This document shows positions 1-64,000 of a stretch of 64,000 nt of DNA, piece by piece. The translations under genes and the position numbers were made by a program. Source of the DNA: an uncultured Rhodospirillales bacterium (lineage in GTDB: Bacteria > Pseudomonadota > Alphaproteobacteria > Acetobacterales > Acetobacteraceae). Each line of letters begins with the position of its first letter. Position 1 is the first letter of the stretch. The stretch is taken from positions 1-64,000 of the forward strand of contig CAITOL010000041.1 in assembly GCA_903893975.1 (NCBI GenBank), in the 5' to 3' direction. The notes below the pieces were generated by a model. That model worked only from the letters and a program-made list of their open reading frames with translations. It made no database searches and was not told the origin of the DNA.

Positions 1-145
1 GGGGGGCAACGCCGAGGTTGCAACCCGCGAGTTGCCCCCCTGCCTCCCCTACCCAAACCACTTAAAGTCACGGGTCCAGGGGCTTCTGCCCGTCGTGCCG
101 AAGGCACGCGTCCCGCGCGACGTGGGGTCGAGGGGCGAAGCCCCC
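1..145. repeat. Cluster of small inverted repeats downstream of rpoD
   Basis: This non-coding stretch lies past the 3' end of rpoD. GGGGGGCAAC (1-10) pairs perfectly with GTTGCCCCCC (31-40) and encloses a second palindrome, GGTTGCAACC (16-25). Two GAA-loop hairpins follow: CGTGCC/GGCACG (94-108) and GGGGC/GCCCC (132-144). There is no clear U-tract, so a rho-independent terminator for rpoD is possible but not shown. GC-rich hairpin clusters of this kind are common between genes in Acetobacteraceae, so a dispersed intergenic repeat is an equally good reading. Confidence 0.45.
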
Positions 146-182
146 GCCTTGCTGGCTGCCTCACCACCCCACCCATGCCGCC

Positions 183-2135
<1,953 letters not shown>

Positions 2136-2219
2136 CGATCCTGTGTCTCCTGCGCAAGGCCGGCACTGCCGTGCCGGCTGGCGAAAATGGGCTTACGCCT
2201 CGATACATCTCAGCCGAGG

Positions 2220-4025
2220 CTAGGCCTCGATATCAGTTTCCCCACGTCGCAGCGCTTCCCGCGCCGCCGACAGGGCTCTCAAACGGTTTTGCGAGGGAAC
2301 ATCCGCCTGGCGCTGGAATTCCCTAAGCGCGGCGGCCACTTCCTCCTCAAGCCGGTCCGGGTTCAACAACCCGAAAAAATGCCACCACCCCGCTTCGGCC
2401 TCCGCCGGCATCGCGTCGGGGGACGCACATTCCGGCAAACGAACCGCCACTGACGAAAGGGCCTGCGCAACATCCGTCGCCAAGCCTGATTGCGTCAGGT
2501 GGGACATGAGCGCCGCAGTGTCAAGGACTTCGGCGCGTTGAAACCACATCAGCATTGCATCGCGGAGCCGCGTTAGCGGCACAGGCATCGCAACCGTGGC
2601 GAAGGCTTCCTCCACATCGCGCAGCAATTCGGGGTGGCGCAACAGGATCGCCACCAAAATCCGCGCCCGTTCCGCCGCCGCATCCTCGGCCCGCGGCGCG
2701 GTGCGCGATACCGGCCGCAACGGCAACTTCCCGCCTGGCGAGGCCGCCTTGCCCCGCACCCGCGCCCCGCCGGACCGCAACGCGCGCAGCCGGCTGCGGA
2801 ATTCGGCCTTATATTCCCAAGACAGGTTCTTATCCGCCACCCGCTCAGCCGCCGCATCCAACCGCGCCGCGAACGCCGCCCGCGCTTCCGGCGTGCCGCT
2901 CAATCCCTCGCCCAGCAGCCCGAACAGCGTATCGGCCAAGGGCCGGCTCGCATCGAGGCAGGCCTGAAACGCCGCCCGCCCGCCGCGCCGCACCAGGCTG
3001 TCCGGGTCTTCCCCGCCCGGCAGGGTCACAAACCCCAGGCTGCGCTCGGCCGTCACCAGCGGCAACGCCGTCTCCGCCGCCCGCGCCGCCGCCCGGCTGC
3101 CGGCGGTATCGCCGTCAAAGCACAGCACCGGATGCGGCGACAGCCGCCACAGCTCCTCCAACTGCTCCGCCGTCAGCGCCGTGCCCAACGGCGCCACCGC
3201 GCCGCCAAACCCGGCCTGATGCAGCGCAATCACGTCCATATAGCCTTCCACCACCACCACCGGCTGCCCCGCCCGCGCCGCCGCACGGGCGAAATCCAGC
3301 CCGTAGAGCATCCGCCGCTTGGCAAACACCGCCGTCTCCGGCCCGTTGACGTATTTCGGCTGCCCATCTCCCAGAATGCGCCCGCCAAAACTCACCACAC
3401 GGCCAGACCGATCGCGGATCGGGAACATCACCCGGTTATAGAACTGATCCCGCGCCGGCCGCCCCTCCTCGGCCGCCCGCATCAACCCGGCACCGATCAG
3501 CATGTCGGTCGAAACATCCTGCCGCGCCAATGCCGCCGGCAACGCCCCGCGCCCATCGCCAGACCAGCCGAGCCCAAAGCGGGCAATCGTCTCGTCGCTC
3601 AGGCCCCGCCCGCGCAAATAGCTCAACCCGCCGGCGCCGTCGCGCTCATGCAGCAGATGCTGGTAGAATTGCCCGGCCAACGCGAGCACATCCACCAGTT
3701 CCAGCCGCTGCCGCTCGGCCGCCGCCGCCGCCGGGGTCGGCTTGGGCACATCCAGCCCAGCTTCATTGGCCAGCGACTGCACCGCCTCGGGGAAACTCGC
3801 CCCGGTCGTGTGCATCACAAAGCTGATCGCGTCGCCATGCGCCCCGCAGCCGAAGCAGTGATACCCGTCCTCATAAACATAGAAGCTGGGGGACTTCTCG
3901 TTATGAAACGGGCAACACCCCTTCCAGTTCCGGCCGGATTTGGACAGTTTGACCTTGCGCGCCACCAACCCCTGCATCGGGGTGCGCGCGCGCAGTTCGG
4001 CCAGAAATCCGTCCGGCAGGGCCAA
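2220..4025 (-). CDS. dnaG: DNA primase DnaG
   Basis: The 601-residue primase makes RNA primers at the replication fork. The N-terminal CHC2 zinc finger is visible (CPFHNEKSPSF, then CFGCG about 20 residues later). The RNA polymerase/TOPRIM core follows, with VVVVEGYMDVIALHQAG and the acidic LCFDGDTAGSRAA motif. The C-terminal third, which should bind DnaB helicase, is the least conserved part. The start is 3 bp after the yqeY stop and the end is 84 bp before rpoD, so yqeY-dnaG-rpoD reads as one transcription unit. Length and motif order are normal for the family. Confidence 0.98.
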   Translation of the reverse strand: MALPDGFLAELRARTPMQGLVARKVKLSKSGRNWKGCCPFHNEKSPSFYVYEDGYHCFGCGAHGDAISFVMHTTGASFPEAVQSLANEAGLDVPKPTPAAAAAERQRLELVDVLALAGQFYQHLLHERDGAGGLSYLRGRGLSDETIARFGLGWSGDGRGALPAALARQDVSTDMLIGAGLMRAAEEGRPARDQFYNRVMFPIRDRSGRVVSFGGRILGDGQPKYVNGPETAVFAKRRMLYGLDFARAAARAGQPVVVVEGYMDVIALHQAGFGGAVAPLGTALTAEQLEELWRLSPHPVLCFDGDTAGSRAAARAAETALPLVTAERSLGFVTLPGGEDPDSLVRRGGRAAFQACLDASRPLADTLFGLLGEGLSGTPEARAAFAARLDAAAERVADKNLSWEYKAEFRSRLRALRSGGARVRGKAASPGGKLPLRPVSRTAPRAEDAAAERARILVAILLRHPELLRDVEEAFATVAMPVPLTRLRDAMLMWFQRAEVLDTAALMSHLTQSGLATDVAQALSSVAVRLPECASPDAMPAEAEAGWWHFFGLLNPDRLEEEVAAALREFQRQADVPSQNRLRALSAAREALRRGETDIEA

Positions 4026-4028
4026 GGA

Positions 4029-4499
4029 TCAGGCGCCCAGTTTGGCTTTAACCAGCGGCCCCACCTTGGCCATATCCAGGCTCGCCGCGTGCTTGGCCTT
4101 CAGCGCCGCCATCACCTTGCCCATGTCCTTGATGCTGGCCGCCCCGGTTTCCCCCACCGCCGCATCCACCGCCGCCGCCGTCGCCGCATCATCCATCTGC
4201 TGCGGCAGGAAGGTCTCGATCACCGCAATTTCGGCCTCTTCCCTGGCCGCGAGTTCTTCCCGATTGCCCTGGCGATACATCTCCACCGACTCGCGGCGCG
4301 ATTTCACCATGCTGCGCAACATGCCGATGATCTCCTCATCCGGCACTTTATCGACGCCCTTCGGCCGGGCGGCGATATCCACATCCTTCAACTTCGCGGT
4401 CACCAAACGCAGCGCTGAAACGCGCGCTGCATCCTTGGCCAGCATGGCTGTTTTCAAGGCAGCGGTGAACTCATCGCGTAACGCCATTCTGGTCTCCAT
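4029..4499 (-). CDS. yqeY: GatB/YqeY domain protein
   Basis: This 156-residue protein matches the GatB/YqeY family, which shares a tRNA-binding-like helical domain with the C-terminus of GatB amidotransferase. MALRDEFTAALKTAMLAKD at the N-terminus and VGPLVKAKLGA at the C-terminus are typical. The biochemical role of stand-alone YqeY is unsettled; an effect on tRNA-dependent amidation is only suspected. It is the first gene of the yqeY-dnaG-rpoD unit and is divergent from carA, an arrangement I know from other alphaproteobacteria. Confidence 0.93.
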   Translation of the reverse strand: METRMALRDEFTAALKTAMLAKDAARVSALRLVTAKLKDVDIAARPKGVDKVPDEEIIGMLRSMVKSRRESVEMYRQGNREELAAREEAEIAVIETFLPQQMDDAATAAAVDAAVGETGAASIKDMGKVMAALKAKHAASLDMAKVGPLVKAKLGA

Positions 4500-4514
4500 C
4501 GGCTATGTAGCCTC

Positions 4515-4543
4515 TATATAGGGTGCGCCGGCGCTGCGGTCAC
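4515..4543 (-). promoter_or_regulatory. Putative sigma-70 promoter of yqeY-dnaG-rpoD
   Basis: Read on the minus strand there is a -35-like GTGACC (4543-4538), a 17-bp spacer and a -10-like TATATA (4520-4515). Transcription would begin near 4508, leaving a leader of about 8 nt before the yqeY ATG at 4499. The assignment rests on spacing and consensus only. Confidence 0.4.
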
Positions 4544-4554
4544 GTCCGCCAGCA

Positions 4555-4608
4555 TGGGAATTTTTCTCCCACCGCATGCGGCCAATTGCATTGGGAAGAA
4601 ATTTCCCA
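4555..4608. promoter_or_regulatory. Two palindromic operator-like sites upstream of the HTH-carA gene
   Basis: Two 17-bp inverted repeats of the form TGGGA-N7-TCCCA lie between the divergent yqeY and carA genes: TGGGAATTTTTCTCCCA (4555-4571) and TGGGAAGAAATTTCCCA (4592-4608). Their centres are 37 bp apart. The second fills exactly the 17-bp spacer between a -35-like TTGCAT (4586-4591) and a weak -10-like TACTCT (4609-4614). That promoter would start transcription at about 4621, the ATG of the fusion gene, giving a leaderless mRNA. Because that gene begins with a helix-turn-helix domain, autoregulation is a natural inference. Confidence 0.5.
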
Positions 4609-4620
4609 TACTCTGCCGCC

Positions 4621-5994
4621 ATGCCCGTCACCGTAGAAACCATCATCCAGCGCCTCGGCGGCCCCGAAGCCGCCGCCACCAAGCTCGGCATCGGCACTGA
4701 AGCCTTGCGCAAATGGCGCCAGGCCCAGGCCGTGCCCTCGCGCCACTGGCCGGCGGTCATCGCCGCCACGGGCATAGAACTCGAAGATCTCCCCGGCGCC
4801 ACATTCCAGAAAAAGAGCCCCGTGATGCAAGATGCCTCCGCCCCCCCCGCCGGTGCGACCGCAGCCCTCGTGTTGGCTGATGGCAGCGTGTTTTGGGGGC
4901 GCGGCTTCGGCGCCCATGTCGCAGCCAGCGCAGCCGCGGAAATCTGCTTCTCCACCTCGATGACCGGCTATCAGGAAACCCTGACCGACCCGTCCTTCGC
5001 CGGCCAGGTCATCACCTTCACCTTCCCCCATATCGGCAATGTCGGCACCAACCCGCAGGATCTGGAGGCAACCGCGATCGCTGCGCGCGGCCTGCTGGTC
5101 AAGCAGGACATCACCGAACCGTCGAACTGGCGGTCGCATCAGGGACTTGACGGCTGGTTGCGCGCCCAGGGCGTGTGCGGCGTCGCCGGCATCGACACAC
5201 GATCGCTGACTTTGCGCATCCGCGACCACGGCGCACCGAACGGCGTATTGGCCTATCCAGCGGACGGCCGCTTCGATATCCCGACCCTCGCGGCCAAGGC
5301 GAAAGCCTGGTCCGGGCTGGAAGGCCTGGATCTGGCCAAGGATGTGTCCTGCACGCAGGCGTATGACTGGGACGAGACGGAATGGGCCTGGCCGGCCGGC
5401 TTCGGTCGCCAAACCGACCCGAAGCTGCATGTCGTCGCCGTCGATTACGGCGCCAAGCGCAACATCCTGCGCTGCCTTGCCGCCGCCGGCTTCCGCGTCA
5501 CCGTGGTGCCGGCCACCGCCACCGCCGCCGACATTCTGCGCCACGACCCGGACGGCGTGTTCCTGTCCAACGGACCCGGTGACCCGGCGGCGACTGGCGT
5601 TTACGCGGTGCCGGCCATCCAGGGCGTAATCGCCGCCGGCAAGCCGATCTTCGGCATCTGCCTCGGCCACCAGTTGCTCGGCATTGCGCTTGGCGCCAAA
5701 ACCTACAAGCTGGCGCGCGGTCATCGCGGCGCCAACCAGCCGGTGCAGGACCTCGCCACCGGCCGGGTGGAAATAACCAGCCAGAACCACGGCTTCGCGG
5801 TGGACGCCGCCAGCCTGCCCGATGGCGTGCACGTCACCCATGTCAGCCTGTTCGACGGCAGCAACGAAGGCATTGCCTGCCCGACCAAGCGCGCCTTCAG
5901 CGTACAATACCACCCGGAAGCCAATCCGGGCCCGACCGACAGCCATTATTTGTTCCAACGCTTCGTGGACATGATCGAAGGCAAATCAGCCTGA
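4621..5994 (+). CDS. carA: Carbamoyl-phosphate synthase small subunit with N-terminal HTH domain
   Basis: The C-terminal 389 residues are a normal CarA, the glutaminase subunit that feeds ammonia to CarB for arginine and pyrimidine synthesis. The N-terminal swivel domain begins near ALVLADGSVFWGRGFG. The class I amidotransferase domain carries the catalytic Cys in FGICLGHQLLG and the His/Glu pair in QYHPEANPG. Upstream and in frame without a stop, residues 1-60 form a Cro/YdaS-like helix-turn-helix (GGPEAAATKLGIGTEALRKW). A conventional CarA start exists at 4825, so either a fused protein or two products are possible. The start at 4621 is chosen because it opens the HTH; an ATG at 4576 would overlap the palindromes. 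I recall a named small HTH domain found on some CarA proteins, but could not check this. Confidence 0.93.
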   Translation: MPVTVETIIQRLGGPEAAATKLGIGTEALRKWRQAQAVPSRHWPAVIAATGIELEDLPGATFQKKSPVMQDASAPPAGATAALVLADGSVFWGRGFGAHVAASAAAEICFSTSMTGYQETLTDPSFAGQVITFTFPHIGNVGTNPQDLEATAIAARGLLVKQDITEPSNWRSHQGLDGWLRAQGVCGVAGIDTRSLTLRIRDHGAPNGVLAYPADGRFDIPTLAAKAKAWSGLEGLDLAKDVSCTQAYDWDETEWAWPAGFGRQTDPKLHVVAVDYGAKRNILRCLAAAGFRVTVVPATATAADILRHDPDGVFLSNGPGDPAATGVYAVPAIQGVIAAGKPIFGICLGHQLLGIALGAKTYKLARGHRGANQPVQDLATGRVEITSQNHGFAVDAASLPDGVHVTHVSLFDGSNEGIACPTKRAFSVQYHPEANPGPTDSHYLFQRFVDMIEGKSA

Positions 5995-5997
5995 CCG

Positions 5998-6254
5998 ATG
6001 GACCCGGTCGCCGCCCTGCTCACCACCGCATTCCATCATCGCATCGATGAGCCGAATGTGGAGGCCGCGCAGTCCGCCATCGAAGCGCTATCCGGCCCGC
6101 TGCCCGGCTTTCACGCCGCGCTCGCCGAATGCCTCGCCCAAGGCTGGATCGAAGAGCCGGTCCGCCTCGAAGACCACGCCATGCAATGCCATTGGCGCCT
6201 GGTGCTGACCCCAACCGGGGTCGCCCAGGCCAGACGCCTCACCGGAGCCTCGTG

Positions 6255-6255
<1 letters not shown>
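5998..6255 (+). CDS. Small hypothetical protein between carA and carB
   Basis: This 85-residue ORF begins 3 bp after the carA stop. It ends in TGATG, so its stop overlaps the carB start by one base, a layout that suggests translational coupling. The protein starts [20 protein letters not shown], is soluble and has no membrane segment, cysteine motif or family that I recognise. Its middle ([20 protein letters not shown]) and end ([14 protein letters not shown]) recall small winged-helix-like folds, but this is a weak impression. Its position inside carAB suggests a role tied to carbamoyl-phosphate synthesis, or simply a conserved spacer gene. Confidence 0.72.
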
Positions 6256-9497
<3,242 letters not shown>

Positions 9498-9502
9498 CGC
9501 AT

Positions 9503-9532
9503 GGCGTGGTTAGGCCCCGGCCTGACCGCGCC
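9503..9532 (+). terminator. Hairpin after carB, possible terminator
   Basis: The core stem GGTTAGGCC (9508-9516) pairs with GGCCTGACC (9519-9527) through a CC loop, with one G-T wobble. The flanking GGCG and CGCC extend the stem to about 14 bp. No strong T-run follows, so it may pause or protect the carAB message rather than act as a full intrinsic terminator. Confidence 0.5.
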
Positions 9533-9576
9533 AAAGTCATATCATTCACCCGCATTCCACCACTGAGGTCCGCAAC

Positions 9577-10050
9577 GTGCAGAAGTTCCCGATGACCGCG
9601 CCCGGCCTGCAACGGTTGGAGGATGAACTCCGCCAACTCAAAGGCACCGAACGTTTCGCCGTCATCCGCGCCATCGCCGAGGCCCGTAGCCATGGCGACC
9701 TGAGCGAGAATGCCGAATACCACGCCGCGCGCGAACGCCAGTCCTTCATCGAGGGCCGGATTGCTGAGCTTGAGGAAATCATCGGCGCCGTCGAACTGAT
9801 CGACCCCGCCACCCTGTCCGGCGACCACGTCAAATTCGGTGCCGTGGTCGAACTGATTGACGAGGAGACGGAGAAACTCTCCATCTACCAGATCGTCGGC
9901 GTGCACGAAGCGGACATCAAACAAGCCCGCCTCTCGGTCTCCTCCCCGCTCGCCAAAGCCCTGATCGGCAAAAAAATCGGCGACACGGTGGCCGTGCCAA
10001 CCCCGGGCGGCGATCGCAGCTACGAGATCATCTCGGTCAAGTTCGGCTAG
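9577..10050 (+). CDS. greA: Transcription elongation factor GreA
   Basis: The 157-residue protein stimulates transcript cleavage by backtracked RNA polymerase. The N-terminal coiled coil carries the tip motif GDLSENAEYHAARERQ, which includes the acidic residues that enter the polymerase secondary channel. The C-terminal FKBP-like domain contains GDTVAVPTPGGDRSYEI. The start codon is GTG at 9577, and the next codons (MQKFPMTAPGLQRLEDEL) match the usual GreA N-terminus. It stands as a separate gene between carB and ilvA. Confidence 0.97.
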   Translation: MQKFPMTAPGLQRLEDELRQLKGTERFAVIRAIAEARSHGDLSENAEYHAARERQSFIEGRIAELEEIIGAVELIDPATLSGDHVKFGAVVELIDEETEKLSIYQIVGVHEADIKQARLSVSSPLAKALIGKKIGDTVAVPTPGGDRSYEIISVKFG

Positions 10051-10149
10051 CCCGAACCACTGCATCCCGCGCAGGCGCCGCAGGTGCTCACGGCCGTGGG
10101 CGCCGCGCCTGCCCTTGCCTCTCCGGCCATCCTTGCGGAGCTTGCCCCC

Positions 10150-11352
10150 ATGCCCATGATTACCCTCGCCGACGTTCGCGCCGCGGCCGATCGCATCGCC
10201 GGGCGGGTGATCCGCACCCCGGCGCTGCGCAGCGATGTCATCTCGCGCGCCGTCGGCGCCGATGTCGTGCTCAAGCTGGACAATCTGCAAGCCACCGGCG
10301 CGTTCAAGGAACGCGGCGCCGCCAATCGTCTGGCCATGCTGTCGCCGGAAGAATGTCGCGCCGGCGTCATCGCCATGTCCGCCGGCAACCACGCCCAGGC
10401 GGTCGCCCGCCACGCCATGCTGCTCGGCATCACCGCCGTGATCGTCATGCCCAAGCACACGCCCTCCACCAAGGTCACGCGCACCGCGTCCTGGGGCGCG
10501 AAAGTGGTGCTGCATGGCGACACGCTGGCCGAAGCCGCCGCCCACGCGCAGGAACTCGCCGCCCGCGACGGGCTGGTCTTCGTCCATCCCTACGATGATG
10601 CCGGGGTCATGGCCGGCCAAGGCACCCTGGCGCTGGAACTGCTGCAAGACGCCCCGGATCTGGACATGCTGGTGATCCCGGTCGGCGGCGGTGGGCTGAT
10701 CGCCGGCTGCGCGGTCGCCGCTGCCGGCATCAAGCCGGGCATCGAGGTTATCGGGGTGGAAGTCGCCGCCTACGCCGCCCTCGCCCAACGCCTCGCCGGC
10801 CAGCCCGTCTCGGTCGGCGGCGCCACCATCGCCGAAGGCATCGCGGTCCGCGACATCGGTGAAGCCCCGCTGCGCGTCATCCGCGCCCATGTGGCCGACG
10901 TTGTCGTCATCCCCGAACGCGCGGTCGAAGAAGCCATCGCACTGCTCGCCGAGGGCGCGAAAACCGTCGCCGAAGGCGCCGGCGCCGCCGGTGTCGCCGC
11001 CCTGCTCGCCTTCCCGGACCGGTTCGCCGGGCGCAAAATCGGCGTGCCGATCTGCGGCGGCAATATCGACCCGCGCATCCTCGCCAACGTGCTGCTGCGC
11101 AACTTGCTGCGCGACGGGCGCCTGATCCGCCTGGTGCTGGAAATCCCGGATCGCCCGGGCGTGCTGGCCGATATCGCCGGGCGCATCGGCGATGCCGGCG
11201 GCAATATCATTGACGTCTCACACCACCGCCTGTTCGCCTCCCCCAGCGTGCAGGCGGCGGAGCTGGAAGTGATGTTCGAAGCGCGCGACCCGGCGCATGG
11301 CGCGGAAATCGTCCGCACCCTGGAACAAATCTACACGTTGCGGCGCATCTAG
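10150..11352 (+). CDS. ilvA: Threonine ammonia-lyase (PLP-dependent, ACT domain)
   Basis: The 400-residue enzyme deaminates threonine (and probably serine) to 2-oxobutanoate, the first step towards isoleucine. The PLP lysine lies in TGAFKERGAANRL and the phosphate-binding loop is PVGGGGLIAG. A single C-terminal ACT domain (LVLEIPDRPGVLADIAGRIG) suggests feedback control, though the overall shape resembles the shorter TdcB-like ACT enzymes more than the two-ACT E. coli IlvA. The frame is open from 10084, but family similarity begins at MPMITLADVRAAAD (10150). Its TAG stop overlaps the convergent DUF1491 stop in a shared CTAG. Confidence 0.93.
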   Translation: MPMITLADVRAAADRIAGRVIRTPALRSDVISRAVGADVVLKLDNLQATGAFKERGAANRLAMLSPEECRAGVIAMSAGNHAQAVARHAMLLGITAVIVMPKHTPSTKVTRTASWGAKVVLHGDTLAEAAAHAQELAARDGLVFVHPYDDAGVMAGQGTLALELLQDAPDLDMLVIPVGGGGLIAGCAVAAAGIKPGIEVIGVEVAAYAALAQRLAGQPVSVGGATIAEGIAVRDIGEAPLRVIRAHVADVVVIPERAVEEAIALLAEGAKTVAEGAGAAGVAALLAFPDRFAGRKIGVPICGGNIDPRILANVLLRNLLRDGRLIRLVLEIPDRPGVLADIAGRIGDAGGNIIDVSHHRLFASPSVQAAELEVMFEARDPAHGAEIVRTLEQIYTLRRI

Positions 11353-11684
11353 ACGATCTTGCCGTCGAACGGCGGCAGCAAATCCGGGCTCTCGAACTCC
11401 AGAACCCATAAATCCGGGTCGAACTTCACCTGCCGCGCCACATACGCATCCGCCGTTTCCTGATCCACCGGCGCCGGCCCGGTCGCACGCATCCACGCCG
11501 CCTCACCATCGGCGGTGCGCATTTGCGACAGCACCGCCACGCCCAACCGGCCGCGCAGCACCACCAAAATCCCGCCCGCATCCGGGTCACCCTTGCGGAT
11601 CACCATGCCATAGCGCCCGTCGGACTGCCCCAGCCGCAACGCCATAGACACCCATAACCCCGCCTTCACCCGTGGCTCAGGCAT
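11349..11684 (-). CDS. DUF1491 family protein
   Basis: The 111-residue protein matches the alphaproteobacterial family DUF1491. Visible traits are a start like EPRVKAGLWVSMALRLGQ, the central VIRKGDPDAGGILVVL and a C-terminal FDPDLWVLEFE. No function is known for this family. It overlaps the upstream SDR gene by 8 nt, so it is probably the last gene of an SDR-SDR-DUF1491 unit. Its stop shares CTAG with the convergent ilvA stop. Confidence 0.85.
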   Translation of the reverse strand: MPEPRVKAGLWVSMALRLGQSDGRYGMVIRKGDPDAGGILVVLRGRLGVAVLSQMRTADGEAAWMRATGPAPVDQETADAYVARQVKFDPDLWVLEFESPDLLPPFDGKIV

Positions 11685-12372
11685 GGGCCAACGCGCCCCC
11701 ATCCACCACCAGCGCCTGCCCGGTCACCGACCCAGCCCCCGCGCGCGACAGAAACGCCACCATCTCCGCCACCTCATACGGGGTGGCAATCCGCCCGGTC
11801 GGCACCCCCGCCGCAGCCTGCTCGGCGGTCATGCCCAACTCGGCAAAACGCTGCCGCGCCATATCGGTATCCACCCATCCCGGGCACACCGCGTTCACGG
11901 TAATGCCCCGCGGCGCCGCCGCCATCGCCAGTGCCCGCGTCAGCCCGACCACCCCATGCTTGGCCGCGCAATACGCGATCTGGTCCGGCACCCCGCGCAG
12001 CCCGAGGACGGAGGCAATGTTAACAATCCGCCCGGTACGATCCGGCAGCACCTTCAACGCCGCCCGGCTGCACCGCATCGCCCCGCTTAGATTGGTGGCC
12101 AGCACCGCGTCCCAAAAATCCTCGTCATCCTCCGCCGGATCAGCCCCGGCAAGCCCGGCATTGTTCACCAGCAGGTCCAGCCGTGGCAGCCCAGCGAAAA
12201 ACCCCCGCACCGCCGCCGCATCGGTCACATCCAGCCGGGCGAACTCCACCCCGGTCGGCAAATCCGCCTCGCGCCGCGCCGCCGCGATCACCGCGAACCC
12301 GTCCGCCACCAGCCGCCGCGCGATGGCGAAGCCAATGCCCTTCGTCCCGCCCGTCACCACCGCCGTTTTCAT
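11677..12372 (-). CDS. SDR family oxidoreductase
   Basis: This is a 231-residue classical short-chain dehydrogenase/reductase. The N-terminal NAD(P)-binding motif is VTGGTKGIGFAIARRL, NNAG lies in LLVNNAGLAGAD, and the active-site YxxxK is YCAAKHGVVGL. The C-terminal GSVTGQALVVDGG is standard. It resembles FabG-like 3-oxoacyl or sugar-alcohol dehydrogenases, but the substrate cannot be read from sequence. The start at 12372 overlaps the stop of the upstream SDR gene (ATGA), so the two are translationally coupled. Confidence 0.93.
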   Translation of the reverse strand: MKTAVVTGGTKGIGFAIARRLVADGFAVIAAARREADLPTGVEFARLDVTDAAAVRGFFAGLPRLDLLVNNAGLAGADPAEDDEDFWDAVLATNLSGAMRCSRAALKVLPDRTGRIVNIASVLGLRGVPDQIAYCAAKHGVVGLTRALAMAAAPRGITVNAVCPGWVDTDMARQRFAELGMTAEQAAAGVPTGRIATPYEVAEMVAFLSRAGAGSVTGQALVVDGGALAHA

Positions 12373-13103
12373 GTCGCTGTCGTTCCCCCATCCACCGGAA
12401 AGATCGTCCCGGTCACAAAGCTGGCCGCGTCGGAGGCCAGAAACGCGATCGCAGTGGCAATTTCCACCGGCCGGGCGAAGCGCCCCATGGGCACGGCGGC
12501 GGTATAGGCATCGGTCGAAGTGCTGCTGAACGCGTTCGGATACCGCGCCGCCAACTGCCCGATCACATCGGCCAGCATCGGCGTATCCGTGCTGCCTGGC
12601 GCAATCGCGTTGAAGCGGATATTGTATGGCGCCCAATCCATCGCCGCACTGCGGGTCAACTGCGCAATCGCCGCCTTGCTCGCGCCATAGGCCGCGCTGG
12701 CCTTCTTGCCGATCAGCGCCTGGTCAGACGCCACATTCACCACCGCGCCACGCTTGCGCGCCACCATCCCCGGCAACACCGCCCGCGTCACCGCATAGGC
12801 CGCCATGAAGTTCACATCGAACACCCGGCGAAGCTCGGCCAGATCCGTCTCCAGAATACTGCCCAGCACCGTAATCCCGGCGCAGTTGACCAGAATATCC
12901 ACCGGCCCGCGCGCGGCGATCAGCGCCGCCACCCGCGCCTCCACCGTGCCAACATCGGCCAGGTCGAAATCCGGCAAATCCAGCCCGATCACCTCCACCC
13001 CATCCGCGCTAAACACCTCAGCCACCGCCGCGCCAATGCCACCGCGGTGTCCGGTCACGATCGCCCGCCGTCCGGCGAGCCCAAAGGAGAGTTCTTTGCC
13101 CAT
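12369..13103 (-). CDS. SDR family oxidoreductase
   Basis: This is a second classical SDR, 244 residues long. It has VTGHRGGIGAAVAEVF for cofactor binding, LVNCAG in place of NNAG, the active-site YGASKAAIAQLTRSAA and the C-terminal SFVTGTIFPVDGG. The second Gly of TGxxxGIG is kept while the preceding residues (HR) are unusual. An Asp near the end of the second strand (GLDLPDFDLADV) suggests a preference for NAD. The family includes 3-hydroxybutyrate and sugar dehydrogenases. Start 13103 (MGKELSFG) is preferred; ATG 13112 is an alternative. It is divergent from the ABC transporter genes, with only about 64 bp between starts. Confidence 0.92.
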   Translation of the reverse strand: MGKELSFGLAGRRAIVTGHRGGIGAAVAEVFSADGVEVIGLDLPDFDLADVGTVEARVAALIAARGPVDILVNCAGITVLGSILETDLAELRRVFDVNFMAAYAVTRAVLPGMVARKRGAVVNVASDQALIGKKASAAYGASKAAIAQLTRSAAMDWAPYNIRFNAIAPGSTDTPMLADVIGQLAARYPNAFSSTSTDAYTAAVPMGRFARPVEIATAIAFLASDAASFVTGTIFPVDGGTTAT

Positions 13104-13167
13104 TCCCTTCATCTGCGACCGCAATGACGGATTGGCAAGGCCGATCATGCGACCACATGATGCACAG

Positions 13168-13905
13168 ATGGACCCGATACTGCGCCTGACCAACATGCAT
13201 CGCCGCTTCCCCAACGGGGTGGAAGCGTTGCGCGATGTCTCCCTCACCCTGAACCGTGGTGATTTCGTCGCCTTGCTCGGCCCCTCCGGCTGCGGCAAGT
13301 CCACCCTGCTGCGGCTCATCGCCGGGCTGGACCAGCCCGACGCCGGCCATCTGCATCGCGCGGTTGCCCCCGCCGAAATCGGCTACGTCTTTCAGGACGC
13401 GACCTTGCTGCCCTGGGCCGATGCCGCCGATAATGTCTGGCTGCCGCTGCGCCTGCGCGGCATCTCCCGCGCCGAGGCCGCACCGCGCGTGCAGGAAGCC
13501 CTCGCCCAGGTCGGCCTCTCCGGATTCGCCCAGGCCCGCCCGCACGAACTCTCCGGCGGCATGCGCATGCGCGTCTCCGTCGCCCGCGCCTTGGTCGGCC
13601 GCCCGCGCCTGCTTCTGATGGACGAACCGTTCGCCGCGCTCGATGAATTCACCCGCCACGGCCTGCAAGACGACCTGCTGGCCCTGTGGCGCCAACTCGG
13701 CTGCACCGTCGTCTTCGTCACCCATTCGCTGTACGAAGCCGCCTTCCTCGCCCGCCGCATCGTGCTGATGTCCGCCCGCCCCGGCCGTATCGTCCACCAG
13801 ATTACTTCCACCGTTCCCCCCGGCGCGGACGCCCGCTTATCCCCCGCCTACGCCGCCTTGGTGGCCGACATCACCCACGCCTTGCGTGGATCGCAGGCCG
13901 CATGA
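13168..13905 (+). CDS. ABC transporter ATP-binding protein, NitT/TauT (SsuB) type
   Basis: This 245-residue nucleotide-binding subunit has Walker A GPSGCGKST, a Q-loop in YVFQDATLLPW, signature LSGGMRMRVSVARAL, Walker B LLLMDEPFAALDE and an H-loop in VFVTHSLYEA. The ...FQD..LLPW and DEFTR features place it with the nitrate/sulfonate/taurine-type importers. The frame is open to 12805, but family similarity begins at MDPILRLTNMHRRF (13168). It overlaps the permease start by ATGA. No periplasmic binding protein gene is adjacent, so the substrate is unknown. Confidence 0.92.
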   Translation: MDPILRLTNMHRRFPNGVEALRDVSLTLNRGDFVALLGPSGCGKSTLLRLIAGLDQPDAGHLHRAVAPAEIGYVFQDATLLPWADAADNVWLPLRLRGISRAEAAPRVQEALAQVGLSGFAQARPHELSGGMRMRVSVARALVGRPRLLLMDEPFAALDEFTRHGLQDDLLALWRQLGCTVVFVTHSLYEAAFLARRIVLMSARPGRIVHQITSTVPPGADARLSPAYAALVADITHALRGSQAA

Positions 13906-14666
13906 AACCCACCTCCCGCTGGGTCCCCGTCCTGTTCGCCGCTTTGGTGCTCATCGCCTGGGAAGCGCTGGTGCGGGCGCTGGCCGTACCAGCCTACCTG
14001 CTGCCCGGCCCGCTCGCCGTCATCGCCGCGTTTTTCGACGCCCCCAGCCTGTTGCTCGGCTCGCTCGTCGCCACCCTCGCGGTCACATTTGCGGCCTTAC
14101 TGGTCTCGGCCATCGGCGGTGTGGCGCTGGCCATCGCCACCGTCGCCAGCCCCTGGGCCCGCGCCGCCATCCAACCCTGGGCCGTGGTGCTGCAAGTCAC
14201 CCCGATGGTCGCCATCGCGCCGCTGATCATCATCTGGGTTGGCGACCCGTTCGCCGCCCTGGTGCTCTGCGCCACCATCGTCGCCTTCTTCCCGGTCTTC
14301 GCCAACACCGCCTCCGGCCTCGCCGCCACCCCACCGGCGCTGCTCGACCTCTTTCGCCTCAGCGGCGCCGGGCGCTGGGACACCATCCGCCTGCTGCGCC
14401 TGCCCGCCGCCCTGCCCTTCTTCCTCGCTGGCCTGCGCATTTCCGGCGGCCTGTCGCTGGTCGGCGCGGTGGTGGCGGAATTTGTCGCCGGCTCCGGCGG
14501 GGTCGCCTCCGGCCTCGCCTACCGCATCCTCGAATCCGGCTACCGGCTGCAAATCCCGAAAATGTTCGCCGCCCTCGTCCTGCTGCTCGCCGCCGGCCTC
14601 GCCATCAACGCCGCCCTCGGCCTGCTCTCCACCCGCCTGCTGCGCCGCTACGGGCGAGAGGCTTGA
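13902..14666 (+). CDS. ABC transporter permease, NitT/TauT (SsuC) type
   Basis: The 254-residue integral membrane protein has about six hydrophobic segments. The coupling (EAA-like) loop reads around LSGAGRWDTIRLLRLPAALP and is followed by a GLRISGGLSLVGAVVAEF segment. Both are typical of the SsuC/TauC permease family. It forms a two-gene transporter with the preceding ATPase, with start and stop overlapping (ATGA). The usual third component, a periplasmic binding protein, is missing from the neighbourhood and must be encoded elsewhere or be shared. Confidence 0.92.
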   Translation: MKPTSRWVPVLFAALVLIAWEALVRALAVPAYLLPGPLAVIAAFFDAPSLLLGSLVATLAVTFAALLVSAIGGVALAIATVASPWARAAIQPWAVVLQVTPMVAIAPLIIIWVGDPFAALVLCATIVAFFPVFANTASGLAATPPALLDLFRLSGAGRWDTIRLLRLPAALPFFLAGLRISGGLSLVGAVVAEFVAGSGGVASGLAYRILESGYRLQIPKMFAALVLLLAAGLAINAALGLLSTRLLRRYGREA

Positions 14667-14715
14667 AGTCCCGCCCGCCGCCTGCGACAACACCCGCGAT
14701 AGTCCAGAGGATCGC

Positions 14716-14925
14716 ATGACCAAACCGATGACCGAAGGCCAACGCGCCTATGAAACCAAGCGCGCCGCGAAAGCGGGCATGAGCCTGGATAAATGGCTCG
14801 ACCTGAAAGCGCGTGAAGCCCAGGAAGAAGCCCGCGCCCGCGAAGAAGCCGCCAAACCGCCCGCACCGCCCAAGCCCCCCGGCTTCTTCGGCCGCATGCT
14901 GGACAAACTGCACAAGCCCATCTGA
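14716..14925 (+). CDS. Small charged hypothetical protein
   Basis: The 69-residue protein is rich in Lys, Arg, Glu and Ala. It has a helical, probably coiled middle (LKAREAQEEARAREEAAK), a proline hinge (PPAPPKPP) and a C-terminal GFFGRMLDKLHKPI. A good ribosome-binding site (CCAGAGG, 7 nt before ATG 14716) supports translation. I recognise no named family, although similar 'TEGQRAYETKRA...MSLDKW' proteins occur in Acetobacteraceae as far as I recall. The next gene starts immediately at its stop codon, so the two are probably co-expressed. Confidence 0.75.
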   Translation: MTKPMTEGQRAYETKRAAKAGMSLDKWLDLKAREAQEEARAREEAAKPPAPPKPPGFFGRMLDKLHKPI

Positions 14926-15849
14926 ATGCTCGCCGTCCACGCGGATTGGAGCGTCGATCCGCGTAAACGTTGGATGGCCGTCGCCGAACCGCGCCCGGGT
15001 GGCTGGACGCTCACGCCCCCGCAGCCGGTCGGCGATCTCCCAACCTTGTTCGATCGCCTCGTCGCCCGCGACCGCACCATCGCCCTCGGCGTCGATCTGC
15101 CCCTCGGTCTGCCGCGCGCCTACGCCCAACAGCACGCCCAGGAAGCCAATTTCCCCGCCTTTCTGCGCGCGCTGGAGCATCGGCCGGAATTTTTCCAGGT
15201 CTGCGATCACCTCGACCAACTCGCGCCGAACCGGCCATTCTACCCCGCCCGCGGCCGCAAAGGCATGACCCGCGCCGCCCACGCCGCCGCCCTCGGCCTC
15301 GGCGACCCCTCGGGCCTGTCTCGCGCCTGCGACCGCGCCACCGCTGAACGCCCCGCCGGTGCGCCTCTGTTCTGGACCCTCGGCGCCAACCAGACCGGCA
15401 AAGCCGCGATCAGCGCCTGGCGCGACCTGCTGCTCCCCGCTCTCGCTAGCCCCGCCCCGCCCCGCCTCTGGCCGTTTGACGGCGACCTGCACGCCCTGCT
15501 CGCCGAAGGCGGCATCGTGCTCGCCGAAACCTATCCCGCCGAGGCCCTGCGCCAACTCGGGCTGAAACTGACCGGCAGCAAACGCCGCCAGGCAGACCGC
15601 CGCGCCCTCGCCGCCCCGCTTGCCGCCGTGCTGCACCACCTCAACGTCACCGCCACCGCCGCCCTCACCGAATGCCTCGCCACCGGTTTCGGCCCCGATG
15701 CCGCCGGTGAAGACCGACTCGACTGCGTGCTCGGCGTCCTCGCCGTCATCAACGTGCTCGCCGGCCACCGCCCCGACGGCATCCCGCCAGACCCCTGGCT
15801 GCGCCGCTGGGAAGGCTGGGTCCTCGGCCAGACCGCGTTGCCGCGCTAG
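14926..15849 (+). CDS. DUF429-like protein (predicted RNase H fold)
   Basis: This 307-residue protein resembles DUF429, a family predicted to have an RNase H/actin-like nuclease or regulator fold. Supporting motifs are the N-terminal VHADWSVDPRKRWMAVAE, GVDLPLGLPRAYA, VLAETYPAEALRQLG and the C-terminal GEDRLDCVLGVLAVINVLAG. Their acidic residues would form the predicted active site. No enzymatic role is established. The ATG is directly next to the preceding gene's stop. The end lies before an AT-richer 174-bp intergenic stretch. Confidence 0.7.
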   Translation: MLAVHADWSVDPRKRWMAVAEPRPGGWTLTPPQPVGDLPTLFDRLVARDRTIALGVDLPLGLPRAYAQQHAQEANFPAFLRALEHRPEFFQVCDHLDQLAPNRPFYPARGRKGMTRAAHAAALGLGDPSGLSRACDRATAERPAGAPLFWTLGANQTGKAAISAWRDLLLPALASPAPPRLWPFDGDLHALLAEGGIVLAETYPAEALRQLGLKLTGSKRRQADRRALAAPLAAVLHHLNVTATAALTECLATGFGPDAAGEDRLDCVLGVLAVINVLAGHRPDGIPPDPWLRRWEGWVLGQTALPR

Positions 15850-16023
15850 CAGGCATGAATGTTATGGTTTGTAATATGTTATACATTTACTTTTCTGCAC
15901 ATTTCTAGCCACTCTGCGCCTGGGGCGTAAATTTTCGTAGGTCTGCGGCGGGTCCACCGAGTCCCCCCAGCATGGCTGCGTATCGGCGCGCGCCGAGATC
16001 GCAACCCACCCGCAGGCGCAGTC
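15850..16023. other. AT-richer intergenic region upstream of the Hint-domain gene
   Basis: The first half (about 15860-15900) is clearly AT-rich, with TTATGGTTTGTAATATG and TTATACATTTAC. It is a plausible promoter zone for the Hint-domain gene. I could not fix a -35/-10 pair with confidence. No hairpin or RNA gene is evident. Confidence 0.3.
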
Positions 16024-18162
16024 ATGACAACCTTCCTCTCCTCGGTCTGGGACCGCGTCACCAACACCAGCACCTTCGGCAGCGCCCTGTCGAACGATCC
16101 GCTGACCATGCCGACCATTGCGGTCTCAACCACCGGTACGGAAGCGGTCAACACCTATGTCCGCTTCGTCAGCACCTCCGGCACTGTCGTCACCGTCAAC
16201 GCCAATCAATATTTCGCCGTCAACCAGTTCAGCTTCGACCCAACCCAATCCCTCAACATCGGGTCGCAGAGTACCGGCGCCGGCGCCGGCAAAGTCAGCC
16301 TCAACACCCTCAACCTCTCGCTCGGGGACGCCACCCTCAACCCCACGCTATTCAAGCAACTCGCCGCCGGAACCCTGTTCGGCGAAGTCGATCTGCTCAG
16401 CTACAGCCGGGCTGACGGCAAACTGATCAGTGATGACAGCTTCGGCCTCGTCGGCGGCACCGCACTCAGCATCGACAGCACCGGCGTGGTGCAATATTCC
16501 GCCCAATTCGGCGCCCTGGAACTGCAGCACAATTATCGTCAGTCCAACGGCACCCTCGCCGCCACGCCTGCGACGGCCTGGAACGCGATCACGAACACCT
16601 CCAGCTTCTCCACCACCGGGACTGCAAGCGCATCCCCGATGGCGGCCCCAACGCTGGCGCCAACAACCGGCCTGTCCAACGTCCAACCCGGCACCGTCGA
16701 TACCTATGTCCGGTTCCTGTCCTACCCGAGCGCAGGCGGCACCTACCTCACCGTTGCCGGCAACAGCCTCTTCGCCGTCAATCAGTTCAACTTCGGTGCC
16801 AACCAGATCCTCGCCCTCGGCACCACCGGTGCCGGCGCTGGCAAAGTCACCTTCTCCACCCTCAACCTCGCACTCGGGGACGCCTCCCTCAACCCAACCC
16901 TGTTCAAAGACCTCGCCAGCGGCATCGCCTTCCAGGAAGTTGATGTCCTCAGCTACAACCACGCCACCGGCGCATTGGTCAGCGCCAACAACTTCGGCCT
17001 CGTCGCCGGCTCGACCCTCTCCGTCGACAGCACCGGCATCGCCCAATATTCCGCCGAATACGGCGCGCTGAATATTTCGCAAGCGATCCCCTGCTTCCTC
17101 CGCGGCACACGCATCGCCACCCCGCGCGGAACCGTCGCGGTGGAACACCTGCGCGCGGGCGACCTCATCCAAACCTTGTCCGGTGCCACCCGCCCCATCC
17201 GCTGGATCGGCACCGGCCGCACCCTCGTCACCCCAGGCAATCGCTGCGACGTCTCCCCGGTCATCATCCGCCAGGGCGCACTTGCCGAGGCAATCCCCGC
17301 GCAGGACCTGCACGTCACCCGCCATCACGCCATGCTGATCGATGATGTGCTGATCCCCGCTGAACATCTCATCAACGGCACGTCGATCCTCTGGGATGAA
17401 ACCGGCCAAGTCATCGAATATTATCACATCGAATTAGACAGCCACGACATCCTGATCGCCAACGGCGCCCCCTCCGAAAGCTTCCGCGACGACGGTAACG
17501 CCAACCAGTTCCAAAACCTCGCCAGCCGCCCGGCGCGCGATTGGGAACCCCCGTGCCGGCCCGTGGTCGAAGCCGGTGCCGAATTGCACGCCGCCTGGCA
17601 GACAATCGCCGCCCGTGCCGGACGGTTGCCGCCCAACACCTTCACCGCTGATTCAGATCTGCACCTCCTGGTCGACGGCATCCGCATCGACGGCACCAGC
17701 CAGGATGGCGCGTGCTGGACCTTCCCCCTGCCCCCGAATCCCAGCAGCATCGCCATCGTCTCGAACACCTGCATCCCCGCCACGGACGCCCGCAGCAGCG
17801 ATCTGCGCCGCCTCGGCGTCGCCGTGCGGCAAATCTCGGTCTGGCGCTACAATGCCGGGCGCGCGGTGCCCATCCACACGCCCGCCCTATCGGATGGCTG
17901 GCATCAACCCGATGACGGGCATCGCTGGACCAAGGGGCGCGCGGTCCTGCCGACGCACGCTTTGCATCTTCCCGGCGGCGCGCGGCAGGTGGAAATCGAG
18001 ATCCTCCCGAAACTGACGTATCGCAAATTGCCCGCCAAGCCGCAGGCTCAGCCAAACGTCCCCAGCAAATCCTCCACCTGCGCCGGCGTCAGCAATCGCG
18101 GCGCGGCCCCGCGCAGCATCAGGAACAATTTCGCCGCCTCCTCCAACTCCTCGGCCGCATAA
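16024..18162 (+). CDS. Hint-domain protein with two Hcp-like N-terminal repeats
   Basis: The 712-residue protein has three parts. Residues about 1-175 and 180-352 are two copies of one domain; compare GAGAGKVSLNTLNLSLGD with GAGAGKVTFSTLNLALGD, and NPTLFKQLAAG with NPTLFKDLASG. These resemble the Hcp beta-barrel of type VI secretion tubes, whose pattern is GxGKVxF...SPxLF. A Hint domain follows at about 357-500, starting at Cys357 (CFLRGTRIATPRG) with the histidine block DLHVTRHHAMLI; such domains can self-cleave at the N-terminal Cys. The C-terminal 200 residues are a beta-rich module. No Sec signal peptide is seen. The last 38 or so residues run antisense into otnC and look like read-through sequence. 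Confidence 0.88.
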   Translation: MTTFLSSVWDRVTNTSTFGSALSNDPLTMPTIAVSTTGTEAVNTYVRFVSTSGTVVTVNANQYFAVNQFSFDPTQSLNIGSQSTGAGAGKVSLNTLNLSLGDATLNPTLFKQLAAGTLFGEVDLLSYSRADGKLISDDSFGLVGGTALSIDSTGVVQYSAQFGALELQHNYRQSNGTLAATPATAWNAITNTSSFSTTGTASASPMAAPTLAPTTGLSNVQPGTVDTYVRFLSYPSAGGTYLTVAGNSLFAVNQFNFGANQILALGTTGAGAGKVTFSTLNLALGDASLNPTLFKDLASGIAFQEVDVLSYNHATGALVSANNFGLVAGSTLSVDSTGIAQYSAEYGALNISQAIPCFLRGTRIATPRGTVAVEHLRAGDLIQTLSGATRPIRWIGTGRTLVTPGNRCDVSPVIIRQGALAEAIPAQDLHVTRHHAMLIDDVLIPAEHLINGTSILWDETGQVIEYYHIELDSHDILIANGAPSESFRDDGNANQFQNLASRPARDWEPPCRPVVEAGAELHAAWQTIAARAGRLPPNTFTADSDLHLLVDGIRIDGTSQDGACWTFPLPPNPSSIAIVSNTCIPATDARSSDLRRLGVAVRQISVWRYNAGRAVPIHTPALSDGWHQPDDGHRWTKGRAVLPTHALHLPGGARQVEIEILPKLTYRKLPAKPQAQPNVPSKSSTCAGVSNRGAAPRSIRNNFAASSNSSAA

Positions 18163-18680
18163 ACCGCATCCAGCAACGTCGCGCCGGACACCACCGGCCC
18201 ATGATTGGCCAGCAGCACCGCGCGCGCCGTCATGGCCGCCTGCTGGATCGCCGGCCCCATCGCCGGGTCGCCCGGCCGGTAATACGGCACCACCGGCATG
18301 CGCCGGCCCACCCGCATCACAAAATACGGCGTCAGCGGCGGGATCGGGTTTTCCGGGTCCACATCCGGCAAACACCCCACCGCGGTCGCGGCGCTGGAGT
18401 GCAGATGCACCACCGCCCCAGCCTCCGGGCGCGCGTCATAAAACGCCCGATGCATGAACACTTCCTTCGACGGCTTATCCCCCGCCACGTGCTGGAAATT
18501 CCGGTCGAGCTTGGAAATCTGCGCCGCCTCCAGCCGCCCCAACGACGAATTGGTCGGCGTCATCAAATACCCGTCGGCCACCTTCACGCTGATATTGCCC
18601 GCGCTGCCGACCGAAAATCCGCGCGCGAACAGGCTCGCCCCCAAGCTCACCAGCAATTCGCGCTGCGCGATCTCCGACAT
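18048..18680 (-). CDS. otnC: Class II aldolase, 3-oxo-tetronate 4-phosphate decarboxylase (OtnC-like)
   Basis: This 210-residue class II aldolase/adducin-type enzyme resembles OtnC, which decarboxylates 3-oxo-tetronate 4-phosphate to dihydroxyacetone phosphate. Visible features are SAGNISVKVADGYLMTPT near the N-terminus, the metal-binding VVHLHSSAATAVGCL and the later ANHGPVVSGATL. The start at 18680 follows the otnK stop closely (TGAGATG), so kinase and decarboxylase are coupled, as expected for consecutive steps. It is the last gene of a five-gene overlapping operon, and its 3' end overlaps the convergent Hint-domain gene by 115 bp. Confidence 0.88.
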   Translation of the reverse strand: MSEIAQRELLVSLGASLFARGFSVGSAGNISVKVADGYLMTPTNSSLGRLEAAQISKLDRNFQHVAGDKPSKEVFMHRAFYDARPEAGAVVHLHSSAATAVGCLPDVDPENPIPPLTPYFVMRVGRRMPVVPYYRPGDPAMGPAIQQAAMTARAVLLANHGPVVSGATLLDAVYAAEELEEAAKLFLMLRGAAPRLLTPAQVEDLLGTFG

Positions 18681-18681
18681 C

Positions 18682-19959
18682 TCAGCCCTCCAGCATGGCG
18701 AAGGCTTTGAGGAAGAAATCCGGCGCACCAAAATTGCCGGATTTCAGCGCCAATAGCAGCCCCGGCCCGGTCCCCTCGGCATAGGTCCAGGGCACGCCGG
18801 GATCGATCGCATCGCCAATGCGCAACTGCCGGATGCCCAATCGCTGCACCACCGCGCCGGAGGTCTCGCCACCGGCCACCACCAGTTTGCGCACCCCTCG
18901 CGCCACCAGCGCCTCGGCAATCGCCGCCATCGCCGCTTCCACCAACTCCCCGGCCGGGCCACGCCCCAATTTCGCCTGCAACGCCGCCACCTGCTCCGGC
19001 GGGGCGGAAGCCGCAATCAGCACCGGCGTCGCGCCCAACTTGCCCTCCATCCAGGCCAAAGCCTGTGCCGCCAGCGCCGCCGCATCCGGCGTGGCCAGCG
19101 GGTCGAGCTCTAACGTCGGGATATGCCCGCGCGCTTTGGCAATCTGGAACAACGTCGCCCGCGAGCACGACCCGGCGAGGATCGCCGCATGCCCCTCCAC
19201 ACTCGGCAACGCACTGGCATCGTCGCGCAGCGGCAACTTGCCCGCCTGGCGGAAATTCTCCGGCAACCCCATCGCAATGCCCGATCCGCCGGTAATCAGC
19301 GCGTGGCCAGACGCCGCCTCCCCAATCGCCAGCAGATCGTCGTTGGTGACAGCATCCACAATCGCGTATTGCCGCCCCTGTTCCTTCAGCCCGATCATCG
19401 CCTTGCGAATGGCCGCCGCCCCCTGCACCACCGTGGGGTAGGCCACCAGCCCAACCGTGCCAGTGCTCTGGCGCGACAGCACCCGCACCAGATTGGCATC
19501 CGTCATCGGCGTCAGCGGATGGTCCTGCATGCCGCTTTCATTCAGCAACTGCGCGCCAACGAACAAATGCCCCTGATACACGCTGCGCCCATTGGCCGGA
19601 AACGCCGGGCAGGCCAGCGCGAACCCACAGCCCAACGCCGCCGTCAGCGCATCCATCACCGGCCCGATATTGCCCTCGGGCGTGCTGTCAAAGGTGGAGC
19701 AGTATTTGAAGAAATATTGCTGGCAGCCCGCATCCTTCAGCCATTGCAGCGCCACCAGGCTCTCCGCCACCGCCTGCGCCACCGGCGCGGTGCGGGATTT
19801 CAGCGCCACAATCAGCACATCGGCATCCGGCACCGGATCATCCGGCCCCGGCACAAACACAATCTGCACCGCCCGCATGCCGTTCTGCACCAACATGGTG
19901 GCCAGATCGGTGGCGCCGGTGAAGTCGTCGGCAATACAGCCAAGCAGCGGCTTGCTCAT
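18682..19959 (-). CDS. otnK: Four-carbon acid sugar kinase, 3-oxo-tetronate kinase (OtnK-like)
   Basis: The 425-residue protein belongs to the DUF1537/four-carbon acid sugar kinase family. The N-terminal domain begins with LGCIADDFTGATDLA and has KYCSTFDSTPEGNIGPVMDA. The C-terminal nucleotide-binding domain has LVVAGGETSGAVVQRLG. OtnK phosphorylates 3-oxo-tetronate before OtnC decarboxylation, as established for related enzymes. The usual partners OtnI and DenD are not in the window. Its start overlaps the stop of the glycosyltransferase (ATGA). Confidence 0.93.
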   Translation of the reverse strand: MSKPLLGCIADDFTGATDLATMLVQNGMRAVQIVFVPGPDDPVPDADVLIVALKSRTAPVAQAVAESLVALQWLKDAGCQQYFFKYCSTFDSTPEGNIGPVMDALTAALGCGFALACPAFPANGRSVYQGHLFVGAQLLNESGMQDHPLTPMTDANLVRVLSRQSTGTVGLVAYPTVVQGAAAIRKAMIGLKEQGRQYAIVDAVTNDDLLAIGEAASGHALITGGSGIAMGLPENFRQAGKLPLRDDASALPSVEGHAAILAGSCSRATLFQIAKARGHIPTLELDPLATPDAAALAAQALAWMEGKLGATPVLIAASAPPEQVAALQAKLGRGPAGELVEAAMAAIAEALVARGVRKLVVAGGETSGAVVQRLGIRQLRIGDAIDPGVPWTYAEGTGPGLLLALKSGNFGAPDFFLKAFAMLEG

Positions 19960-20978
19960 AAGGTCTCCAGCGCGTTCGCAAATTCAGTCACTTGATGCGG
20001 CCAGTTCGGCAATGCCTGCCCGGCCTGCCAGGCCGCCTCGGCCACTTCCCGCCGCAGATCGGTATCGAAAATCAACCGGCGCAGCACTTTGGAATACGTC
20101 ACCACGTCATCCACCGCGGTCACGGACCCTGCCCCCTCCGGCACCACCGTCCCCGCGGCGCCGCCAGTGGTAATCGCCGCCGGAATCCCGCGCGCCAGTG
20201 CTTCGGCAATCGCCATGCCATAGCCCTCAAACCGCGTCGCCAGCGCGAACAAATCGGTTTTGCCCCATTGCGCCGCCAAAGCCGCACCCGCCAACACACC
20301 GGGGAAGCTCACCCGGTCGGCAATCTGCAACTCTGCCGCCAAATCGCGCAGCGCCGCCGCATCCGGGCCCTGCCCGGCCAGGGTCAAATGCCAGTCCAGG
20401 TCCCATAACCGGCTGAGCGCCCGCAACAGCATCCGGTGCCCCTTGCGCGGCTCCAGCGACCCCAGCGCCAAGATCTCGCATCCGGTGGTGGCAAACCGCG
20501 TGCGTGGCGCAGGCGCCGTGCCCGGCCGCACCACCGCCACCCGCGCCGCCGCAACCCCAAACCCGGCCAAGGCCCGCGCCGTCCAGTCAGAGGTGACGAT
20601 CACCTTGGCAAACGCCGGAAACAGCGCCCGCTCCTCCGCCACCAGCGCCGCGCGCGCCGCATCCGGCCAGTCCGGCTCTAGGGAAATCGGATGATGGATC
20701 AGCCCGATCGTCCGGCGCGCGGCAATCTCCGCCGCCAGCGGCGCAAACCCGCGCAACGCCAGCCCATCGATCACCGGCACGGTCTCCGCCGGCAACGCCG
20801 CCCAAGCGGCGCGCGCGGCCGCCGGCAGGTTGGGGTCGCCCAGCGCGTCCTCCGCGCCCAGTTCCACCACCGCCACCGTGTGTCCCAGCGCGCGCAACCC
20901 GTCGATCATCTCCCGATCATAGCCATAACCGCCCGAAACCGTCGCCAGAGCGCCCGGCAGCATAAAGGTCAGGTTCAT
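19956..20978 (-). CDS. Glycosyltransferase family 4 protein
   Basis: This 340-residue GT-B fold enzyme opens with MNLTFMLPGALATVSGGYGYDRE, which includes the glycine-rich acceptor-side loop. The C-terminal donor domain has ILALGSLEPRKGHRMLL and the EX7E motif region RFEGYGMAIAEALARGIP. Donor and acceptor are not evident. The start at 20978 follows the stop of the pterin-synthase-like gene by one base (TGACATG). The operon context, between a pterin-synthase homologue and sugar-acid enzymes, suggests transfer of a sugar to a small molecule rather than to surface polysaccharide, but this is inference. Confidence 0.9.
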   Translation of the reverse strand: MNLTFMLPGALATVSGGYGYDREMIDGLRALGHTVAVVELGAEDALGDPNLPAAARAAWAALPAETVPVIDGLALRGFAPLAAEIAARRTIGLIHHPISLEPDWPDAARAALVAEERALFPAFAKVIVTSDWTARALAGFGVAAARVAVVRPGTAPAPRTRFATTGCEILALGSLEPRKGHRMLLRALSRLWDLDWHLTLAGQGPDAAALRDLAAELQIADRVSFPGVLAGAALAAQWGKTDLFALATRFEGYGMAIAEALARGIPAAITTGGAAGTVVPEGAGSVTAVDDVVTYSKVLRRLIFDTDLRREVAEAAWQAGQALPNWPHQVTEFANALETL

Positions 20979-20979
20979 G

Positions 20980-21378
20980 TCAGATCGCCGCCTCATACGC
21001 CGCCCACGCCACCGGGCTTTCGCGCAGCAGCACCTTCAACCCGGTCACGCCCTGCCCGCCCGCGCCCAAACGCCCATCCTTCAGCGCCGCCGCCAGCAGG
21101 CCATGAATATGGCAGGCCATAAATTCAGTCGTGGTGTTCTGCCCCGCCAAGGCCGGCAGTGTGTCGAGGTTGTGGTAATCCACCGTATCCAGCAGCGCCC
21201 GCAGCACCGTCTTGGCCAGCCCGATATCGATCAGCAAATTCGCCGCATCCAGACGCGGCGCCCGAAACTCCGCCTCCACCGCGTAGGTCGCTCCGTGCAG
21301 GCGCTGCGCCGGGCCGAATTCCTCGCCGCGGAACGAATGCGCGATCATGATGTGGTCGCAAACCGTCAATCTGAACAT
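20980..21378 (-). CDS. 6-pyruvoyl/6-carboxytetrahydropterin synthase homologue with altered active site
   Basis: The 132-residue protein has the T-fold pattern of PTPS/QueD. MIAHSFRG (His14) corresponds to the first zinc ligand, RLHGATY (His28) to the second, VDYHNLD to the catalytic DH motif and LRES to the pterin-anchoring Glu. Several canonical residues are changed. The catalytic Cys before HGH is Ala24, the third zinc ligand (second His of HGH) is Ala30, and the DHH motif reads DYH. The usual cyclohydrolase-product chemistry is therefore unlikely without compensation. It overlaps the dehydrogenase gene by 13 nt and is followed at once by the glycosyltransferase. Confidence 0.85.
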   Translation of the reverse strand: MFRLTVCDHIMIAHSFRGEEFGPAQRLHGATYAVEAEFRAPRLDAANLLIDIGLAKTVLRALLDTVDYHNLDTLPALAGQNTTTEFMACHIHGLLAAALKDGRLGAGGQGVTGLKVLLRESPVAWAAYEAAI

Positions 21379-22322
21379 TCATCGTTTCCGTAGGTAATCA
21401 CCGCACATAGACCACGCCCATCAGCCAGCAACCCCGGCATCGCCGCCGGCAGATCGGCAAAGCGTGTCGGCGACGCCAGCAGCGCGTCATAGCGCGCATC
21501 TTCCAGCAATCTGAGCGCAATGGCCAGACGCTGCCCATGCGTCACCCGCCCGCGCATAGCAGGCGATACAAGGCCAACCTGGGACGCGATCAACCGCAGC
21601 CGCCGCGCATGAAACGCCTCCCCCAACGGCACCCCCGGCGCCTGGTCGCCATACCAACTCGCTTCGATAATCCGTGCCTCATCGCCGGCACGGTCTAACG
21701 CCAGCCGCAATCCCGCCTCAGTGGCGGAAGCATGCACCACCAGGTCCTGCGCGCCGGGCGCCGCCGCCGGCGATGCAAAGCGGCAGCCGAACGCCGCCGC
21801 CCGCGCGGCGCGGCTGGGGTCGATATCCACCACCGTGACCTCCGTGCCGGGAATCCGTGCCAACAGCGAGGCCGTCAGCATGCCCACCACCCCGGCACCG
21901 ATTACCAACACCCGCTCGCCGGGCAGGCAGGCCGCATCCCAACTGATATTCAGTGCCGTTTCCATATTGGCTGCCAGCACCGCACGCGGCGTCGGTACCG
22001 CATCCGGCACCGCAATGCACATCGCCGCTGGCGCTAGAAACCGGTCCTGATGCGGATGCAGCACGAACACCCGCGCGCCATCGTCACGCCGCCCCACGGC
22101 GGCATAGCCATATTTCACCGGAAACGGGAACGCCCCCCCCATCAGCGGCGCCCGCATGGCCTCGTATTGGCTTGGCGGTACCCGCCCGGCAAACACCAGC
22201 GCCTCAGTCCCGCGCGAAATCCCGCTGGCCAGCGTCGTCACCAGCACGCCGTCACCCGCCAGCGTCTCCGCCAGCAACGCGCCCTGCCCGGCGCCGACCG
22301 TCCAAAACGCCCGCACCTGCAT
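21366..22322 (-). CDS. Zinc-type alcohol dehydrogenase-like protein (MDR family)
   Basis: This 318-residue medium-chain dehydrogenase begins with MQVRAFWTVGAGQGAL and has SGISRGTEALVFAGRVP near residue 40. Its NAD(P)-binding Rossmann motif is RVLVIGAGVVGMLTASLLA. The catalytic Cys-His-Glu zinc site of classical alcohol dehydrogenases is not obvious (SGISRGTE replaces SGICGTD), so zinc binding is doubtful. The frame is open to 22409, but family similarity starts at 22322. It is the first gene of the five-gene overlapping operon with the pterin-synthase homologue, glycosyltransferase, otnK and otnC. Confidence 0.88.
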   Translation of the reverse strand: MQVRAFWTVGAGQGALLAETLAGDGVLVTTLASGISRGTEALVFAGRVPPSQYEAMRAPLMGGAFPFPVKYGYAAVGRRDDGARVFVLHPHQDRFLAPAAMCIAVPDAVPTPRAVLAANMETALNISWDAACLPGERVLVIGAGVVGMLTASLLARIPGTEVTVVDIDPSRAARAAAFGCRFASPAAAPGAQDLVVHASATEAGLRLALDRAGDEARIIEASWYGDQAPGVPLGEAFHARRLRLIASQVGLVSPAMRGRVTHGQRLAIALRLLEDARYDALLASPTRFADLPAAMPGLLADGRGLCAVITYGNDECSD

Positions 22323-22439
22323 CAGCGACGCCGACAAGCTGCTGCGCGTCGATCCGCTGGCCGGCACTATGATTTCAGATGCGACGCTGACGTCGGACGG
22401 CAATGCCATGAATTTGTCCCCGCGACGGACCGTGCCGCA

Positions 22440-22962
22440 ATGGCGGATGGTACGACATATTCATCGGTCGATGAAGCGTCCGTCGGTGTACGTTTTTACA
22501 CCGCGGACCGGTCGCCCGGTGTGGCGACCGTGCAAGCCGCCGACACCGCAGCGGAGACCGAAACGCCCAGTTTTCTGCTAGGTTATTCCGACCTGGCAGC
22601 CAATTGCGGTACTACATCCCGCTTACTGTTCGCCCAAGATCGAAACAGGCAGGACGACATATCCACCTACCCCACTGCCGGGTTTCACCAGAACCGAAGT
22701 CGCGTCCAACGGCTTCGATTTTATCAACGCCTTCAGCTTTGACCTGGCATCGCTACCAAGCGCGGCGGTGCTGGAGCCAGCAACGCTTGGCGTGCTGGGC
22801 CTCGGCTTCACCTACCTGTTTGGCCCGCTGCGGCGGCGTGACAAACTGCGACGGCTGCGAACAATCCCGATCGCGCCCAACCCAAGGGCCAGCTTCCCAA
22901 GCGGCACCGGCTCTGGTACCGCCGTGGTTTGGGAATTGGAGACGGAAAGATTATCCAGATAG
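22440..22962 (+). pseudogene. Remnant of a PEP-CTERM protein gene
   Basis: From 22582 one frame reads through GFTRTEVASNGFDFINAFSF and ends in a typical PEP-CTERM sorting signal, LEPATLGVLGLGFTYLFG followed by PLRRRDK (about 22768-22845). It has no signal peptide or start of its own. An adjacent frame from ATG 22440 (MADGTTYSSVDEASVGVRFY) also looks protein-like and stops at 22742, so a frameshift near 22620-22690 may have split one gene. The N-terminal part is missing. The 3' end overlaps the convergent intact PEP-CTERM gene. This accounts for most of the 402-bp gap after the dehydrogenase gene. Confidence 0.5.
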
Positions 22963-23624
22963 CCAAACTGGCCACCCGCGGACCCACCCGCGAAGACCGA
23001 AAGATTATTCGCGCCGGCAAAATAATTCTGACTTTGAGAGGCGGTGACAATGCTGGAATAATTCGCGCTGACGCCCGAGATCAGGATATTGCTGAGCGCG
23101 CCGGTACCAACGTTCACGTCATAGCTCAGGGCATAGAATGTGTTCGCCGCGATTCCCGAAAGCGAAATCGTCGCTTCGTTGATACCGAAATGTTCGAGCT
23201 GCAGATTTCCATCGGGCGCCAGCCGCAACCCCGTGAAGAAATTCCACTGGCCCGCGGCGATCGTCGAAAAGCCCAACCCGACGCCACGGTTTGGTGTGCT
23301 GGAGGTGCCAGCCAGATTGCCCAGCGAAATATCGGCGGAAAGATGCAGCGAACCTGTGAAATAGCCACCGAGTGGCGCATTAAGGGCCACGTCAGCACCG
23401 AATTGTAATTGGTTACCCAGGGCTTGCGTGGTCCAGGCGGGTTGCGAGGAGCTGAAATTGCCCCCCGGAAGGTTAGCGACATCCGGCGTCGCGCCATCCA
23501 TATTGGTTCCGTTGGTCCGGTTAAAATTCTCCGCGACGATCATCGTGGCGGCGGCTTGCGGTGCCATTGCACAAGGAAGCGCGGCGACAATCAGGGCGGC
23601 GTAAAGTCGGGCAGCGGCGCGCAT
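22812..23624 (-). CDS. PEP-CTERM sorting domain-containing secreted protein
   Basis: The 270-residue protein has a clear Sec signal peptide (ARLYAALIVAALPCAMAPQAAA). A beta-rich body of about 200 residues resembles a concanavalin/LamG-like domain (FNRTNGTNMDGATPD at its start). The C-terminal tail is AVPEPVPLGKLALGLGAIGI followed by a basic cluster. This tail is the PEP-CTERM signal, recognised and cut by exosortase (EpsH/XrtA type) in organisms that make exopolysaccharide. No exosortase gene is in the window. The body has no catalytic motif that I recognise. Its neighbour on the opposite strand is a decayed gene of the same class. Confidence 0.87.
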   Translation of the reverse strand: MRAAARLYAALIVAALPCAMAPQAAATMIVAENFNRTNGTNMDGATPDVANLPGGNFSSSQPAWTTQALGNQLQFGADVALNAPLGGYFTGSLHLSADISLGNLAGTSSTPNRGVGLGFSTIAAGQWNFFTGLRLAPDGNLQLEHFGINEATISLSGIAANTFYALSYDVNVGTGALSNILISGVSANYSSIVTASQSQNYFAGANNLSVFAGGSAGGQFGYLDNLSVSNSQTTAVPEPVPLGKLALGLGAIGIVRSRRSLSRRRSGPNR

Positions 23625-23875
23625 CGGGTATCCTTGAACTGGTGACGATCACACCATCTTTGCAATTATCGGACCAGTATCAAATTTATTTTTATTTTGA
23701 AAATTAAATCAATTTTCTCAAAGTCATATAAATTTGGCAATAAATTTTCCAGATTTCAATTAAGTCGGTTTGTAAATTATCCTGACACCCTGCATCCCTC
23801 CGTGCCGCCAAGCACTGCCGACGCCGATACCTCCCGCCGCAACGAACACGATCCCCAACACCTAAGCGCTATCGC
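23625..23875. other. AT-rich intergenic region upstream of the PEP-CTERM gene
   Basis: About 23640-23780 is strongly AT-rich, unlike its surroundings, and contains the inverted repeat GAAAATT-N5-AATTTTC (23699-23717). It probably holds the promoter and regulator sites of the minus-strand PEP-CTERM gene. A 74-codon plus-strand ORF here has no supporting feature. Confidence 0.35.
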
Positions 23876-24670
23876 TCACCCCAAAGGAATGTCCAGCAGC
23901 ACATCCGCGCCCAGCCGGTAGACCGACCATTCCAGCCGCCGGCCCTGCTGCGGATCATCCACGCCCGGCAGGGTAAACGCCGGTATCCCCGCCCCCAGCA
24001 GCAGCGGCGCGATGGTCACATGCAACCGGTCCAACAACCCGGCCGCCAGAAACCGAGACACGGTAATGCCCCCGCCTTCGACAAAAATCCGCTTCAGCCC
24101 GCGCGCCGCCAGCCGCTCGATCACCACGGCCAGATCCAACCCGCTCCCCGGTGAGCGCGGAATGCGCAGCAGGCTGGCGCTGCCAATCCGTTCCGGCCCT
24201 GCCGCATCCTCGGCGCACAACAACAAGGTCGGCAACCCGTCATGAAACAGCCGATGCGTCGGGGCGAGCCGGCGATTGGTGTCAATCACCACCCGCACCG
24301 GCGACGGGCCAGGGCAGAGCCGCGTGGTCAGCAGCGGGTCATCCGCTTGCACCGTCGCCGCCCCAACGACCACCGCGTCAGATAGCGCACGCAACCGATG
24401 GGTATGAAGAATATCCTCTGGCCCACTGATCCAAAAAGATTTTCCGCTAGCAGTCGCAATCCGACCGTCTAGCGACTGCGCCATCCGCCCCAGCACGAAG
24501 GCGCCATCAACCGCCGCTGCCTGGGCCAACAAACGCGCATACGGGCACCCTTCCGCATGCCCATCCGGGACGCGCGTCAGCAGGCGCGACCACGCAGCCT
24601 CATCACGCACCAGGCGCGGCGGCCCGGCATCGGCGGCGGGTTCGGAAAGGTCTGGGCGGGCGATTAGCAT
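23876..24670 (-). CDS. RibD C-terminal-like reductase (dihydrofolate reductase fold)
   Basis: The 264-residue protein matches the reductase half of RibD. After an unrelated N-terminal 55 residues it has GRMAQSLDGRIATASGKSFW, a DAVVVGAATVQADDPLLTTR block and the C-terminal RIFVEGGGITVSRFLAAGLL. These are NADPH- and pyrimidine/pterin-binding elements. The deaminase domain of true RibD (His-Ala-Glu and PCxxC) is absent, so this is not a complete riboflavin enzyme. The reductase fold acts on pyrimidine or pterin substrates, which makes a link to the nearby pterin-synthase-like operon attractive. It also lies 15 bp after flgN and may share the flagellar transcript. Confidence 0.85.
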   Translation of the reverse strand: MLIARPDLSEPAADAGPPRLVRDEAAWSRLLTRVPDGHAEGCPYARLLAQAAAVDGAFVLGRMAQSLDGRIATASGKSFWISGPEDILHTHRLRALSDAVVVGAATVQADDPLLTTRLCPGPSPVRVVIDTNRRLAPTHRLFHDGLPTLLLCAEDAAGPERIGSASLLRIPRSPGSGLDLAVVIERLAARGLKRIFVEGGGITVSRFLAAGLLDRLHVTIAPLLLGAGIPAFTLPGVDDPQQGRRLEWSVYRLGADVLLDIPLG

Positions 24671-24685
24671 CGTCCGCCCTGGCTA

Positions 24686-25108
24686 TCACGCCCGCGCGGA
24701 CAGCGCCATCGCCCCCCCGGCCCGCGCCGCCGTCAGCCGGCCATCAGCGGAGTAGTTGCGCACCCCGGCAATCGCCGCCCGCGCCCGCGGCACCGCGCGC
24801 GCCAGGCTAGCGATTACGCGCCCCTGCACGACCAGAGCACGCTCCAGTAACCTTTTATTTTCGGACGATAAATCGCCTAGTTCCCGCGCCAACTGCCGTA
24901 ACCGCACACTCGGCGGCCCGCGCAATTCATCGGCCAACGCCCGCGCCTGCGCCGTCATAAATGCCTGCCCGTGCATCTGCTTGGTCGCCAGCAAGCCAAC
25001 AGCAGTCTTAAAATCCAACGCCGCCAGCGCCGCGTTCTCGGATCGGATGGTGGCCACCAGGGCTTCAGTGGCATTCACCAGTTCGGGTTGTGCTACCTGC
25101 TTCATCAT
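24686..25108 (-). CDS. FlgN-like flagellar protein
   Basis: This 140-residue, almost fully helical protein sits at the end of the flgI cluster. Its size, position and heptad-like pattern (LVATIRSENAALAALDFKTA, later LSSENKRLLERALVVQGRV) fit FlgN, the export chaperone of hook-filament junction proteins, or the alphaproteobacterial flagellar assembly family at this position. Similarity is loose, so the name rests partly on context. Its start overlaps the stop of the rod-binding gene by 4 nt (ATGA). Confidence 0.7.
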   Translation of the reverse strand: MMKQVAQPELVNATEALVATIRSENAALAALDFKTAVGLLATKQMHGQAFMTAQARALADELRGPPSVRLRQLARELGDLSSENKRLLERALVVQGRVIASLARAVPRARAAIAGVRNYSADGRLTAARAGGAMALSARA

Positions 25109-25434
25109 TTTGCCTTCTCCGATTGAACTTCCTGCATTTTCAACATCTGCTGGAACACCGGCATCGCCAGCCCCAGCCCACCTTTGGCCGCCATCGTCTT
25201 GGCCATTTCCCGCGTCAGCATCGGCTTCCAGGTCTCCTCGGCCGCGCCGCCGCCGAACATGCCCTTGGCCCCACCACCATCGGCCCCCACGGTCTCAAAC
25301 ATCGGGCTCAGAAACTCGCCCAGCGCCATCGCCTCGAAATCCTTGGCGGACTGCCACATCTTGGCCGCGCCCGGTTGGGCCAGCGTGGCGGCATCCGGCT
25401 GGCGTGCCACGGGGGGAAGGATGGATGTGCTCAT
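25105..25434 (-). CDS. Flagellar rod-binding protein (FlgJ N-terminal type)
   Basis: The 109-residue protein matches the rod-binding domain of FlgJ. It has the segment KDFEAMALGEFLSPMFETV and a C-terminal ETWKPMLTREMAKTMAAKGG followed by LGLAMPVFQQML. It lacks the muramidase domain of enterobacterial FlgJ, as is usual in alphaproteobacteria, where a separate enzyme digests peptidoglycan. It lies 7 bp after flgI and overlaps the FlgN-like gene, so flgI, this gene and the FlgN-like gene form one unit. Confidence 0.88.
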   Translation of the reverse strand: MSTSILPPVARQPDAATLAQPGAAKMWQSAKDFEAMALGEFLSPMFETVGADGGGAKGMFGGGAAEETWKPMLTREMAKTMAAKGGLGLAMPVFQQMLKMQEVQSEKAK

Positions 25435-25441
25435 TGTTGTC

Positions 25442-26557
25442 TCACTGCACCTGAAGTTCGGCCTGCAACGCGCCGGCGGCCTTGATGGATTGCAAAATGC
25501 TGATCATGTCGCGCGGCCCCACGCCCAGCGCGTTCAGACTGGCCACCAGATCGCGCAAGGTGACGTTGGATTTCAAAATGCCCAGCTTGCGGTCGCTGCC
25601 ATCATCCACCTGCACATTGGACTTGGCGGTCGATACGGTGCTGCCGTTGGACAGTGCGCCGGGCTGGCTCACATCGGCCGATTCCGTCACCCGGATGGTC
25701 AGATTGCCCTGCGCGATTGCCACCGTGCTCACCCGCACATTGGCGCCCATCACAATGGTGCCGCTGGCCTCGTCCACCACCACCACCGCCGGGCTGTCCG
25801 GCTCCACCCGCAGCACCTCGATCCGCGCCAGGGAGCCGACAACATCGCGCCCACGCAAATCCAGCGCCACGGTGCGCGGGTCGGTCGCCGTCGCCGTGCC
25901 CGCCCCCATCGCCTGGTTGATCGCCTCCGCCATCCGGCGCGCGGTGGTCAGATCCGGGTTCCGCAGCCCCAGCCGCACCACGTCGCGGCTGGCGAGCTTA
26001 AAGCCCACCTCGCGCTCCACGCTGGCGCCATTGGCAATGCGCGCCGCCGTCGGCACCCCCTTGGTCACCGACGCCGCTGCCCCGCGCGCGGCAATCGCCC
26101 CGGTCACCAACGCGCCCTGTGCCACGGCATAAACCTCGCCATCCGCCGCCAGCAGCGGGGTCACCAGCAACGTCCCACCGGTCAGGTTCGACGCATCACC
26201 CAAGGCGGACACCGACACATCAATCCGGCTGCCGGTGCGGCCGAAGGCCGGCAACTCCGCCGTCACCATCACCGCGGCAACATTTTTGGTCTGCAACTTG
26301 GCTTCCTGGTCGCGGGTATTCACCCCCAACCGCTCCAGCATGCCGATCAGGGACTGGCGGGTGAACACCGCCGAATCGAGCTTATCCCCCGTGCCGGCCA
26401 GCCCCACCACCAGCCCGTAGCCCACCAGCTGGTTGCCCCGCACCCCTTCCACATCGGCGATATCCTTGATGCGAACCTGCGCGCGGGCGGCGAAAGCCCC
26501 GAACAAAATCAACGACAACACCAGGATCGGCACCCAACAGCGCAGAACGCGGGTCAT
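25442..26557 (-). CDS. flgI: Flagellar P-ring protein FlgI
   Basis: The 371-residue precursor forms the periplasmic P-ring around the flagellar rod. A Sec signal peptide spans RCWVPILVLSLILFGAFAARA. The mature part starts QVRIKDIADVEGVRGNQLVGYG, with GTGDKLDSAVFTRQSL soon after and LVASLNALGVGPRDMISILQ at the end, all standard for FlgI. The frame is open to 26599; 26557 places the signal peptide directly at the N-terminus. The gene is divergent from fliX and has a well-matched sigma-54 promoter at 26650-26665. Confidence 0.96.
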   Translation of the reverse strand: MTRVLRCWVPILVLSLILFGAFAARAQVRIKDIADVEGVRGNQLVGYGLVVGLAGTGDKLDSAVFTRQSLIGMLERLGVNTRDQEAKLQTKNVAAVMVTAELPAFGRTGSRIDVSVSALGDASNLTGGTLLVTPLLAADGEVYAVAQGALVTGAIAARGAAASVTKGVPTAARIANGASVEREVGFKLASRDVVRLGLRNPDLTTARRMAEAINQAMGAGTATATDPRTVALDLRGRDVVGSLARIEVLRVEPDSPAVVVVDEASGTIVMGANVRVSTVAIAQGNLTIRVTESADVSQPGALSNGSTVSTAKSNVQVDDGSDRKLGILKSNVTLRDLVASLNALGVGPRDMISILQSIKAAGALQAELQVQ

Positions 26558-26649
26558 CCCTGCATGCACGGATATGTTGGTGAACCGGTTATCAACCATT
26601 GTCGTCGTAAATCCTTGCCTATGAAGCGCAATCGCCTCCTGCCCCGCAC

Positions 26650-26665
26650 TGCAATCGGTATGCCA
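26650..26665 (-). promoter_or_regulatory. Sigma-54 (-24/-12) promoter of flgI
   Basis: On the minus strand TGGCATACCGATTGCA (26665 down to 26650) has GG and GC separated by 10 bases, matching the consensus TGGCACG-N4-TTGCA at nearly every key position. Transcription would begin near 26640, about 80 nt before ATG 26557. Sigma-54 control with FlbD and FliX is established for Caulobacter class III flagellar genes, and fliX is the divergent neighbour here. Confidence 0.72.
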
Positions 26666-26775
26666 ACCCCCATGCCGCAGATTTCCGCCACTCCGGGCCG
26701 GCAGCTGCGCGGCACAATCTGCCGGGCGGCAGAAACGTCCCGCCCAAACCGCTGCCTCCTGATAGGAACGCCGCT

Positions 26776-27213
26776 ATGTTGAACATCACCGGCCTCGGCC
26801 CCTCCGGCCTTATCAGCCGCAAAACCAGCAAGCCGGTCAGCAGCACACCGGGCTTTCACCTGCCGGAAGCCGATACCGCGCCCAGCACGCAGGAAGCCCA
26901 GGAAGCCGCCGCCGCCACCCCGCTACCGCAGACCACAGCCCCCAACGCCGACCTGCCGGAGGTGCGCGACCGCGCCGCCCGCAAACATGGGGAGGAAACG
27001 CTGCAAGCCCTGGCCGACCTGCAACGCGACCTGCTGGCCAGCGCCGATCACCCGGAGCATCTGCAACGCCTGGCCGACCTCAGCGCCAACCCGCCCACCG
27101 CCGCCAGCCCGGCCTTGCGCAGCGCCCTGCACCACATCGCCGTGCGCGCCCAGGTGGAACTCGCCCGGCACGACGTCGCCCGCGCCAGCCGGGACACTGC
27201 GCAGAACGCATAA
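26776..27213 (+). CDS. fliX: Flagellar assembly regulator FliX
   Basis: The 145-residue protein matches FliX, which in Caulobacter couples flagellar basal-body assembly to sigma-54-dependent transcription through FlbD. The N-terminus MLNITGLGPSGLISRKTSKP is typical. A low-complexity Ala/Thr/Pro linker follows, then a helical C-terminal half with HGEETLQALADLQRDLLAS and ALHHIAVRAQVELARHD. Its place divergent from flgI is the same as in Caulobacter. No FlbD gene is in the window. Confidence 0.87.
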   Translation: MLNITGLGPSGLISRKTSKPVSSTPGFHLPEADTAPSTQEAQEAAAATPLPQTTAPNADLPEVRDRAARKHGEETLQALADLQRDLLASADHPEHLQRLADLSANPPTAASPALRSALHHIAVRAQVELARHDVARASRDTAQNA

Positions 27214-27258
27214 CGGGCGTCACAACATTATCATACAACATACCGCTGAGGCCCTTGG

Positions 27259-27275
27259 CGGGCTGCGGTAGCCCG
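27259..27275. terminator. Weak hairpin after fliX
   Basis: CGGGCT (27259-27264) and AGCCCG (27270-27275) form a 6-bp stem with a GCGGT loop, followed by TCTAT. It could end the fliX transcript before dksA. The stem is short, so confidence is low. Confidence 0.3.
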
Positions 27276-27388
27276 TCTATAAGCCGCCCGACTGGACGGT
27301 CCGGGGGGTCTCGACCGGTCTGCACCTTTCCGGTGCCATCGCGTCCATCCCCGGGATTTCCGGCCTAATCGACGCGGGATCGCAAGCG

Positions 27389-27805
27389 ATGATGGTCACT
27401 TTGCCTTCAGACTACCGACCTTCGGACTCCGAAGAGTTCATGAACGAGCTTCAGGTCGAATATTTTCGCCAAAAACTGATGCGTTGGCGGTCAGATCTGT
27501 TGCGTGAAGCTGACGGAACCTTGGCCAGCCTGTCCGAAGGCGGCATTCTGGAAGCCGATATTACCGACCGCGCCAGCGTGGAAACCGACCGGGCGCTGGA
27601 ACTGCGCACCCGCGACCGTGCCCGCAAGCTGATCAACAAAATCGACCAGGCCCTGGTCCGCATCGAAAACGGCACCTACGGCTATTGTGACGAAACCGGA
27701 GAGCCGATCGGCCTGCGCCGGCTGGAAGCCCGCCCCATCGCCACCATGTCGATCGAGGCGCAGGAACGGCACGAGAAAATGGAACGCGTCCACCGCGACG
27801 AGTAA
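27389..27805 (+). CDS. dksA: RNA polymerase-binding transcription factor DksA (zinc-poor form)
   Basis: The 138-residue DksA binds the RNA polymerase secondary channel and acts with ppGpp. The coiled-coil tip keeps the acidic D..DRA motif (DITDRASVE), followed by ALELRTRDRARKLINKID. In the C-terminal globular part only one of four zinc cysteines remains: CDETGEP replaces CxxC, and ATMSIEAQ replaces the second CxxC pair. Loss of this zinc site is, as I recall, general in alphaproteobacterial DksA. ATG 27389 or 27392 may be used. It stands alone, convergent with the helicase gene. Confidence 0.94.
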   Translation: MMVTLPSDYRPSDSEEFMNELQVEYFRQKLMRWRSDLLREADGTLASLSEGGILEADITDRASVETDRALELRTRDRARKLINKIDQALVRIENGTYGYCDETGEPIGLRRLEARPIATMSIEAQERHEKMERVHRDE

Positions 27806-27818
27806 TCCCGTCGCCGCG

Positions 27819-30203
27819 CTAAACCGGCAGCCGCCCCTGGTCTTCCTCGGCCGGCGCGCCGGTCGCCTCGGCAATCAGCGCCTCCGCATCGGCCAGCAGC
27901 GCCTCGTCACTATCGTCGCTGCGCACGTTCTCGCGGCCAATTTCCAGCAGCACCGGCACCGCCAGCGGCGAGACTTTCGACAGCACCATATGCCGGATGC
28001 GCCCACGCACCCGGCTGAGCATGCCGGCAATCCGGCCCAAATCCGTCATCCCGCCCGCCGCATCCGCCCAGGTGGCGCGCAGCAGCACATGATCCGGCTG
28101 ATGCCGGCGCAGCACGTTGTAAATCAGGTCGGAATTGACCGTAACCTGCCGTTTGGACTTTTCCGCCCCCGGATGGTGCCGGGCGATCAGGCCGGCAATC
28201 ACCGCCACGTTGCGGAAGGTCCGCCGCAGCATGGAACTTTCCGCCATCCACGCTTCCAGATCGTCGCCCAGCATGTCCTGGTCGAACAGCCCAGCAATAT
28301 CCACCGGCGGCCGGGCCGACCAGGTCGCCAGCACGTAATCGGTCGCCACAAAGCCCAGCGGCTGCACCCCCATCCGCTCCATCCGCCGCGTCAGCAGCAT
28401 GCCCAAGGTCTGATGCGCGTTCCGCCCCTCGAAGCAGTAGGCCACCAAAAACCAGCGGTCGCCGCGCGGAAATGTCTCCACCAGCAGATCATCCCGCCCC
28501 GGCAGCCGCGATATGCCCCGCTGCAGCGCCAGCCATTCCTGCACCTGGGCCGGAAACGCCCCCCATTGCCGCTGATCGGCCAGCAACACCCGCACCCGAT
28601 CCGCCAGGTTGGTGGATAGCGGCATGCGCGCGCCGCCATAGGCCGGCACCTTCGGGTCGCCGGTGCCGCCATCCACGCATTCCAGCGCGGCGGCGGTCAG
28701 CCGCACAAAGCGCAATTTCCGCCCGGCGAAAATAAACGTGTCATCGGCCACCAGCCCGGCGACGAAATCCTCCTCCACCTCGCCGAGCACCCCACCGCCG
28801 CGCAACCGCACCTTCACCATCGGCTGTTCCACAATGGTGCCGATATTCATCCGATACTGCCGCGCCACCCGGTCAGACATCACGTGGATGCGCCCCTCGG
28901 CATCGCGGAACAATTTGCGATACTCCGCATACGCCGTCAGCGCGTAGCCGCCGTTTTCGACAAAGCCGAGCGTATCGGCAAAGTCGCGCCGGCTCAGCGC
29001 CGCATACGGCGCCGCCCGCCGCACCTCCCGATATAATTCCTCCGGCAGAAACGGCCCGGCGCAGGCAGTGCCCAGAATATGCTGCGCCAGCACATCCAGC
29101 CCGCCTGGCCGCGGCCTGTCGCCATCACGCTCACCGGCAGCCACCCCCATGATGGCGGCGTGGCATTCCAGCACCTCGAACCGATTGGCCGGCACCAGCA
29201 CCGCCACGCTCGCCTCGTCCATGCGGTGATTGGCCCGCCCCACCCGCTGCAACAGCCGGGAAATGCCCTTCGGCGCGCCCACCTGCAGCACCTGATCTAC
29301 CCCGCCCCAGTCGATGCCGAGATCGAGCGAGGAGGTCGCCACCACCGCGCGCAGCCGCCCGTCGGCCATCGCCGCTTCCACCTTCAGCCGCTGCGCCATC
29401 TCCAGGCTGCCATGATGGATGGCAATCGGCAGCGTCTCGGTGTTGAGCTTCCACAATTCCTGAAACAACAGCTCCGCCTGGGCGCGGGTATTGACGAACA
29501 CAATCGTCATCCCCGCCGCCGCGATCTGCGCCAGAATATCCGGCGCCGAGGCCAGCCCCATATGCCCCGACCACGGCAGCCGCCCCTCCGGCAAGGCCAT
29601 GGAAATCACGGGCGGCGCCCCATCCTCCACCGCAATCACCCGCGCCGGCTGCTCGCCAGACTGAACATAGGCGGCAATATCCGCCTGATGCGCAATCGTT
29701 GCCGACAGCCCGATGCGCCGGCTGCCCGGCGCCAGCGTCGCCAGCCGCGCCAGGCCCAGCGCCAGCAAATCCCCCCGCTTGGTGCCGGCCAGAGCATGAA
29801 TTTCGTCCACCACGATGGTGTCCAGTCCGACAAACAGCTCCGCCGCCTCCGGGTTGCCCAGCAGCACCGCCAGGCTCTCCGGCGTGGTCAACAATATCTG
29901 CGGCGGCACTTCGCGCTGCTTGCGCCGCTCGCCAGATTTCGTGTCACCCGTGCGGGTCTCGATGCGGATCGGCAGCCCCATCGCCGCCACCGGGGCGGTC
30001 AGGTTGCGCGCGATATCCGCCGCCAGCGCCTTCAGCGGGCTGACATACAGGCTATGCAGCCCCGCGCGCGGCCGCGCCTGCAAATCCACCAGGCTCGGCA
30101 GAAAGCCAGCCAAGGTCTTGCCGCCGCCGGTGGGCGCAATCAGCAGTACATCCTCACCCGCCTGCCGCGCCGCCAGCACCGCCAGCTGATGCGATCGCGG
30201 CAC
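27819..30203 (-). CDS. Lhr-type, ligase-associated DEXH-box DNA helicase
   Basis: This large (at least 794-residue) helicase has motif I APTGGGKTLAG, motif II VVDEIHAL, motif III GLSATI and the helicase-C block VATSSLDLGIDWGGVD with LLQRVGRANHR. A long Lhr-specific C-terminal region follows. The family often sits beside an ATP-dependent DNA ligase and a metallo-endonuclease in a repair cluster; those are not next to it here. The coordinate given starts at GTG 30203. Homologous sequence continues upstream in frame (LPAPFAAWFAARGW) but has no ATG, GTG or TTG; a CTG at 30275 with a good ribosome-binding site is a likely true start. Confidence 0.93.
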   Translation of the reverse strand: MPRSHQLAVLAARQAGEDVLLIAPTGGGKTLAGFLPSLVDLQARPRAGLHSLYVSPLKALAADIARNLTAPVAAMGLPIRIETRTGDTKSGERRKQREVPPQILLTTPESLAVLLGNPEAAELFVGLDTIVVDEIHALAGTKRGDLLALGLARLATLAPGSRRIGLSATIAHQADIAAYVQSGEQPARVIAVEDGAPPVISMALPEGRLPWSGHMGLASAPDILAQIAAAGMTIVFVNTRAQAELLFQELWKLNTETLPIAIHHGSLEMAQRLKVEAAMADGRLRAVVATSSLDLGIDWGGVDQVLQVGAPKGISRLLQRVGRANHRMDEASVAVLVPANRFEVLECHAAIMGVAAGERDGDRPRPGGLDVLAQHILGTACAGPFLPEELYREVRRAAPYAALSRRDFADTLGFVENGGYALTAYAEYRKLFRDAEGRIHVMSDRVARQYRMNIGTIVEQPMVKVRLRGGGVLGEVEEDFVAGLVADDTFIFAGRKLRFVRLTAAALECVDGGTGDPKVPAYGGARMPLSTNLADRVRVLLADQRQWGAFPAQVQEWLALQRGISRLPGRDDLLVETFPRGDRWFLVAYCFEGRNAHQTLGMLLTRRMERMGVQPLGFVATDYVLATWSARPPVDIAGLFDQDMLGDDLEAWMAESSMLRRTFRNVAVIAGLIARHHPGAEKSKRQVTVNSDLIYNVLRRHQPDHVLLRATWADAAGGMTDLGRIAGMLSRVRGRIRHMVLSKVSPLAVPVLLEIGRENVRSDDSDEALLADAEALIAEATGAPAEEDQGRLPV

Positions 30204-30253
30204 CCAGCCGCGCGCGGCAAACCAGGCGGCAAACGGCGCCGGCAGCCCGCCGG

Positions 30254-30814
30254 TCAGGTCAGCGGAATGCGCCAGAGCAATTCCACCTTGTCATAGGCCG
30301 TTGCATCAAACTGCCCGATCAGCACCCCGCCATTGGCGCGGATCACCTTCTGCGAAATCGCGTTCTCCGGATCGGTGGTCAGTTCGACATACGCCAGACC
30401 CAGCGGCCGGATTTCCGCCAGCAGCAGTCCCAGCGCCGCAGTCGCAATGCCGCGCCCACGCTTCCACGGCACCACCGCGTAGCCAATATGCCCCAGCACA
30501 TAATCCGGCAGTTCGGCGGTTCCGGGCTGATGGCGAAACCCGATCGTGCCGCAGAATTCGCCATCCCACATCCAGCGCCGATAGCCCGGCAGTCGCGGCA
30601 CCACCCGCCCATCGCCCAAGGTGATCGGCCCGCCCTGCCCGGCCGGATCGGTCAGCCCGGACAGAAACGCCGCGGCGTCACTGCGGATCTGCGCCAGTTC
30701 CAGCGCCGCCAGCGCCGGCCCGTTCACGTTGCTGGGCGACCAGCCGGCCTCGATTGCCGCGATATATTGCGGCAAATGCTCCATCCCCGGCGTGACCAGT
30801 TGCAGCGCGCTCAT
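30254..30814 (-). CDS. GNAT family N-acetyltransferase
   Basis: This 186-residue acetyltransferase of the RimJ/RimL-like GNAT group has the acetyl-CoA-binding region RGRGIATAALGLLLAEIR (motif A) and a downstream ENAISQKVIRANGGVLIGQ block. The latter corresponds to the 'N..S..v..k.GF' element of ribosomal and amino-acid acetyltransferases. The substrate is unknown. The start at 30814 overlaps the stop of the monooxygenase gene (ATGA), so both are probably co-translated. Its 3' end may contain the ribosome-binding site of the helicase. Confidence 0.9.
   Translation of the reverse strand: MSALQLVTPGMEHLPQYIAAIEAGWSPSNVNGPALAALELAQIRSDAAAFLSGLTDPAGQGGPITLGDGRVVPRLPGYRRWMWDGEFCGTIGFRHQPGTAELPDYVLGHIGYAVVPWKRGRGIATAALGLLLAEIRPLGLAYVELTTDPENAISQKVIRANGGVLIGQFDATAYDKVELLWRIPLT
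30283..30289 (-). promoter_or_regulatory. Ribosome-binding site pointing to a possible CUG start of the helicase
   Basis: On the minus strand AAGGTGG (30289-30283) is followed after 7 nt by CTG at 30275-30273, in frame with the helicase. Starting there adds 24 residues, including the conserved-looking PAPFAAWFAARGW, and gives about 818 residues, close to the family's usual size. The site lies inside the end of the GNAT gene, so the two genes would overlap. Confidence 0.4.
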
Positions 30815-32163
30815 CCCGGCTGCCTCCAATCCCCCTGTTGCGCCGGCCCCAGCCCCAGATTGTCGCGCAACGTCGCGCCGGCATAATCGGTCTGAAACAG
30901 CCCGCGCCGCTGCAATTCCGGCACCACCAGATCGACGAAATCGGCGTAATTGCCCGGCACATACGCCGCCGAAACCACAAACCCGTCACACGCCCGCGCG
31001 GTAAACATTTCCTCCAGCCGATCCGCCACCTGCTTCGCGTCGCCCACAATCGCCCCATCCGCCCGGCCCCGGCCGCTGAAATGGGCGAAATCCCGCACCG
31101 TCGGGTTGGCCTTGCCGCTATTGCGGATTACCGCGTCGCGAATGGTCTGAATGCCGGACATGCCGCGCAACTCGGCATCGCTGAACACCTCGTCCATGCC
31201 CTTGCTGGCGAAATCGAAATTCAACGCCTCCGACAGCAGCGACAGCGTATCCACCTCCAACGGCAGGCGCTCGATCAACGCAAACTTATCTTCGGCCTCC
31301 GCCTGGCTCGCCGCGACAATCGGCAGCACCAGATTGCAGATTTTCACCCGCTCCGGGTCACGCCCCGCCGACGCCACCTCTGCCTTGGTCGCCGCATATG
31401 CCTGCTGCGCCTGGGCCAGCGAGTGGCTGGCAGCAAAAATCACCTCCGCCCAACGCCCGGCAAACCGCCGCCCGCGGCCGGATGCGCCGGCCTGGATAAT
31501 CACCGGATGCCCTTGCGCGGAGCGTGGCACGGTAAACGGGCCGCGCGATTTGAAATGCGCCCCCACATGGTCCAGCCGCCGCACCTTCTGCCCATCGCCA
31601 AACCGGCCACTGGCACGGTCCAGAATCAGCGCGTCATCATCCCAGCTATCCCAATGGCCGAGCACCACCTCCATGAACTCATCCGCCCGGTCGTAGCGGC
31701 TGTCATGCTCCAGCACCTCGTCGCGCCCCATATTGAACGCCTCGCCATCGTTCAGCGACGTCACCACATTCCACGCCGCCCGCCCGGCGGTCATCAGATC
31801 CACGGTGGCGAATTGCCGCGCGATGTGAAACGGCTCGAAATACGTGGTCGATGCCGTCGCCCCCAGCCCGAGCTGGCGCGTCGCCATCCCCATCGCCATC
31901 AACACCGCCACCGGGTCCATCTTCACGCAGCGAATGCCGTGCTCAATCGCGTGCACATGGTCATCGCCCAGCCGGTCCGGCATCGCCAGCCGATCATCGA
32001 AAAACGCCATATGGAACTTACCACGTTCCAAAATCCGGCCGATCTCCTGGTAATAATCGGCGGTCATGAAATCCAGCCGGCTTTCCGGGTGCCGCCAACT
32101 GAACGCCAGATTGGTGCAATTCTGCGCCTGCAGGAAGCCAACCATGACCATTTGCCGTTTCAT
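30811..32163 (-). CDS. NtaA/DmoA-type FMN-dependent monooxygenase (LLM class)
   Basis: The 450-residue protein is a bacterial luciferase-like flavin monooxygenase of the NtaA/SnaA/DszA subgroup, which uses FMNH2 from a partner reductase to oxidise small S- or N-containing or chelating compounds. Signature blocks are NLAFSWRHPESR near the N-terminus, FEPFHIARQFATVDLMTAGR and PVIIQAGASGRGRRFAGRWAE. No flavin reductase is adjacent. It is followed by the GNAT gene with ATGA overlap. The M81 peptidase lies upstream on the same strand with a 63-bp gap, so a shared transcript is possible. Confidence 0.92.
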   Translation of the reverse strand: MKRQMVMVGFLQAQNCTNLAFSWRHPESRLDFMTADYYQEIGRILERGKFHMAFFDDRLAMPDRLGDDHVHAIEHGIRCVKMDPVAVLMAMGMATRQLGLGATASTTYFEPFHIARQFATVDLMTAGRAAWNVVTSLNDGEAFNMGRDEVLEHDSRYDRADEFMEVVLGHWDSWDDDALILDRASGRFGDGQKVRRLDHVGAHFKSRGPFTVPRSAQGHPVIIQAGASGRGRRFAGRWAEVIFAASHSLAQAQQAYAATKAEVASAGRDPERVKICNLVLPIVAASQAEAEDKFALIERLPLEVDTLSLLSEALNFDFASKGMDEVFSDAELRGMSGIQTIRDAVIRNSGKANPTVRDFAHFSGRGRADGAIVGDAKQVADRLEEMFTARACDGFVVSAAYVPGNYADFVDLVVPELQRRGLFQTDYAGATLRDNLGLGPAQQGDWRQPG

Positions 32164-32226
32164 CGACAGATCCTTTTCGTCGTTGCGGTCAGCTTACGGT
32201 GTGCCACCACCGAAGCAAGCCGAACC

Positions 32227-33720
32227 TTACCGGGCGACATTATCCAATGGCCGCCGCCGCAGCCCCGGCCGCAAATGCTGAAACGGCAGCGTCGCCGGGT
32301 CCGCCACCACCGGCCCAGGGGCCGCCGCCACCAGCACCGCCTCGGCAATCGGCTGGAAGTCAGCGCGGAAATGTACCGATGATTTCAGCACCAGTATCCG
32401 GCACTCCGCCGGCTCAATCCCCACATGGCGGAACAAGGCCTGATCGTAGGCCTGGGTCTTGCGGCTGACCACGATCACCCGGACCCCACCCACCGCGATC
32501 AGCGCACACGGGCCCAGATCCGCCGGATTGCCCTTGCCCATCGGCCCGGTATTGACGAACTCGCCATTGGTCAGCCGCAGCACCTCCGCCGTTACCGCCA
32601 GCGGCACCCCGTCGGACTTGCCCCCAAGCGACAGCGCCACCGTCGCCCCCACACCCGCTGCATGGCAGGCGGCGGCACTTTCGGCGTCGTTGATCAATGC
32701 CAGCACCGCGCCCTCCGCCCGCTGCGCGATCAACTCGGCCAGCAATCCGGTGGTATCCCCATGCCCGCCGCCGCCGGGATTATCCTGGGTATCGGCAATC
32801 ACCACCGGCCGACGCGCGCCGTGCGAAAGGCTGATCGCCTCGGCGACCGACTCGGCCGCATCCTTGATCGCGCATTGAAACGTCGCTTCCCGCGCATCAA
32901 TAAACGCCTTCAGCGCATCCGCCGCCCGGTCCGCTTCGGCTTGCGTGTCCGCATAGGCCGCCAGGGCCACACCGCAATCCCAAAAATCGGCATAGGGAAA
33001 GCCGAAGCAATACGCCAGTTCCGCCACCCCGGCCGCAAGCCGCGTGCGCTCGTCCATCACCTCCAGCATCGGCGACATCATCGTGCACTGCATCGGCAGC
33101 GCAATCCAATAATCCACCTGCCGGAACGCCCGCGCCCATGGCGTGCCGCGCACAATCCGCTGCAACAGCAACCGCATCGCCTGCGCCCCCGCCGCCCGCA
33201 TATCCACATGCGGATAGGTCCGGAACGGCACCAGCGCATCGCACAGCGCCACCATTTTCGGGGTCAGATTGCAATGCGGGTCCAGGCTGATGGTCAGCGG
33301 CAGATCCCCCACCACCGCCCGCACCCGGCGCAGCAACTCGCCCTCCATATCCGGAAACGAATCGGCCACCGCCGCGCCATGCAAATCCAGATAAATCCCG
33401 TCCAGCGGCCCAGCATCCAGCGCGCGTGACAACTCGGCAATGATCAACGCCGAAATCCGCTCGAACGCCTCGTCCTGCACCGGGCCGGCCGGATTGGCGA
33501 AACACCAGGCCAGCGGCACCAGATCGACCCCCGCCTGCTGCGCCACCTCCACCGCACCGGCAATCGGCACCGATGTTCCGGCCACCGCTTCAAACAGCCC
33601 CGCCCCCACCGTCAGCCGTGGAAACCCACCGGGCAGCACAAAATCCATGTAACGGGTGGGGCGCGGCGCGAAAGAATGGCTTTCATGCATGAAGCCGCCG
33701 ACGGCGATGCGAAGGGTCAT
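32227..33720 (-). CDS. M81 family metallopeptidase (MlrC/microcystinase C-like)
   Basis: The 497-residue protein belongs to the M81 family, named after MlrC, which hydrolyses linearised microcystin in Sphingomonas; most relatives act on unknown small peptides. It opens with RIAVGGFMHESHSFAPRPT and carries the metal-site block ISLDPHCNLTPKM (Asp-x-His). The glycine-rich DTQDNPGGGGHGDTTGLL is the family hallmark. The protein is likely cytoplasmic, as no signal peptide is seen. It is divergent from the acetylpolyamine amidohydrolase gene, with 56 bp between starts. Confidence 0.92.
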   Translation of the reverse strand: MTLRIAVGGFMHESHSFAPRPTRYMDFVLPGGFPRLTVGAGLFEAVAGTSVPIAGAVEVAQQAGVDLVPLAWCFANPAGPVQDEAFERISALIIAELSRALDAGPLDGIYLDLHGAAVADSFPDMEGELLRRVRAVVGDLPLTISLDPHCNLTPKMVALCDALVPFRTYPHVDMRAAGAQAMRLLLQRIVRGTPWARAFRQVDYWIALPMQCTMMSPMLEVMDERTRLAAGVAELAYCFGFPYADFWDCGVALAAYADTQAEADRAADALKAFIDAREATFQCAIKDAAESVAEAISLSHGARRPVVIADTQDNPGGGGHGDTTGLLAELIAQRAEGAVLALINDAESAAACHAAGVGATVALSLGGKSDGVPLAVTAEVLRLTNGEFVNTGPMGKGNPADLGPCALIAVGGVRVIVVSRKTQAYDQALFRHVGIEPAECRILVLKSSVHFRADFQPIAEAVLVAAAPGPVVADPATLPFQHLRPGLRRRPLDNVAR

Positions 33721-33776
33721 GGTGCGGTCCTGTCAATCTATCGCTAGGCTAACGCGGCAGCGGCAAGGAGCAAATG

Positions 33777-34805
33777 ATGAAAGTTTTCTGGGACCCCGCC
33801 CAACAGGCGCACGCACCCGAGTTCTTCCTGCAAAAGGGCAAGGTGCGGAAAAATTTCGAAATCCCCGCCCGCGCCGATGCGCTGCTGGAAGCCTGCACGG
33901 CAATGAAGCTCGACATCGTCGCCCCGCCAGAGGCCGACTTACTCGCCTTGCGCCAGGTCCACACGCCCGACTATCTCGGCTTCCTGCGCGATGGCCCCAT
34001 CGCCTGGGCCGCCCTGCCAGACCCAGGGGAAGAAGTGGTGGCCAACATCCACCCAACCCCGGAAATGCTGGCCAACGGCGCCCGCCGCTCCAGCACCATC
34101 ATCGGTCAGGTCGGCTGGTACACCGCCGATGCCGCCTGCCCGGTTACCGCCCACACCTTCCCCGCCGCCGTGCGCGCCGCCGCCGGTGCGATTGCCGCCG
34201 CCGATGAAGCCGCCCTCGGCCGCCACGCCTACGCCCTCGCCCGACCGCCCGGCCACCACGCCTACGCCGCCCGCGCCGGCGGCCATTGCTACCTCAACAA
34301 CGCCGCCATCGCCGCCGAACGGCTGCGCATGCAGGGCGCGGCCAAGGTTGGCATCCTCGATATCGACAGCCACCACGGCAACGGCACCCAAGGCATTTTC
34401 TGGGACCGGGACGACGTCTTCTTCGCCTCCGTCCATGGCGACCCGAACCGCTACTACCCCTGGTATGTCGGCCATGCCAGCGAACGCGGTGCCGGCGCCG
34501 GTGCCGGCTGCAATCTCAATCTGCCGCTGCTGCAAGGTGCGGACGACCGGCCCTGGCTCGCGGCCGTGGAAGCCGGGCTCGCCGCCATCCTCGCCAATGG
34601 TGCGGATGCGCTGGTGATCAGCCTCGGCTTTGACGCCAGCAAAGACGAACCGCTCGGCTTCCTCGGCGTCACCGAGGACGGGTTTGCCCGCGCAGGCGCC
34701 GCCATTCGCAAAGCCGGCCGCCCCTGCGCCATCGTGCAGGAAGGCGGCTATAACGTCGATGTCATCGGCGATCTGCTCACCCGCTTCCTGGGCGAATTGG
34801 GCTAG
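33777..34805 (+). CDS. Histone deacetylase-family protein, acetylpolyamine amidohydrolase type
   Basis: The 342-residue zinc hydrolase closely follows Mycoplana acetylpolyamine amidohydrolase. It has ARPPGHHA with the tandem catalytic histidines, DIDSHHGNGTQGIF with two zinc ligands (Asp and the first His of SHH), LGFDASKDEPLGF with the third Asp ligand, and VQEGGYN with the catalytic Tyr. It should remove acetyl groups from acetylated polyamines or related amines. AAGGAG lies 6 nt before the ATG at 33777, so this start is preferred to ATG 33774. No polyamine gene is adjacent. Confidence 0.9.
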   Translation: MKVFWDPAQQAHAPEFFLQKGKVRKNFEIPARADALLEACTAMKLDIVAPPEADLLALRQVHTPDYLGFLRDGPIAWAALPDPGEEVVANIHPTPEMLANGARRSSTIIGQVGWYTADAACPVTAHTFPAAVRAAAGAIAAADEAALGRHAYALARPPGHHAYAARAGGHCYLNNAAIAAERLRMQGAAKVGILDIDSHHGNGTQGIFWDRDDVFFASVHGDPNRYYPWYVGHASERGAGAGAGCNLNLPLLQGADDRPWLAAVEAGLAAILANGADALVISLGFDASKDEPLGFLGVTEDGFARAGAAIRKAGRPCAIVQEGGYNVDVIGDLLTRFLGELG

Positions 34806-34854
34806 AAGCTCAGGCGCGGTTACACCCAAGCCGGATTATTGCTAAGGTCGGCGG

Positions 34855-36156
34855 ATGGAAATCCTGCTCGACCTCGGCATCATCCTGCTGCTGATCCTGT
34901 TGAACGGGCTGTTCGCGCTCAGCGAACTGGCCCTGGTGTCATCTAACCGCACCCGCCTCGCCGTGCTGGAACGCAAGGGGCACAAAGGCGCGGCCCTCGC
35001 CCGCAGCCTGGCGGAAGACCCGCAGCGCTTCCTGCCCGCGGTTCAGGTCGGCGTCACCCTCATCTCCATCCTCTCCGGCGTCTTCGGTGGCGCCCACGTC
35101 GCCGCGCTGCTCACCCCGCTGCTCGCCACCGTGCCGGCGCTGCAACCCTTCGCCGAAAGCCTGGGGCTCGCCATCGTCGTCGTGCTGATCACCTATTTCA
35201 CCATGGTCATCGGCGAACTCGTCCCCAAGCAACTTGCGTTGCGCAACCCCGAACACGTCGCCTCCGCCATCGCCGCCGGACTGGCCGGCCTGGCCAAACT
35301 GTTCCGCCCCGTCGTCTGGCTGCTGCGCCTGTCGTCCGACCTGGTGCTGCGCCTGTTCGGTGCCCACCGCGCCGCCTCGCAAACCATCACCGAAGAAGAA
35401 CTCCGCGCCATCCTCGCCGAGGGCGAGGAAACCGGCGTGATCGAAACCGAGGAGCGCGACATGATCGAACGCGTGCTCCGCCTCGCCGACAAACCCGTGC
35501 GCGCGATCATGACCCCACGCACCGGCCTCGCCTGGATCGACCGGAACGACAGCCGCGACGAAATCATCGCCACCGTCAAAGCCACCCCGCATTCCCGCTT
35601 CATCGTCTGCGACGGCGCAATCGACAATGTCGTCGGCGTCGTCGCGGCGAAGGACCTACTGGACCATATCCTGGACGGCCGCGCCCTCTCGATTGCCGAG
35701 GCCCTGCGCCAACCGCTGGTCATGCCCGACACCACCACCGCGCTCGATGCGTTGGAGCGACTGAAATCAGACCCGCTCGGCCTCGCTTTGGTGCTCGATG
35801 AATATGGCAGCTTCGAAGGCGTCGTCACCGCGGCCGACGCCCTGCAAGCCATCGTCGGAGACCCGGAAGACAGCGCCCCCGCCCCTGCGCGCGGCTCGGC
35901 GCACGATGAAGGCGCCCTGCTGCTCGATGGGCTGATGCCGGTTGATGAGGTAAAAGCCCGCCTCAACCTGCCGGACCTGCCCGCCGAGGGCAGCTACCAC
36001 ACCCTCGCCGGGCTGATCCTGGCCCTGCTCCGCCGTGTCCCGCATGTCGGCGACCGCATCGCTTTCGCCGGCTGGCTGTTTGAGGTCACGGTGATGGACT
36101 CCCGCCGCGTTGAGCGTGTCCGCGCCAGTCGTGAGCCACTTGCGGAAGAGGCCTAG
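34855..36156 (+). CDS. CorC/HlyC (CNNM) family transporter with CBS domains
   Basis: The 433-residue membrane protein begins with DUF21/CNNM transmembrane segments (ILLDLGIILLLILLNGLFAL, later ESLGLAIVVVLITYFTMVIG). A CBS-domain pair follows at about residues 215-345, with AIMTPRTGLAWIDRND between them and a VLDEYGSFEGVVTAADALQA block. A C-terminal CorC_HlyC domain completes it. Family members have been linked to magnesium/cobalt export and osmotic tolerance, while the older name 'haemolysin' is misleading. It ends with a CTAG overlap with the convergent kinase gene. Confidence 0.94.
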   Translation: MEILLDLGIILLLILLNGLFALSELALVSSNRTRLAVLERKGHKGAALARSLAEDPQRFLPAVQVGVTLISILSGVFGGAHVAALLTPLLATVPALQPFAESLGLAIVVVLITYFTMVIGELVPKQLALRNPEHVASAIAAGLAGLAKLFRPVVWLLRLSSDLVLRLFGAHRAASQTITEEELRAILAEGEETGVIETEERDMIERVLRLADKPVRAIMTPRTGLAWIDRNDSRDEIIATVKATPHSRFIVCDGAIDNVVGVVAAKDLLDHILDGRALSIAEALRQPLVMPDTTTALDALERLKSDPLGLALVLDEYGSFEGVVTAADALQAIVGDPEDSAPAPARGSAHDEGALLLDGLMPVDEVKARLNLPDLPAEGSYHTLAGLILALLRRVPHVGDRIAFAGWLFEVTVMDSRRVERVRASREPLAEEA

Positions 36157-39107
36157 CCGCCGCATCCCTCTGTTACGGTGGCCACGGCTGCGGGCATGCG
36201 GATCTCAAACACCGCGCCATCATCCTCGTTGGCCACCGATAATATCCCGCCGATGTCGCGCAAAGTGCCAGCCGCCAGCGCCAGCCCAAGCCCAACCCCT
36301 TTGCCAGATGATTTGGTGGTAAAGAACGGTTCAAAAATTCGCGTCACCAGATGCGGTGGCACACCACCCGCGTGGTCGGCAACCTGGATGATCACTTCGC
36401 CAGTACGGACAAAGCCACGAATGGAAATCATCGGCGCCGCCTCCGGCCGCGATGATTGATAGGCATCAACCGCATTGGAAGCCAGATTGACCAGCACCTG
36501 CTCCAGTGGGATTTCCGATCCCATCACCTGCGGCAAATCGTCGGGGATATCAATCAAGACCTGCACCCCACGCAATTTCGCCGACAGCACCTCCAACGCT
36601 CCTTCGGTGATTGTGGACCAGGATATCGGCTGCACCGGCATCTGCTCGTTTCGGGCAAACACCCGCATGTGCTGCACCAGCCTTGCCGCCCGATGCGATT
36701 GATGCAGAATGCGGTCCAATTTCGCTGCGGTCGTTGCCATGTCTGTTTTGCCGCGCTTAACGTTCTGCAGCAGGCTCTCAGTGGCCAAACTAATCACCGC
36801 CAGCGGCTGGTTCAGCTCGTGCGCAATGCCAGTCGCCATTTCACCCAGCGTCAAAATGGTTGTCAGTTGCTGGTGGTGCAATTGCTCCTGGCGCTCCAGC
36901 GTTACATCGAAGATGTAACCCACCACCTCAACCGCGCCTGACGCACGCCCGACCACCCGCACCGCGTTGCGCAGCCAACGCACCCCGCCACCAGCCGCCA
37001 GCATATCATAATCGACCGAAGTCGTGCGGTCGTCTGGCAAATCGCCGATCGCCGCCACCCGGTCTTGCTGAACAAGAATATCCTCGAAGCTGACCGGCTG
37101 GCCGTCCGCCGTCAGCAAATCCTGCGTCAGCCGCGACACGTCGCCGAAAATATTCAGCATCTCCAGCGACGTTTCCCGCACCAGGGCGCGATACATCAAC
37201 CCCGGCCCGACCAAGGCCATCGCCGCAACGTTGGCATCCGCCGCGCGCCGGGCCAAATCCACCGCATGCTCATCGGTCACATCGGCCAGAAACCCGATCA
37301 CTTCCTGTCCGCCATCCGGCAACGGCAATTGCCGCATCACATCGCGCACCCAGTATTCGCGGTCGTGGATCTGCAATGTATATTCCGCCATCGCCACGCC
37401 GTCCGCGCCCGCATCCACCATCGCCGCCGCCCGACGCGCCCGCGCCTCGGGCGGCAAATGCGTCTGCTCGAACGTCCCTTGCATCACGTAGTCCGGCGTC
37501 AGGCCAAACAAGACCCGCACACTTTCGGACACGTAGACAATTTTCGCCGCCTCCCCGGCTGGCGCAATCGCGTGGTAGAACACCCCTGGAATAATCTGCA
37601 GGATATGGTCCAGCCGCTCGCGCGCTTCCGCCAACGCCGTGGCCCGCAAATACTCATCGGTAATATCGCGCAAGGTTGTGATCAGCCGCAGGCGAGACAT
37701 TTCACCGGGTATCCGCGACACCACCGCCTCAGACCTAATCCAGGCAGGCGCCCCATCCGGTCGAACAATCTCATAGGTCGTCGGCTCCAGCGCCTCGCCA
37801 CGCAACACCGCTTCCGTCCGCCTCACCGCATGCGCGACAGCGGCGTTAGGTATCAGCGACATAAACTCCCGCCCGATCAGCGCCTCGGCCCGCAGACCGA
37901 ACATCTCCCCAGCAGCGCGATTGGCGAAACTGATCCGCCGGTCGCCATCATCCAATCCGTCGAACACCAAGATCCCGTGCGCCATGCCGTTCATAACGGA
38001 ATGAAACCAAATCTCACTTTGCTCCAAACTGGCGGCATAGGCGCTGGCATTGGTCGACCGGCCAAAGAAATACATCGCCCAACCGCCAGCCACCGCCATC
38101 ACCGCGATGGCCGCATCCAGCAACAGGGTTGATGATCCCAGCGGCGCGTTACTCCGCTCGATCTGCGCCAATTCCGGGGCACGCAGCACGCCAACCACCA
38201 GGGTTAAGCCACTATCCGCCAGGTTGCGGGTGACATAGTAGCGCGCTCCGCCACCAAACCAATCGTCCCCAAGCGTCGCCGTTCCCGATTTTGTTTCTAT
38301 ATCGGACCGACCAGCGCCTGTTGCACTGCCCCCGCGCCACCCGGGAACACTTTCTCCCAGATGCTGCATATCCCGCCGCATTAAAATCACGCCGTCATCC
38401 CGCACCACGGCAATCATATCGTCAGGCCGCACGGTATTGGCAGCCGCCAGCGTCATCAGCGCATTCGCTTGCAGCGACAGCACCGTGACCGCGAGCAAAT
38501 GTCCATCCGCAGCACGCACCGGATGCGTTGATTGCACCGATAGCGTGCCGCTCGCTCGGCCAATCACCGGCCTGCCGAAATAATACGGCAGGTCCGGATG
38601 GTCCCGGAACGCCTTCACATTCTCCCGGTCGTTGAAGTCCAGCCCCGTCGGGCCGTTGACCAGATTGGTCCATAACAGCATGCCATCCGCACCAACGGCA
38701 GATACCAGGGCCACTTCACGTCCCACTTTACCGCTTGCCGGGTCGAGGTAGGACAGCAGACGCGCTTCGACATCCGCATCGCCGCGCAAATGTGCCTGCG
38801 TCACCATGCCGGCCAATTCATGCGTCACGCTAGCCTGCCGCAGTGTCGCGCCCAGGCTGTCACGGATCTGCGTCGCCACCGAATTGCCCCGCGCAATCGC
38901 CATCGCCTCCGCCTGCGCCTCGTTTTCTGCGGATAATTGCACGTAGCGCAGCCCAAACAACGCCAGCAAAACCACCACAACTGCCCCAAAAACCGCCACG
39001 GCAACGGCGGCACTTCCGGGCTGGTTGGCAACGGCTGCCTTATAGCGCTGTTCAGCTAATAGTCGTGCCGGCATGTTACAAAACCAATGTATTTCATTAC
39101 GTTTCAA
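36153..39107 (-). CDS. Membrane sensor histidine kinase with periplasmic sensor and three PAS domains
   Basis: This 984-residue kinase has a TM helix at 33-53, a periplasmic Cache-like region (about 55-325) and a second TM (about 328-349). Three PAS-like domains follow at about 361-485, 495-613 and 630-738. The HisKA domain has phospho-acceptor His763 in MATGIAHELNQPLAVIS, and the HATPase has VLVNLASNAVDAY, the DHAGG box and FEPFFTTKSSGKGVGLGL. This resembles DctB/FixL-type kinases. No response regulator is adjacent. ATG 39074 is an alternative start. A paralogous kinase gene lies just upstream on the same strand. Confidence 0.94.
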   Translation of the reverse strand: MKRNEIHWFCNMPARLLAEQRYKAAVANQPGSAAVAVAVFGAVVVVLLALFGLRYVQLSAENEAQAEAMAIARGNSVATQIRDSLGATLRQASVTHELAGMVTQAHLRGDADVEARLLSYLDPASGKVGREVALVSAVGADGMLLWTNLVNGPTGLDFNDRENVKAFRDHPDLPYYFGRPVIGRASGTLSVQSTHPVRAADGHLLAVTVLSLQANALMTLAAANTVRPDDMIAVVRDDGVILMRRDMQHLGESVPGWRGGSATGAGRSDIETKSGTATLGDDWFGGGARYYVTRNLADSGLTLVVGVLRAPELAQIERSNAPLGSSTLLLDAAIAVMAVAGGWAMYFFGRSTNASAYAASLEQSEIWFHSVMNGMAHGILVFDGLDDGDRRISFANRAAGEMFGLRAEALIGREFMSLIPNAAVAHAVRRTEAVLRGEALEPTTYEIVRPDGAPAWIRSEAVVSRIPGEMSRLRLITTLRDITDEYLRATALAEARERLDHILQIIPGVFYHAIAPAGEAAKIVYVSESVRVLFGLTPDYVMQGTFEQTHLPPEARARRAAAMVDAGADGVAMAEYTLQIHDREYWVRDVMRQLPLPDGGQEVIGFLADVTDEHAVDLARRAADANVAAMALVGPGLMYRALVRETSLEMLNIFGDVSRLTQDLLTADGQPVSFEDILVQQDRVAAIGDLPDDRTTSVDYDMLAAGGGVRWLRNAVRVVGRASGAVEVVGYIFDVTLERQEQLHHQQLTTILTLGEMATGIAHELNQPLAVISLATESLLQNVKRGKTDMATTAAKLDRILHQSHRAARLVQHMRVFARNEQMPVQPISWSTITEGALEVLSAKLRGVQVLIDIPDDLPQVMGSEIPLEQVLVNLASNAVDAYQSSRPEAAPMISIRGFVRTGEVIIQVADHAGGVPPHLVTRIFEPFFTTKSSGKGVGLGLALAAGTLRDIGGILSVANEDDGAVFEIRMPAAVATVTEGCGG

Positions 39108-39420
39108 CCCAAATATAGGCTATTTTCTCATCTGACAAACAAAAACATTTTGCGTTTTATGGGTTTTTAATAATGCTTTTGTTATGTTATGTTTTATTTC
39201 ACAAAGTGGTATAATAAAATAGAATTTTTAGGTTTTTTATCGTTTCTGAGGCCGCAAGCGTCTCATTGGCACGCATCAGAACCAGAAGCCGATCAACCAG
39301 CACATTTTTGCACGAAAGCCAGTTTTTTGTATCTAGAAAACGATAATATTCGTAAAACAATCCGGCAACATGAAATACAATACAAAATGTAACTTCCGTT
39401 AATTAGTGTGACTGCGGCAT
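39108..39420. other. AT-rich spacer between the twin kinase genes
   Basis: This 313-bp region is much richer in A and T than the surroundings, with runs such as TTTTATGGGTTTTTAATAATG. It probably carries the promoter of the downstream kinase gene on the minus strand. A 67-codon plus-strand ORF (39189-39392) has no ribosome-binding site or recognisable similarity. I saw no hairpin, RNA gene or repeat. Confidence 0.35.
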
Positions 39421-42346
39421 CTATTCTATTTCATCCGTCGCCCGCTGGGCCTCCGGGGCAACGGGCATGCGGATCTCAAACCTCGCCCCATCATCCACGT
39501 TGGCGGCGGTTATCACGCCTCCCATGTCCAGCACCGCGTTCGCAGCGACGGACAATCCCAACCCCATGCCCTTGCCAACCGGTTTGGTGGTGAAAAACGG
39601 CTCGAAAATCCGTGGCAACGCATGCGGCAAAATGCCCCCAGCATGGTCGGTCACCTGGATCACCACCTCCTGCCCTTTCGCAAAGCCGCAAATCGCCACC
39701 ATCGCCACCGCATCCGGGCGCGCGCTGCCATACGCGTCGGCGGCATTGGCAATCAGCGCCACAATCACCTGCTCCAACGCGATCTGCGCCCCCATCACCG
39801 TCGGCAGATCCTCGGCAACGTCGATCGTCATCTGCATCCCGCGGAGTTTGGAGGACAGCACATCCAACGCCCCGCGTATCACACTCGCCCAGGCAACCGG
39901 CTTCAACGGCACCGCCAGGCTGCGGGCGAACACCCGCATATGCTGCACCATATGGGCCGCACGATGCGCCTGCGTCAGAATCCGCTCCAGCTTCGCCTGC
40001 ACCACCGCCGGGTTCGTATTCGGCCTGCCCAACTGCGCCAGCCCGTTCTCAGCGGCAAAACTTATCACGGCCAAGGGTTGGTTCAGCTCATGCGCAATGC
40101 CGGTGGCCATCTCCCCCAGGGTCAGCAAGGTCGTCATCTGCTGGCGCCGCAACTGGTCCTGGCGTTCCAACGTCACATCAACGAGATAGCCGATGATCTC
40201 CACCGCCTCAGGGCTGCGCACACTCACCCGCACCGCATTGCGCAGCCACCGCACCGTGCCATCAGCCAGCGCAAGATCGTAGTCCAGGCTCGTCGTGCTA
40301 TCCTCCGGCAGCGCGCATAGCGCAGCCGTGCGGTCCTCCCGCTGCAAGATCGCGGCCAGCGTCGCCGGCTCGCCCGCAACACCCACCACATCGCGAATTA
40401 ACCGCGCGCTATCGCCGATCACATCCAGGATCGTCAGGCTAGTGCCGGCAATCCGCGCCCGATACATCACCCCCGGCCCCAGCACGCTCATCGCCTGCAA
40501 CTGCGCGTCCGCATTCCGCCGCGCCACATCGGCTTCATGCTCGCCGCTGATATCGGCAATAAACCCGGTCGTCTCCGCGCCGCCATCGGGCAGGTCCACC
40601 CGCCGCATCACATCGCGCACCCAGAATTTGCGCCCATCGAACTCCAGCGGATATTCCGCCACCGCAACGCCGTTCGGCCCCGCTGCCTCAGTGGCCTTGC
40701 GGCGCACCTCCCGCACCGCACCGCGCATATACTTGGCGGTAAAATCACCGGTCATCACATCCTGCGCCGAAACACCAAACACACCCTGGATGCTCTCGGA
40801 GACATACAACGTCTGGCCATTGCCGTCGGGCCGCGAGGCGGTCTGGTAAAACACCCCGGGAATGATCCGCAGAATATGCTCCAGCCGGGCCCGCGCTTCG
40901 GCCAGGGTGGCCGCCTGCGCATGCTCCTCGGTCACGTCGCGGATCGTGGTGATCACCCGCAGCCGGTCCGTCGCCCCGGGAATGCGCGAGACCACCACCT
41001 CAGACCGCACCCAAACCCGGCTCCCATCCGGGCGCAGCGCTTCGTAGGCCACTGGTACCGGCGTCTCGCCACGCATAATCGCCGCCGTATTCGCCCGCGC
41101 CTGCACCGCCGCCGTGTCAGACAGCAAGGTGCTGACATCCAGCCCCATCAACGCCTCGGCCCGCAGCCCGAAAATCTCACCCGCGGCGCGATTGGCGAAA
41201 CTCACCCGTGGGTCCCCATCGCTGAACCCGTCAAACACCAGCATCCCGTGCGACATGCCGTCGATCACCGAATGAAACCAGACTTCACTTTGCTGCAAGC
41301 TGGTCGCATACGCACCCGCATGGGCGGCGCGCCCGAACAGATACATCGCCACCCCACCCGCCAGCGCCAACCCGCTAATCGCCAGATCCAGCAACAAGGT
41401 AGAGGTCCACAGTACCTGATTGGCCGCCGCCACCTGGGCCAGCACCGGGGAGCGCAACACGCCAACCACCAACGTCAGCCGGCTGTCCGGAAAATCCCGC
41501 GCGGCAAAATATCGCGCGTCGTCGGAGAACCAGCTTACCCCAATCGCCGCCGCCGGCGTGGTGGCCCCCAAACCAGGACGGCCCGCGGGTGTTGCGGCGC
41601 CATAATGCCAATGCGGCACCACCTCCCCGAGATGGGCCATATCGCTGCGCATCAGGATCACGCCGTCATCGCGCACCAGCGCCAGCAGATCATTGGCCCC
41701 TAACGACATTTCCGCCGCCAGCGTCACCAGCGTATCGGCCCGCATCCCCAGCACCGTCAGCGCCTGGATCGCCCCATTGCCCCCCCCGCACCGCCTGGGT
41801 CGCCTGCACAGACAGCACACCGCTGGCCCGCCCCACCACCGGGCGGCCGATGAATGTCTCCAGTTCCGGCCGTTGATTAAAGGCAACCACATGCTCCCGG
41901 TCGCTCACCACCGTCGCGTCCGACCGGATTGGCAGATTGGACCACAGCACCCGCCCCGCCAGATCCACGGCGGAAATCTGCACCGCCTCGCGGTCCAGGC
42001 TGCCAGTTCCCGGGGCGAAATAGCGGCGCAAGCTGGCCTCGGTGGCACGGTCGCCGGTCAGATGCGCTTGCGTAACCAGCCGGGCGATATCATGCGTCAC
42101 CTTGGCCTTCAGCCAGATGGCGGCCAGGCTGTCATGCAACTGCGTCGCCACCGCATTGGCCCGCTGCACCGCCGCCGCATCAGCCGCCTCCGCCGTTTCG
42201 GCAGCTTTTTCGGTGTAGCGAAGCCCAAGCAACACCAGCAACACAATCACCAGACCACTCAGCACCGCCAAACCGGCGAGCCAACCCTCAGCACGTCGGG
42301 CCGGGCGGATAGCATGGTGTTGGGTCGCGATCAGACGGGCTGTCAT
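39421..42346 (-). pseudogene. Frameshifted paralogous membrane sensor histidine kinase
   Basis: Two reading frames together encode a protein of about 975 residues, colinear with the neighbouring kinase: TM helix, periplasmic domain, TM, PAS domains, HisKA (MATGIAHELNQPLAVIS) and HATPase (FEPFFTTKPVGKGMGLGL). The N-terminal frame (from ATG 42346, MTARLIATQHH) leaves homology after GVLSVQATQAVRGG. The second frame resumes with NGAIQALTVLGMRADTL. The switch lies in a run of eight G (coding strand, 41787-41780); seven G would restore one frame, and the intact paralogue has no indel here. It could be a real mutation, a phase-variable tract or a sequencing error. All kinase motifs downstream are intact, which argues for recent or reversible damage. 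Confidence 0.9.
41780..41787. repeat. Homopolymer C8 (G8 on the coding strand) at the kinase frameshift
   Basis: Eight consecutive C on the plus strand form a G8 tract in the kinase gene. Reading CGG GGG GGG CAA gives the broken frame, and CGG GGG GGC AAT with one G fewer restores colinearity with the paralogue. Such tracts are prone to slipped-strand mispairing and to sequencing error. Confidence 0.85.
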
Positions 42347-42477
42347 GCTTACGAACCAATGCAAAGAATGGTTAATTACTAATAATTACAATAAAATTAC
42401 ACCGACAGCCCGGTGATGCCTTCTGATTTTTTGTATTATTTTTTGTTGCGCTTCACAAGCACATTACCCGCACACCG

Positions 42478-43392
42478 TTACGGCGTTATCGGGTCATCCG
42501 GCAACGAAACCAGATCAACCGTCCACAACCATTGCGCCAGGTGCCGCCGCACAATCGGCGCGAACACCTCATCCAGCCGCTGCACCTGTTCCAACACCCC
42601 CGCCGCACCGAGCCGGCCTTGCGGCACCTCCATCGGCGGCAGAATATGGCTGATGAAATGGGCGCCGCTCTGCCGCTCGGAATACACCGGCAGCACCCGC
42701 GCACCGGTGGCCGCCGCCAGCCTGATCACCTTGCCCATATTGCCATGCGGCTTCAGCCGGCGGCCAAAATGCGGCGCCATCACCACGCCATCGACCAACT
42801 CATCCACCGCCATCCAAGCCGTCCCCCCCGGCCGGGCCAAATTCTCCGCCAGCCGATGCCAGATCCGCCCGTCCATCGGCAGCAACTCCACCTGCATGAA
42901 CGCCCGCTGCCGGGCGGCGATGGCCGCATGCGCCCGGTTGGTCGGCGGCATCATAATCCCCTGCGCCTTGCGGGTCTGCGCGAAGGCCGGATGCAGCGAA
43001 AGCTGCGCCCCCAACGCCTCCCAATTGCCCAGATGCACAAAGGCCACAATCAACGGCCGCGGGTCAGCCACCGCCGCCTCCCACCGGCCGGGGTCGGACA
43101 GCACCCCCCGGCCCTGCGCCACCAGGCGCGGCAGCACCGAGAACTCACAGAACGTCCGCCCGATATTGCCCCAGAGCGCCCGCGTGCTGGCTTCAATCCT
43201 GCCCGGCTCGGCCAAATCCGGCCGTAACAGCGCCATCGCCGCCCGGCCCCGCGCCTCAGCCTCCGGCCGCGATCGCCGCCCCGCCGCCCCTTGCCCGATT
43301 TTCGCCCCCAAAGCGGAGCACCAATCCACCGGCAAACCGCGCAAGGCCATATGGATGGCGTAATCCCGCACCTCCGCCGCGCTCCACGTCAT
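42478..43392 (-). CDS. Lysophospholipid/lauroyl acyltransferase (LpxL/HtrB family)
   Basis: The 304-residue protein matches the late lipid A acyltransferase family, which adds a secondary acyl chain to Kdo2-lipid IVA or acylates other lipids at the inner membrane. The catalytic HX4E motif is in VAFVHLGNWEALG. The later AMAVDELVDGVV-type and ARVLPVYSERQSGAHF blocks are consistent. The N-terminal membrane helix of E. coli LpxL is not obvious, so the protein may associate peripherally. It stands alone on the minus strand after an AT-rich gap that separates it from the kinase. Confidence 0.86.
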   Translation of the reverse strand: MTWSAAEVRDYAIHMALRGLPVDWCSALGAKIGQGAAGRRSRPEAEARGRAAMALLRPDLAEPGRIEASTRALWGNIGRTFCEFSVLPRLVAQGRGVLSDPGRWEAAVADPRPLIVAFVHLGNWEALGAQLSLHPAFAQTRKAQGIMMPPTNRAHAAIAARQRAFMQVELLPMDGRIWHRLAENLARPGGTAWMAVDELVDGVVMAPHFGRRLKPHGNMGKVIRLAAATGARVLPVYSERQSGAHFISHILPPMEVPQGRLGAAGVLEQVQRLDEVFAPIVRRHLAQWLWTVDLVSLPDDPITP

Positions 43393-43588
43393 CGCTCAGC
43401 ACTCCCCGCCTGCCACGGCTATCGTTACGGGAAAACCCGGCGCGCGAATATGGCTTGTTTCGATCCGCTGCGATTTGCAAAAAGTCGTCTCTTATTTACG
43501 ATAAATATCAAAACATGTGCATGTTCGCAATATGCGATGCAAATTGCAACAAACCCTGGCAGAAACGCCAATTTAACGCCTCATTAAC

Positions 43589-43604
43589 TGGTACGCAGCT
43601 TGCA
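43589..43604 (+). promoter_or_regulatory. Sigma-54 (-24/-12) promoter of a small membrane protein gene
   Basis: TGGTACGCAGCTTGCA matches the sigma-54 consensus TGGCACG-N4-TTGCA with one mismatch (T for C at position 4), and GG and GC are separated by exactly 10 bases. Transcription should start near 43615, about 33 nt before the GTG at 43648. The activator is unknown. The upstream 43450-43585 region is AT-rich and could hold enhancer sites. Confidence 0.65.
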
Positions 43605-43647
43605 ACATCCTTTCCATCGGTCATCCAGTTTGGCGGGAGTGCTTCAG

Positions 43648-43881
43648 GTGCGGTTTGCGATTTTGGCGATTTTGGCGTGCCTGTTCCTCGCCTCCCCCTC
43701 CACGCTGCGCCCCTTCCTCGGGCTGGCGGCGACGCTGATCGTGCTGTGCGAATTTCGCGACCTCTGGCGCGATATGGCGCGCAGCCGCCGCCGCCAGGCC
43801 GTGCTGGGCGACCAGATCCGCGCCTATGCGGACGCCCTGCACACCAGCCGGCGCCCGCCTGCCGTCCGCCGCTATGTCTGA
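43648..43881 (+). CDS. Small inner-membrane protein with two predicted TM helices
   Basis: The 77-residue protein starts MRFAILAILACLFLASP, has a second hydrophobic stretch FLGLAATLIVLCEF and ends in a basic, probably cytoplasmic tail with RSRRRQAVLGDQIRAYADAL. The start is chosen at GTG 43648 because GGGAG lies 8 nt upstream. The longer frame from 43600 would begin inside the sigma-54 promoter. No family is recognised. Its only clear clue is the sigma-54 promoter, which in this group is often flagellar or linked to nitrogen or surface functions. It is convergent with the dehydrogenase gene, 8 bp away. Confidence 0.65.
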   Translation: MRFAILAILACLFLASPSTLRPFLGLAATLIVLCEFRDLWRDMARSRRRQAVLGDQIRAYADALHTSRRPPAVRRYV

Positions 43882-43889
43882 CCGCAGCC

Positions 43890-44939
43890 CTACAGCCCCA
43901 ACCGCGCACTCAACCCGTAGCCTGCCGCCAATTCCGCCAGTTTCTTCCAGGTGGCCTCTTCCACCTCCACCCCGTTGGCCCGCCGATCACGCTCGGTCAG
44001 GTATTCCAGCTCGCCCGGATAAAACACCCCCGGGCTCCCCTCGCTCGGCGGCGTCGCCTTCAGATACTGGGCAAACTCCGTCACCTCGTCCTTAAAGCGC
44101 GCCAGCGGGCGAAACGCTTCGACGTTGAACACCGCCATGAAGCAGCCATCGTTATGCCGCCCGGTCGGTTCCACCCCGTAGCCCAACCCGGTCAGCAACC
44201 CGCAGAGAATTTCCACAATCACCGCCAGCCCGGTGCCCTTGAACCCCTCGCTCCCGCCCAGCGGCAACAGCGCGCCGCCGGCCCGCAGCGCCGCCGGGTC
44301 AGTGGTATTCTTGCCATCCTTGTCCAGCACCCAGCCCACCGGCATCGGCTTACCCCGCGCCGCCGCCAGGCTCACCTTGCCCGCCGCCACTGCTGAAGTC
44401 GCCATATCCAGCACCAGCGGTCCATCGAGGTTCGACGGCACGGCAAACGAAATCGGGTTCGTCCCCAGCCGCGCCTCGCGCCCGCCAAACGGCGCCACAT
44501 GCTTGGGGGACCGGCCGCTATCGGCGGTAATCATCCCGATCATCCCCGCCTCGGCCGCCATCAGCGGATACGATGCCAACCGCCCGATATGGCCCTGGCG
44601 AAACACCGTCGTCGCCGCAACATTGGCGGTGCGCGCCTTTTCGATCGTCAGCTTCATCGCCCGCTCATTGGCGACATAGCCGAACCCCCAATTGCCATCC
44701 ACCACCGTGGTCGTCGGCGATTCCTGCACAATATCCCACGCCGCCCCCGGCACGATGTGCCCGGCCTTAATCCGGTCGATATAGGTGGGGATGGCGATAA
44801 TGCCGTGGCTGTCATGCCCCACCAGATTGGCGTTGGTGCAATGCCGCATCACAATTTCCGCCTCTGCCGGCGGCGCGCCCGCTGCCACCAGCAGCGCTTC
44901 ACCAATTTCAGTCAGCCGTGCGGCTGGGATTTTCGGCAT
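43890..44939 (-). CDS. Malate/L-lactate dehydrogenase family oxidoreductase
   Basis: The 349-residue enzyme belongs to the Ldh_2 family (malate, ureidoglycolate, delta1-piperideine-2-carboxylate reductases), which is unrelated to classical LDH. Signature blocks are ANLVGHDSHGIIAIPTYIDR with the catalytic His, DSGRSPKHVAPFGGREARLG for NAD(P) binding, and LGGSEGFKGTGLAVIVEILC near the C-terminus. GGAGA lies close upstream of ATG 44939, which is preferred over the longer frame to 45047. The substrate cannot be fixed. It follows the epmB-like gene with a 71-bp gap. Confidence 0.92.
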   Translation of the reverse strand: MPKIPAARLTEIGEALLVAAGAPPAEAEIVMRHCTNANLVGHDSHGIIAIPTYIDRIKAGHIVPGAAWDIVQESPTTTVVDGNWGFGYVANERAMKLTIEKARTANVAATTVFRQGHIGRLASYPLMAAEAGMIGMITADSGRSPKHVAPFGGREARLGTNPISFAVPSNLDGPLVLDMATSAVAAGKVSLAAARGKPMPVGWVLDKDGKNTTDPAALRAGGALLPLGGSEGFKGTGLAVIVEILCGLLTGLGYGVEPTGRHNDGCFMAVFNVEAFRPLARFKDEVTEFAQYLKATPPSEGSPGVFYPGELEYLTERDRRANGVEVEEATWKKLAELAAGYGLSARLGL

Positions 44940-45010
44940 CTGGGTCTCTCCTTGCTTGGACGTTGCCGCCAGCGTCCCATCTGCGCCGCCGTCCCGCAAG
45001 CCGGGGCGCG

Positions 45011-46054
45011 CTACGCCACCACCGGCAGCCGATGTGCTGCCCCCCAAGGGTCGCGCACCCCGTCCGGTGTCAGATAATCCGGCCCCAGCGGCACCTTGCC
45101 GTGACCACCGGGAATATCCAGCACATAAGTCGGCCAGGCCAGGCCGCTCACCCGGCCGCGCAACCCGCGCAACAACGCGCGCCCGGTTTCAATCGGCACA
45201 TGAAAGCGCGCCGTGCCCGGCGCCGGGTCCAGCTGGTGCAGATAATACGGCTTCACCCGCGCCTGCATCATCGCGCGGAACAGCGCCTCCAACGCCGCCT
45301 CGCTATCATTCACCCCGCGCAGCAGCACCGATTGCCCCAGCACCGGCACGCCCACACACTGCACCCGGCGCAAGGCGGCCCGGGCGGCGTCGGTCAGTTC
45401 GCGCGCATGATTGGCGTGCACCACCAGCCACAGCGGTGTGGCAATATCCAGCGCCGCCGCCAGCTCCGCCGTCACCCGCGCCGGATCAGCCACCGGCACG
45501 CGGGTATGGATGCGCAACGTTCGCACATGCGGAATCGCCGCCAGCGCCTGCAAAATCCCCGACAACCGCCGCGGCGACAGCATCAGCGGGTCCCCGCCGG
45601 TCAGGATCACCTCCTGGATCGCCGGATGCGCCCGCAGCCAGGCATAGGCGGCGGCAAGCTCGGCATCCGTCAGCACCCCGCCATCCGGCCCCACCTGTTC
45701 GCGGCGAAAGCAGAACCGGCAATAGACCGGGCAGATCAGCAGCGGCTTCAGCAACGCCCGATCCGGATAGCGATGCACAATGCCCTTCACCGGGCTCAGC
45801 GCCTCATCGGCAATCGGGTCGGGAATTTCATGCGCCGCCGTCACCGCCTCGGCCACATCGGGCACGTATTGCCGCGCAATCGGATCGTCCGGCGCCTCCA
45901 TCAACGCCTGCACCGCCGGGGTGATCGCAATCGCATACTGCGCTTCCACCGCCAGCAACCCCGCGCGCGCCGCCGGCGGGGCGAGCCCGGCCGCAATAAG
46001 CGCATCGGTGCTTCGCAGGGTTTTGGCTTGGTGGGGGGGCGTTATGTCCGGCAT
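45011..46054 (-). CDS. epmB: KamA-family radical SAM protein, probable EF-P lysine 2,3-aminomutase EpmB
   Basis: This 347-residue radical SAM enzyme has the CxxxCxxC cluster motif in CPVYCRFCFRRE, followed by ILTGGDPLMLSPRRL and VPVLGQSVLLRGVND. The PLP lysine lies in DIPGGHGKVPLG. Such proteins interconvert alpha- and beta-lysine. With epmA only 0.9 kb away, the role of making (R)-beta-lysine for elongation factor P modification is likely. The frame is open to 46804, but similarity begins at MPDITPPHQAKTL (46054). It is divergent from phzF, with 36 bp between starts. Confidence 0.88.
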   Translation of the reverse strand: MPDITPPHQAKTLRSTDALIAAGLAPPAARAGLLAVEAQYAIAITPAVQALMEAPDDPIARQYVPDVAEAVTAAHEIPDPIADEALSPVKGIVHRYPDRALLKPLLICPVYCRFCFRREQVGPDGGVLTDAELAAAYAWLRAHPAIQEVILTGGDPLMLSPRRLSGILQALAAIPHVRTLRIHTRVPVADPARVTAELAAALDIATPLWLVVHANHARELTDAARAALRRVQCVGVPVLGQSVLLRGVNDSEAALEALFRAMMQARVKPYYLHQLDPAPGTARFHVPIETGRALLRGLRGRVSGLAWPTYVLDIPGGHGKVPLGPDYLTPDGVRDPWGAAHRLPVVA

Positions 46055-46090
46055 GGTGCCGCCGCATAGACCGCACAGCAGAGGCACGCA

Positions 46091-46948
46091 ATGACCGACT
46101 ACCGCTACATCCTCGCCGATGTGTTCACCGACCGTGCCTTTGGCGGCAATCCGCTGGCCGTTTTCCCCGATGCCGGCGGGCTCACCGGCGCGCAAATGGC
46201 AGTGCTGACCAAAGAGCTGAACCTGTCGGAAAGCACCTTCGTCACCCCCGGCTCCGCCCCCGGCCGGTTCGCGGTGCGCATTTTCACCCCCGGCGGCGAA
46301 CTCAGCTTCGCCGGCCACCCCATCGTCGGCACCGCCGTCGTCCTCGCCGAACTCGGCCGCACCGGCGGTGCGACCGAAATCGTGCTCGAAGTCGGGGTCG
46401 GCCCGGTGCGCGTGGTGCTGCAAGGCGCCGGCGCCACCTTCTTTCGCGATGGCGAGCCCGAACGCCGCCCGCTGGATGTGGCCGACGCCGACATCGCCGC
46501 CCTGGTCGGCGTCGATGCCCTGGCCGGCGCACCGTGGCAGGCCGGTTACGGCACCAGCTATGTCCTGGTGCCGCTGGCGGATCGGGACGCAGTGGCCCGG
46601 GCGGAAACCCGGCTCGACCACTGGCGCAAACTCGCCCCGCGCCTGTGGGGCCACGCGCTTTACGTCTTCGCGGTCACCGGCCCCGGCACCGTGCATGCCC
46701 GCATGTTCGCGCCCTCGCTCGGCGTCGCCGAAGACCCCGCCACCGGCTCCGCCGCTGCCGCCCTGATCGGCTCCCTCCCCGGCCCGGCGGACGGCACGGC
46801 GCATCTCGCCATCACCCAGGGGGTGGAGATGGGCCGCCCCAGCACCATCCTGTGCAGCGCCACCCGCCAGGCCGGCGTGGTGCAGCAGATATCCATCGGC
46901 GGCGGCGCGATTGTCGTCGGCGAAGGCCGGTTCTCCCGCCTGCCATGA
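46091..46948 (+). CDS. PhzF family protein (isomerase/epimerase fold)
   Basis: This 285-residue protein has the duplicated PhzF/DapF-like fold. The N-terminal half has YILADVFTDRAFGGNPLAVF and ESTFVTPG with the catalytic Glu. GGELSFAGHPIVGTA is a hallmark, and GVAEDPATGSAAAALIG lies in the second half. The family includes the phenazine enzyme PhzF, but there are no other phenazine genes, so the role is unknown. Its stop overlaps the epmA start (ATGA), so it is co-translated with the EF-P modification gene. Confidence 0.92.
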   Translation: MTDYRYILADVFTDRAFGGNPLAVFPDAGGLTGAQMAVLTKELNLSESTFVTPGSAPGRFAVRIFTPGGELSFAGHPIVGTAVVLAELGRTGGATEIVLEVGVGPVRVVLQGAGATFFRDGEPERRPLDVADADIAALVGVDALAGAPWQAGYGTSYVLVPLADRDAVARAETRLDHWRKLAPRLWGHALYVFAVTGPGTVHARMFAPSLGVAEDPATGSAAAALIGSLPGPADGTAHLAITQGVEMGRPSTILCSATRQAGVVQQISIGGGAIVVGEGRFSRLP

Positions 46949-47937
46949 CCCTCCCGCGCTGGCACCCCACCAAGCTCGCCGCCCGCCTGCCAGCCTTACG
47001 CCGCCGGGCGCAGCTGGCCGCCGATCTGCGCGGCTTTTTTACCACGCGCGGCTATCTGGAGGTTGAAACCCCCTACGCCGTCCCGACCCCGGGGGAGGAA
47101 GTGCACCTCGCCACCTTCCGCACCCAGCAGCATTTCCCCGATGGCCGCCAGCGCGACCTCTGGCTGCACACCTCGCCCGAATTCGCCATGAAAAAGCTGC
47201 TCGCCGGCGGCATCGGTCCCATTTTTCAACTCGCCCGGGTCTGGCGCAATAATGAGGACAGCGAGACCCATTCCGCCGAGTTCACCATGCTGGAATGGTA
47301 TCGCCCCAGCGCCACCCTGTCCGACCTGATGGATGAAACCGAGGCCCTGCTGCGCGCCATCCTGCCGCCCCAGATCACCAGCCGCGGCATCACCGCCCGG
47401 CTCGACCATTTCGAACGCCTCACCGTCGCCGAGGCCTTCACCCGCTATGTCGGCGCGGACGTGCTCGGCACCGCCGACGACGCCCCCGCTCTGGCCGCTC
47501 AGGCCGGCGTGCGCCTGCGCGCGGGCGAGGACTGGGAGGACCTGTTCTTCCGCCTGCTGCTGGATAAGATCGAGCCCGCCATCGGCCGCGGCACCCCCAC
47601 CTTCCTCACCCATTGGCCCGCCGCCCAAGCCGCCCTCGCCCGCCGCGACCCGGCCGACCCACGCGTCGCGGAACGGTTTGAACTGTTCGCCTGCGGCATG
47701 GAGTTAGCCAACGCCTTCGTCGAACTGACCGACCCCGCCGAGCAGCGCGCCCGCTTCACCGCCGACCGCGCCCGCCGCCACACGCTCTACGGTGGCCCGG
47801 ACTGGGACATGGACGAGGACTTCCTCGCCGCCCTCGCCCACGGCCTGCCACCAAGTGCCGGCATCGCCATGGGGTTCGACAGGCTGGCCATGCTCGCCGC
47901 CGGCATGGATTGCATCACCGACGTGCTGGCGCTCTAG
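46945..47937 (+). CDS. epmA: EF-P lysine aminoacylase EpmA (GenX/PoxA/YjeA)
   Basis: The 330-residue protein is a lysyl-tRNA-synthetase-like catalytic core without an anticodon domain. Class II motifs are present: motif 1 near GYLEVETPYAV, motif 2 ARVWRNNEDSETHSAEFTML and motif 3 PPSAGIAMGFDRLAML. Together with EpmB it attaches beta-lysine to the conserved Lys of elongation factor P, which helps ribosomes through polyproline stretches. Length and motif order are typical. The frame is open upstream, but the ATGA overlap with phzF sets the start. Its TAG stop lies inside an inverted-repeat element. Confidence 0.95.
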   Translation: MTLPRWHPTKLAARLPALRRRAQLAADLRGFFTTRGYLEVETPYAVPTPGEEVHLATFRTQQHFPDGRQRDLWLHTSPEFAMKKLLAGGIGPIFQLARVWRNNEDSETHSAEFTMLEWYRPSATLSDLMDETEALLRAILPPQITSRGITARLDHFERLTVAEAFTRYVGADVLGTADDAPALAAQAGVRLRAGEDWEDLFFRLLLDKIEPAIGRGTPTFLTHWPAAQAALARRDPADPRVAERFELFACGMELANAFVELTDPAEQRARFTADRARRHTLYGGPDWDMDEDFLAALAHGLPPSAGIAMGFDRLAMLAAGMDCITDVLAL

Positions 47938-47987
47938 AGCATGATCGTATGAGGTTGCATCGGGATCGGAGTCCGATCATGTTCTAG
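47934..47987. repeat. REP-like palindromic element at the end of epmA
   Basis: CTAGAGCATGATCG (47934-47947) and CGATCATGTTCTAG (47974-47987) are inverted repeats matching at 13 of 14 positions, with an inner segment GGGATCGGAGTCC between them. Elements with an AGAGCATGATC core are, as I recall, dispersed in high numbers between genes in many alphaproteobacteria. The first arm includes the epmA stop codon. It may act as a terminator or mRNA 3' end stabiliser. Confidence 0.6.
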
Positions 47988-48046
47988 GTCTTTGTTTAAT
48001 CGTGCAATTTTATCGCTCGGTTGAAGCAACCTCAAGCGATATTGCA

Positions 48047-48529
48047 CTAGCCTTCCCCCTGCGACAGCATCCGCACCTGCAAGCCGCTCACCGCCAGAAA
48101 CAGCAACACCAGGGCCGCATCCAGCAACAGCAGCCCGCGCGCCATCGGGCCGCTCGCCCAGGGCGCGCCCAACGGCAGCCGGGTGCCGATTTCGGTCGCC
48201 GCACTCAGCAGATGGAACAGCAGCGTCGCCGAATAGCCAATGGTCTCCACGTAGAGCGACGCCCCGCCCAACAGCCGCGCTTTACCGATCAGCGCGGCGG
48301 CGAACATCACCGCCAATGTCAGCACCGCCAGCCAATGCCCTGCGCCAAACCCATTGCGGAACAACCCGAACGCGGTCATGCAGGCCAGCACGGTCGCCAC
48401 CAGATACAACTGGCCGAACCGATGGTTTGACGAAATCATCCCGTCGCGCAACAAGGCCAGCACGCCATAGCCAATCGCGACCAGCCCGATGATCACGTGC
48501 ATCCCGCCAATCAGCATCAACGCCGGCAT
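48047..48529 (-). CDS. Membrane protein, DUF2306-like
   Basis: This 160-residue integral membrane protein has five or so predicted helices, including LMLIGGMHVIIGLVAIGYGV, LYLVATVLACMTAFGLF and ALVLLFLAVSGLQV. The order 'HRFGQLYLVATVL...HWLAVLTLAVMF' recalls the DUF2306/YozB-like four-helix haem-domain-like families, but the resemblance is weak. The start could be 48529 or 48601. The longer form adds 24 residues with two extra cysteines that do not look like a signal peptide, so the shorter one is preferred. Function unknown. Confidence 0.72.
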   Translation of the reverse strand: MPALMLIGGMHVIIGLVAIGYGVLALLRDGMISSNHRFGQLYLVATVLACMTAFGLFRNGFGAGHWLAVLTLAVMFAAALIGKARLLGGASLYVETIGYSATLLFHLLSAATEIGTRLPLGAPWASGPMARGLLLLDAALVLLFLAVSGLQVRMLSQGEG

Positions 48530-48660
48530 CTCGCATCCCGCAACCGTTTCACAACCCGCTTCATCGGCCAGCCAGGCCGGATCTGGCAAGCAAATCTTCA
48601 TCCGCGCATGCCCTGTCCCGCCGGATGCGCTATAATATACGCAGAAACGGGAGCTTCCCC

Positions 48661-49023
48661 ATGCGCCGAGTCTCGCTTGCCCTCGCCCTGCTCACCGCCC
48701 TCGCCGGCTGCGCCCTGCCCAACCGGCTGGCGGAGCGGGAGGCGATGTTGGGCAGTTTCATCGGCCAGAGCGAAGCCGATGTCGTGCGCGAACTCGGCGT
48801 GCCCAGCCGGGTGTTTGAAGCCGACGGCCATCGCTTCCTCGCCTATATCGAACGCCGGGTGGATTACGTGCCGGGCTACACGCCTTTCCGCCCCTATCGT
48901 TACGGCTTCGGCTACGGCCCGGGCTTCCCGCCCGACATCATCCAACGCAGTTGCGAAACCACGTTCGAGGTGGTGAACGGCAAAGTGTTCAGCTTCGCCC
49001 TACGCGGCAATGCCTGCGGCTAA
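48661..49023 (+). CDS. Small predicted lipoprotein
   Basis: The 120-residue precursor has a lipoprotein signal, RRVSLALALLTALAGCALP, with Cys at about residue 17 as the acylation site. The mature part contains IGQSEADVVRELGVPSRV, a pattern seen in SmpA/OmlA-like lipoproteins ('G.s...v...lG.P'). A Tyr/Phe/Gly/Pro-rich stretch and a later RSCETTFEVVNGKV follow. Start 48661 is preferred to 48625 because the signal peptide begins there. It shares CTAA with the convergent neighbour's stop. Function unknown. Confidence 0.8.
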   Translation: MRRVSLALALLTALAGCALPNRLAEREAMLGSFIGQSEADVVRELGVPSRVFEADGHRFLAYIERRVDYVPGYTPFRPYRYGFGYGPGFPPDIIQRSCETTFEVVNGKVFSFALRGNACG

Positions 49024-49373
49024 CCGGCCCGCTTCGGCTTGAAATACTGCGAAAGGTCCGGATCGAAGGTGAACTTCCAGTAGCCCGCCACACAGCCGAC
49101 GCTGGGCGGCAATTGCGGGAATTTCTCCCGAATATACGCTTGCGCGATCGCCCCTTGCGCATTGGCAACCGTCGCCTTCATCACATCTAACATCGCCGCG
49201 ATGCGCGGGTCCCCTGTCCTGCCTGCCGGCACCACCCGTTGTGCTTCGGCCTGCGCCATGGCGGACATCTTTTTTTCCAGCGCCGCGCAGGCGTTATCGG
49301 TCCCCTCCGCATAAGGCGGGTAGAACCAGGCACCAGCCAACACCAGGATGATCAGCAGGAATAAAGTGCGCAT
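49020..49373 (-). CDS. Small exported hypothetical protein
   Basis: The 117-residue protein has an uncleaved or cleavable N-terminal hydrophobic helix (LFLLIILVLAGAWFYPP) and a small helical periplasmic part with three regions: CAALEKKMSAMAQAEAQRV, a middle helix, and VGCVAGYWKFTFDPDLSQYF. Two Cys residues could form a disulfide. I recognise no family. It lies 9 bp after the Nudix gene on the same strand, so it may be the last gene of that group. Confidence 0.72.
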   Translation of the reverse strand: MRTLFLLIILVLAGAWFYPPYAEGTDNACAALEKKMSAMAQAEAQRVVPAGRTGDPRIAAMLDVMKATVANAQGAIAQAYIREKFPQLPPSVGCVAGYWKFTFDPDLSQYFKPKRAG

Positions 49374-49382
49374 ACGAAATTG

Positions 49383-49829
49383 CTAGCAGCCCAGCAGCCC
49401 GCGCGCAATCGCAATGACCCGGTGCGCCTCCGCGCTCAACGCGTACGGCGCAAGCCCGCTGACCGCCACCCAAGCAACCGCATCCACATCATCCCCCGGC
49501 CGCGCGGCATCGCCCTGCCACCAGGCGGCGAAATCGATGATGGTGTAATGAAACCGCACCCGACCATCCGGATCGCGCCGGATAATATCCACATTCGCCG
49601 CCAGTTGCAGCGCGCCCAACTGCAGCCCGCACTCCTCGGCAATCTCGCGCCGCGCGCCGTCCTCGGCGGTCTCCCCCAACTCCTGCGCCCCGCCGGGCAA
49701 GCTCCAGCTGCCCTGGTTCGGCGCCTTGCCACGCCGGGCCAGCAGCACCTCCGGCACATCCTCCATGCCCGGGCGCAGCACCACCACCCCAAGCCCGACA
49801 AACGGACGATCCGGATATTCCCGGCTCAC
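49383..49829 (-). CDS. NUDIX hydrolase
   Basis: The 148-residue protein contains a full Nudix box, GGAQELGETAEDGARREIAEECGL in form, including REIAEECG with the metal-binding glutamates. Flanking features are VLLARRGKAPNQGSWSLPGG and FHYTIIDFAAWWQG. Similar proteins hydrolyse ADP-ribose or act as phosphatase-type housekeeping enzymes on nucleoside diphosphate derivatives; the substrate is not readable. It sits 22 bp after the last gene of the Gld-like ABC operon and may be its downstream companion. Confidence 0.92.
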   Translation of the reverse strand: MSREYPDRPFVGLGVVVLRPGMEDVPEVLLARRGKAPNQGSWSLPGGAQELGETAEDGARREIAEECGLQLGALQLAANVDIIRRDPDGRVRFHYTIIDFAAWWQGDAARPGDDVDAVAWVAVSGLAPYALSAEAHRVIAIARGLLGC

Positions 49830-49851
49830 GCCGCCCCCCGCCGTTTGCGCG

Positions 49852-50859
49852 TCATGGCGCCGGCTTGTCCGGCTCGCTCGCCTTCAACTCGTCAATCGCC
49901 GGCAGGTAGGTCTTTTCCTTCCACGCCCCAATCTGGAACCGCCAACCCGCCAACGCCGGTTGCAAACTGGCCGCCCGGCCGTCTTTGGCCTCGAACGTCG
50001 CCCAGATATCCTTATCGGCCCGATACAGCGTAATGGTCACCACCGTCTGGTCGGCCAGGGTATAGGTCGCAACCCCAATCTTGCCCTCGCGCGCCACGCT
50101 GGCCGGCTCCACGTCCGACAGCGTCACCTGCTCCAGGCCCCGGAACACGTCGTCCACCCGGTACTCATCCAGCTTCGGATGCTCGGCGGGTGTGGTCAGC
50201 GCCACCTTGTCGCCATCGCGGTCGAACTGCAGCACCGTATCGCCGCGGCTGGCGACAAGTTTCACCACATCCTTGCCGGCGATGTTGATCACGTCGCGCT
50301 CCAGCCAAAGCTGCGCGTCCGCATCCACCGGCAAGCGACCCTCCGCCAGCCAGGACTGCGCTTCACCGGGGCGGCGGATATACAGGCTCTCCGGCAAATT
50401 CCCCGCCGTTCGCACCCGGCGATGCCCGGTGATCAATTCGGCAATCGGCTTGCCCTGCGCATCCAGCACCCGCAGCAGGTTGGCGGTGCTCGCGGGGCTG
50501 TTCGGATCATCCACCCCCAGCCGGTCATATTGCGTCGGGTCGGACGTGCGCGGCTCGGTCATCCGCAACTCCGTCAGCCCGGTGAGCAATTCGCGCAGCT
50601 TATCCTGCTGCACCCGGTAGCCACCGCGATCCGCCAGCCCCCATTGCGCGCCTGTGCGGGTGATGCGCGTGGTCACGCCCTTGGCCACCACATCCACCTC
50701 AGCGGCGGTTTGCAGCTTGCTGGCCAGGTCCGGGAACACCACGGTCCCCGGCGGCACCGCCACCCGGCTATCGCCAGTCGCCCCGGGTCCAAGCAGCCAG
50801 CCGGCAGCCAGCACGGCCACCCCAACCGCCGCCAGGCCAATCGTTGTGCGCGTTTTCAT
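49852..50859 (-). CDS. DUF4340 domain-containing protein of a Gld-type ABC system
   Basis: The 335-residue protein has one N-terminal TM helix (IGLAAVGVAVLAAGWLLGPG) and a large extracytoplasmic, repeated beta-rich domain of the DUF4340 type (KLQTAAEVDVVAKGVTTRIT at its start, LRELLTGLTELRMTEPRT later). DUF4340 genes regularly follow a GldG-like gene in ABC operons, as here. The role may be in envelope transport or quality control and is undetermined. The start overlaps the gldG-like stop by ATGA. Confidence 0.88.
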   Translation of the reverse strand: MKTRTTIGLAAVGVAVLAAGWLLGPGATGDSRVAVPPGTVVFPDLASKLQTAAEVDVVAKGVTTRITRTGAQWGLADRGGYRVQQDKLRELLTGLTELRMTEPRTSDPTQYDRLGVDDPNSPASTANLLRVLDAQGKPIAELITGHRRVRTAGNLPESLYIRRPGEAQSWLAEGRLPVDADAQLWLERDVINIAGKDVVKLVASRGDTVLQFDRDGDKVALTTPAEHPKLDEYRVDDVFRGLEQVTLSDVEPASVAREGKIGVATYTLADQTVVTITLYRADKDIWATFEAKDGRAASLQPALAGWRFQIGAWKEKTYLPAIDELKASEPDKPAP

Positions 50860-52763
50860 GCCCGGGCCCTCGCGCGCCGGCTCCGTCGTGCCAAGCCCAG
50901 CCCGATCGCCAGCACCGCCAGCACGCCGGGCACCAAGGCGATATCAAACAGCCGCAGACGATTTTGCAGCCCGGCAATATCGCGGCGCAATTCCAGCTGC
51001 ACGCTACGCAATTTCAACCGCGTATCCGCCACGTCCCGCCGCAGCGCGTCGATGCTGGCGCGCTGCTGCTCGGAAATCACCGCCGCCGCCTTGTCATTCC
51101 CGCGCCCGGTGCGCAACTCGGTCAGCTTCTTCTGCGTCTCGTCCAGATGCGCCTGCAAATCCTGCTCGGTCTTACGGAACCGCGCCTCGGCGTCCTGCTG
51201 CATCGTCTCCACCAGCGTGAACGGCCGCAGCGACGCCCCCCGGCTGCGCAGCCCGATCAACGCATCGCCGCCCGCCAAAGTGCCAACCAGATTGGACACG
51301 AACGCGCCATTATCGCTGAACGGCGTCGCCTGCGACTGGCCAAAGAAATCCTGCACCTGCACCCAATACCGGTCGGCCAGAATATCGCTATCGGCCACCA
51401 CCACCAGATTGGCCGGCGCATCGGTCTGTGCCTTGAACGCCGGCAGTTCCACCTTGGCCGTCGCATTCGCCGGCGCCGCCGGCGGGCCGCTAAAGGCAGA
51501 TTTCAACACCCCCCGCACCCGCGCGGCAATCACATACGGCCCGCCCTCCGGCTTGAACCCGCCCAGCAACTTCGCCGGATCGGGAAACAGCTTCACCTTC
51601 TCGACATCGATCAACCCCGACTGATCGCTACTCGACAGCAACGGGGTAAAGCTGATCTCGCTGCCCGGCTTTTTGCTGATCGCCCCGGGGGACGCCACGG
51701 TAATCTGGCTCAGATCGGCGGTCGCCGGATCGTCCTTGTTCAGCCCGTCGCGAATATTATACCAGGCGATGAAATCCACCGCCTGCACCCGGTCCTGCGC
51801 ATTGGCCCGCACCCGCCACGCACCCTTGATATCGGCCACCACCTTGCCGGGGTTGTAGACAACGCCCCAGGCATCAAACAATTTTTGCAGGTTGGACCCG
51901 GTATTCTCGTTCGGCGCCCCGGTCTGGCTCGGCATCTGCGCCTGCGCCTCGGAATGCGGGTCTACCATCACCATCAACCGGCCGCCGCGCATCACGAACT
52001 GATCGATGGCATACAGCGTGTTGTCAGACAGGCCCTGCGCCTGCGCCACCAACAACACCTGAATATCCGGATCGATCACCTGCGCATCCAACGGCACCGG
52101 CTTGACGGTGAACGCATCGCGCAACTGCACCGCCGAGACCCAAGGCTGCCCCCCCGCCTGCCGCCCGCTTTGCATCGCCAGCATCATCGCCCGCGGGTCG
52201 CCATCCAGCGGCAGCGAGGTCATGGTGCCCACCACCGGACGCTTCGGGTTGGAAAGTTCATAGATCAGCTTGGACAGATCAAATTCCAGAAAGCGCTCAC
52301 GCTCCGGCTGGAAAAACGCAATCGTGCGCTCATCATCAATCAGATTGGTCGCGGCAAGGCCGAAATAAACCTGCTCCCCGCTCTGATCCATCGGCACGCC
52401 CTGCAAGCCATAGGCAAGCGCCCGATCCTCGGTGTCGCTGAACGGCTCCGGGTCATAGAACTCCAGCCGGATTTTCCCGTTGGCGGCGGACGCATATTCC
52501 CGCAGCATTTCCGTCACCCGGTCAGCATAGGCGCCATATTGCGGAATGCGGCTGCCCAACGCCCGCGAGTAATACAGCCGCAGCGTCACCGGGTCCTTCA
52601 ACCCGGCGATGATGCCCTTGGTGCCGCCGGCCAGCGTGTACAGGTGCTGCTGGGTCACATCCAGCCGCGCCGTCGCCAGCCGGGACTCGGCAAACATATT
52701 GATACCGACAAGGATCGCGGCCACAGCCACGACACCGATAAGCGAAGACCAGATGCGTCGCAT
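50856..52763 (-). CDS. GldG family ABC transporter auxiliary protein
   Basis: The 635-residue protein has an N-terminal TM helix (IGVVAVAAILVGINMFAES) and a long periplasmic region with DVTQQHLYTLAGGTKGIIAG, the GldG-type beginning. A GATase1-like segment contains FVMRGGRLMVMVDPHSEAQA. A coiled coil (about 500-590) precedes a C-terminal TM helix (LFDIALVPGVLAVLAIGLGL) and a basic tail. In Bacteroidetes GldG works with GldA and GldF in gliding; in proteobacteria the function is unknown. Start 52763 follows the permease stop by 7 nt; 52793 is an overlapping alternative. Confidence 0.9.
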   Translation of the reverse strand: MRRIWSSLIGVVAVAAILVGINMFAESRLATARLDVTQQHLYTLAGGTKGIIAGLKDPVTLRLYYSRALGSRIPQYGAYADRVTEMLREYASAANGKIRLEFYDPEPFSDTEDRALAYGLQGVPMDQSGEQVYFGLAATNLIDDERTIAFFQPERERFLEFDLSKLIYELSNPKRPVVGTMTSLPLDGDPRAMMLAMQSGRQAGGQPWVSAVQLRDAFTVKPVPLDAQVIDPDIQVLLVAQAQGLSDNTLYAIDQFVMRGGRLMVMVDPHSEAQAQMPSQTGAPNENTGSNLQKLFDAWGVVYNPGKVVADIKGAWRVRANAQDRVQAVDFIAWYNIRDGLNKDDPATADLSQITVASPGAISKKPGSEISFTPLLSSSDQSGLIDVEKVKLFPDPAKLLGGFKPEGGPYVIAARVRGVLKSAFSGPPAAPANATAKVELPAFKAQTDAPANLVVVADSDILADRYWVQVQDFFGQSQATPFSDNGAFVSNLVGTLAGGDALIGLRSRGASLRPFTLVETMQQDAEARFRKTEQDLQAHLDETQKKLTELRTGRGNDKAAAVISEQQRASIDALRRDVADTRLKLRSVQLELRRDIAGLQNRLRLFDIALVPGVLAVLAIGLGLARRSRRARARA

Positions 52764-52770
52764 GTTCTGC

Positions 52771-53502
52771 TCAATCCGCCTTGCGATGTTCAACGATAAC
52801 CGTGTTCAGGAACAACCAGAACCCGATGAAGGAGGCAAAGAACACCACATCCCGCAGCGCAATCACGCCGCGGGTAAAGGTGCCGTAGCGTTCAGCGACG
52901 GATATCCGTCGCGCCACTTCCGCCAGCACCGGCGTGTTCCGCGACAGAAAATCCGTCACCACCGGATAGGACGCCACCGCGAAGACAAAACACACCGCCA
53001 CCGCCAGCACAAAGGCGATCACCTGGTTTTTCGTCGCCGCCGACAGCGCCGCCCCCACCGATAAAAACGCCCCCGCCACCAGCAATGCGCCCAGATATCC
53101 GGTGGCGATCACACCATTATCCGGCGTGCCCAGGTAATTCACCGTCAGCACGAACGGAAAGGTCAGCGCCAGCGCAATGGCGCAAAACGCCCAGGCGGCC
53201 AAAAACTTCCCAACCACCGCCTGCGCCTGGGTAATCGGCAGCGTCAGCAGCAACTCTATCGTGCCTAGCCGGCGCTCCTCGGCCCAAAGCCGCATGGTGA
53301 TCGCCGGCACCAGCAGCAAAAACACCCACGGCACAAAATTGAAGAACGGCGCCAGGTCCGCCTGGTTACGTTCGAAGAAATTGCCCAGGTTGAAGGTCAG
53401 CACGCCCTGCAAGGCCAGGAAGATCACGATAAACACCACCGCAACCGGGGTGGCGAAATAGCCGCCGAGTTCTCGGCGCGCCACAATCAACGTGTTACGC
53501 AT
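52771..53502 (-). CDS. ABC transporter permease, GldF/ABC-2 type
   Basis: The 243-residue integral membrane protein has six predicted TM helices. Its cytoplasmic N-terminus is MRNTLIVARRELGGYFATPV, its first helix FIVIFLALQGVLTF, and FNFVPWVFLLLVPAITMRLW precedes the EERRLGTIELLLTLP coupling segment. That segment is typical of the ABC-2/GldF permeases. Its start overlaps the ATPase stop (TGATG), and it is followed by the gldG-like gene. It should pair with the ATPase for export or a mechanical task at the envelope. Confidence 0.92.
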   Translation of the reverse strand: MRNTLIVARRELGGYFATPVAVVFIVIFLALQGVLTFNLGNFFERNQADLAPFFNFVPWVFLLLVPAITMRLWAEERRLGTIELLLTLPITQAQAVVGKFLAAWAFCAIALALTFPFVLTVNYLGTPDNGVIATGYLGALLVAGAFLSVGAALSAATKNQVIAFVLAVAVCFVFAVASYPVVTDFLSRNTPVLAEVARRISVAERYGTFTRGVIALRDVVFFASFIGFWLFLNTVIVEHRKAD

Positions 53503-54233
53503 CAGGCCACCTTCGGCAAGGTCAGTTCACGGAACACATCGTCGAGCTTGCCGGACGGCGCACGCTGCTCCAGTTCCTTCGGCGTCGCATCGGCAACAAT
53601 CCGCCCATTGGCAATCACAATCGCCCGCGTACACACCGCATCCACCTCTTCCAGAATATGGGTGGAAATCACAATCGCCTTCTCCGCCCGCATATCGGCG
53701 ATCAGATTGCGCACCTCATGCTTCTGGTTCGGGTCCAGTCCGTCGGTCGGCTCGTCGAGGATCAGCACCTCCGGGTCGTGCAACAGCGCCTGCGCCAACC
53801 CAACCCGGCGCTTGAACCCTTTGGACAGCGTTTCCACCGGCTGCAACCGCACCCCGGCGAGCGAGGTGATCGCCACCGCATGGTCCACCCGGCTGGCGAG
53901 TTCCCGCCCGGAAAAACCCCGGATGCGACCGACAAATTGCAAAAACGCCAGCACCGTCATTTCCGGATATGTCGGCGCCCCTTCCGGCAAAAACCCCAGG
54001 CTCTTGCGGGCGGCCAGCGAATCGCTCTGCACGTCATGCCCGCAAATGCGTGCCGTGCCAGCACTCGGGGTCATAAACCCGGCCAACATCCGCATGGTGG
54101 TGGATTTGCCGGCACCGTTCGGGCCGAGAAAGCCAAGCACCTCGCCACGTTCAACCGTGAAGGACACATGGTCCACCGCGGTGAAACTGCCGAACCGCTT
54201 GGTCAGGCCATCAATTTCGATCAGGGCTGCCAT
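53502..54233 (-). CDS. ABC transporter ATP-binding protein, GldA-like
   Basis: This 243-residue ATPase has Walker A GPNGAGKSTTMRML, signature LSKGFKRRVGLAQAL, Walker B VLILDEPTDGLDP and the H-loop VISTHILEEVD. 'LSKGFKRR' is the GldA/NatA-type signature. GGAGA directly upstream of ATG 54233 supports the start; the frame is open to 54347. It is the first gene of a four-gene operon (ATPase, permease, GldG-like, DUF4340). Confidence 0.94.
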   Translation of the reverse strand: MAALIEIDGLTKRFGSFTAVDHVSFTVERGEVLGFLGPNGAGKSTTMRMLAGFMTPSAGTARICGHDVQSDSLAARKSLGFLPEGAPTYPEMTVLAFLQFVGRIRGFSGRELASRVDHAVAITSLAGVRLQPVETLSKGFKRRVGLAQALLHDPEVLILDEPTDGLDPNQKHEVRNLIADMRAEKAIVISTHILEEVDAVCTRAIVIANGRIVADATPKELEQRAPSGKLDDVFRELTLPKVA

Positions 54234-54408
54234 TTGTTCTCCGGATTTTCCCCCAGGGGTGCAGCAGGCAATAGCCCAATCTCCGCCGATTGCAACCGCG
54301 GCCGCGCCGCCAGCCGGCAAGATGACGTGGGCTTCATGCAACCTCAATCATCTGGCCATCGCGCGGCGCGGCGATTAGCATCCAGGCAAAATACAGGGAT
54401 GCACCGCC

Positions 54409-55446
54409 ATGAAACTCGGCCTGTCGATCGGTTATTCGAAAGCCCATCTCGATATCCCCATTCAACTGATCCAGCGCGCGGAAGAACTGGGTTACGATTC
54501 CGTCTGGACCGCTGAAGCCTATGGCTCGGACGCCGTCACCCCGCTGGCCTATATCGCCGCCCTCACCAAGCGCATCCGCCTCGGCACCGGCATCATGCAA
54601 CTCGCCGCCCGCACCGCCGCCAACGCGGCCATGTGCGCCGGCACGGTCGATGCCCTGGCCGGCGGCGGGCGCTTCATCGCCGGCCTCGGTGTGTCCGGCC
54701 CGCAAATCGTCGAAGGCTGGTACGGTGAGCCCTGGGGCAAACCCTACTATCGCATCCGCGACTACGTCGCGATCATGCGCAAGATTTTCGCCCGCCAGGA
54801 ACCGGTCACCCATGCCGGGCGCGAAATCAGCCTGCCCTATCAAGGCCCCGGTGCGATGGGCGTGGGCAAGCCGCTCAAATCCATCCTGCACATGAACCCG
54901 GACATCCCGATCTACCTCGCCACCGGCAACGAGGCGACGGTGAAACTCACCGCCGAAATCGCCGATGGCTGGCTGCCGATGGGCTTTTTCCCGGGCTCGC
55001 TGGATTTCTACCGCCCGTGGCTGGAAGAAGGCTTCCGCCGCGCCGGCAACGGCAAAAGCCTGAAGGATCTCGCCATCCAAGCCTCCGTGCATGTGGAAGT
55101 GGCGGACGACGTCAAAGCCGCACTCGCCAAACTCAAGCCGGAAGTCGCGCTCTACGTTGGCGGCATGGGGCACAAGGACAAGAATTTCCACAAAGACATC
55201 ATGGTCCGCATGGGCTTCGGCGACGCCGCCGACCGCATCCAGGAACTCTACCTCGCCCACCGCAAGGAAGAGGCCATCGCCGCCGTGCCGGATGAATGGG
55301 TGGACCTGAAAGCTTTGGTCGGCCCCGTCGCCCGCATCCGCGAACGCTTCCGCGCCTGGGAGGACAGCGGCGCCGATAGCCTGACCGTGCGCTCCCGTCA
55401 GCCAGAGGCGATCGAGGTCATGGCCGAAGCCGCGCGGCTGAACTAA
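54409..55446 (+). CDS. LLM class F420-dependent-type oxidoreductase
   Basis: The 345-residue TIM-barrel protein of the luciferase-like superfamily has LGLSIGYSKAHLDIPIQLIQ, ELGYDSVWTAEAYGSDAV and the GTGIMQLAARTAANAAMCAG block. VSGPQIVEGWYGEPWGKP follows. The pattern is of the F420- or flavin-dependent 'probable F420-dependent oxidoreductase' group. Whether F420 is made in this organism is not shown, so FMN remains possible. It is convergent with the M14 peptidase gene, sharing CTAA. Confidence 0.9.
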   Translation: MKLGLSIGYSKAHLDIPIQLIQRAEELGYDSVWTAEAYGSDAVTPLAYIAALTKRIRLGTGIMQLAARTAANAAMCAGTVDALAGGGRFIAGLGVSGPQIVEGWYGEPWGKPYYRIRDYVAIMRKIFARQEPVTHAGREISLPYQGPGAMGVGKPLKSILHMNPDIPIYLATGNEATVKLTAEIADGWLPMGFFPGSLDFYRPWLEEGFRRAGNGKSLKDLAIQASVHVEVADDVKAALAKLKPEVALYVGGMGHKDKNFHKDIMVRMGFGDAADRIQELYLAHRKEEAIAAVPDEWVDLKALVGPVARIRERFRAWEDSGADSLTVRSRQPEAIEVMAEAARLN

Positions 55447-57173
55447 CCCAACCGCCCATCCAGATACAGCCTTACCGCCGCCATCACCGTCGCATGCTGC
55501 GTTGCATGCGCCAGCCGGAACGCATCGCCATAAATCGTTTCGTCCGGATATTCGGTAATCAACGTAAACGGCACCGTGGCGCGGTCGCTTTCGGTGATCA
55601 TGCACGGAATGCCGTTGATCACCGGAAACGGCAGCGCCCCGGCATGGGCATGCCAGGCGGCAATCTGGCTGGCGTTGTATTCACGCAACCCGGGCGTGGC
55701 CATCACCTGCTCGGTCAACGCGTGCAGGAATGGCAGCGCCTGGCCGCCCATCCCCGTATGGTGCCGCAAAATCAGAAAAAACCCTTTGGGGATCGACCAT
55801 AATTCGAAGCCGCGCGGCAGATAGCCGGACATCGGCCGCGTCCATTCATGCGCCGGGTAGCCGTGCAGATTGATATGCAACCGCGCCTGACACAGCGCGA
55901 ATGCGTGCTCGCGCGCTGCTTTCTCATACCACGGCTTGGCCGGCCGTGCCTCGATATCATCGCCCAACGCCGAGTAGCGGGCGGCATGGTGCATGTGGTG
56001 CGGATTATCCCGGATCAACCGCTGATGCAGCGCATAACCATCCACATTCTCCTGCGCGATCAGGGTGAAATTGATCTCGGGCATCTGCGTCAATTCCTGC
56101 GCCGCCCGCAACGCGCCGACCACGCCCGAAGTCTCGTTGGCATGCTGCCCGGCCGACAGCAAAAACCCCGCCCGCTGGCCACGGAAATACCGCCCGAGGA
56201 TGCTGCGCCCCTGCCAGGACGGCACGGTAAACGCCTCCCCTCCCATTGCCACCATCTCGGCCGCAATTTCCCCCGGTCGCAACGGCCGCTTCGCGGTCTC
56301 CAGCACCGTCCGCGCCTCCTCCGGCACCGCCTCCACCACCGGCGGCAACACCGCCACGCGCACCCGCGTCGCCCCCTCGCCGCGCCGGATATCCGGAATA
56401 ATCTGCCCAGGCTGCAACGTCCGGTCGCCCGGCGCCAGCCCAGCCTTGGTCTGGAAAAATTCCAGCAGCGAGAAATACAAATCCTCGTGCAACGCCTCGC
56501 GCGTGTTCAGGCATTCATCATGGAACGGCAACCGCCAATCAATGCCGGTCGTGTCGATGCGGATTTCCAGCGTTTCGAAAAACGGCCATTGCGCCGGCCA
56601 GTCATGCGCCATCACCGCCGCCATCGTCGCGTCGAACGCGCTGACAAACTCGGTCGGCAACGCCCGATCCTCAAACCGCACCCCCGCCCGCGCCACCCGC
56701 AACCACCCGCTCGGCGACAACTGCGCCTGCCCCGTCGCATCCGGGCGCACGGTGTTGGGCGCGAATACGCTGAAATGCCGCGCCCCCTCCGCGCTGTGCA
56801 GCGTCACAGTATAGGTCAACGCCGCGCTGCCCGACACGAACTGCACCGGCATTTTCACTAACCCGGCCAGCGGATACGCCTCCAACGCAAAGCGTTTCGC
56901 GGAGCCTGCGGGATGCGTCGGCGTGGCGATCTCCATCGCCGTCACCCCGGTCAGGTCCATTTCCTCCAGCACCGCATGTACCAGCGGCTTATAGGCACTG
57001 CGGATCCGTGCCGACACACCGGCCAGCGCCAGCGCCGCCTCCGCCGCATGCCGGGTCGGCTGGTCCTCAAACACCCAGGCTTCCACCTGCGCCCCCTGCC
57101 AGGCCGGGTCGCTCAGCCGGTCTACCAGCGCGTCCAGCGCATTGGGAAAGCACACATCCAGCAGCACGGTCAT
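55443..57173 (-). CDS. M14-type zinc carboxypeptidase-like protein
   Basis: The 576-residue protein carries an M14 metallopeptidase core in its C-terminal half. Two zinc ligands lie in LLSAGQHANETSGVVGAL (HxxE) and the third in LHINLHGYPAHEWTRP (His). The N-terminal about 300 residues are a poorly characterised region. The family hydrolyses C-terminal residues or D-amino-acid links in peptides, but the substrate here is unknown. No signal peptide is seen, so it is probably cytoplasmic. Its start overlaps the stop of the EamA transporter (ATGA), hinting at uptake and cleavage of the same compound. Confidence 0.82.
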   Translation of the reverse strand: MTVLLDVCFPNALDALVDRLSDPAWQGAQVEAWVFEDQPTRHAAEAALALAGVSARIRSAYKPLVHAVLEEMDLTGVTAMEIATPTHPAGSAKRFALEAYPLAGLVKMPVQFVSGSAALTYTVTLHSAEGARHFSVFAPNTVRPDATGQAQLSPSGWLRVARAGVRFEDRALPTEFVSAFDATMAAVMAHDWPAQWPFFETLEIRIDTTGIDWRLPFHDECLNTREALHEDLYFSLLEFFQTKAGLAPGDRTLQPGQIIPDIRRGEGATRVRVAVLPPVVEAVPEEARTVLETAKRPLRPGEIAAEMVAMGGEAFTVPSWQGRSILGRYFRGQRAGFLLSAGQHANETSGVVGALRAAQELTQMPEINFTLIAQENVDGYALHQRLIRDNPHHMHHAARYSALGDDIEARPAKPWYEKAAREHAFALCQARLHINLHGYPAHEWTRPMSGYLPRGFELWSIPKGFFLILRHHTGMGGQALPFLHALTEQVMATPGLREYNASQIAAWHAHAGALPFPVINGIPCMITESDRATVPFTLITEYPDETIYGDAFRLAHATQHATVMAAVRLYLDGRLG

Positions 57174-58048
57174 GTCGAACCCTCCGATGACGCAGCAACC
57201 CGCCGCTGCCGCTGCACGATAAACAACCCCGCCCCCACAATCAGCGCCGCCCCCAGCAGCGTATGCACGCTGGGCACGTCGCCAAAAACGAAATATCCCA
57301 ACAGGCTGGCCCAGACGATTGAGGCATAGCTAAACGGCGCCACCACCGAGGCCGGGGCCAGCTGCAAGCCGCGATTAACGCATACATACCCGCACATCGC
57401 GATCACCCCAACCGCGGCCAGCGCCAGCCAATCCCAGCCCAGCGGCATCGCCCAGCCCAGCGGAATGGCGGACGGGACCGCCAGCGCCGCCACCTGGCTG
57501 GCCACCAGCAGCGCGTTCGGCGTGCCCCGCAAACGCCGCGTCGCCACCAGGGAAATTGAGTAAAGCACACTCCCGGCCACCGCGATCAACGCCGGCACAC
57601 TCACCGCCCCGCTTCCCGGTTGCAGCGCCACCAACACGCCGGTGAAGCCAACCGCCACCGCCGCCCAGCGCCGCCACCCAACCCGCTCGCCCAGAAACAA
57701 CGCTGACATCGCCGTCACATAAATCGGCCCCGCCAGATAAATCGCGGAAATCTCCGCCAGCCCCAGCCAGGTCAGCGCCCAGTAATACATCCCCACTTCG
57801 ATCGCCGAGCAGCCGCAGCGCAACGCCTGCAACCCACGCTGGCCCGGCGCGAACAGCGCCCTGATATCGGCCCATCGCAACAGCGGCGATAAAATCAGCA
57901 GCGCGATCACGCTGCGCACAAACAGGGTCTGTCCGGGCGGGTAGCCGGCGGAAAGATACTTCGCCGTCGCGTTGCTGGCGGAAAACACCAGCCCGCCGAG
58001 TAACGTGAAGCCGATGCCAGCCAGGGCGCGGGGCGAATCATGGGTCAT
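57170..58048 (-). CDS. EamA/DMT family transporter
   Basis: The 292-residue membrane protein has ten predicted helices in two EamA repeats, as in RhaT/YdcZ-type drug/metabolite exporters. The first is GIGFTLLGGLVFSASNATAK and the second half begins near PALIAVAGSVLYSISLVATR. The glycine-rich ICGYVCVNRGLQLAPASV and SYASIVWASLLGYFVFGDVP blocks are typical. The frame is open to 58144, but similarity begins at MTHDSPRALAGIGF (58048). It is translationally coupled to the downstream M14 gene (ATGA). Confidence 0.9.
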   Translation of the reverse strand: MTHDSPRALAGIGFTLLGGLVFSASNATAKYLSAGYPPGQTLFVRSVIALLILSPLLRWADIRALFAPGQRGLQALRCGCSAIEVGMYYWALTWLGLAEISAIYLAGPIYVTAMSALFLGERVGWRRWAAVAVGFTGVLVALQPGSGAVSVPALIAVAGSVLYSISLVATRRLRGTPNALLVASQVAALAVPSAIPLGWAMPLGWDWLALAAVGVIAMCGYVCVNRGLQLAPASVVAPFSYASIVWASLLGYFVFGDVPSVHTLLGAALIVGAGLFIVQRQRRVAASSEGST

Positions 58049-58194
58049 CGCCGGTAGCTTGGACGCGGCACCGGGCTGGGGCAAGGCCCGCAACCACCCA
58101 TATTCACATCGGATAAACGTGCAATAAAACGATATCTTGCGCAAAGCCGTGGAATGCGTTTCAACCGCAACAGCAATCCTGAGGAGGCCGCGTC

Positions 58195-59484
58195 ATGTCA
58201 ACCCACCCCGAAACCCTCGCCCTGCATGCCGGCTGGCGGCGCGACGAGGCCACCACCGCCGTCGCGGTGCCGATCTATCAGACCACCTCGTTCCAGTTCG
58301 ACAATACCGACCACGCCGCCGGGCTGTTCGGGCTCAGCCAGCTGGGCAACATCTACACCCGCATCATGAACCCGACGACCGATGTGCTGGAAAAGCGCAT
58401 GGCCGCGCTGGAAGGCGGCGTCGCGGCGCTTGCCGTGGCATCCGGCCAGTCCGCCAGCCTGTTCGCCCTGCTCAACCTCGCCAAAGCCGGCGACAACGTC
58501 GTCTCCTCGACCGACCTTTACGGCGGCACCTGGAACCTGTTCGCCAACCAGCTTAAGGATATGGGGATCGAGGTCCGCTTCGTTGACCCAACCGATCCGG
58601 AAGCCTTCGCCCGCGCGACCGACGATCGCACCCGCGCCTACTACGCTGAAACCCTGCCCAACCCGAAATTGCGCGTCTTCCCCATTGCGGAGGTCGCCGC
58701 CATCGGCCGCCGCTTCGGCATTCCGCTGATCATGGACAACACCGCCGCCCCGCTGCTGGTGCGCCCGTTCGATCACGGCGCCGCGGTGGTGATGTATTCG
58801 GCCACCAAATATCTCGGTGGCCACGGCACCTCCATCGGCGGCGTCATCATCGATGGCGGCAATTTCGACTGGGAAGCCGCTGGCGCCCGCCAGCCGGCAT
58901 TGAACACGCCAGACGCCAATTACCACGGCGCGGTGTGGAGCCAGGCGGTCAAGCCGCTCGGCCCGATTGCCTACATCCTCAAGATGCGTGTCACCCTGCT
59001 GCGCGACATCGGCGCCTGCATCAGCCCGATGAATGCCTGGCTGATCCTGCAAGGCATTGAAACCCTCGCTCTGCGGATGCGCGCCCATAGCGACAACGCC
59101 GCCGCGGTGGCAAAGTTCCTCGCCGGCCGCAAAGATGTCGCCAAGGTCATTCACCCCAGCCTGGCCACCGGGCTCGACGCGGAACGCGCCGCGAAATACC
59201 TGCCGCGCGGCCAGGGCGGCCTGCTCGGCTTCGAGCTCACCGGCGGCGTTGACGCTGGCAAAGCCTTCATCAACGCGCTCAAAATGCTCTACCACGTCGC
59301 CAATATCGGCGACGCACGTAGCCTGGCGATCCACCCGGCGAGCACCACCCACTCGCAACTCACTGCGGAAGAACAAGCGGCCACCGGCGTCACCCCCGGC
59401 TATATCCGCCTGTCCATCGGCATCGAACATATCGACGACATCCTCGCCGATATCGGTCAGGCGCTGGACGCAGCAGCAGGCTAA
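58195..59484 (+). CDS. metY: O-acetylhomoserine aminocarboxypropyltransferase (MetY-type)
   Basis: This 429-residue PLP enzyme of the Cys/Met metabolism family makes homocysteine directly from O-acetyl- (or succinyl-) homoserine and sulfide. The PLP lysine is in MYSATKYLGGHGTSIGG. The hallmark NPTTDVLEKRMAALEGG and the IHPASTTHSQL substrate block are present. An AGGAGG ribosome-binding site 8 nt before ATG 58195 fixes the start. I looked for a SAM riboswitch in the 146-bp leader and saw none. Strong terminator-like DNA follows. Confidence 0.94.
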   Translation: MSTHPETLALHAGWRRDEATTAVAVPIYQTTSFQFDNTDHAAGLFGLSQLGNIYTRIMNPTTDVLEKRMAALEGGVAALAVASGQSASLFALLNLAKAGDNVVSSTDLYGGTWNLFANQLKDMGIEVRFVDPTDPEAFARATDDRTRAYYAETLPNPKLRVFPIAEVAAIGRRFGIPLIMDNTAAPLLVRPFDHGAAVVMYSATKYLGGHGTSIGGVIIDGGNFDWEAAGARQPALNTPDANYHGAVWSQAVKPLGPIAYILKMRVTLLRDIGACISPMNAWLILQGIETLALRMRAHSDNAAAVAKFLAGRKDVAKVIHPSLATGLDAERAAKYLPRGQGGLLGFELTGGVDAGKAFINALKMLYHVANIGDARSLAIHPASTTHSQLTAEEQAATGVTPGYIRLSIGIEHIDDILADIGQALDAAAG

Positions 59485-59491
59485 CCCAAAC

Positions 59492-59522
59492 CCGGCTGAT
59501 CCAGCCCGCCTGGATCAGCCGG
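59492..59522. terminator. Perfect 13-bp inverted repeat between metY and the SBP gene
   Basis: CCGGCTGATCCAG (59492-59504) and CTGGATCAGCCGG (59510-59522) pair perfectly over 13 bp with a CCCGC loop. It lies between convergent genes, directly against the binding-protein stop (59523), and could end transcription from both sides. The plus strand continues CTATTTCTTC, a modest T-run, while the minus side has none. Confidence 0.65.
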
Positions 59523-61094
59523 CTATTTCTTCTCCACCCCCCAGAACGGGATGATGTCCGGCATCTTCACCCAGCCGGACAGATTGCTGCGATACGCCAC
59601 CGGCGGCGTCCACTGCCCAACCGGCAGCACCACCCCAACCTCGAAATTCCGCGCCTGCACCTGGTCCATAATCGCCGGCCGCTGCGCGGGGCTCGCCGCC
59701 GCCCAGGCCGCGCGCAGGCTTTCGAGCTTGGCGTCGCACGGCCAGCCGAACCACGCCTTCTCGCAATTCGCCGGCATATGCGAAAACCCCGCCGGACCCA
59801 TGATGTTGGACCCGTTATACCCGGTGTGGAAAATGTTCCACCCGCCCTGCTCCGGCGCCGCCTTGTTGGCCCGGCGCTGCATCATCGTGGCCCAATCCAT
59901 CGCCACTATCTGCACATTCACCCCGGCCGATTTCAGCAGCCCCGCGGTCACCTGCGCCATGGCATGGAACCAGGCTGTATCGGTCGGGTCCAGCACCACC
60001 ACCGGCCGCCCGTCATAGCCCGCCTCTTTGAACAGCGCCCGCGCCTTCTCCACCGAATGGCCGGCCACCCACTCCACCCCGACCTTGCTTTCCATCGAAG
60101 ACCCGCAGGCGAAAATCGCCCCGCAGGTGCTCCAGAACGCCGGGTCGCCAATTACCGCGCTCATATACGCTTCCTGATCGACCAGCCACATCATCGCCTG
60201 CCGCGCCTTCGGGTTGTCGAACGGCGGCTGCAAATGGTTCATCCGCAGCACCCCGCGATAGCCCGCGGGGCTGAACACATCCACCGTCACCCCCGGCACT
60301 TTCAGCGTTTGCAGCAAATCCAGGCTCACCGCCTCCAGAAAGTCGATCTCGCCCTTGATCAACGCCGCATGCGCGGTCTGCGCATCCGGCAGGCTGAGCA
60401 ACTCCACCCGGTCCACCTTCACCACCTTGCCGCCCGCCATCCCGCTCGGCGGTTCGGCACGGGGCACATAGCGCGGATTTTTCACGTAGACCGCACGATT
60501 GCCCGGGTTCCAATCCTCCGCCCGAAACACAAACGGGCCAGACCCGATGGCAACCTTAATCTGCGCCTGCGGGTCCACCATGGCCTCCTGCTCGCGCATC
60601 ATGAAGGCGAGCGGCGTGCCGGTCTTGGCCAGGCTTTCCAGCAACAGCCCGAACGGTTCTTTCAACTGAATGCGAAACGTATCCGCGTCCACCACCGTGA
60701 ACGCCAGCAGCCGGTCCATCAGCATTTGCCCGGCTGAATCACGCGCCGCCCACCGTTTCAATGAGGCCACGCAATCCCGCGCACTCACCGGCGCCCAATC
60801 GCTCCAGGTCAATCCCGGGCGCAGATGGAATTCCCAGGTCAACTGGTCCGGGCTCACCGTCCACCGGTCCACCATTTGCGGCTGCGGCTTGTCCTTGGCA
60901 TCCACCCCGAACAAGGTGTCGTAGACCATCGCGCCGTGATAGGCGGTGATGGTGGCCGTGGTCCAAATCGGATCGATCCCCGATACGCCCGCGAACATCG
61001 CCGCACGCAAGGTTGTCTCGGCACGCGCCGGCAAAATCGCACTCGCCACCAGCATCGCCGCGCCCAGCGCGATCCTCGAAAAACCACCAGCCAT
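59523..61094 (-). CDS. ABC transporter substrate-binding protein, peptide/nickel type (SBP_bac_5)
   Basis: This 523-residue periplasmic protein has a Sec signal peptide (RIALGAAMLVASAILPARA). Conserved blocks of family 5 binding proteins follow: AYHGAMVYDTLFGVDAKDKP, WEFHLRPGLTWSDWAPV and FDNPKARQAMMWLVDQ. Such proteins bind oligopeptides, nickel or opines. No permease or ATPase gene is adjacent. ATG 61094 with GGGAGG 9 nt upstream gives a clean signal peptide. A second protein of the same type lies at the window end. Confidence 0.94.
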   Translation of the reverse strand: MAGGFSRIALGAAMLVASAILPARAETTLRAAMFAGVSGIDPIWTTATITAYHGAMVYDTLFGVDAKDKPQPQMVDRWTVSPDQLTWEFHLRPGLTWSDWAPVSARDCVASLKRWAARDSAGQMLMDRLLAFTVVDADTFRIQLKEPFGLLLESLAKTGTPLAFMMREQEAMVDPQAQIKVAIGSGPFVFRAEDWNPGNRAVYVKNPRYVPRAEPPSGMAGGKVVKVDRVELLSLPDAQTAHAALIKGEIDFLEAVSLDLLQTLKVPGVTVDVFSPAGYRGVLRMNHLQPPFDNPKARQAMMWLVDQEAYMSAVIGDPAFWSTCGAIFACGSSMESKVGVEWVAGHSVEKARALFKEAGYDGRPVVVLDPTDTAWFHAMAQVTAGLLKSAGVNVQIVAMDWATMMQRRANKAAPEQGGWNIFHTGYNGSNIMGPAGFSHMPANCEKAWFGWPCDAKLESLRAAWAAASPAQRPAIMDQVQARNFEVGVVLPVGQWTPPVAYRSNLSGWVKMPDIIPFWGVEKK

Positions 61095-61219
61095 TCGGGT
61101 AACCTCCCATTGCGGTCTCAACGCCGCGATGGGGCTAGCTAAACATCAAGCGGGTCCCTTGCCAAATTCCGCGAATACGGACGGCACCACGGCGCCGTCC
61201 GCTGCTTTCCTGCCGTGGC

Positions 61220-61474
61220 CTAGCCGCCCATGGCTTTCATCGCCGCATCCATCGCCTTCGCCTCCGGATGGGCCACGCAATAATCGTGCACATTCTTGTC
61301 CAGATCCGCCGCCATCTTGTCCATCGCCGCATCGCCGGTCTTCGGCGTCGGCCCCGCAGCGGCTTCCTGCTTCAGATAAGTCGCACAGGTCATTTCCGGA
61401 TCGGTCACCTGGGCGGAGGCCGGCACAGCCAGGCCCGCCAGCAGCAAGGTGGCGACGATAAATTTCGACATCAA
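61220..61474 (-). CDS. HdeA-like periplasmic acid-stress chaperone
   Basis: The 84-residue precursor has a signal peptide (KFIVATLLLAGLAVPASA) and a short helical mature part with the HdeA cysteine pair: EMTCATYLKQEAAAG and VHDYCVAHPEAK. HdeA family proteins unfold at low pH and bind denatured periplasmic proteins. This would suit an acid-tolerant bacterium. The protein is short, and the middle loop diverges from E. coli HdeA. The start may be ATG 61474 or 61471. Confidence 0.8.
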   Translation of the reverse strand: MMSKFIVATLLLAGLAVPASAQVTDPEMTCATYLKQEAAAGPTPKTGDAAMDKMAADLDKNVHDYCVAHPEAKAMDAAMKAMGG

Positions 61475-61499
61475 TTTTTCCTAACTCAAAGCCGATAAA

Positions 61500-61524
61500 C
61501 CGCGCAGGCAGGCTGCCTGCGCGG
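61500..61524 (-). terminator. Terminator-like hairpin after the M3 peptidase gene
   Basis: CCGCGCAGGC and its complement GCCTGCGCGG (about 61500-61509 and 61515-61524) form a stable GC-rich stem with a short loop. On the minus strand it is followed by GTTTATC. It lies between the M3 peptidase stop (61566) and the hdeA start (61474), so it probably isolates the two genes. Confidence 0.6.
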
Positions 61525-61565
61525 CTTTCATAAACGCTTGCGGTAAAGAAAGCTTTATTTCGCCG

Positions 61566-63602
61566 TCAAGATAATGCGGCGACCGCCTCATCCAGCAGGC
61601 CGCGGTTGCGCAGCAGCGCCGCCGTTCCCGGCGCGCTGCCACGGAACGCCACATACAACGCCATCGGGTCGGCGCTATCGCCCGCCTGCAACACCCGCTT
61701 CAACCGCGCCGCCGTCTCCGCATGAAACGGATCGCCCGCCTCCTCAAACGCGGCAAACCCATCGGCGTCCAGCACTTCGGCCCATAGGTAGGAGTAATAT
61801 CCGGCGGCATAGCCCGCACCGGCGAACAAATGCTGGAAATGCGGCGGCCGGTGCCGCACCCCAATTTCCGCCGGCATACCAATCCGTGCCAGCATCTCCC
61901 GCTCATACGCCTGCACATCCAGCCCACCCGGGTCGGGATGGGCATGCAACTCCATGTCGAGCATGGCGGAGGCCGTGTATTCCACCGTGGCAAAGCCCTG
62001 GTTGAAATTGCGCGCCGCCAACAAACGCTGCATCAACGCCGCCGGCAGCGCCTCGCCGGTCGCGTAATGCCGCGCATAAGCCTGCAACGTCTCCGGCACC
62101 GACAGCCAATGCTCGAACACCTGGCTCGGAAACTCGACAAAATCCCGCCGCACGGATGTGCCGGACTGGCTGGGATAATGCACATCGCTCAACAGGCCAT
62201 GCAGCGCGTGGCCGAATTCGTGGAACAACGTCTCCGCATCATCAAAGCTCAGCAGGGCCGGCGTCGCCTTGGCGAAATTATTGTTGTTGACGATGATCGG
62301 GCGCACTTCGCCACCCAGGCCACGCTGCTCGCGATACGAGCTCATCCACGCGCCCGACCGCTTGCCGGCCCGCGCGAACGGGTCGGCGAGGAACAGCCCG
62401 ATATGCCGCTCGCCCTCCCGCACTTCGTAGGCGCGCACATCCGGATGATACACCGGCACATCGGCGCGCAGATGGAAGCTCAAGCCAAACAGCTTGCCCG
62501 CCGTGTCAAACGCCGCGCGCTGGATATTTTCGAATTCGAAATACGGCTTCAACGCCGCCTCATCCAGATCATAGCGCGCCTGCCGCACCTTCTCGGCGTA
62601 ATACCGCCAGTCCCAGGCAGCAATCTCGTTCAACCCATCGGCCTGCGCCAACGGCAGCAGCGCCCCCCGCTCATCCGCCACCCGCACCAGGGCGGCCTGC
62701 CACACCTCGCCGGTCAACCCCGCCACCGCCGCGGGCGTCCCGGCCATCGTGTCCGCCAGCCGGAAATCGGCGTAATGCGCATAGCCCAGCAACCGCGCCC
62801 GTTCGTCACGCAGCGCCAGAATCTCCGGGATCAGCACGGTATTGTCATGCGCGCCCGGATGGGTGCCACGGGCGACCCAGGCCGCATAGGCAATCTCGCG
62901 CAAATCCCGCCGCGCCGAGAAGGTGAGGAACGGCTCAATCAACGACCGCGACAGCGTGATCGCATAGCCCTCCAGCCCGCGCTCCTTCGCTGCCTCGGCC
63001 GCGCCATCGCGTACAAAATCCGGCAGCCCAGCCAAATCCGCCGCCACCAGCGGCAAATGCCATGCCCGTTCATCGTGCAGCACATTCTGGCCAAATTCGG
63101 TATGAACCACCGCCAACCGTTCGGAAATCTCCGCCATCCGCGTCTTGGCCGCCGCATCCAGCGCCGCCCCGGCGCGGACGAACCCAAGATAGGTCCGCTC
63201 CAGCAACCGCCGTGCATCCGGCGCCAGCGCCAGTTCCTCCGCCCGCGCATGCAGCGCGGCCACGCGGGCAAACAACGCCGCGTTCAATGAAACCTTGCTG
63301 CCATGCGCCGCCAGTTTCGGCGCATAATCCCGCTCAACCTGCTGCAAGCCATCATCGCCGAGGCTGGCAACCATATTGCCGAATACGGCACCAACCGTGT
63401 TCAGCAACGCGCCAGACTGTTCCAGCGCCTCGATCGTATTGGCAAAATTCGGCGCGTCCGGATTGCCGGTTATGGCGTCGATATCCGCCAGCCCCTCCGC
63501 CATCGCGCGGTCGAAGGCCGGGGGGAAATGTTCGGCGCGGATACGGTCGAACGGCGGTGCGCCGAACGGGGTGGACCAAGTCTCGAAGAATGGATTTGTC
63601 AT
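61566..63602 (-). CDS. M3 family metallopeptidase (Dcp/oligopeptidase A type)
   Basis: The 678-residue cytoplasmic peptidase cleaves short peptides. The zinc motif HEFGH is in AETLFHEFGHALHGLLSDV, with the further Glu ligand in the following EFPSQVFEHW region. The N-terminus (NPFFETWSTPFGAPPFDRIR) and the C-terminal GYAAGYYSYLWAEVLDADGF are typical of this family. The frame is open to 63650, but the family start is ATG 63602. Length agrees with E. coli Dcp and OpdA. Confidence 0.95.
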   Translation of the reverse strand: MTNPFFETWSTPFGAPPFDRIRAEHFPPAFDRAMAEGLADIDAITGNPDAPNFANTIEALEQSGALLNTVGAVFGNMVASLGDDGLQQVERDYAPKLAAHGSKVSLNAALFARVAALHARAEELALAPDARRLLERTYLGFVRAGAALDAAAKTRMAEISERLAVVHTEFGQNVLHDERAWHLPLVAADLAGLPDFVRDGAAEAAKERGLEGYAITLSRSLIEPFLTFSARRDLREIAYAAWVARGTHPGAHDNTVLIPEILALRDERARLLGYAHYADFRLADTMAGTPAAVAGLTGEVWQAALVRVADERGALLPLAQADGLNEIAAWDWRYYAEKVRQARYDLDEAALKPYFEFENIQRAAFDTAGKLFGLSFHLRADVPVYHPDVRAYEVREGERHIGLFLADPFARAGKRSGAWMSSYREQRGLGGEVRPIIVNNNNFAKATPALLSFDDAETLFHEFGHALHGLLSDVHYPSQSGTSVRRDFVEFPSQVFEHWLSVPETLQAYARHYATGEALPAALMQRLLAARNFNQGFATVEYTASAMLDMELHAHPDPGGLDVQAYEREMLARIGMPAEIGVRHRPPHFQHLFAGAGYAAGYYSYLWAEVLDADGFAAFEEAGDPFHAETAARLKRVLQAGDSADPMALYVAFRGSAPGTAALLRNRGLLDEAVAALS

Positions 63603-63661
63603 GCCCAACAGGTGGCCAAGGCAGCGGGAACAGTCAAGGCCCGTCCCCACCGCAAATGCCG

Positions 63662-64000
63662 CTAATGCGCCGGCCGCAACCCCATCACCAACGACATCTC
63701 ATCCCCGCGCGCCTCATATTTCATCCCCTTGCGCGTCGCCCAGGAATTGATGGTGAAGTACACCGGAATCACCCCCATATCCGCCACCGCAATCTCCGCC
63801 GCACGGGCATACAGCGCATTGCGTTTGCTATCATCCAGGGTGCGCAACGCCTCCCCCAACGCCGCATCGAACGCCGCGTTCGACCAACGGCCACGATTGG
63901 ACGGCCCCATCCCTGTCTTGGGGTCATAAGTTGCCATCAACGCCGTCAGCGGCGACGCTGCATCGCCGTTGCCGACCCAGCCGGACAGCATCATGCTGAA
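63662..64000 (-). CDS. ABC transporter substrate-binding protein (SBP_bac_5), partial
   Basis: This is the C-terminal 112 residues of another peptide/nickel-type binding protein; the 5' part lies beyond the window end. The tail contains ALGEALRTLDDSKRNALYAR and EIAVADMGVIPVYFTINSWA, typical of the end of family 5 binding proteins. It lies 59 bp before the M3 peptidase gene on the same strand, so peptide uptake and cleavage may be coupled here. Confidence 0.85.
   Translation of the reverse strand, partial: FSMMLSGWVGNGDAASPLTALMATYDPKTGMGPSNRGRWSNAAFDAALGEALRTLDDSKRNALYARAAEIAVADMGVIPVYFTINSWATRKGMKYEARGDEMSLVMGLRPAH

Follow-up and report, generated by a model that had tools for sequence, protein, structure and literature searches.

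A minus-strand operon in an uncultured Acetobacteraceae bacterium is likely the family's form of a PTPS-IV gene cluster found in several phyla

The window, a 64,000-nucleotide stretch of contig CAITOL010000041.1 from an uncultured bacterium of the Acetobacteraceae, carries on its minus strand, between 18048 and 22322, five open reading frames, all intact when read from the window itself and each overlapping or abutting the next. This is the layout that the original prediction had claimed, and the five genes it named are present; two pieces of the core gene set, a RibD_C reductase and a methyltransferase, had been overlooked. The features of the region are as follows:

23876..24670, minus strand: stand-alone RibD_C pyrimidine reductase (PF01872, E=6e-42); core gene
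22323..23875, no strand: insertion between RibD_C and the dehydrogenase, absent from the relatives examined
21366..22322, minus strand: zinc-less, BchC-like MDR dehydrogenase, DH (NCBIfam bchC, E=4e-10); core gene
20980..21378, minus strand: PTPS-IV, a non-canonical T-fold protein (PF01242, E=2e-21); core gene
19956..20996, minus strand: GT4 glycosyltransferase, GT (PF00534, E=1.5e-21), with an intact E-x7-E motif
18682..19959, minus strand: OtnK, 3-oxo-tetronate kinase (NF043035, SBD_N/NBD_C); probable family-specific attachment
18048..18680, minus strand: OtnC, 3-oxo-tetronate 4-phosphate decarboxylase (NF043034, Aldolase_II); probable family-specific attachment

Overlaps amount to 13 bp between PTPS-IV and DH, 17 bp between GT4 and PTPS-IV and 4 bp (ATGA) between OtnK and GT4, and OtnC likely starts with the ATG at 18680, one base past the OtnK stop. 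The OtnC reading frame reaches further upstream, to a TTG at 18731. In pairwise comparison with the nearest locus, dN/dS is 0.05–0.15 for five genes, which are therefore under purifying selection.

The RibD_C gene at 23876–24670, next upstream, is also part of the operon. In relatives, including the nearest one (L143, with a PTPS identity of 88%), the gene usually runs 1–4 bp into the start of DH, and it lies beside or near PTPS-IV in 39 of 41 loci of the family and in 32 of 40 other alphaproteobacterial loci. Compared with the relatives examined, only in the window's genome is it cut off from DH, by an insertion of about 1.55 kb that holds a PEP-CTERM-like ORF (22812–23624, minus strand; the PEP-CTERM hits are weak) and, on the plus strand, a relic with a second PEP-CTERM-like tail. 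The protein of 264 aa contains PF01872 only, lacks a deaminase domain and has as its best solved relative 6p8c (E=4e-33), a 2,5-diamino-6-ribosylamino-4(3H)-pyrimidinone 5'-phosphate reductase. In the relatives tested it is distinct from the bifunctional RibD, and so is not the housekeeping enzyme there. In the window's assembly the operon gene is the sole RibD_C; bifunctional RibD adjoins RibBA in relatives, and the whole block seems to be missing. Because RibBA is apparently missing too, the lack of RibD is probably an assembly gap. The idea that the operon RibD_C serves as the only riboflavin reductase was rejected, as relatives have a separate bifunctional RibD.

The gene originally described as a pterin-type synthase does belong to the PTPS family, but is unlikely to share its chemistry. 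The FGPAQ signature places it in subfamily PTPS-IV (F21, G22, P23 and A24 are invariant and Q25 is conserved in at least 90% of 32 aligned sequences), a COG0720 subfamily corresponding to AGeNNT cluster-node 62 (PMC5445326). An alignment of 81 sequences gave the consensus AHSF..FGPAQ.lHGAT..[YF]xNLD..TTTE..E120. The protein is an ortholog of SCO6650 from Streptomyces coelicolor (PDB 3d7j; E=6e-61, 56% identity), and its model confirms the T-fold, with a TM score of 0.97 against 3d7j and of 0.7–0.8 against PTPS/QueD structures. In all or nearly all of the 81 sequences the catalytic Cys and the third zinc His are both replaced by Ala, so that the Cx3-5HGH zinc motif of canonical PTPS/QueD is not present, and the Asp-His pair is gone (x-[Y/F]-x-NLD instead of DHxNL). 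The pterin-anchoring Glu is kept (E120, invariant in the 81 sequences), as is TTTE. Given the loss of the catalytic Cys, the zinc His and the Asp-His pair, standard PTPS/QueD chemistry appears unlikely. Membership in PF01242 and the T-fold would also suit canonical PTPS-type chemistry, that is, queuosine (QueD), biopterin or folate precursor synthesis; against this stand the missing residues, a QueD profile score of 40 bits (cut-off 89) and the two further PTPS-family genes of the window's genome, one of which has a C-x3-HGH motif. We consider such a role most improbable and rejected it on the active-site residues.

The dehydrogenase, predicted to be ADH-like, is a dehydrogenase but not a typical ADH. 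It scores far below the cut-off of the bchC model, and SRGTE...KYGY, which stands where zinc-ligand motifs would be, is conserved across 156 aligned sequences; the gene adjoins PTPS-IV in nearly all loci. A methyltransferase gene (MT) normally follows the GT, yet a profile search, which scored 1e-111 in a relative carrying the gene, found none in the window's genome as sequenced. Relocation of this gene to another part of the genome was rejected for the same lack of a match.

The recurrence of the DH–PTPS–GT trio in other alphaproteobacteria, expected from the outset, was confirmed and reaches far beyond that class. The set RibD_C–DH–PTPS-IV–GT4–methyltransferase is found in Alpha-, Beta- and Gammaproteobacteria, Actinobacteria and Gemmatimonadota, and PTPS-IV genes are carried by hundreds of genomes from several phyla. 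Besides RibD_C (counts given above), DH, GT and MT occur in 39, 39 and 34 of the 41 family loci and in 39, 39 and 35 of the 40 other alphaproteobacterial loci. In a further 35 loci, mostly from other phyla, DH is found 35 times, GT 34, MT 33 and RibD_C 24 times, accompanied by a CDP-alcohol phosphatidyltransferase (29 loci), a creatininase-family protein (18), GTP cyclohydrolase II (GCH2; 17) and LPG_synthase_TM (12). GCH2 is near PTPS-IV in 15 of the 40 other alphaproteobacterial loci, while the window's genome has it on another contig (C155). The PTPS-IV neighbourhood thus has both GCH2 (PF00925) and RibD_C (PF01872), a combination reported independently in 2017 (PMC5445326). The cluster GCH2s of five actinobacterial loci have His or Met at the position of E. 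coli RibA Tyr105; the cluster creatininases match MftE best among NCBIfam models, below its cut-off, and ArfB weakly. With SCO6650 and the PTPS-IV systems of PMC5445326 the window shares the FGPAQ signature and this neighbourhood, in addition to the sequence identity and structural match given above. It differs from them in that OtnK/OtnC belong to the operon, the assembly lacks a methyltransferase, GCH2 lies on a different contig and the insertion has split off RibD_C. The literature searched (SCO6650/SCO6655, creatininase-PTPS-GCH2, pterin glycosides) holds no description of the cluster's product. We know of no metabolite or enzyme activity of the PTPS-IV cluster.

Both OtnK (612.6 bits; NCBIfam equivalog cut-off 350 for NF043035) and OtnC (293.3 bits; cut-off 250 for NF043034) score as enzymes of OtnK–OtnC tetronate catabolism, with motifs intact. 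Unlike in tetronate catabolic operons, no OtnI, LtnD or DenD gene lies beside the pair, which sits inside a pterin-type operon, behind its GT. All five genes had been assigned to one pathway, in which OtnK and OtnC would handle a four-carbon piece that a pterin-like molecule either releases or receives. The tight gene overlaps are in keeping with this, as are the lack of dedicated partner genes (the only close OtnI-like gene of the genome adjoins a tartronate-semialdehyde-reductase-like gene) and the distribution in the order: 53 of 69 PTPS-IV genomes have OtnK no more than 8 kb from PTPS-IV, so the association is not confined to this genome, and OtnK is present in 68 of 69 genomes with PTPS-IV vs 21 of 131 without, counts that are uncorrected for phylogeny. 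This strong co-occurrence could mean a functional link, and it counts against the explanation that we favour. However, OtnK/OtnC are near the core in none of the 40 other alphaproteobacterial and none of the 35 mostly other-phylum loci, that is, at 0 of 75 core loci outside the family; OtnK occurs only elsewhere in the genome in 15 of the 69; within the family the pair also occurs alone, or with GT alone in genomes without PTPS-IV; and conserved OtnK motifs were lost in several lineages without OtnC, the core persisting. Trimming of a side chain by OtnK/OtnC found no direct support, and we regard the single pathway as unlikely.

Eight loci retain GT–OtnK(–OtnC) without PTPS, DH and RibD_C; in G062 the break in the operon falls exactly between these two parts. 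Such cases would fit two modules joined by transcription only, RibD_C–DH–PTPS-IV for a pterin-like molecule and GT–OtnK–OtnC for a sugar or sugar acid, with OtnK/OtnC as the main partners of the GT. Yet in other phyla, where OtnK is absent, almost every core locus has the GT next to PTPS-IV, and most orphan GTs group within the cluster GTs of the family, so that in most of these cases the core was lost afterwards. This makes a purely transcriptional union improbable, although GT and OtnK outlive PTPS-IV loss in several lineages and the GT may have another role. We favour, as the likely explanation, that this operon represents the multi-phylum PTPS-IV cluster as it occurs in the Acetobacteraceae and that OtnK/OtnC are separate from, and dispensable for, its core. 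From their distribution we infer that they are probably an attached tetronate-catabolism pair, a later family-specific addition.

Coenzyme F420 synthesis has also been proposed for PTPS-IV, in a statement marked as unpublished (PMC5041015), and an FO synthase of the FbiC type is encoded in the window's genome, in G154 and G062 and in both actinobacteria tested. It is missing (no match over the cut-off) in G178, G184, G144, G036, Halomonas, Thauera, Gemmatimonadales and Lamprocystis, all of which carry the PTPS-IV cluster. With 8 of 13 cluster-bearing genomes lacking FO synthase, a general F420 role was rejected, and we hold any such role to be very improbable.

As the core set recurs, often with GCH2, a creatininase and a CDP-alcohol phosphatidyltransferase, the sequence data suggest that the product is probably a molecule of the pyrimidine or pterin type that derives from GTP, is reduced and glycosylated and, in most cases, methylated; the glycosylated pterin-like product first envisaged thus remains the best reading of a trio that comes with RibD_C and often GCH2. 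From gene content, conservation, active-site loss and distribution we infer the following order. GCH2 (contig C155) would open GTP to 2,5-diamino-6-ribosylamino-pyrimidinone phosphate, in actinobacteria probably via a formylated intermediate that the creatininase-family protein would deformylate. Stand-alone RibD_C would then reduce ribosyl to ribityl, with no prior deamination, as in archaea; it could instead use a deaminated substrate, which counts against our scheme. PTPS-IV, using its conserved Glu and Thr-Glu, would bind the 2-amino-4-oxo-pyrimidine or pterin ring and, together with the zinc-less DH, form a pterin-like heterocycle by non-PTPS chemistry. Finally, GT4 would add a sugar, and the methyltransferase would methylate the product in most relatives, though not in the window's genome. 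OtnK would separately convert 3-oxo-tetronate to its 4-phosphate and OtnC this to dihydroxyacetone phosphate and CO2, the pair having become attached to the operon within the Acetobacteraceae.

These early steps resemble the archaeal riboflavin/F420 pathway (ArfB) and the BrbF formamidase (PMC9478397) in leading from GTP to formyl- or diamino-ribosylamino-pyrimidinone phosphate, in deformylation by a creatininase-family protein and in reduction by a stand-alone RibD_C. In contrast to the archaeal pathway, the PTPS-IV cluster has no recurring deaminase, lumazine synthase or FO synthase, but PTPS-IV, DH, GT and MT instead. A glycosyltransferase accompanies pterin-type biosynthesis also in Chlorobium (PGT, PMC5683033) and for cyanobacterial pterin glycosides, a likeness at the level of the pathway; the Chlorobium enzyme differs in acting on tetrahydrobiopterin. 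More speculatively, the cluster might make a new redox cofactor or signal, a glycosylated and usually methylated N8-ribityl-type 2-amino-pteridine, to which the Acetobacteraceae would have wired tetronate metabolism. In many phyla a membrane lipid might be coupled to it, because a CDP-alcohol phosphatidyltransferase and the flippase-like LPG_synthase_TM are neighbours. We offer this only tentatively.

The PTPS-IV cluster is a real, conserved and uncharacterised pathway, whose PTPS-IV/RibD_C/GCH2 neighbourhood was already published in 2017. Its PTPS-IV genes match models named 6-carboxytetrahydropterin or 6-pyruvoyltetrahydropterin synthase though that active site is lost, and genes of the cluster should not be assigned to queuosine, biopterin or F420. 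In the sampled loci PTPS-IV genes stand in a single conserved cluster, together with GTP enzymes of the riboflavin type, a methyltransferase and a sugar transferase. Defining its core as RibD_C, DH, PTPS-IV, GT4 and MT, often with GCH2, a creatininase-family protein and a CDP-alcohol phosphatidyltransferase, and recognising OtnK/OtnC as a probable later attachment, makes this orphan pathway directly testable.

The five genes between positions 18048 and 22322, which the original prediction had read as an operon very likely serving a single pathway, were confirmed on the minus strand, with neighbours either overlapping or sitting one base apart; Pfam and NCBIfam matches back their assignments. 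The prediction had overlooked a further member, a stand-alone RibD_C gene, and the insertion that separates it from the dehydrogenase gene.

18048-18680, minus strand: OtnC, 3-oxo-tetronate 4-phosphate decarboxylase (above the equivalog cut-off)
18682-19959, minus strand: OtnK, 3-oxo-tetronate kinase (above the equivalog cut-off)
19956-20996, minus strand: GT4 glycosyltransferase (GT)
20980-21378, minus strand: PTPS
21366-22322, minus strand: zinc-less MDR dehydrogenase (DH)
22323-23875: insertion, splitting a gene pair that otherwise overlaps
around 22720-22830, plus strand: PEP-CTERM-like tail relic inside the insertion
22812-23624, minus strand: PEP-CTERM-like ORF inside the insertion
23876-24670: stand-alone RibD_C

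In relatives, the stop codon of RibD_C typically overlaps the start of DH by 1–4 bp, while in the window the two genes are separated by about 1.55 kb containing PEP-CTERM relics. RibD_C, DH, PTPS, GT and OtnK all show dN/dS values of 0.05–0.15 in pairwise comparison with the nearest locus (L143). Convergent with the operon end is a 712 aa protein (16024-18162, plus strand) that contains a Hint_2 domain (PF13403) and shows weak similarity to Hcp, and upstream of it lies a DUF429-like protein (PF04250; 14926-15849, plus strand).

The window belongs to contig C41 of a genome of 4.2 Mb in 202 contigs that is 96.2% complete, and among the matches listed by the genome-contig scan the close relatives bearing names are Acetobacteraceae/Rhodospirillales MAGs. 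A SAM methyltransferase (MT) follows GT in 34 of 41 loci of the family and in 35 of 40 other alphaproteobacterial loci, but a search of the window's genome as sequenced did not find it, and at the locus itself it is also missing in several close relatives. In the relatives tested, RibD_C and the bifunctional RibD are separate proteins. Neither bifunctional RibD nor RibBA, the genes of which adjoin in relatives, was found in the assembly of the window's genome; this is probably an assembly gap; otherwise their absence would be unusual.

The PTPS of the window contains the FGPAQ motif by which PTPS-IV is recognised (PMC5445326). Among 81 aligned sequences, PTPS-IV retains the pterin-anchor Glu, TTTE and two His, while the Asp-His pair is replaced and the positions of the catalytic Cys and the third zinc His are Ala with at most one or two exceptions. 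The closest solved relative is SCO6650 (PDB 3d7j; E=6e-61, model TM 0.97), which according to the authors of that structure reportedly lacks both zinc and PTPS activity.

Of 200 genomes sampled from the order, 69 encode a full-length PTPS-IV ortholog, as do 45 of 385 from the class, and the genome-contig scan returned at least 577 relatives, the matches listed including Halomonas, Thauera, Gemmatimonadales, Actinomadura and Streptomyces. The core proved to be widely conserved: in 35 loci mostly from other phyla, counted by homology within 8–9 kb of PTPS (a shorter span where the contig ends), DH was present in 35, GT in 34, MT in 33 and RibD_C in 24. Further neighbours in this set are a CDP-alcohol phosphatidyltransferase (29), a creatininase-family protein (18), GTP cyclohydrolase II (GCH2; 17) and LPG_synthase_TM (12).

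Together, the GCH2, creatininase-family protein and stand-alone RibD_C of the cluster are reminiscent of the first, archaeal-type steps of riboflavin/F420 synthesis. BrbF, a creatininase-family enzyme from bacteria, can remove the formyl group from the GCH2 intermediate (PMC9478397). For the creatininases of the cluster, the best match is MftE, though below the cut-off, and the match to ArfB is weak. The position of Tyr105 in E. coli RibA is His or Met in five actinobacterial cluster GCH2s (L200, L209, L211, L214 and L221), while proteobacterial ones retain Tyr; this exchange is reported to make SCO6655 halt at the formylated product. As no deaminase recurs in the cluster among the loci compared, the 2-amino group is probably kept, and the later steps would be carried out by DH, PTPS-IV, GT and MT.

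An involvement of PTPS-IV in F420 synthesis has been mentioned as unpublished (PMC5041015). This role is not a general one, since 8 of the 13 cluster genomes searched gave no FO synthase match over the cut-off. An FbiC-type FO synthase is encoded in the window's genome (L325, contig C53) and is patchy among relatives; its presence suggests that this acetobacterium makes F420.

Among the loci compared, OtnK and OtnC were seen beside PTPS-IV only in the family of the window, with no case near PTPS-IV in 40 other alphaproteobacterial loci or in 35 further loci. Within the order, OtnK is linked to PTPS-IV in 53 of the 69 genomes possessing the latter, and occurs only elsewhere in 15. Of the 131 genomes lacking PTPS-IV, 21 have OtnK. 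Eight loci (L296, L300, L302, L305 and L312–L315) have GT4-OtnK, in some cases with OtnC, in the absence of PTPS-IV, DH and RibD_C, and their GTs mostly nest among those of the family's clusters. In Roseomonas-type loci without OtnC the core persists and the OtnK motifs are often lost. The ADDFTGATD or GGETSG motif is decayed in the OtnK open frames of L113, L114, L118, L125, L157, L159, L166 and L175, which have no OtnC, and the products of these frames are possibly non-catalytic.

The neighbourhood of PTPS-IV, GCH2 and RibD_C was already published in 2017 (PMC5445326). As far as our literature search showed, the extended core, the family-specific attachment of OtnK/OtnC and its decay are new, as are the methyltransferase loss and the operon split in the window. 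A functional link between OtnK and PTPS-IV is possible, because their co-occurrence is strong. Nevertheless, given the restriction to one family, the unlinked occurrence, the GT-OtnK loci devoid of the core and the loss of OtnK motifs, we favour an interpretation where OtnK/OtnC represent an attached catabolic pair rather than an essential step of the pathway.
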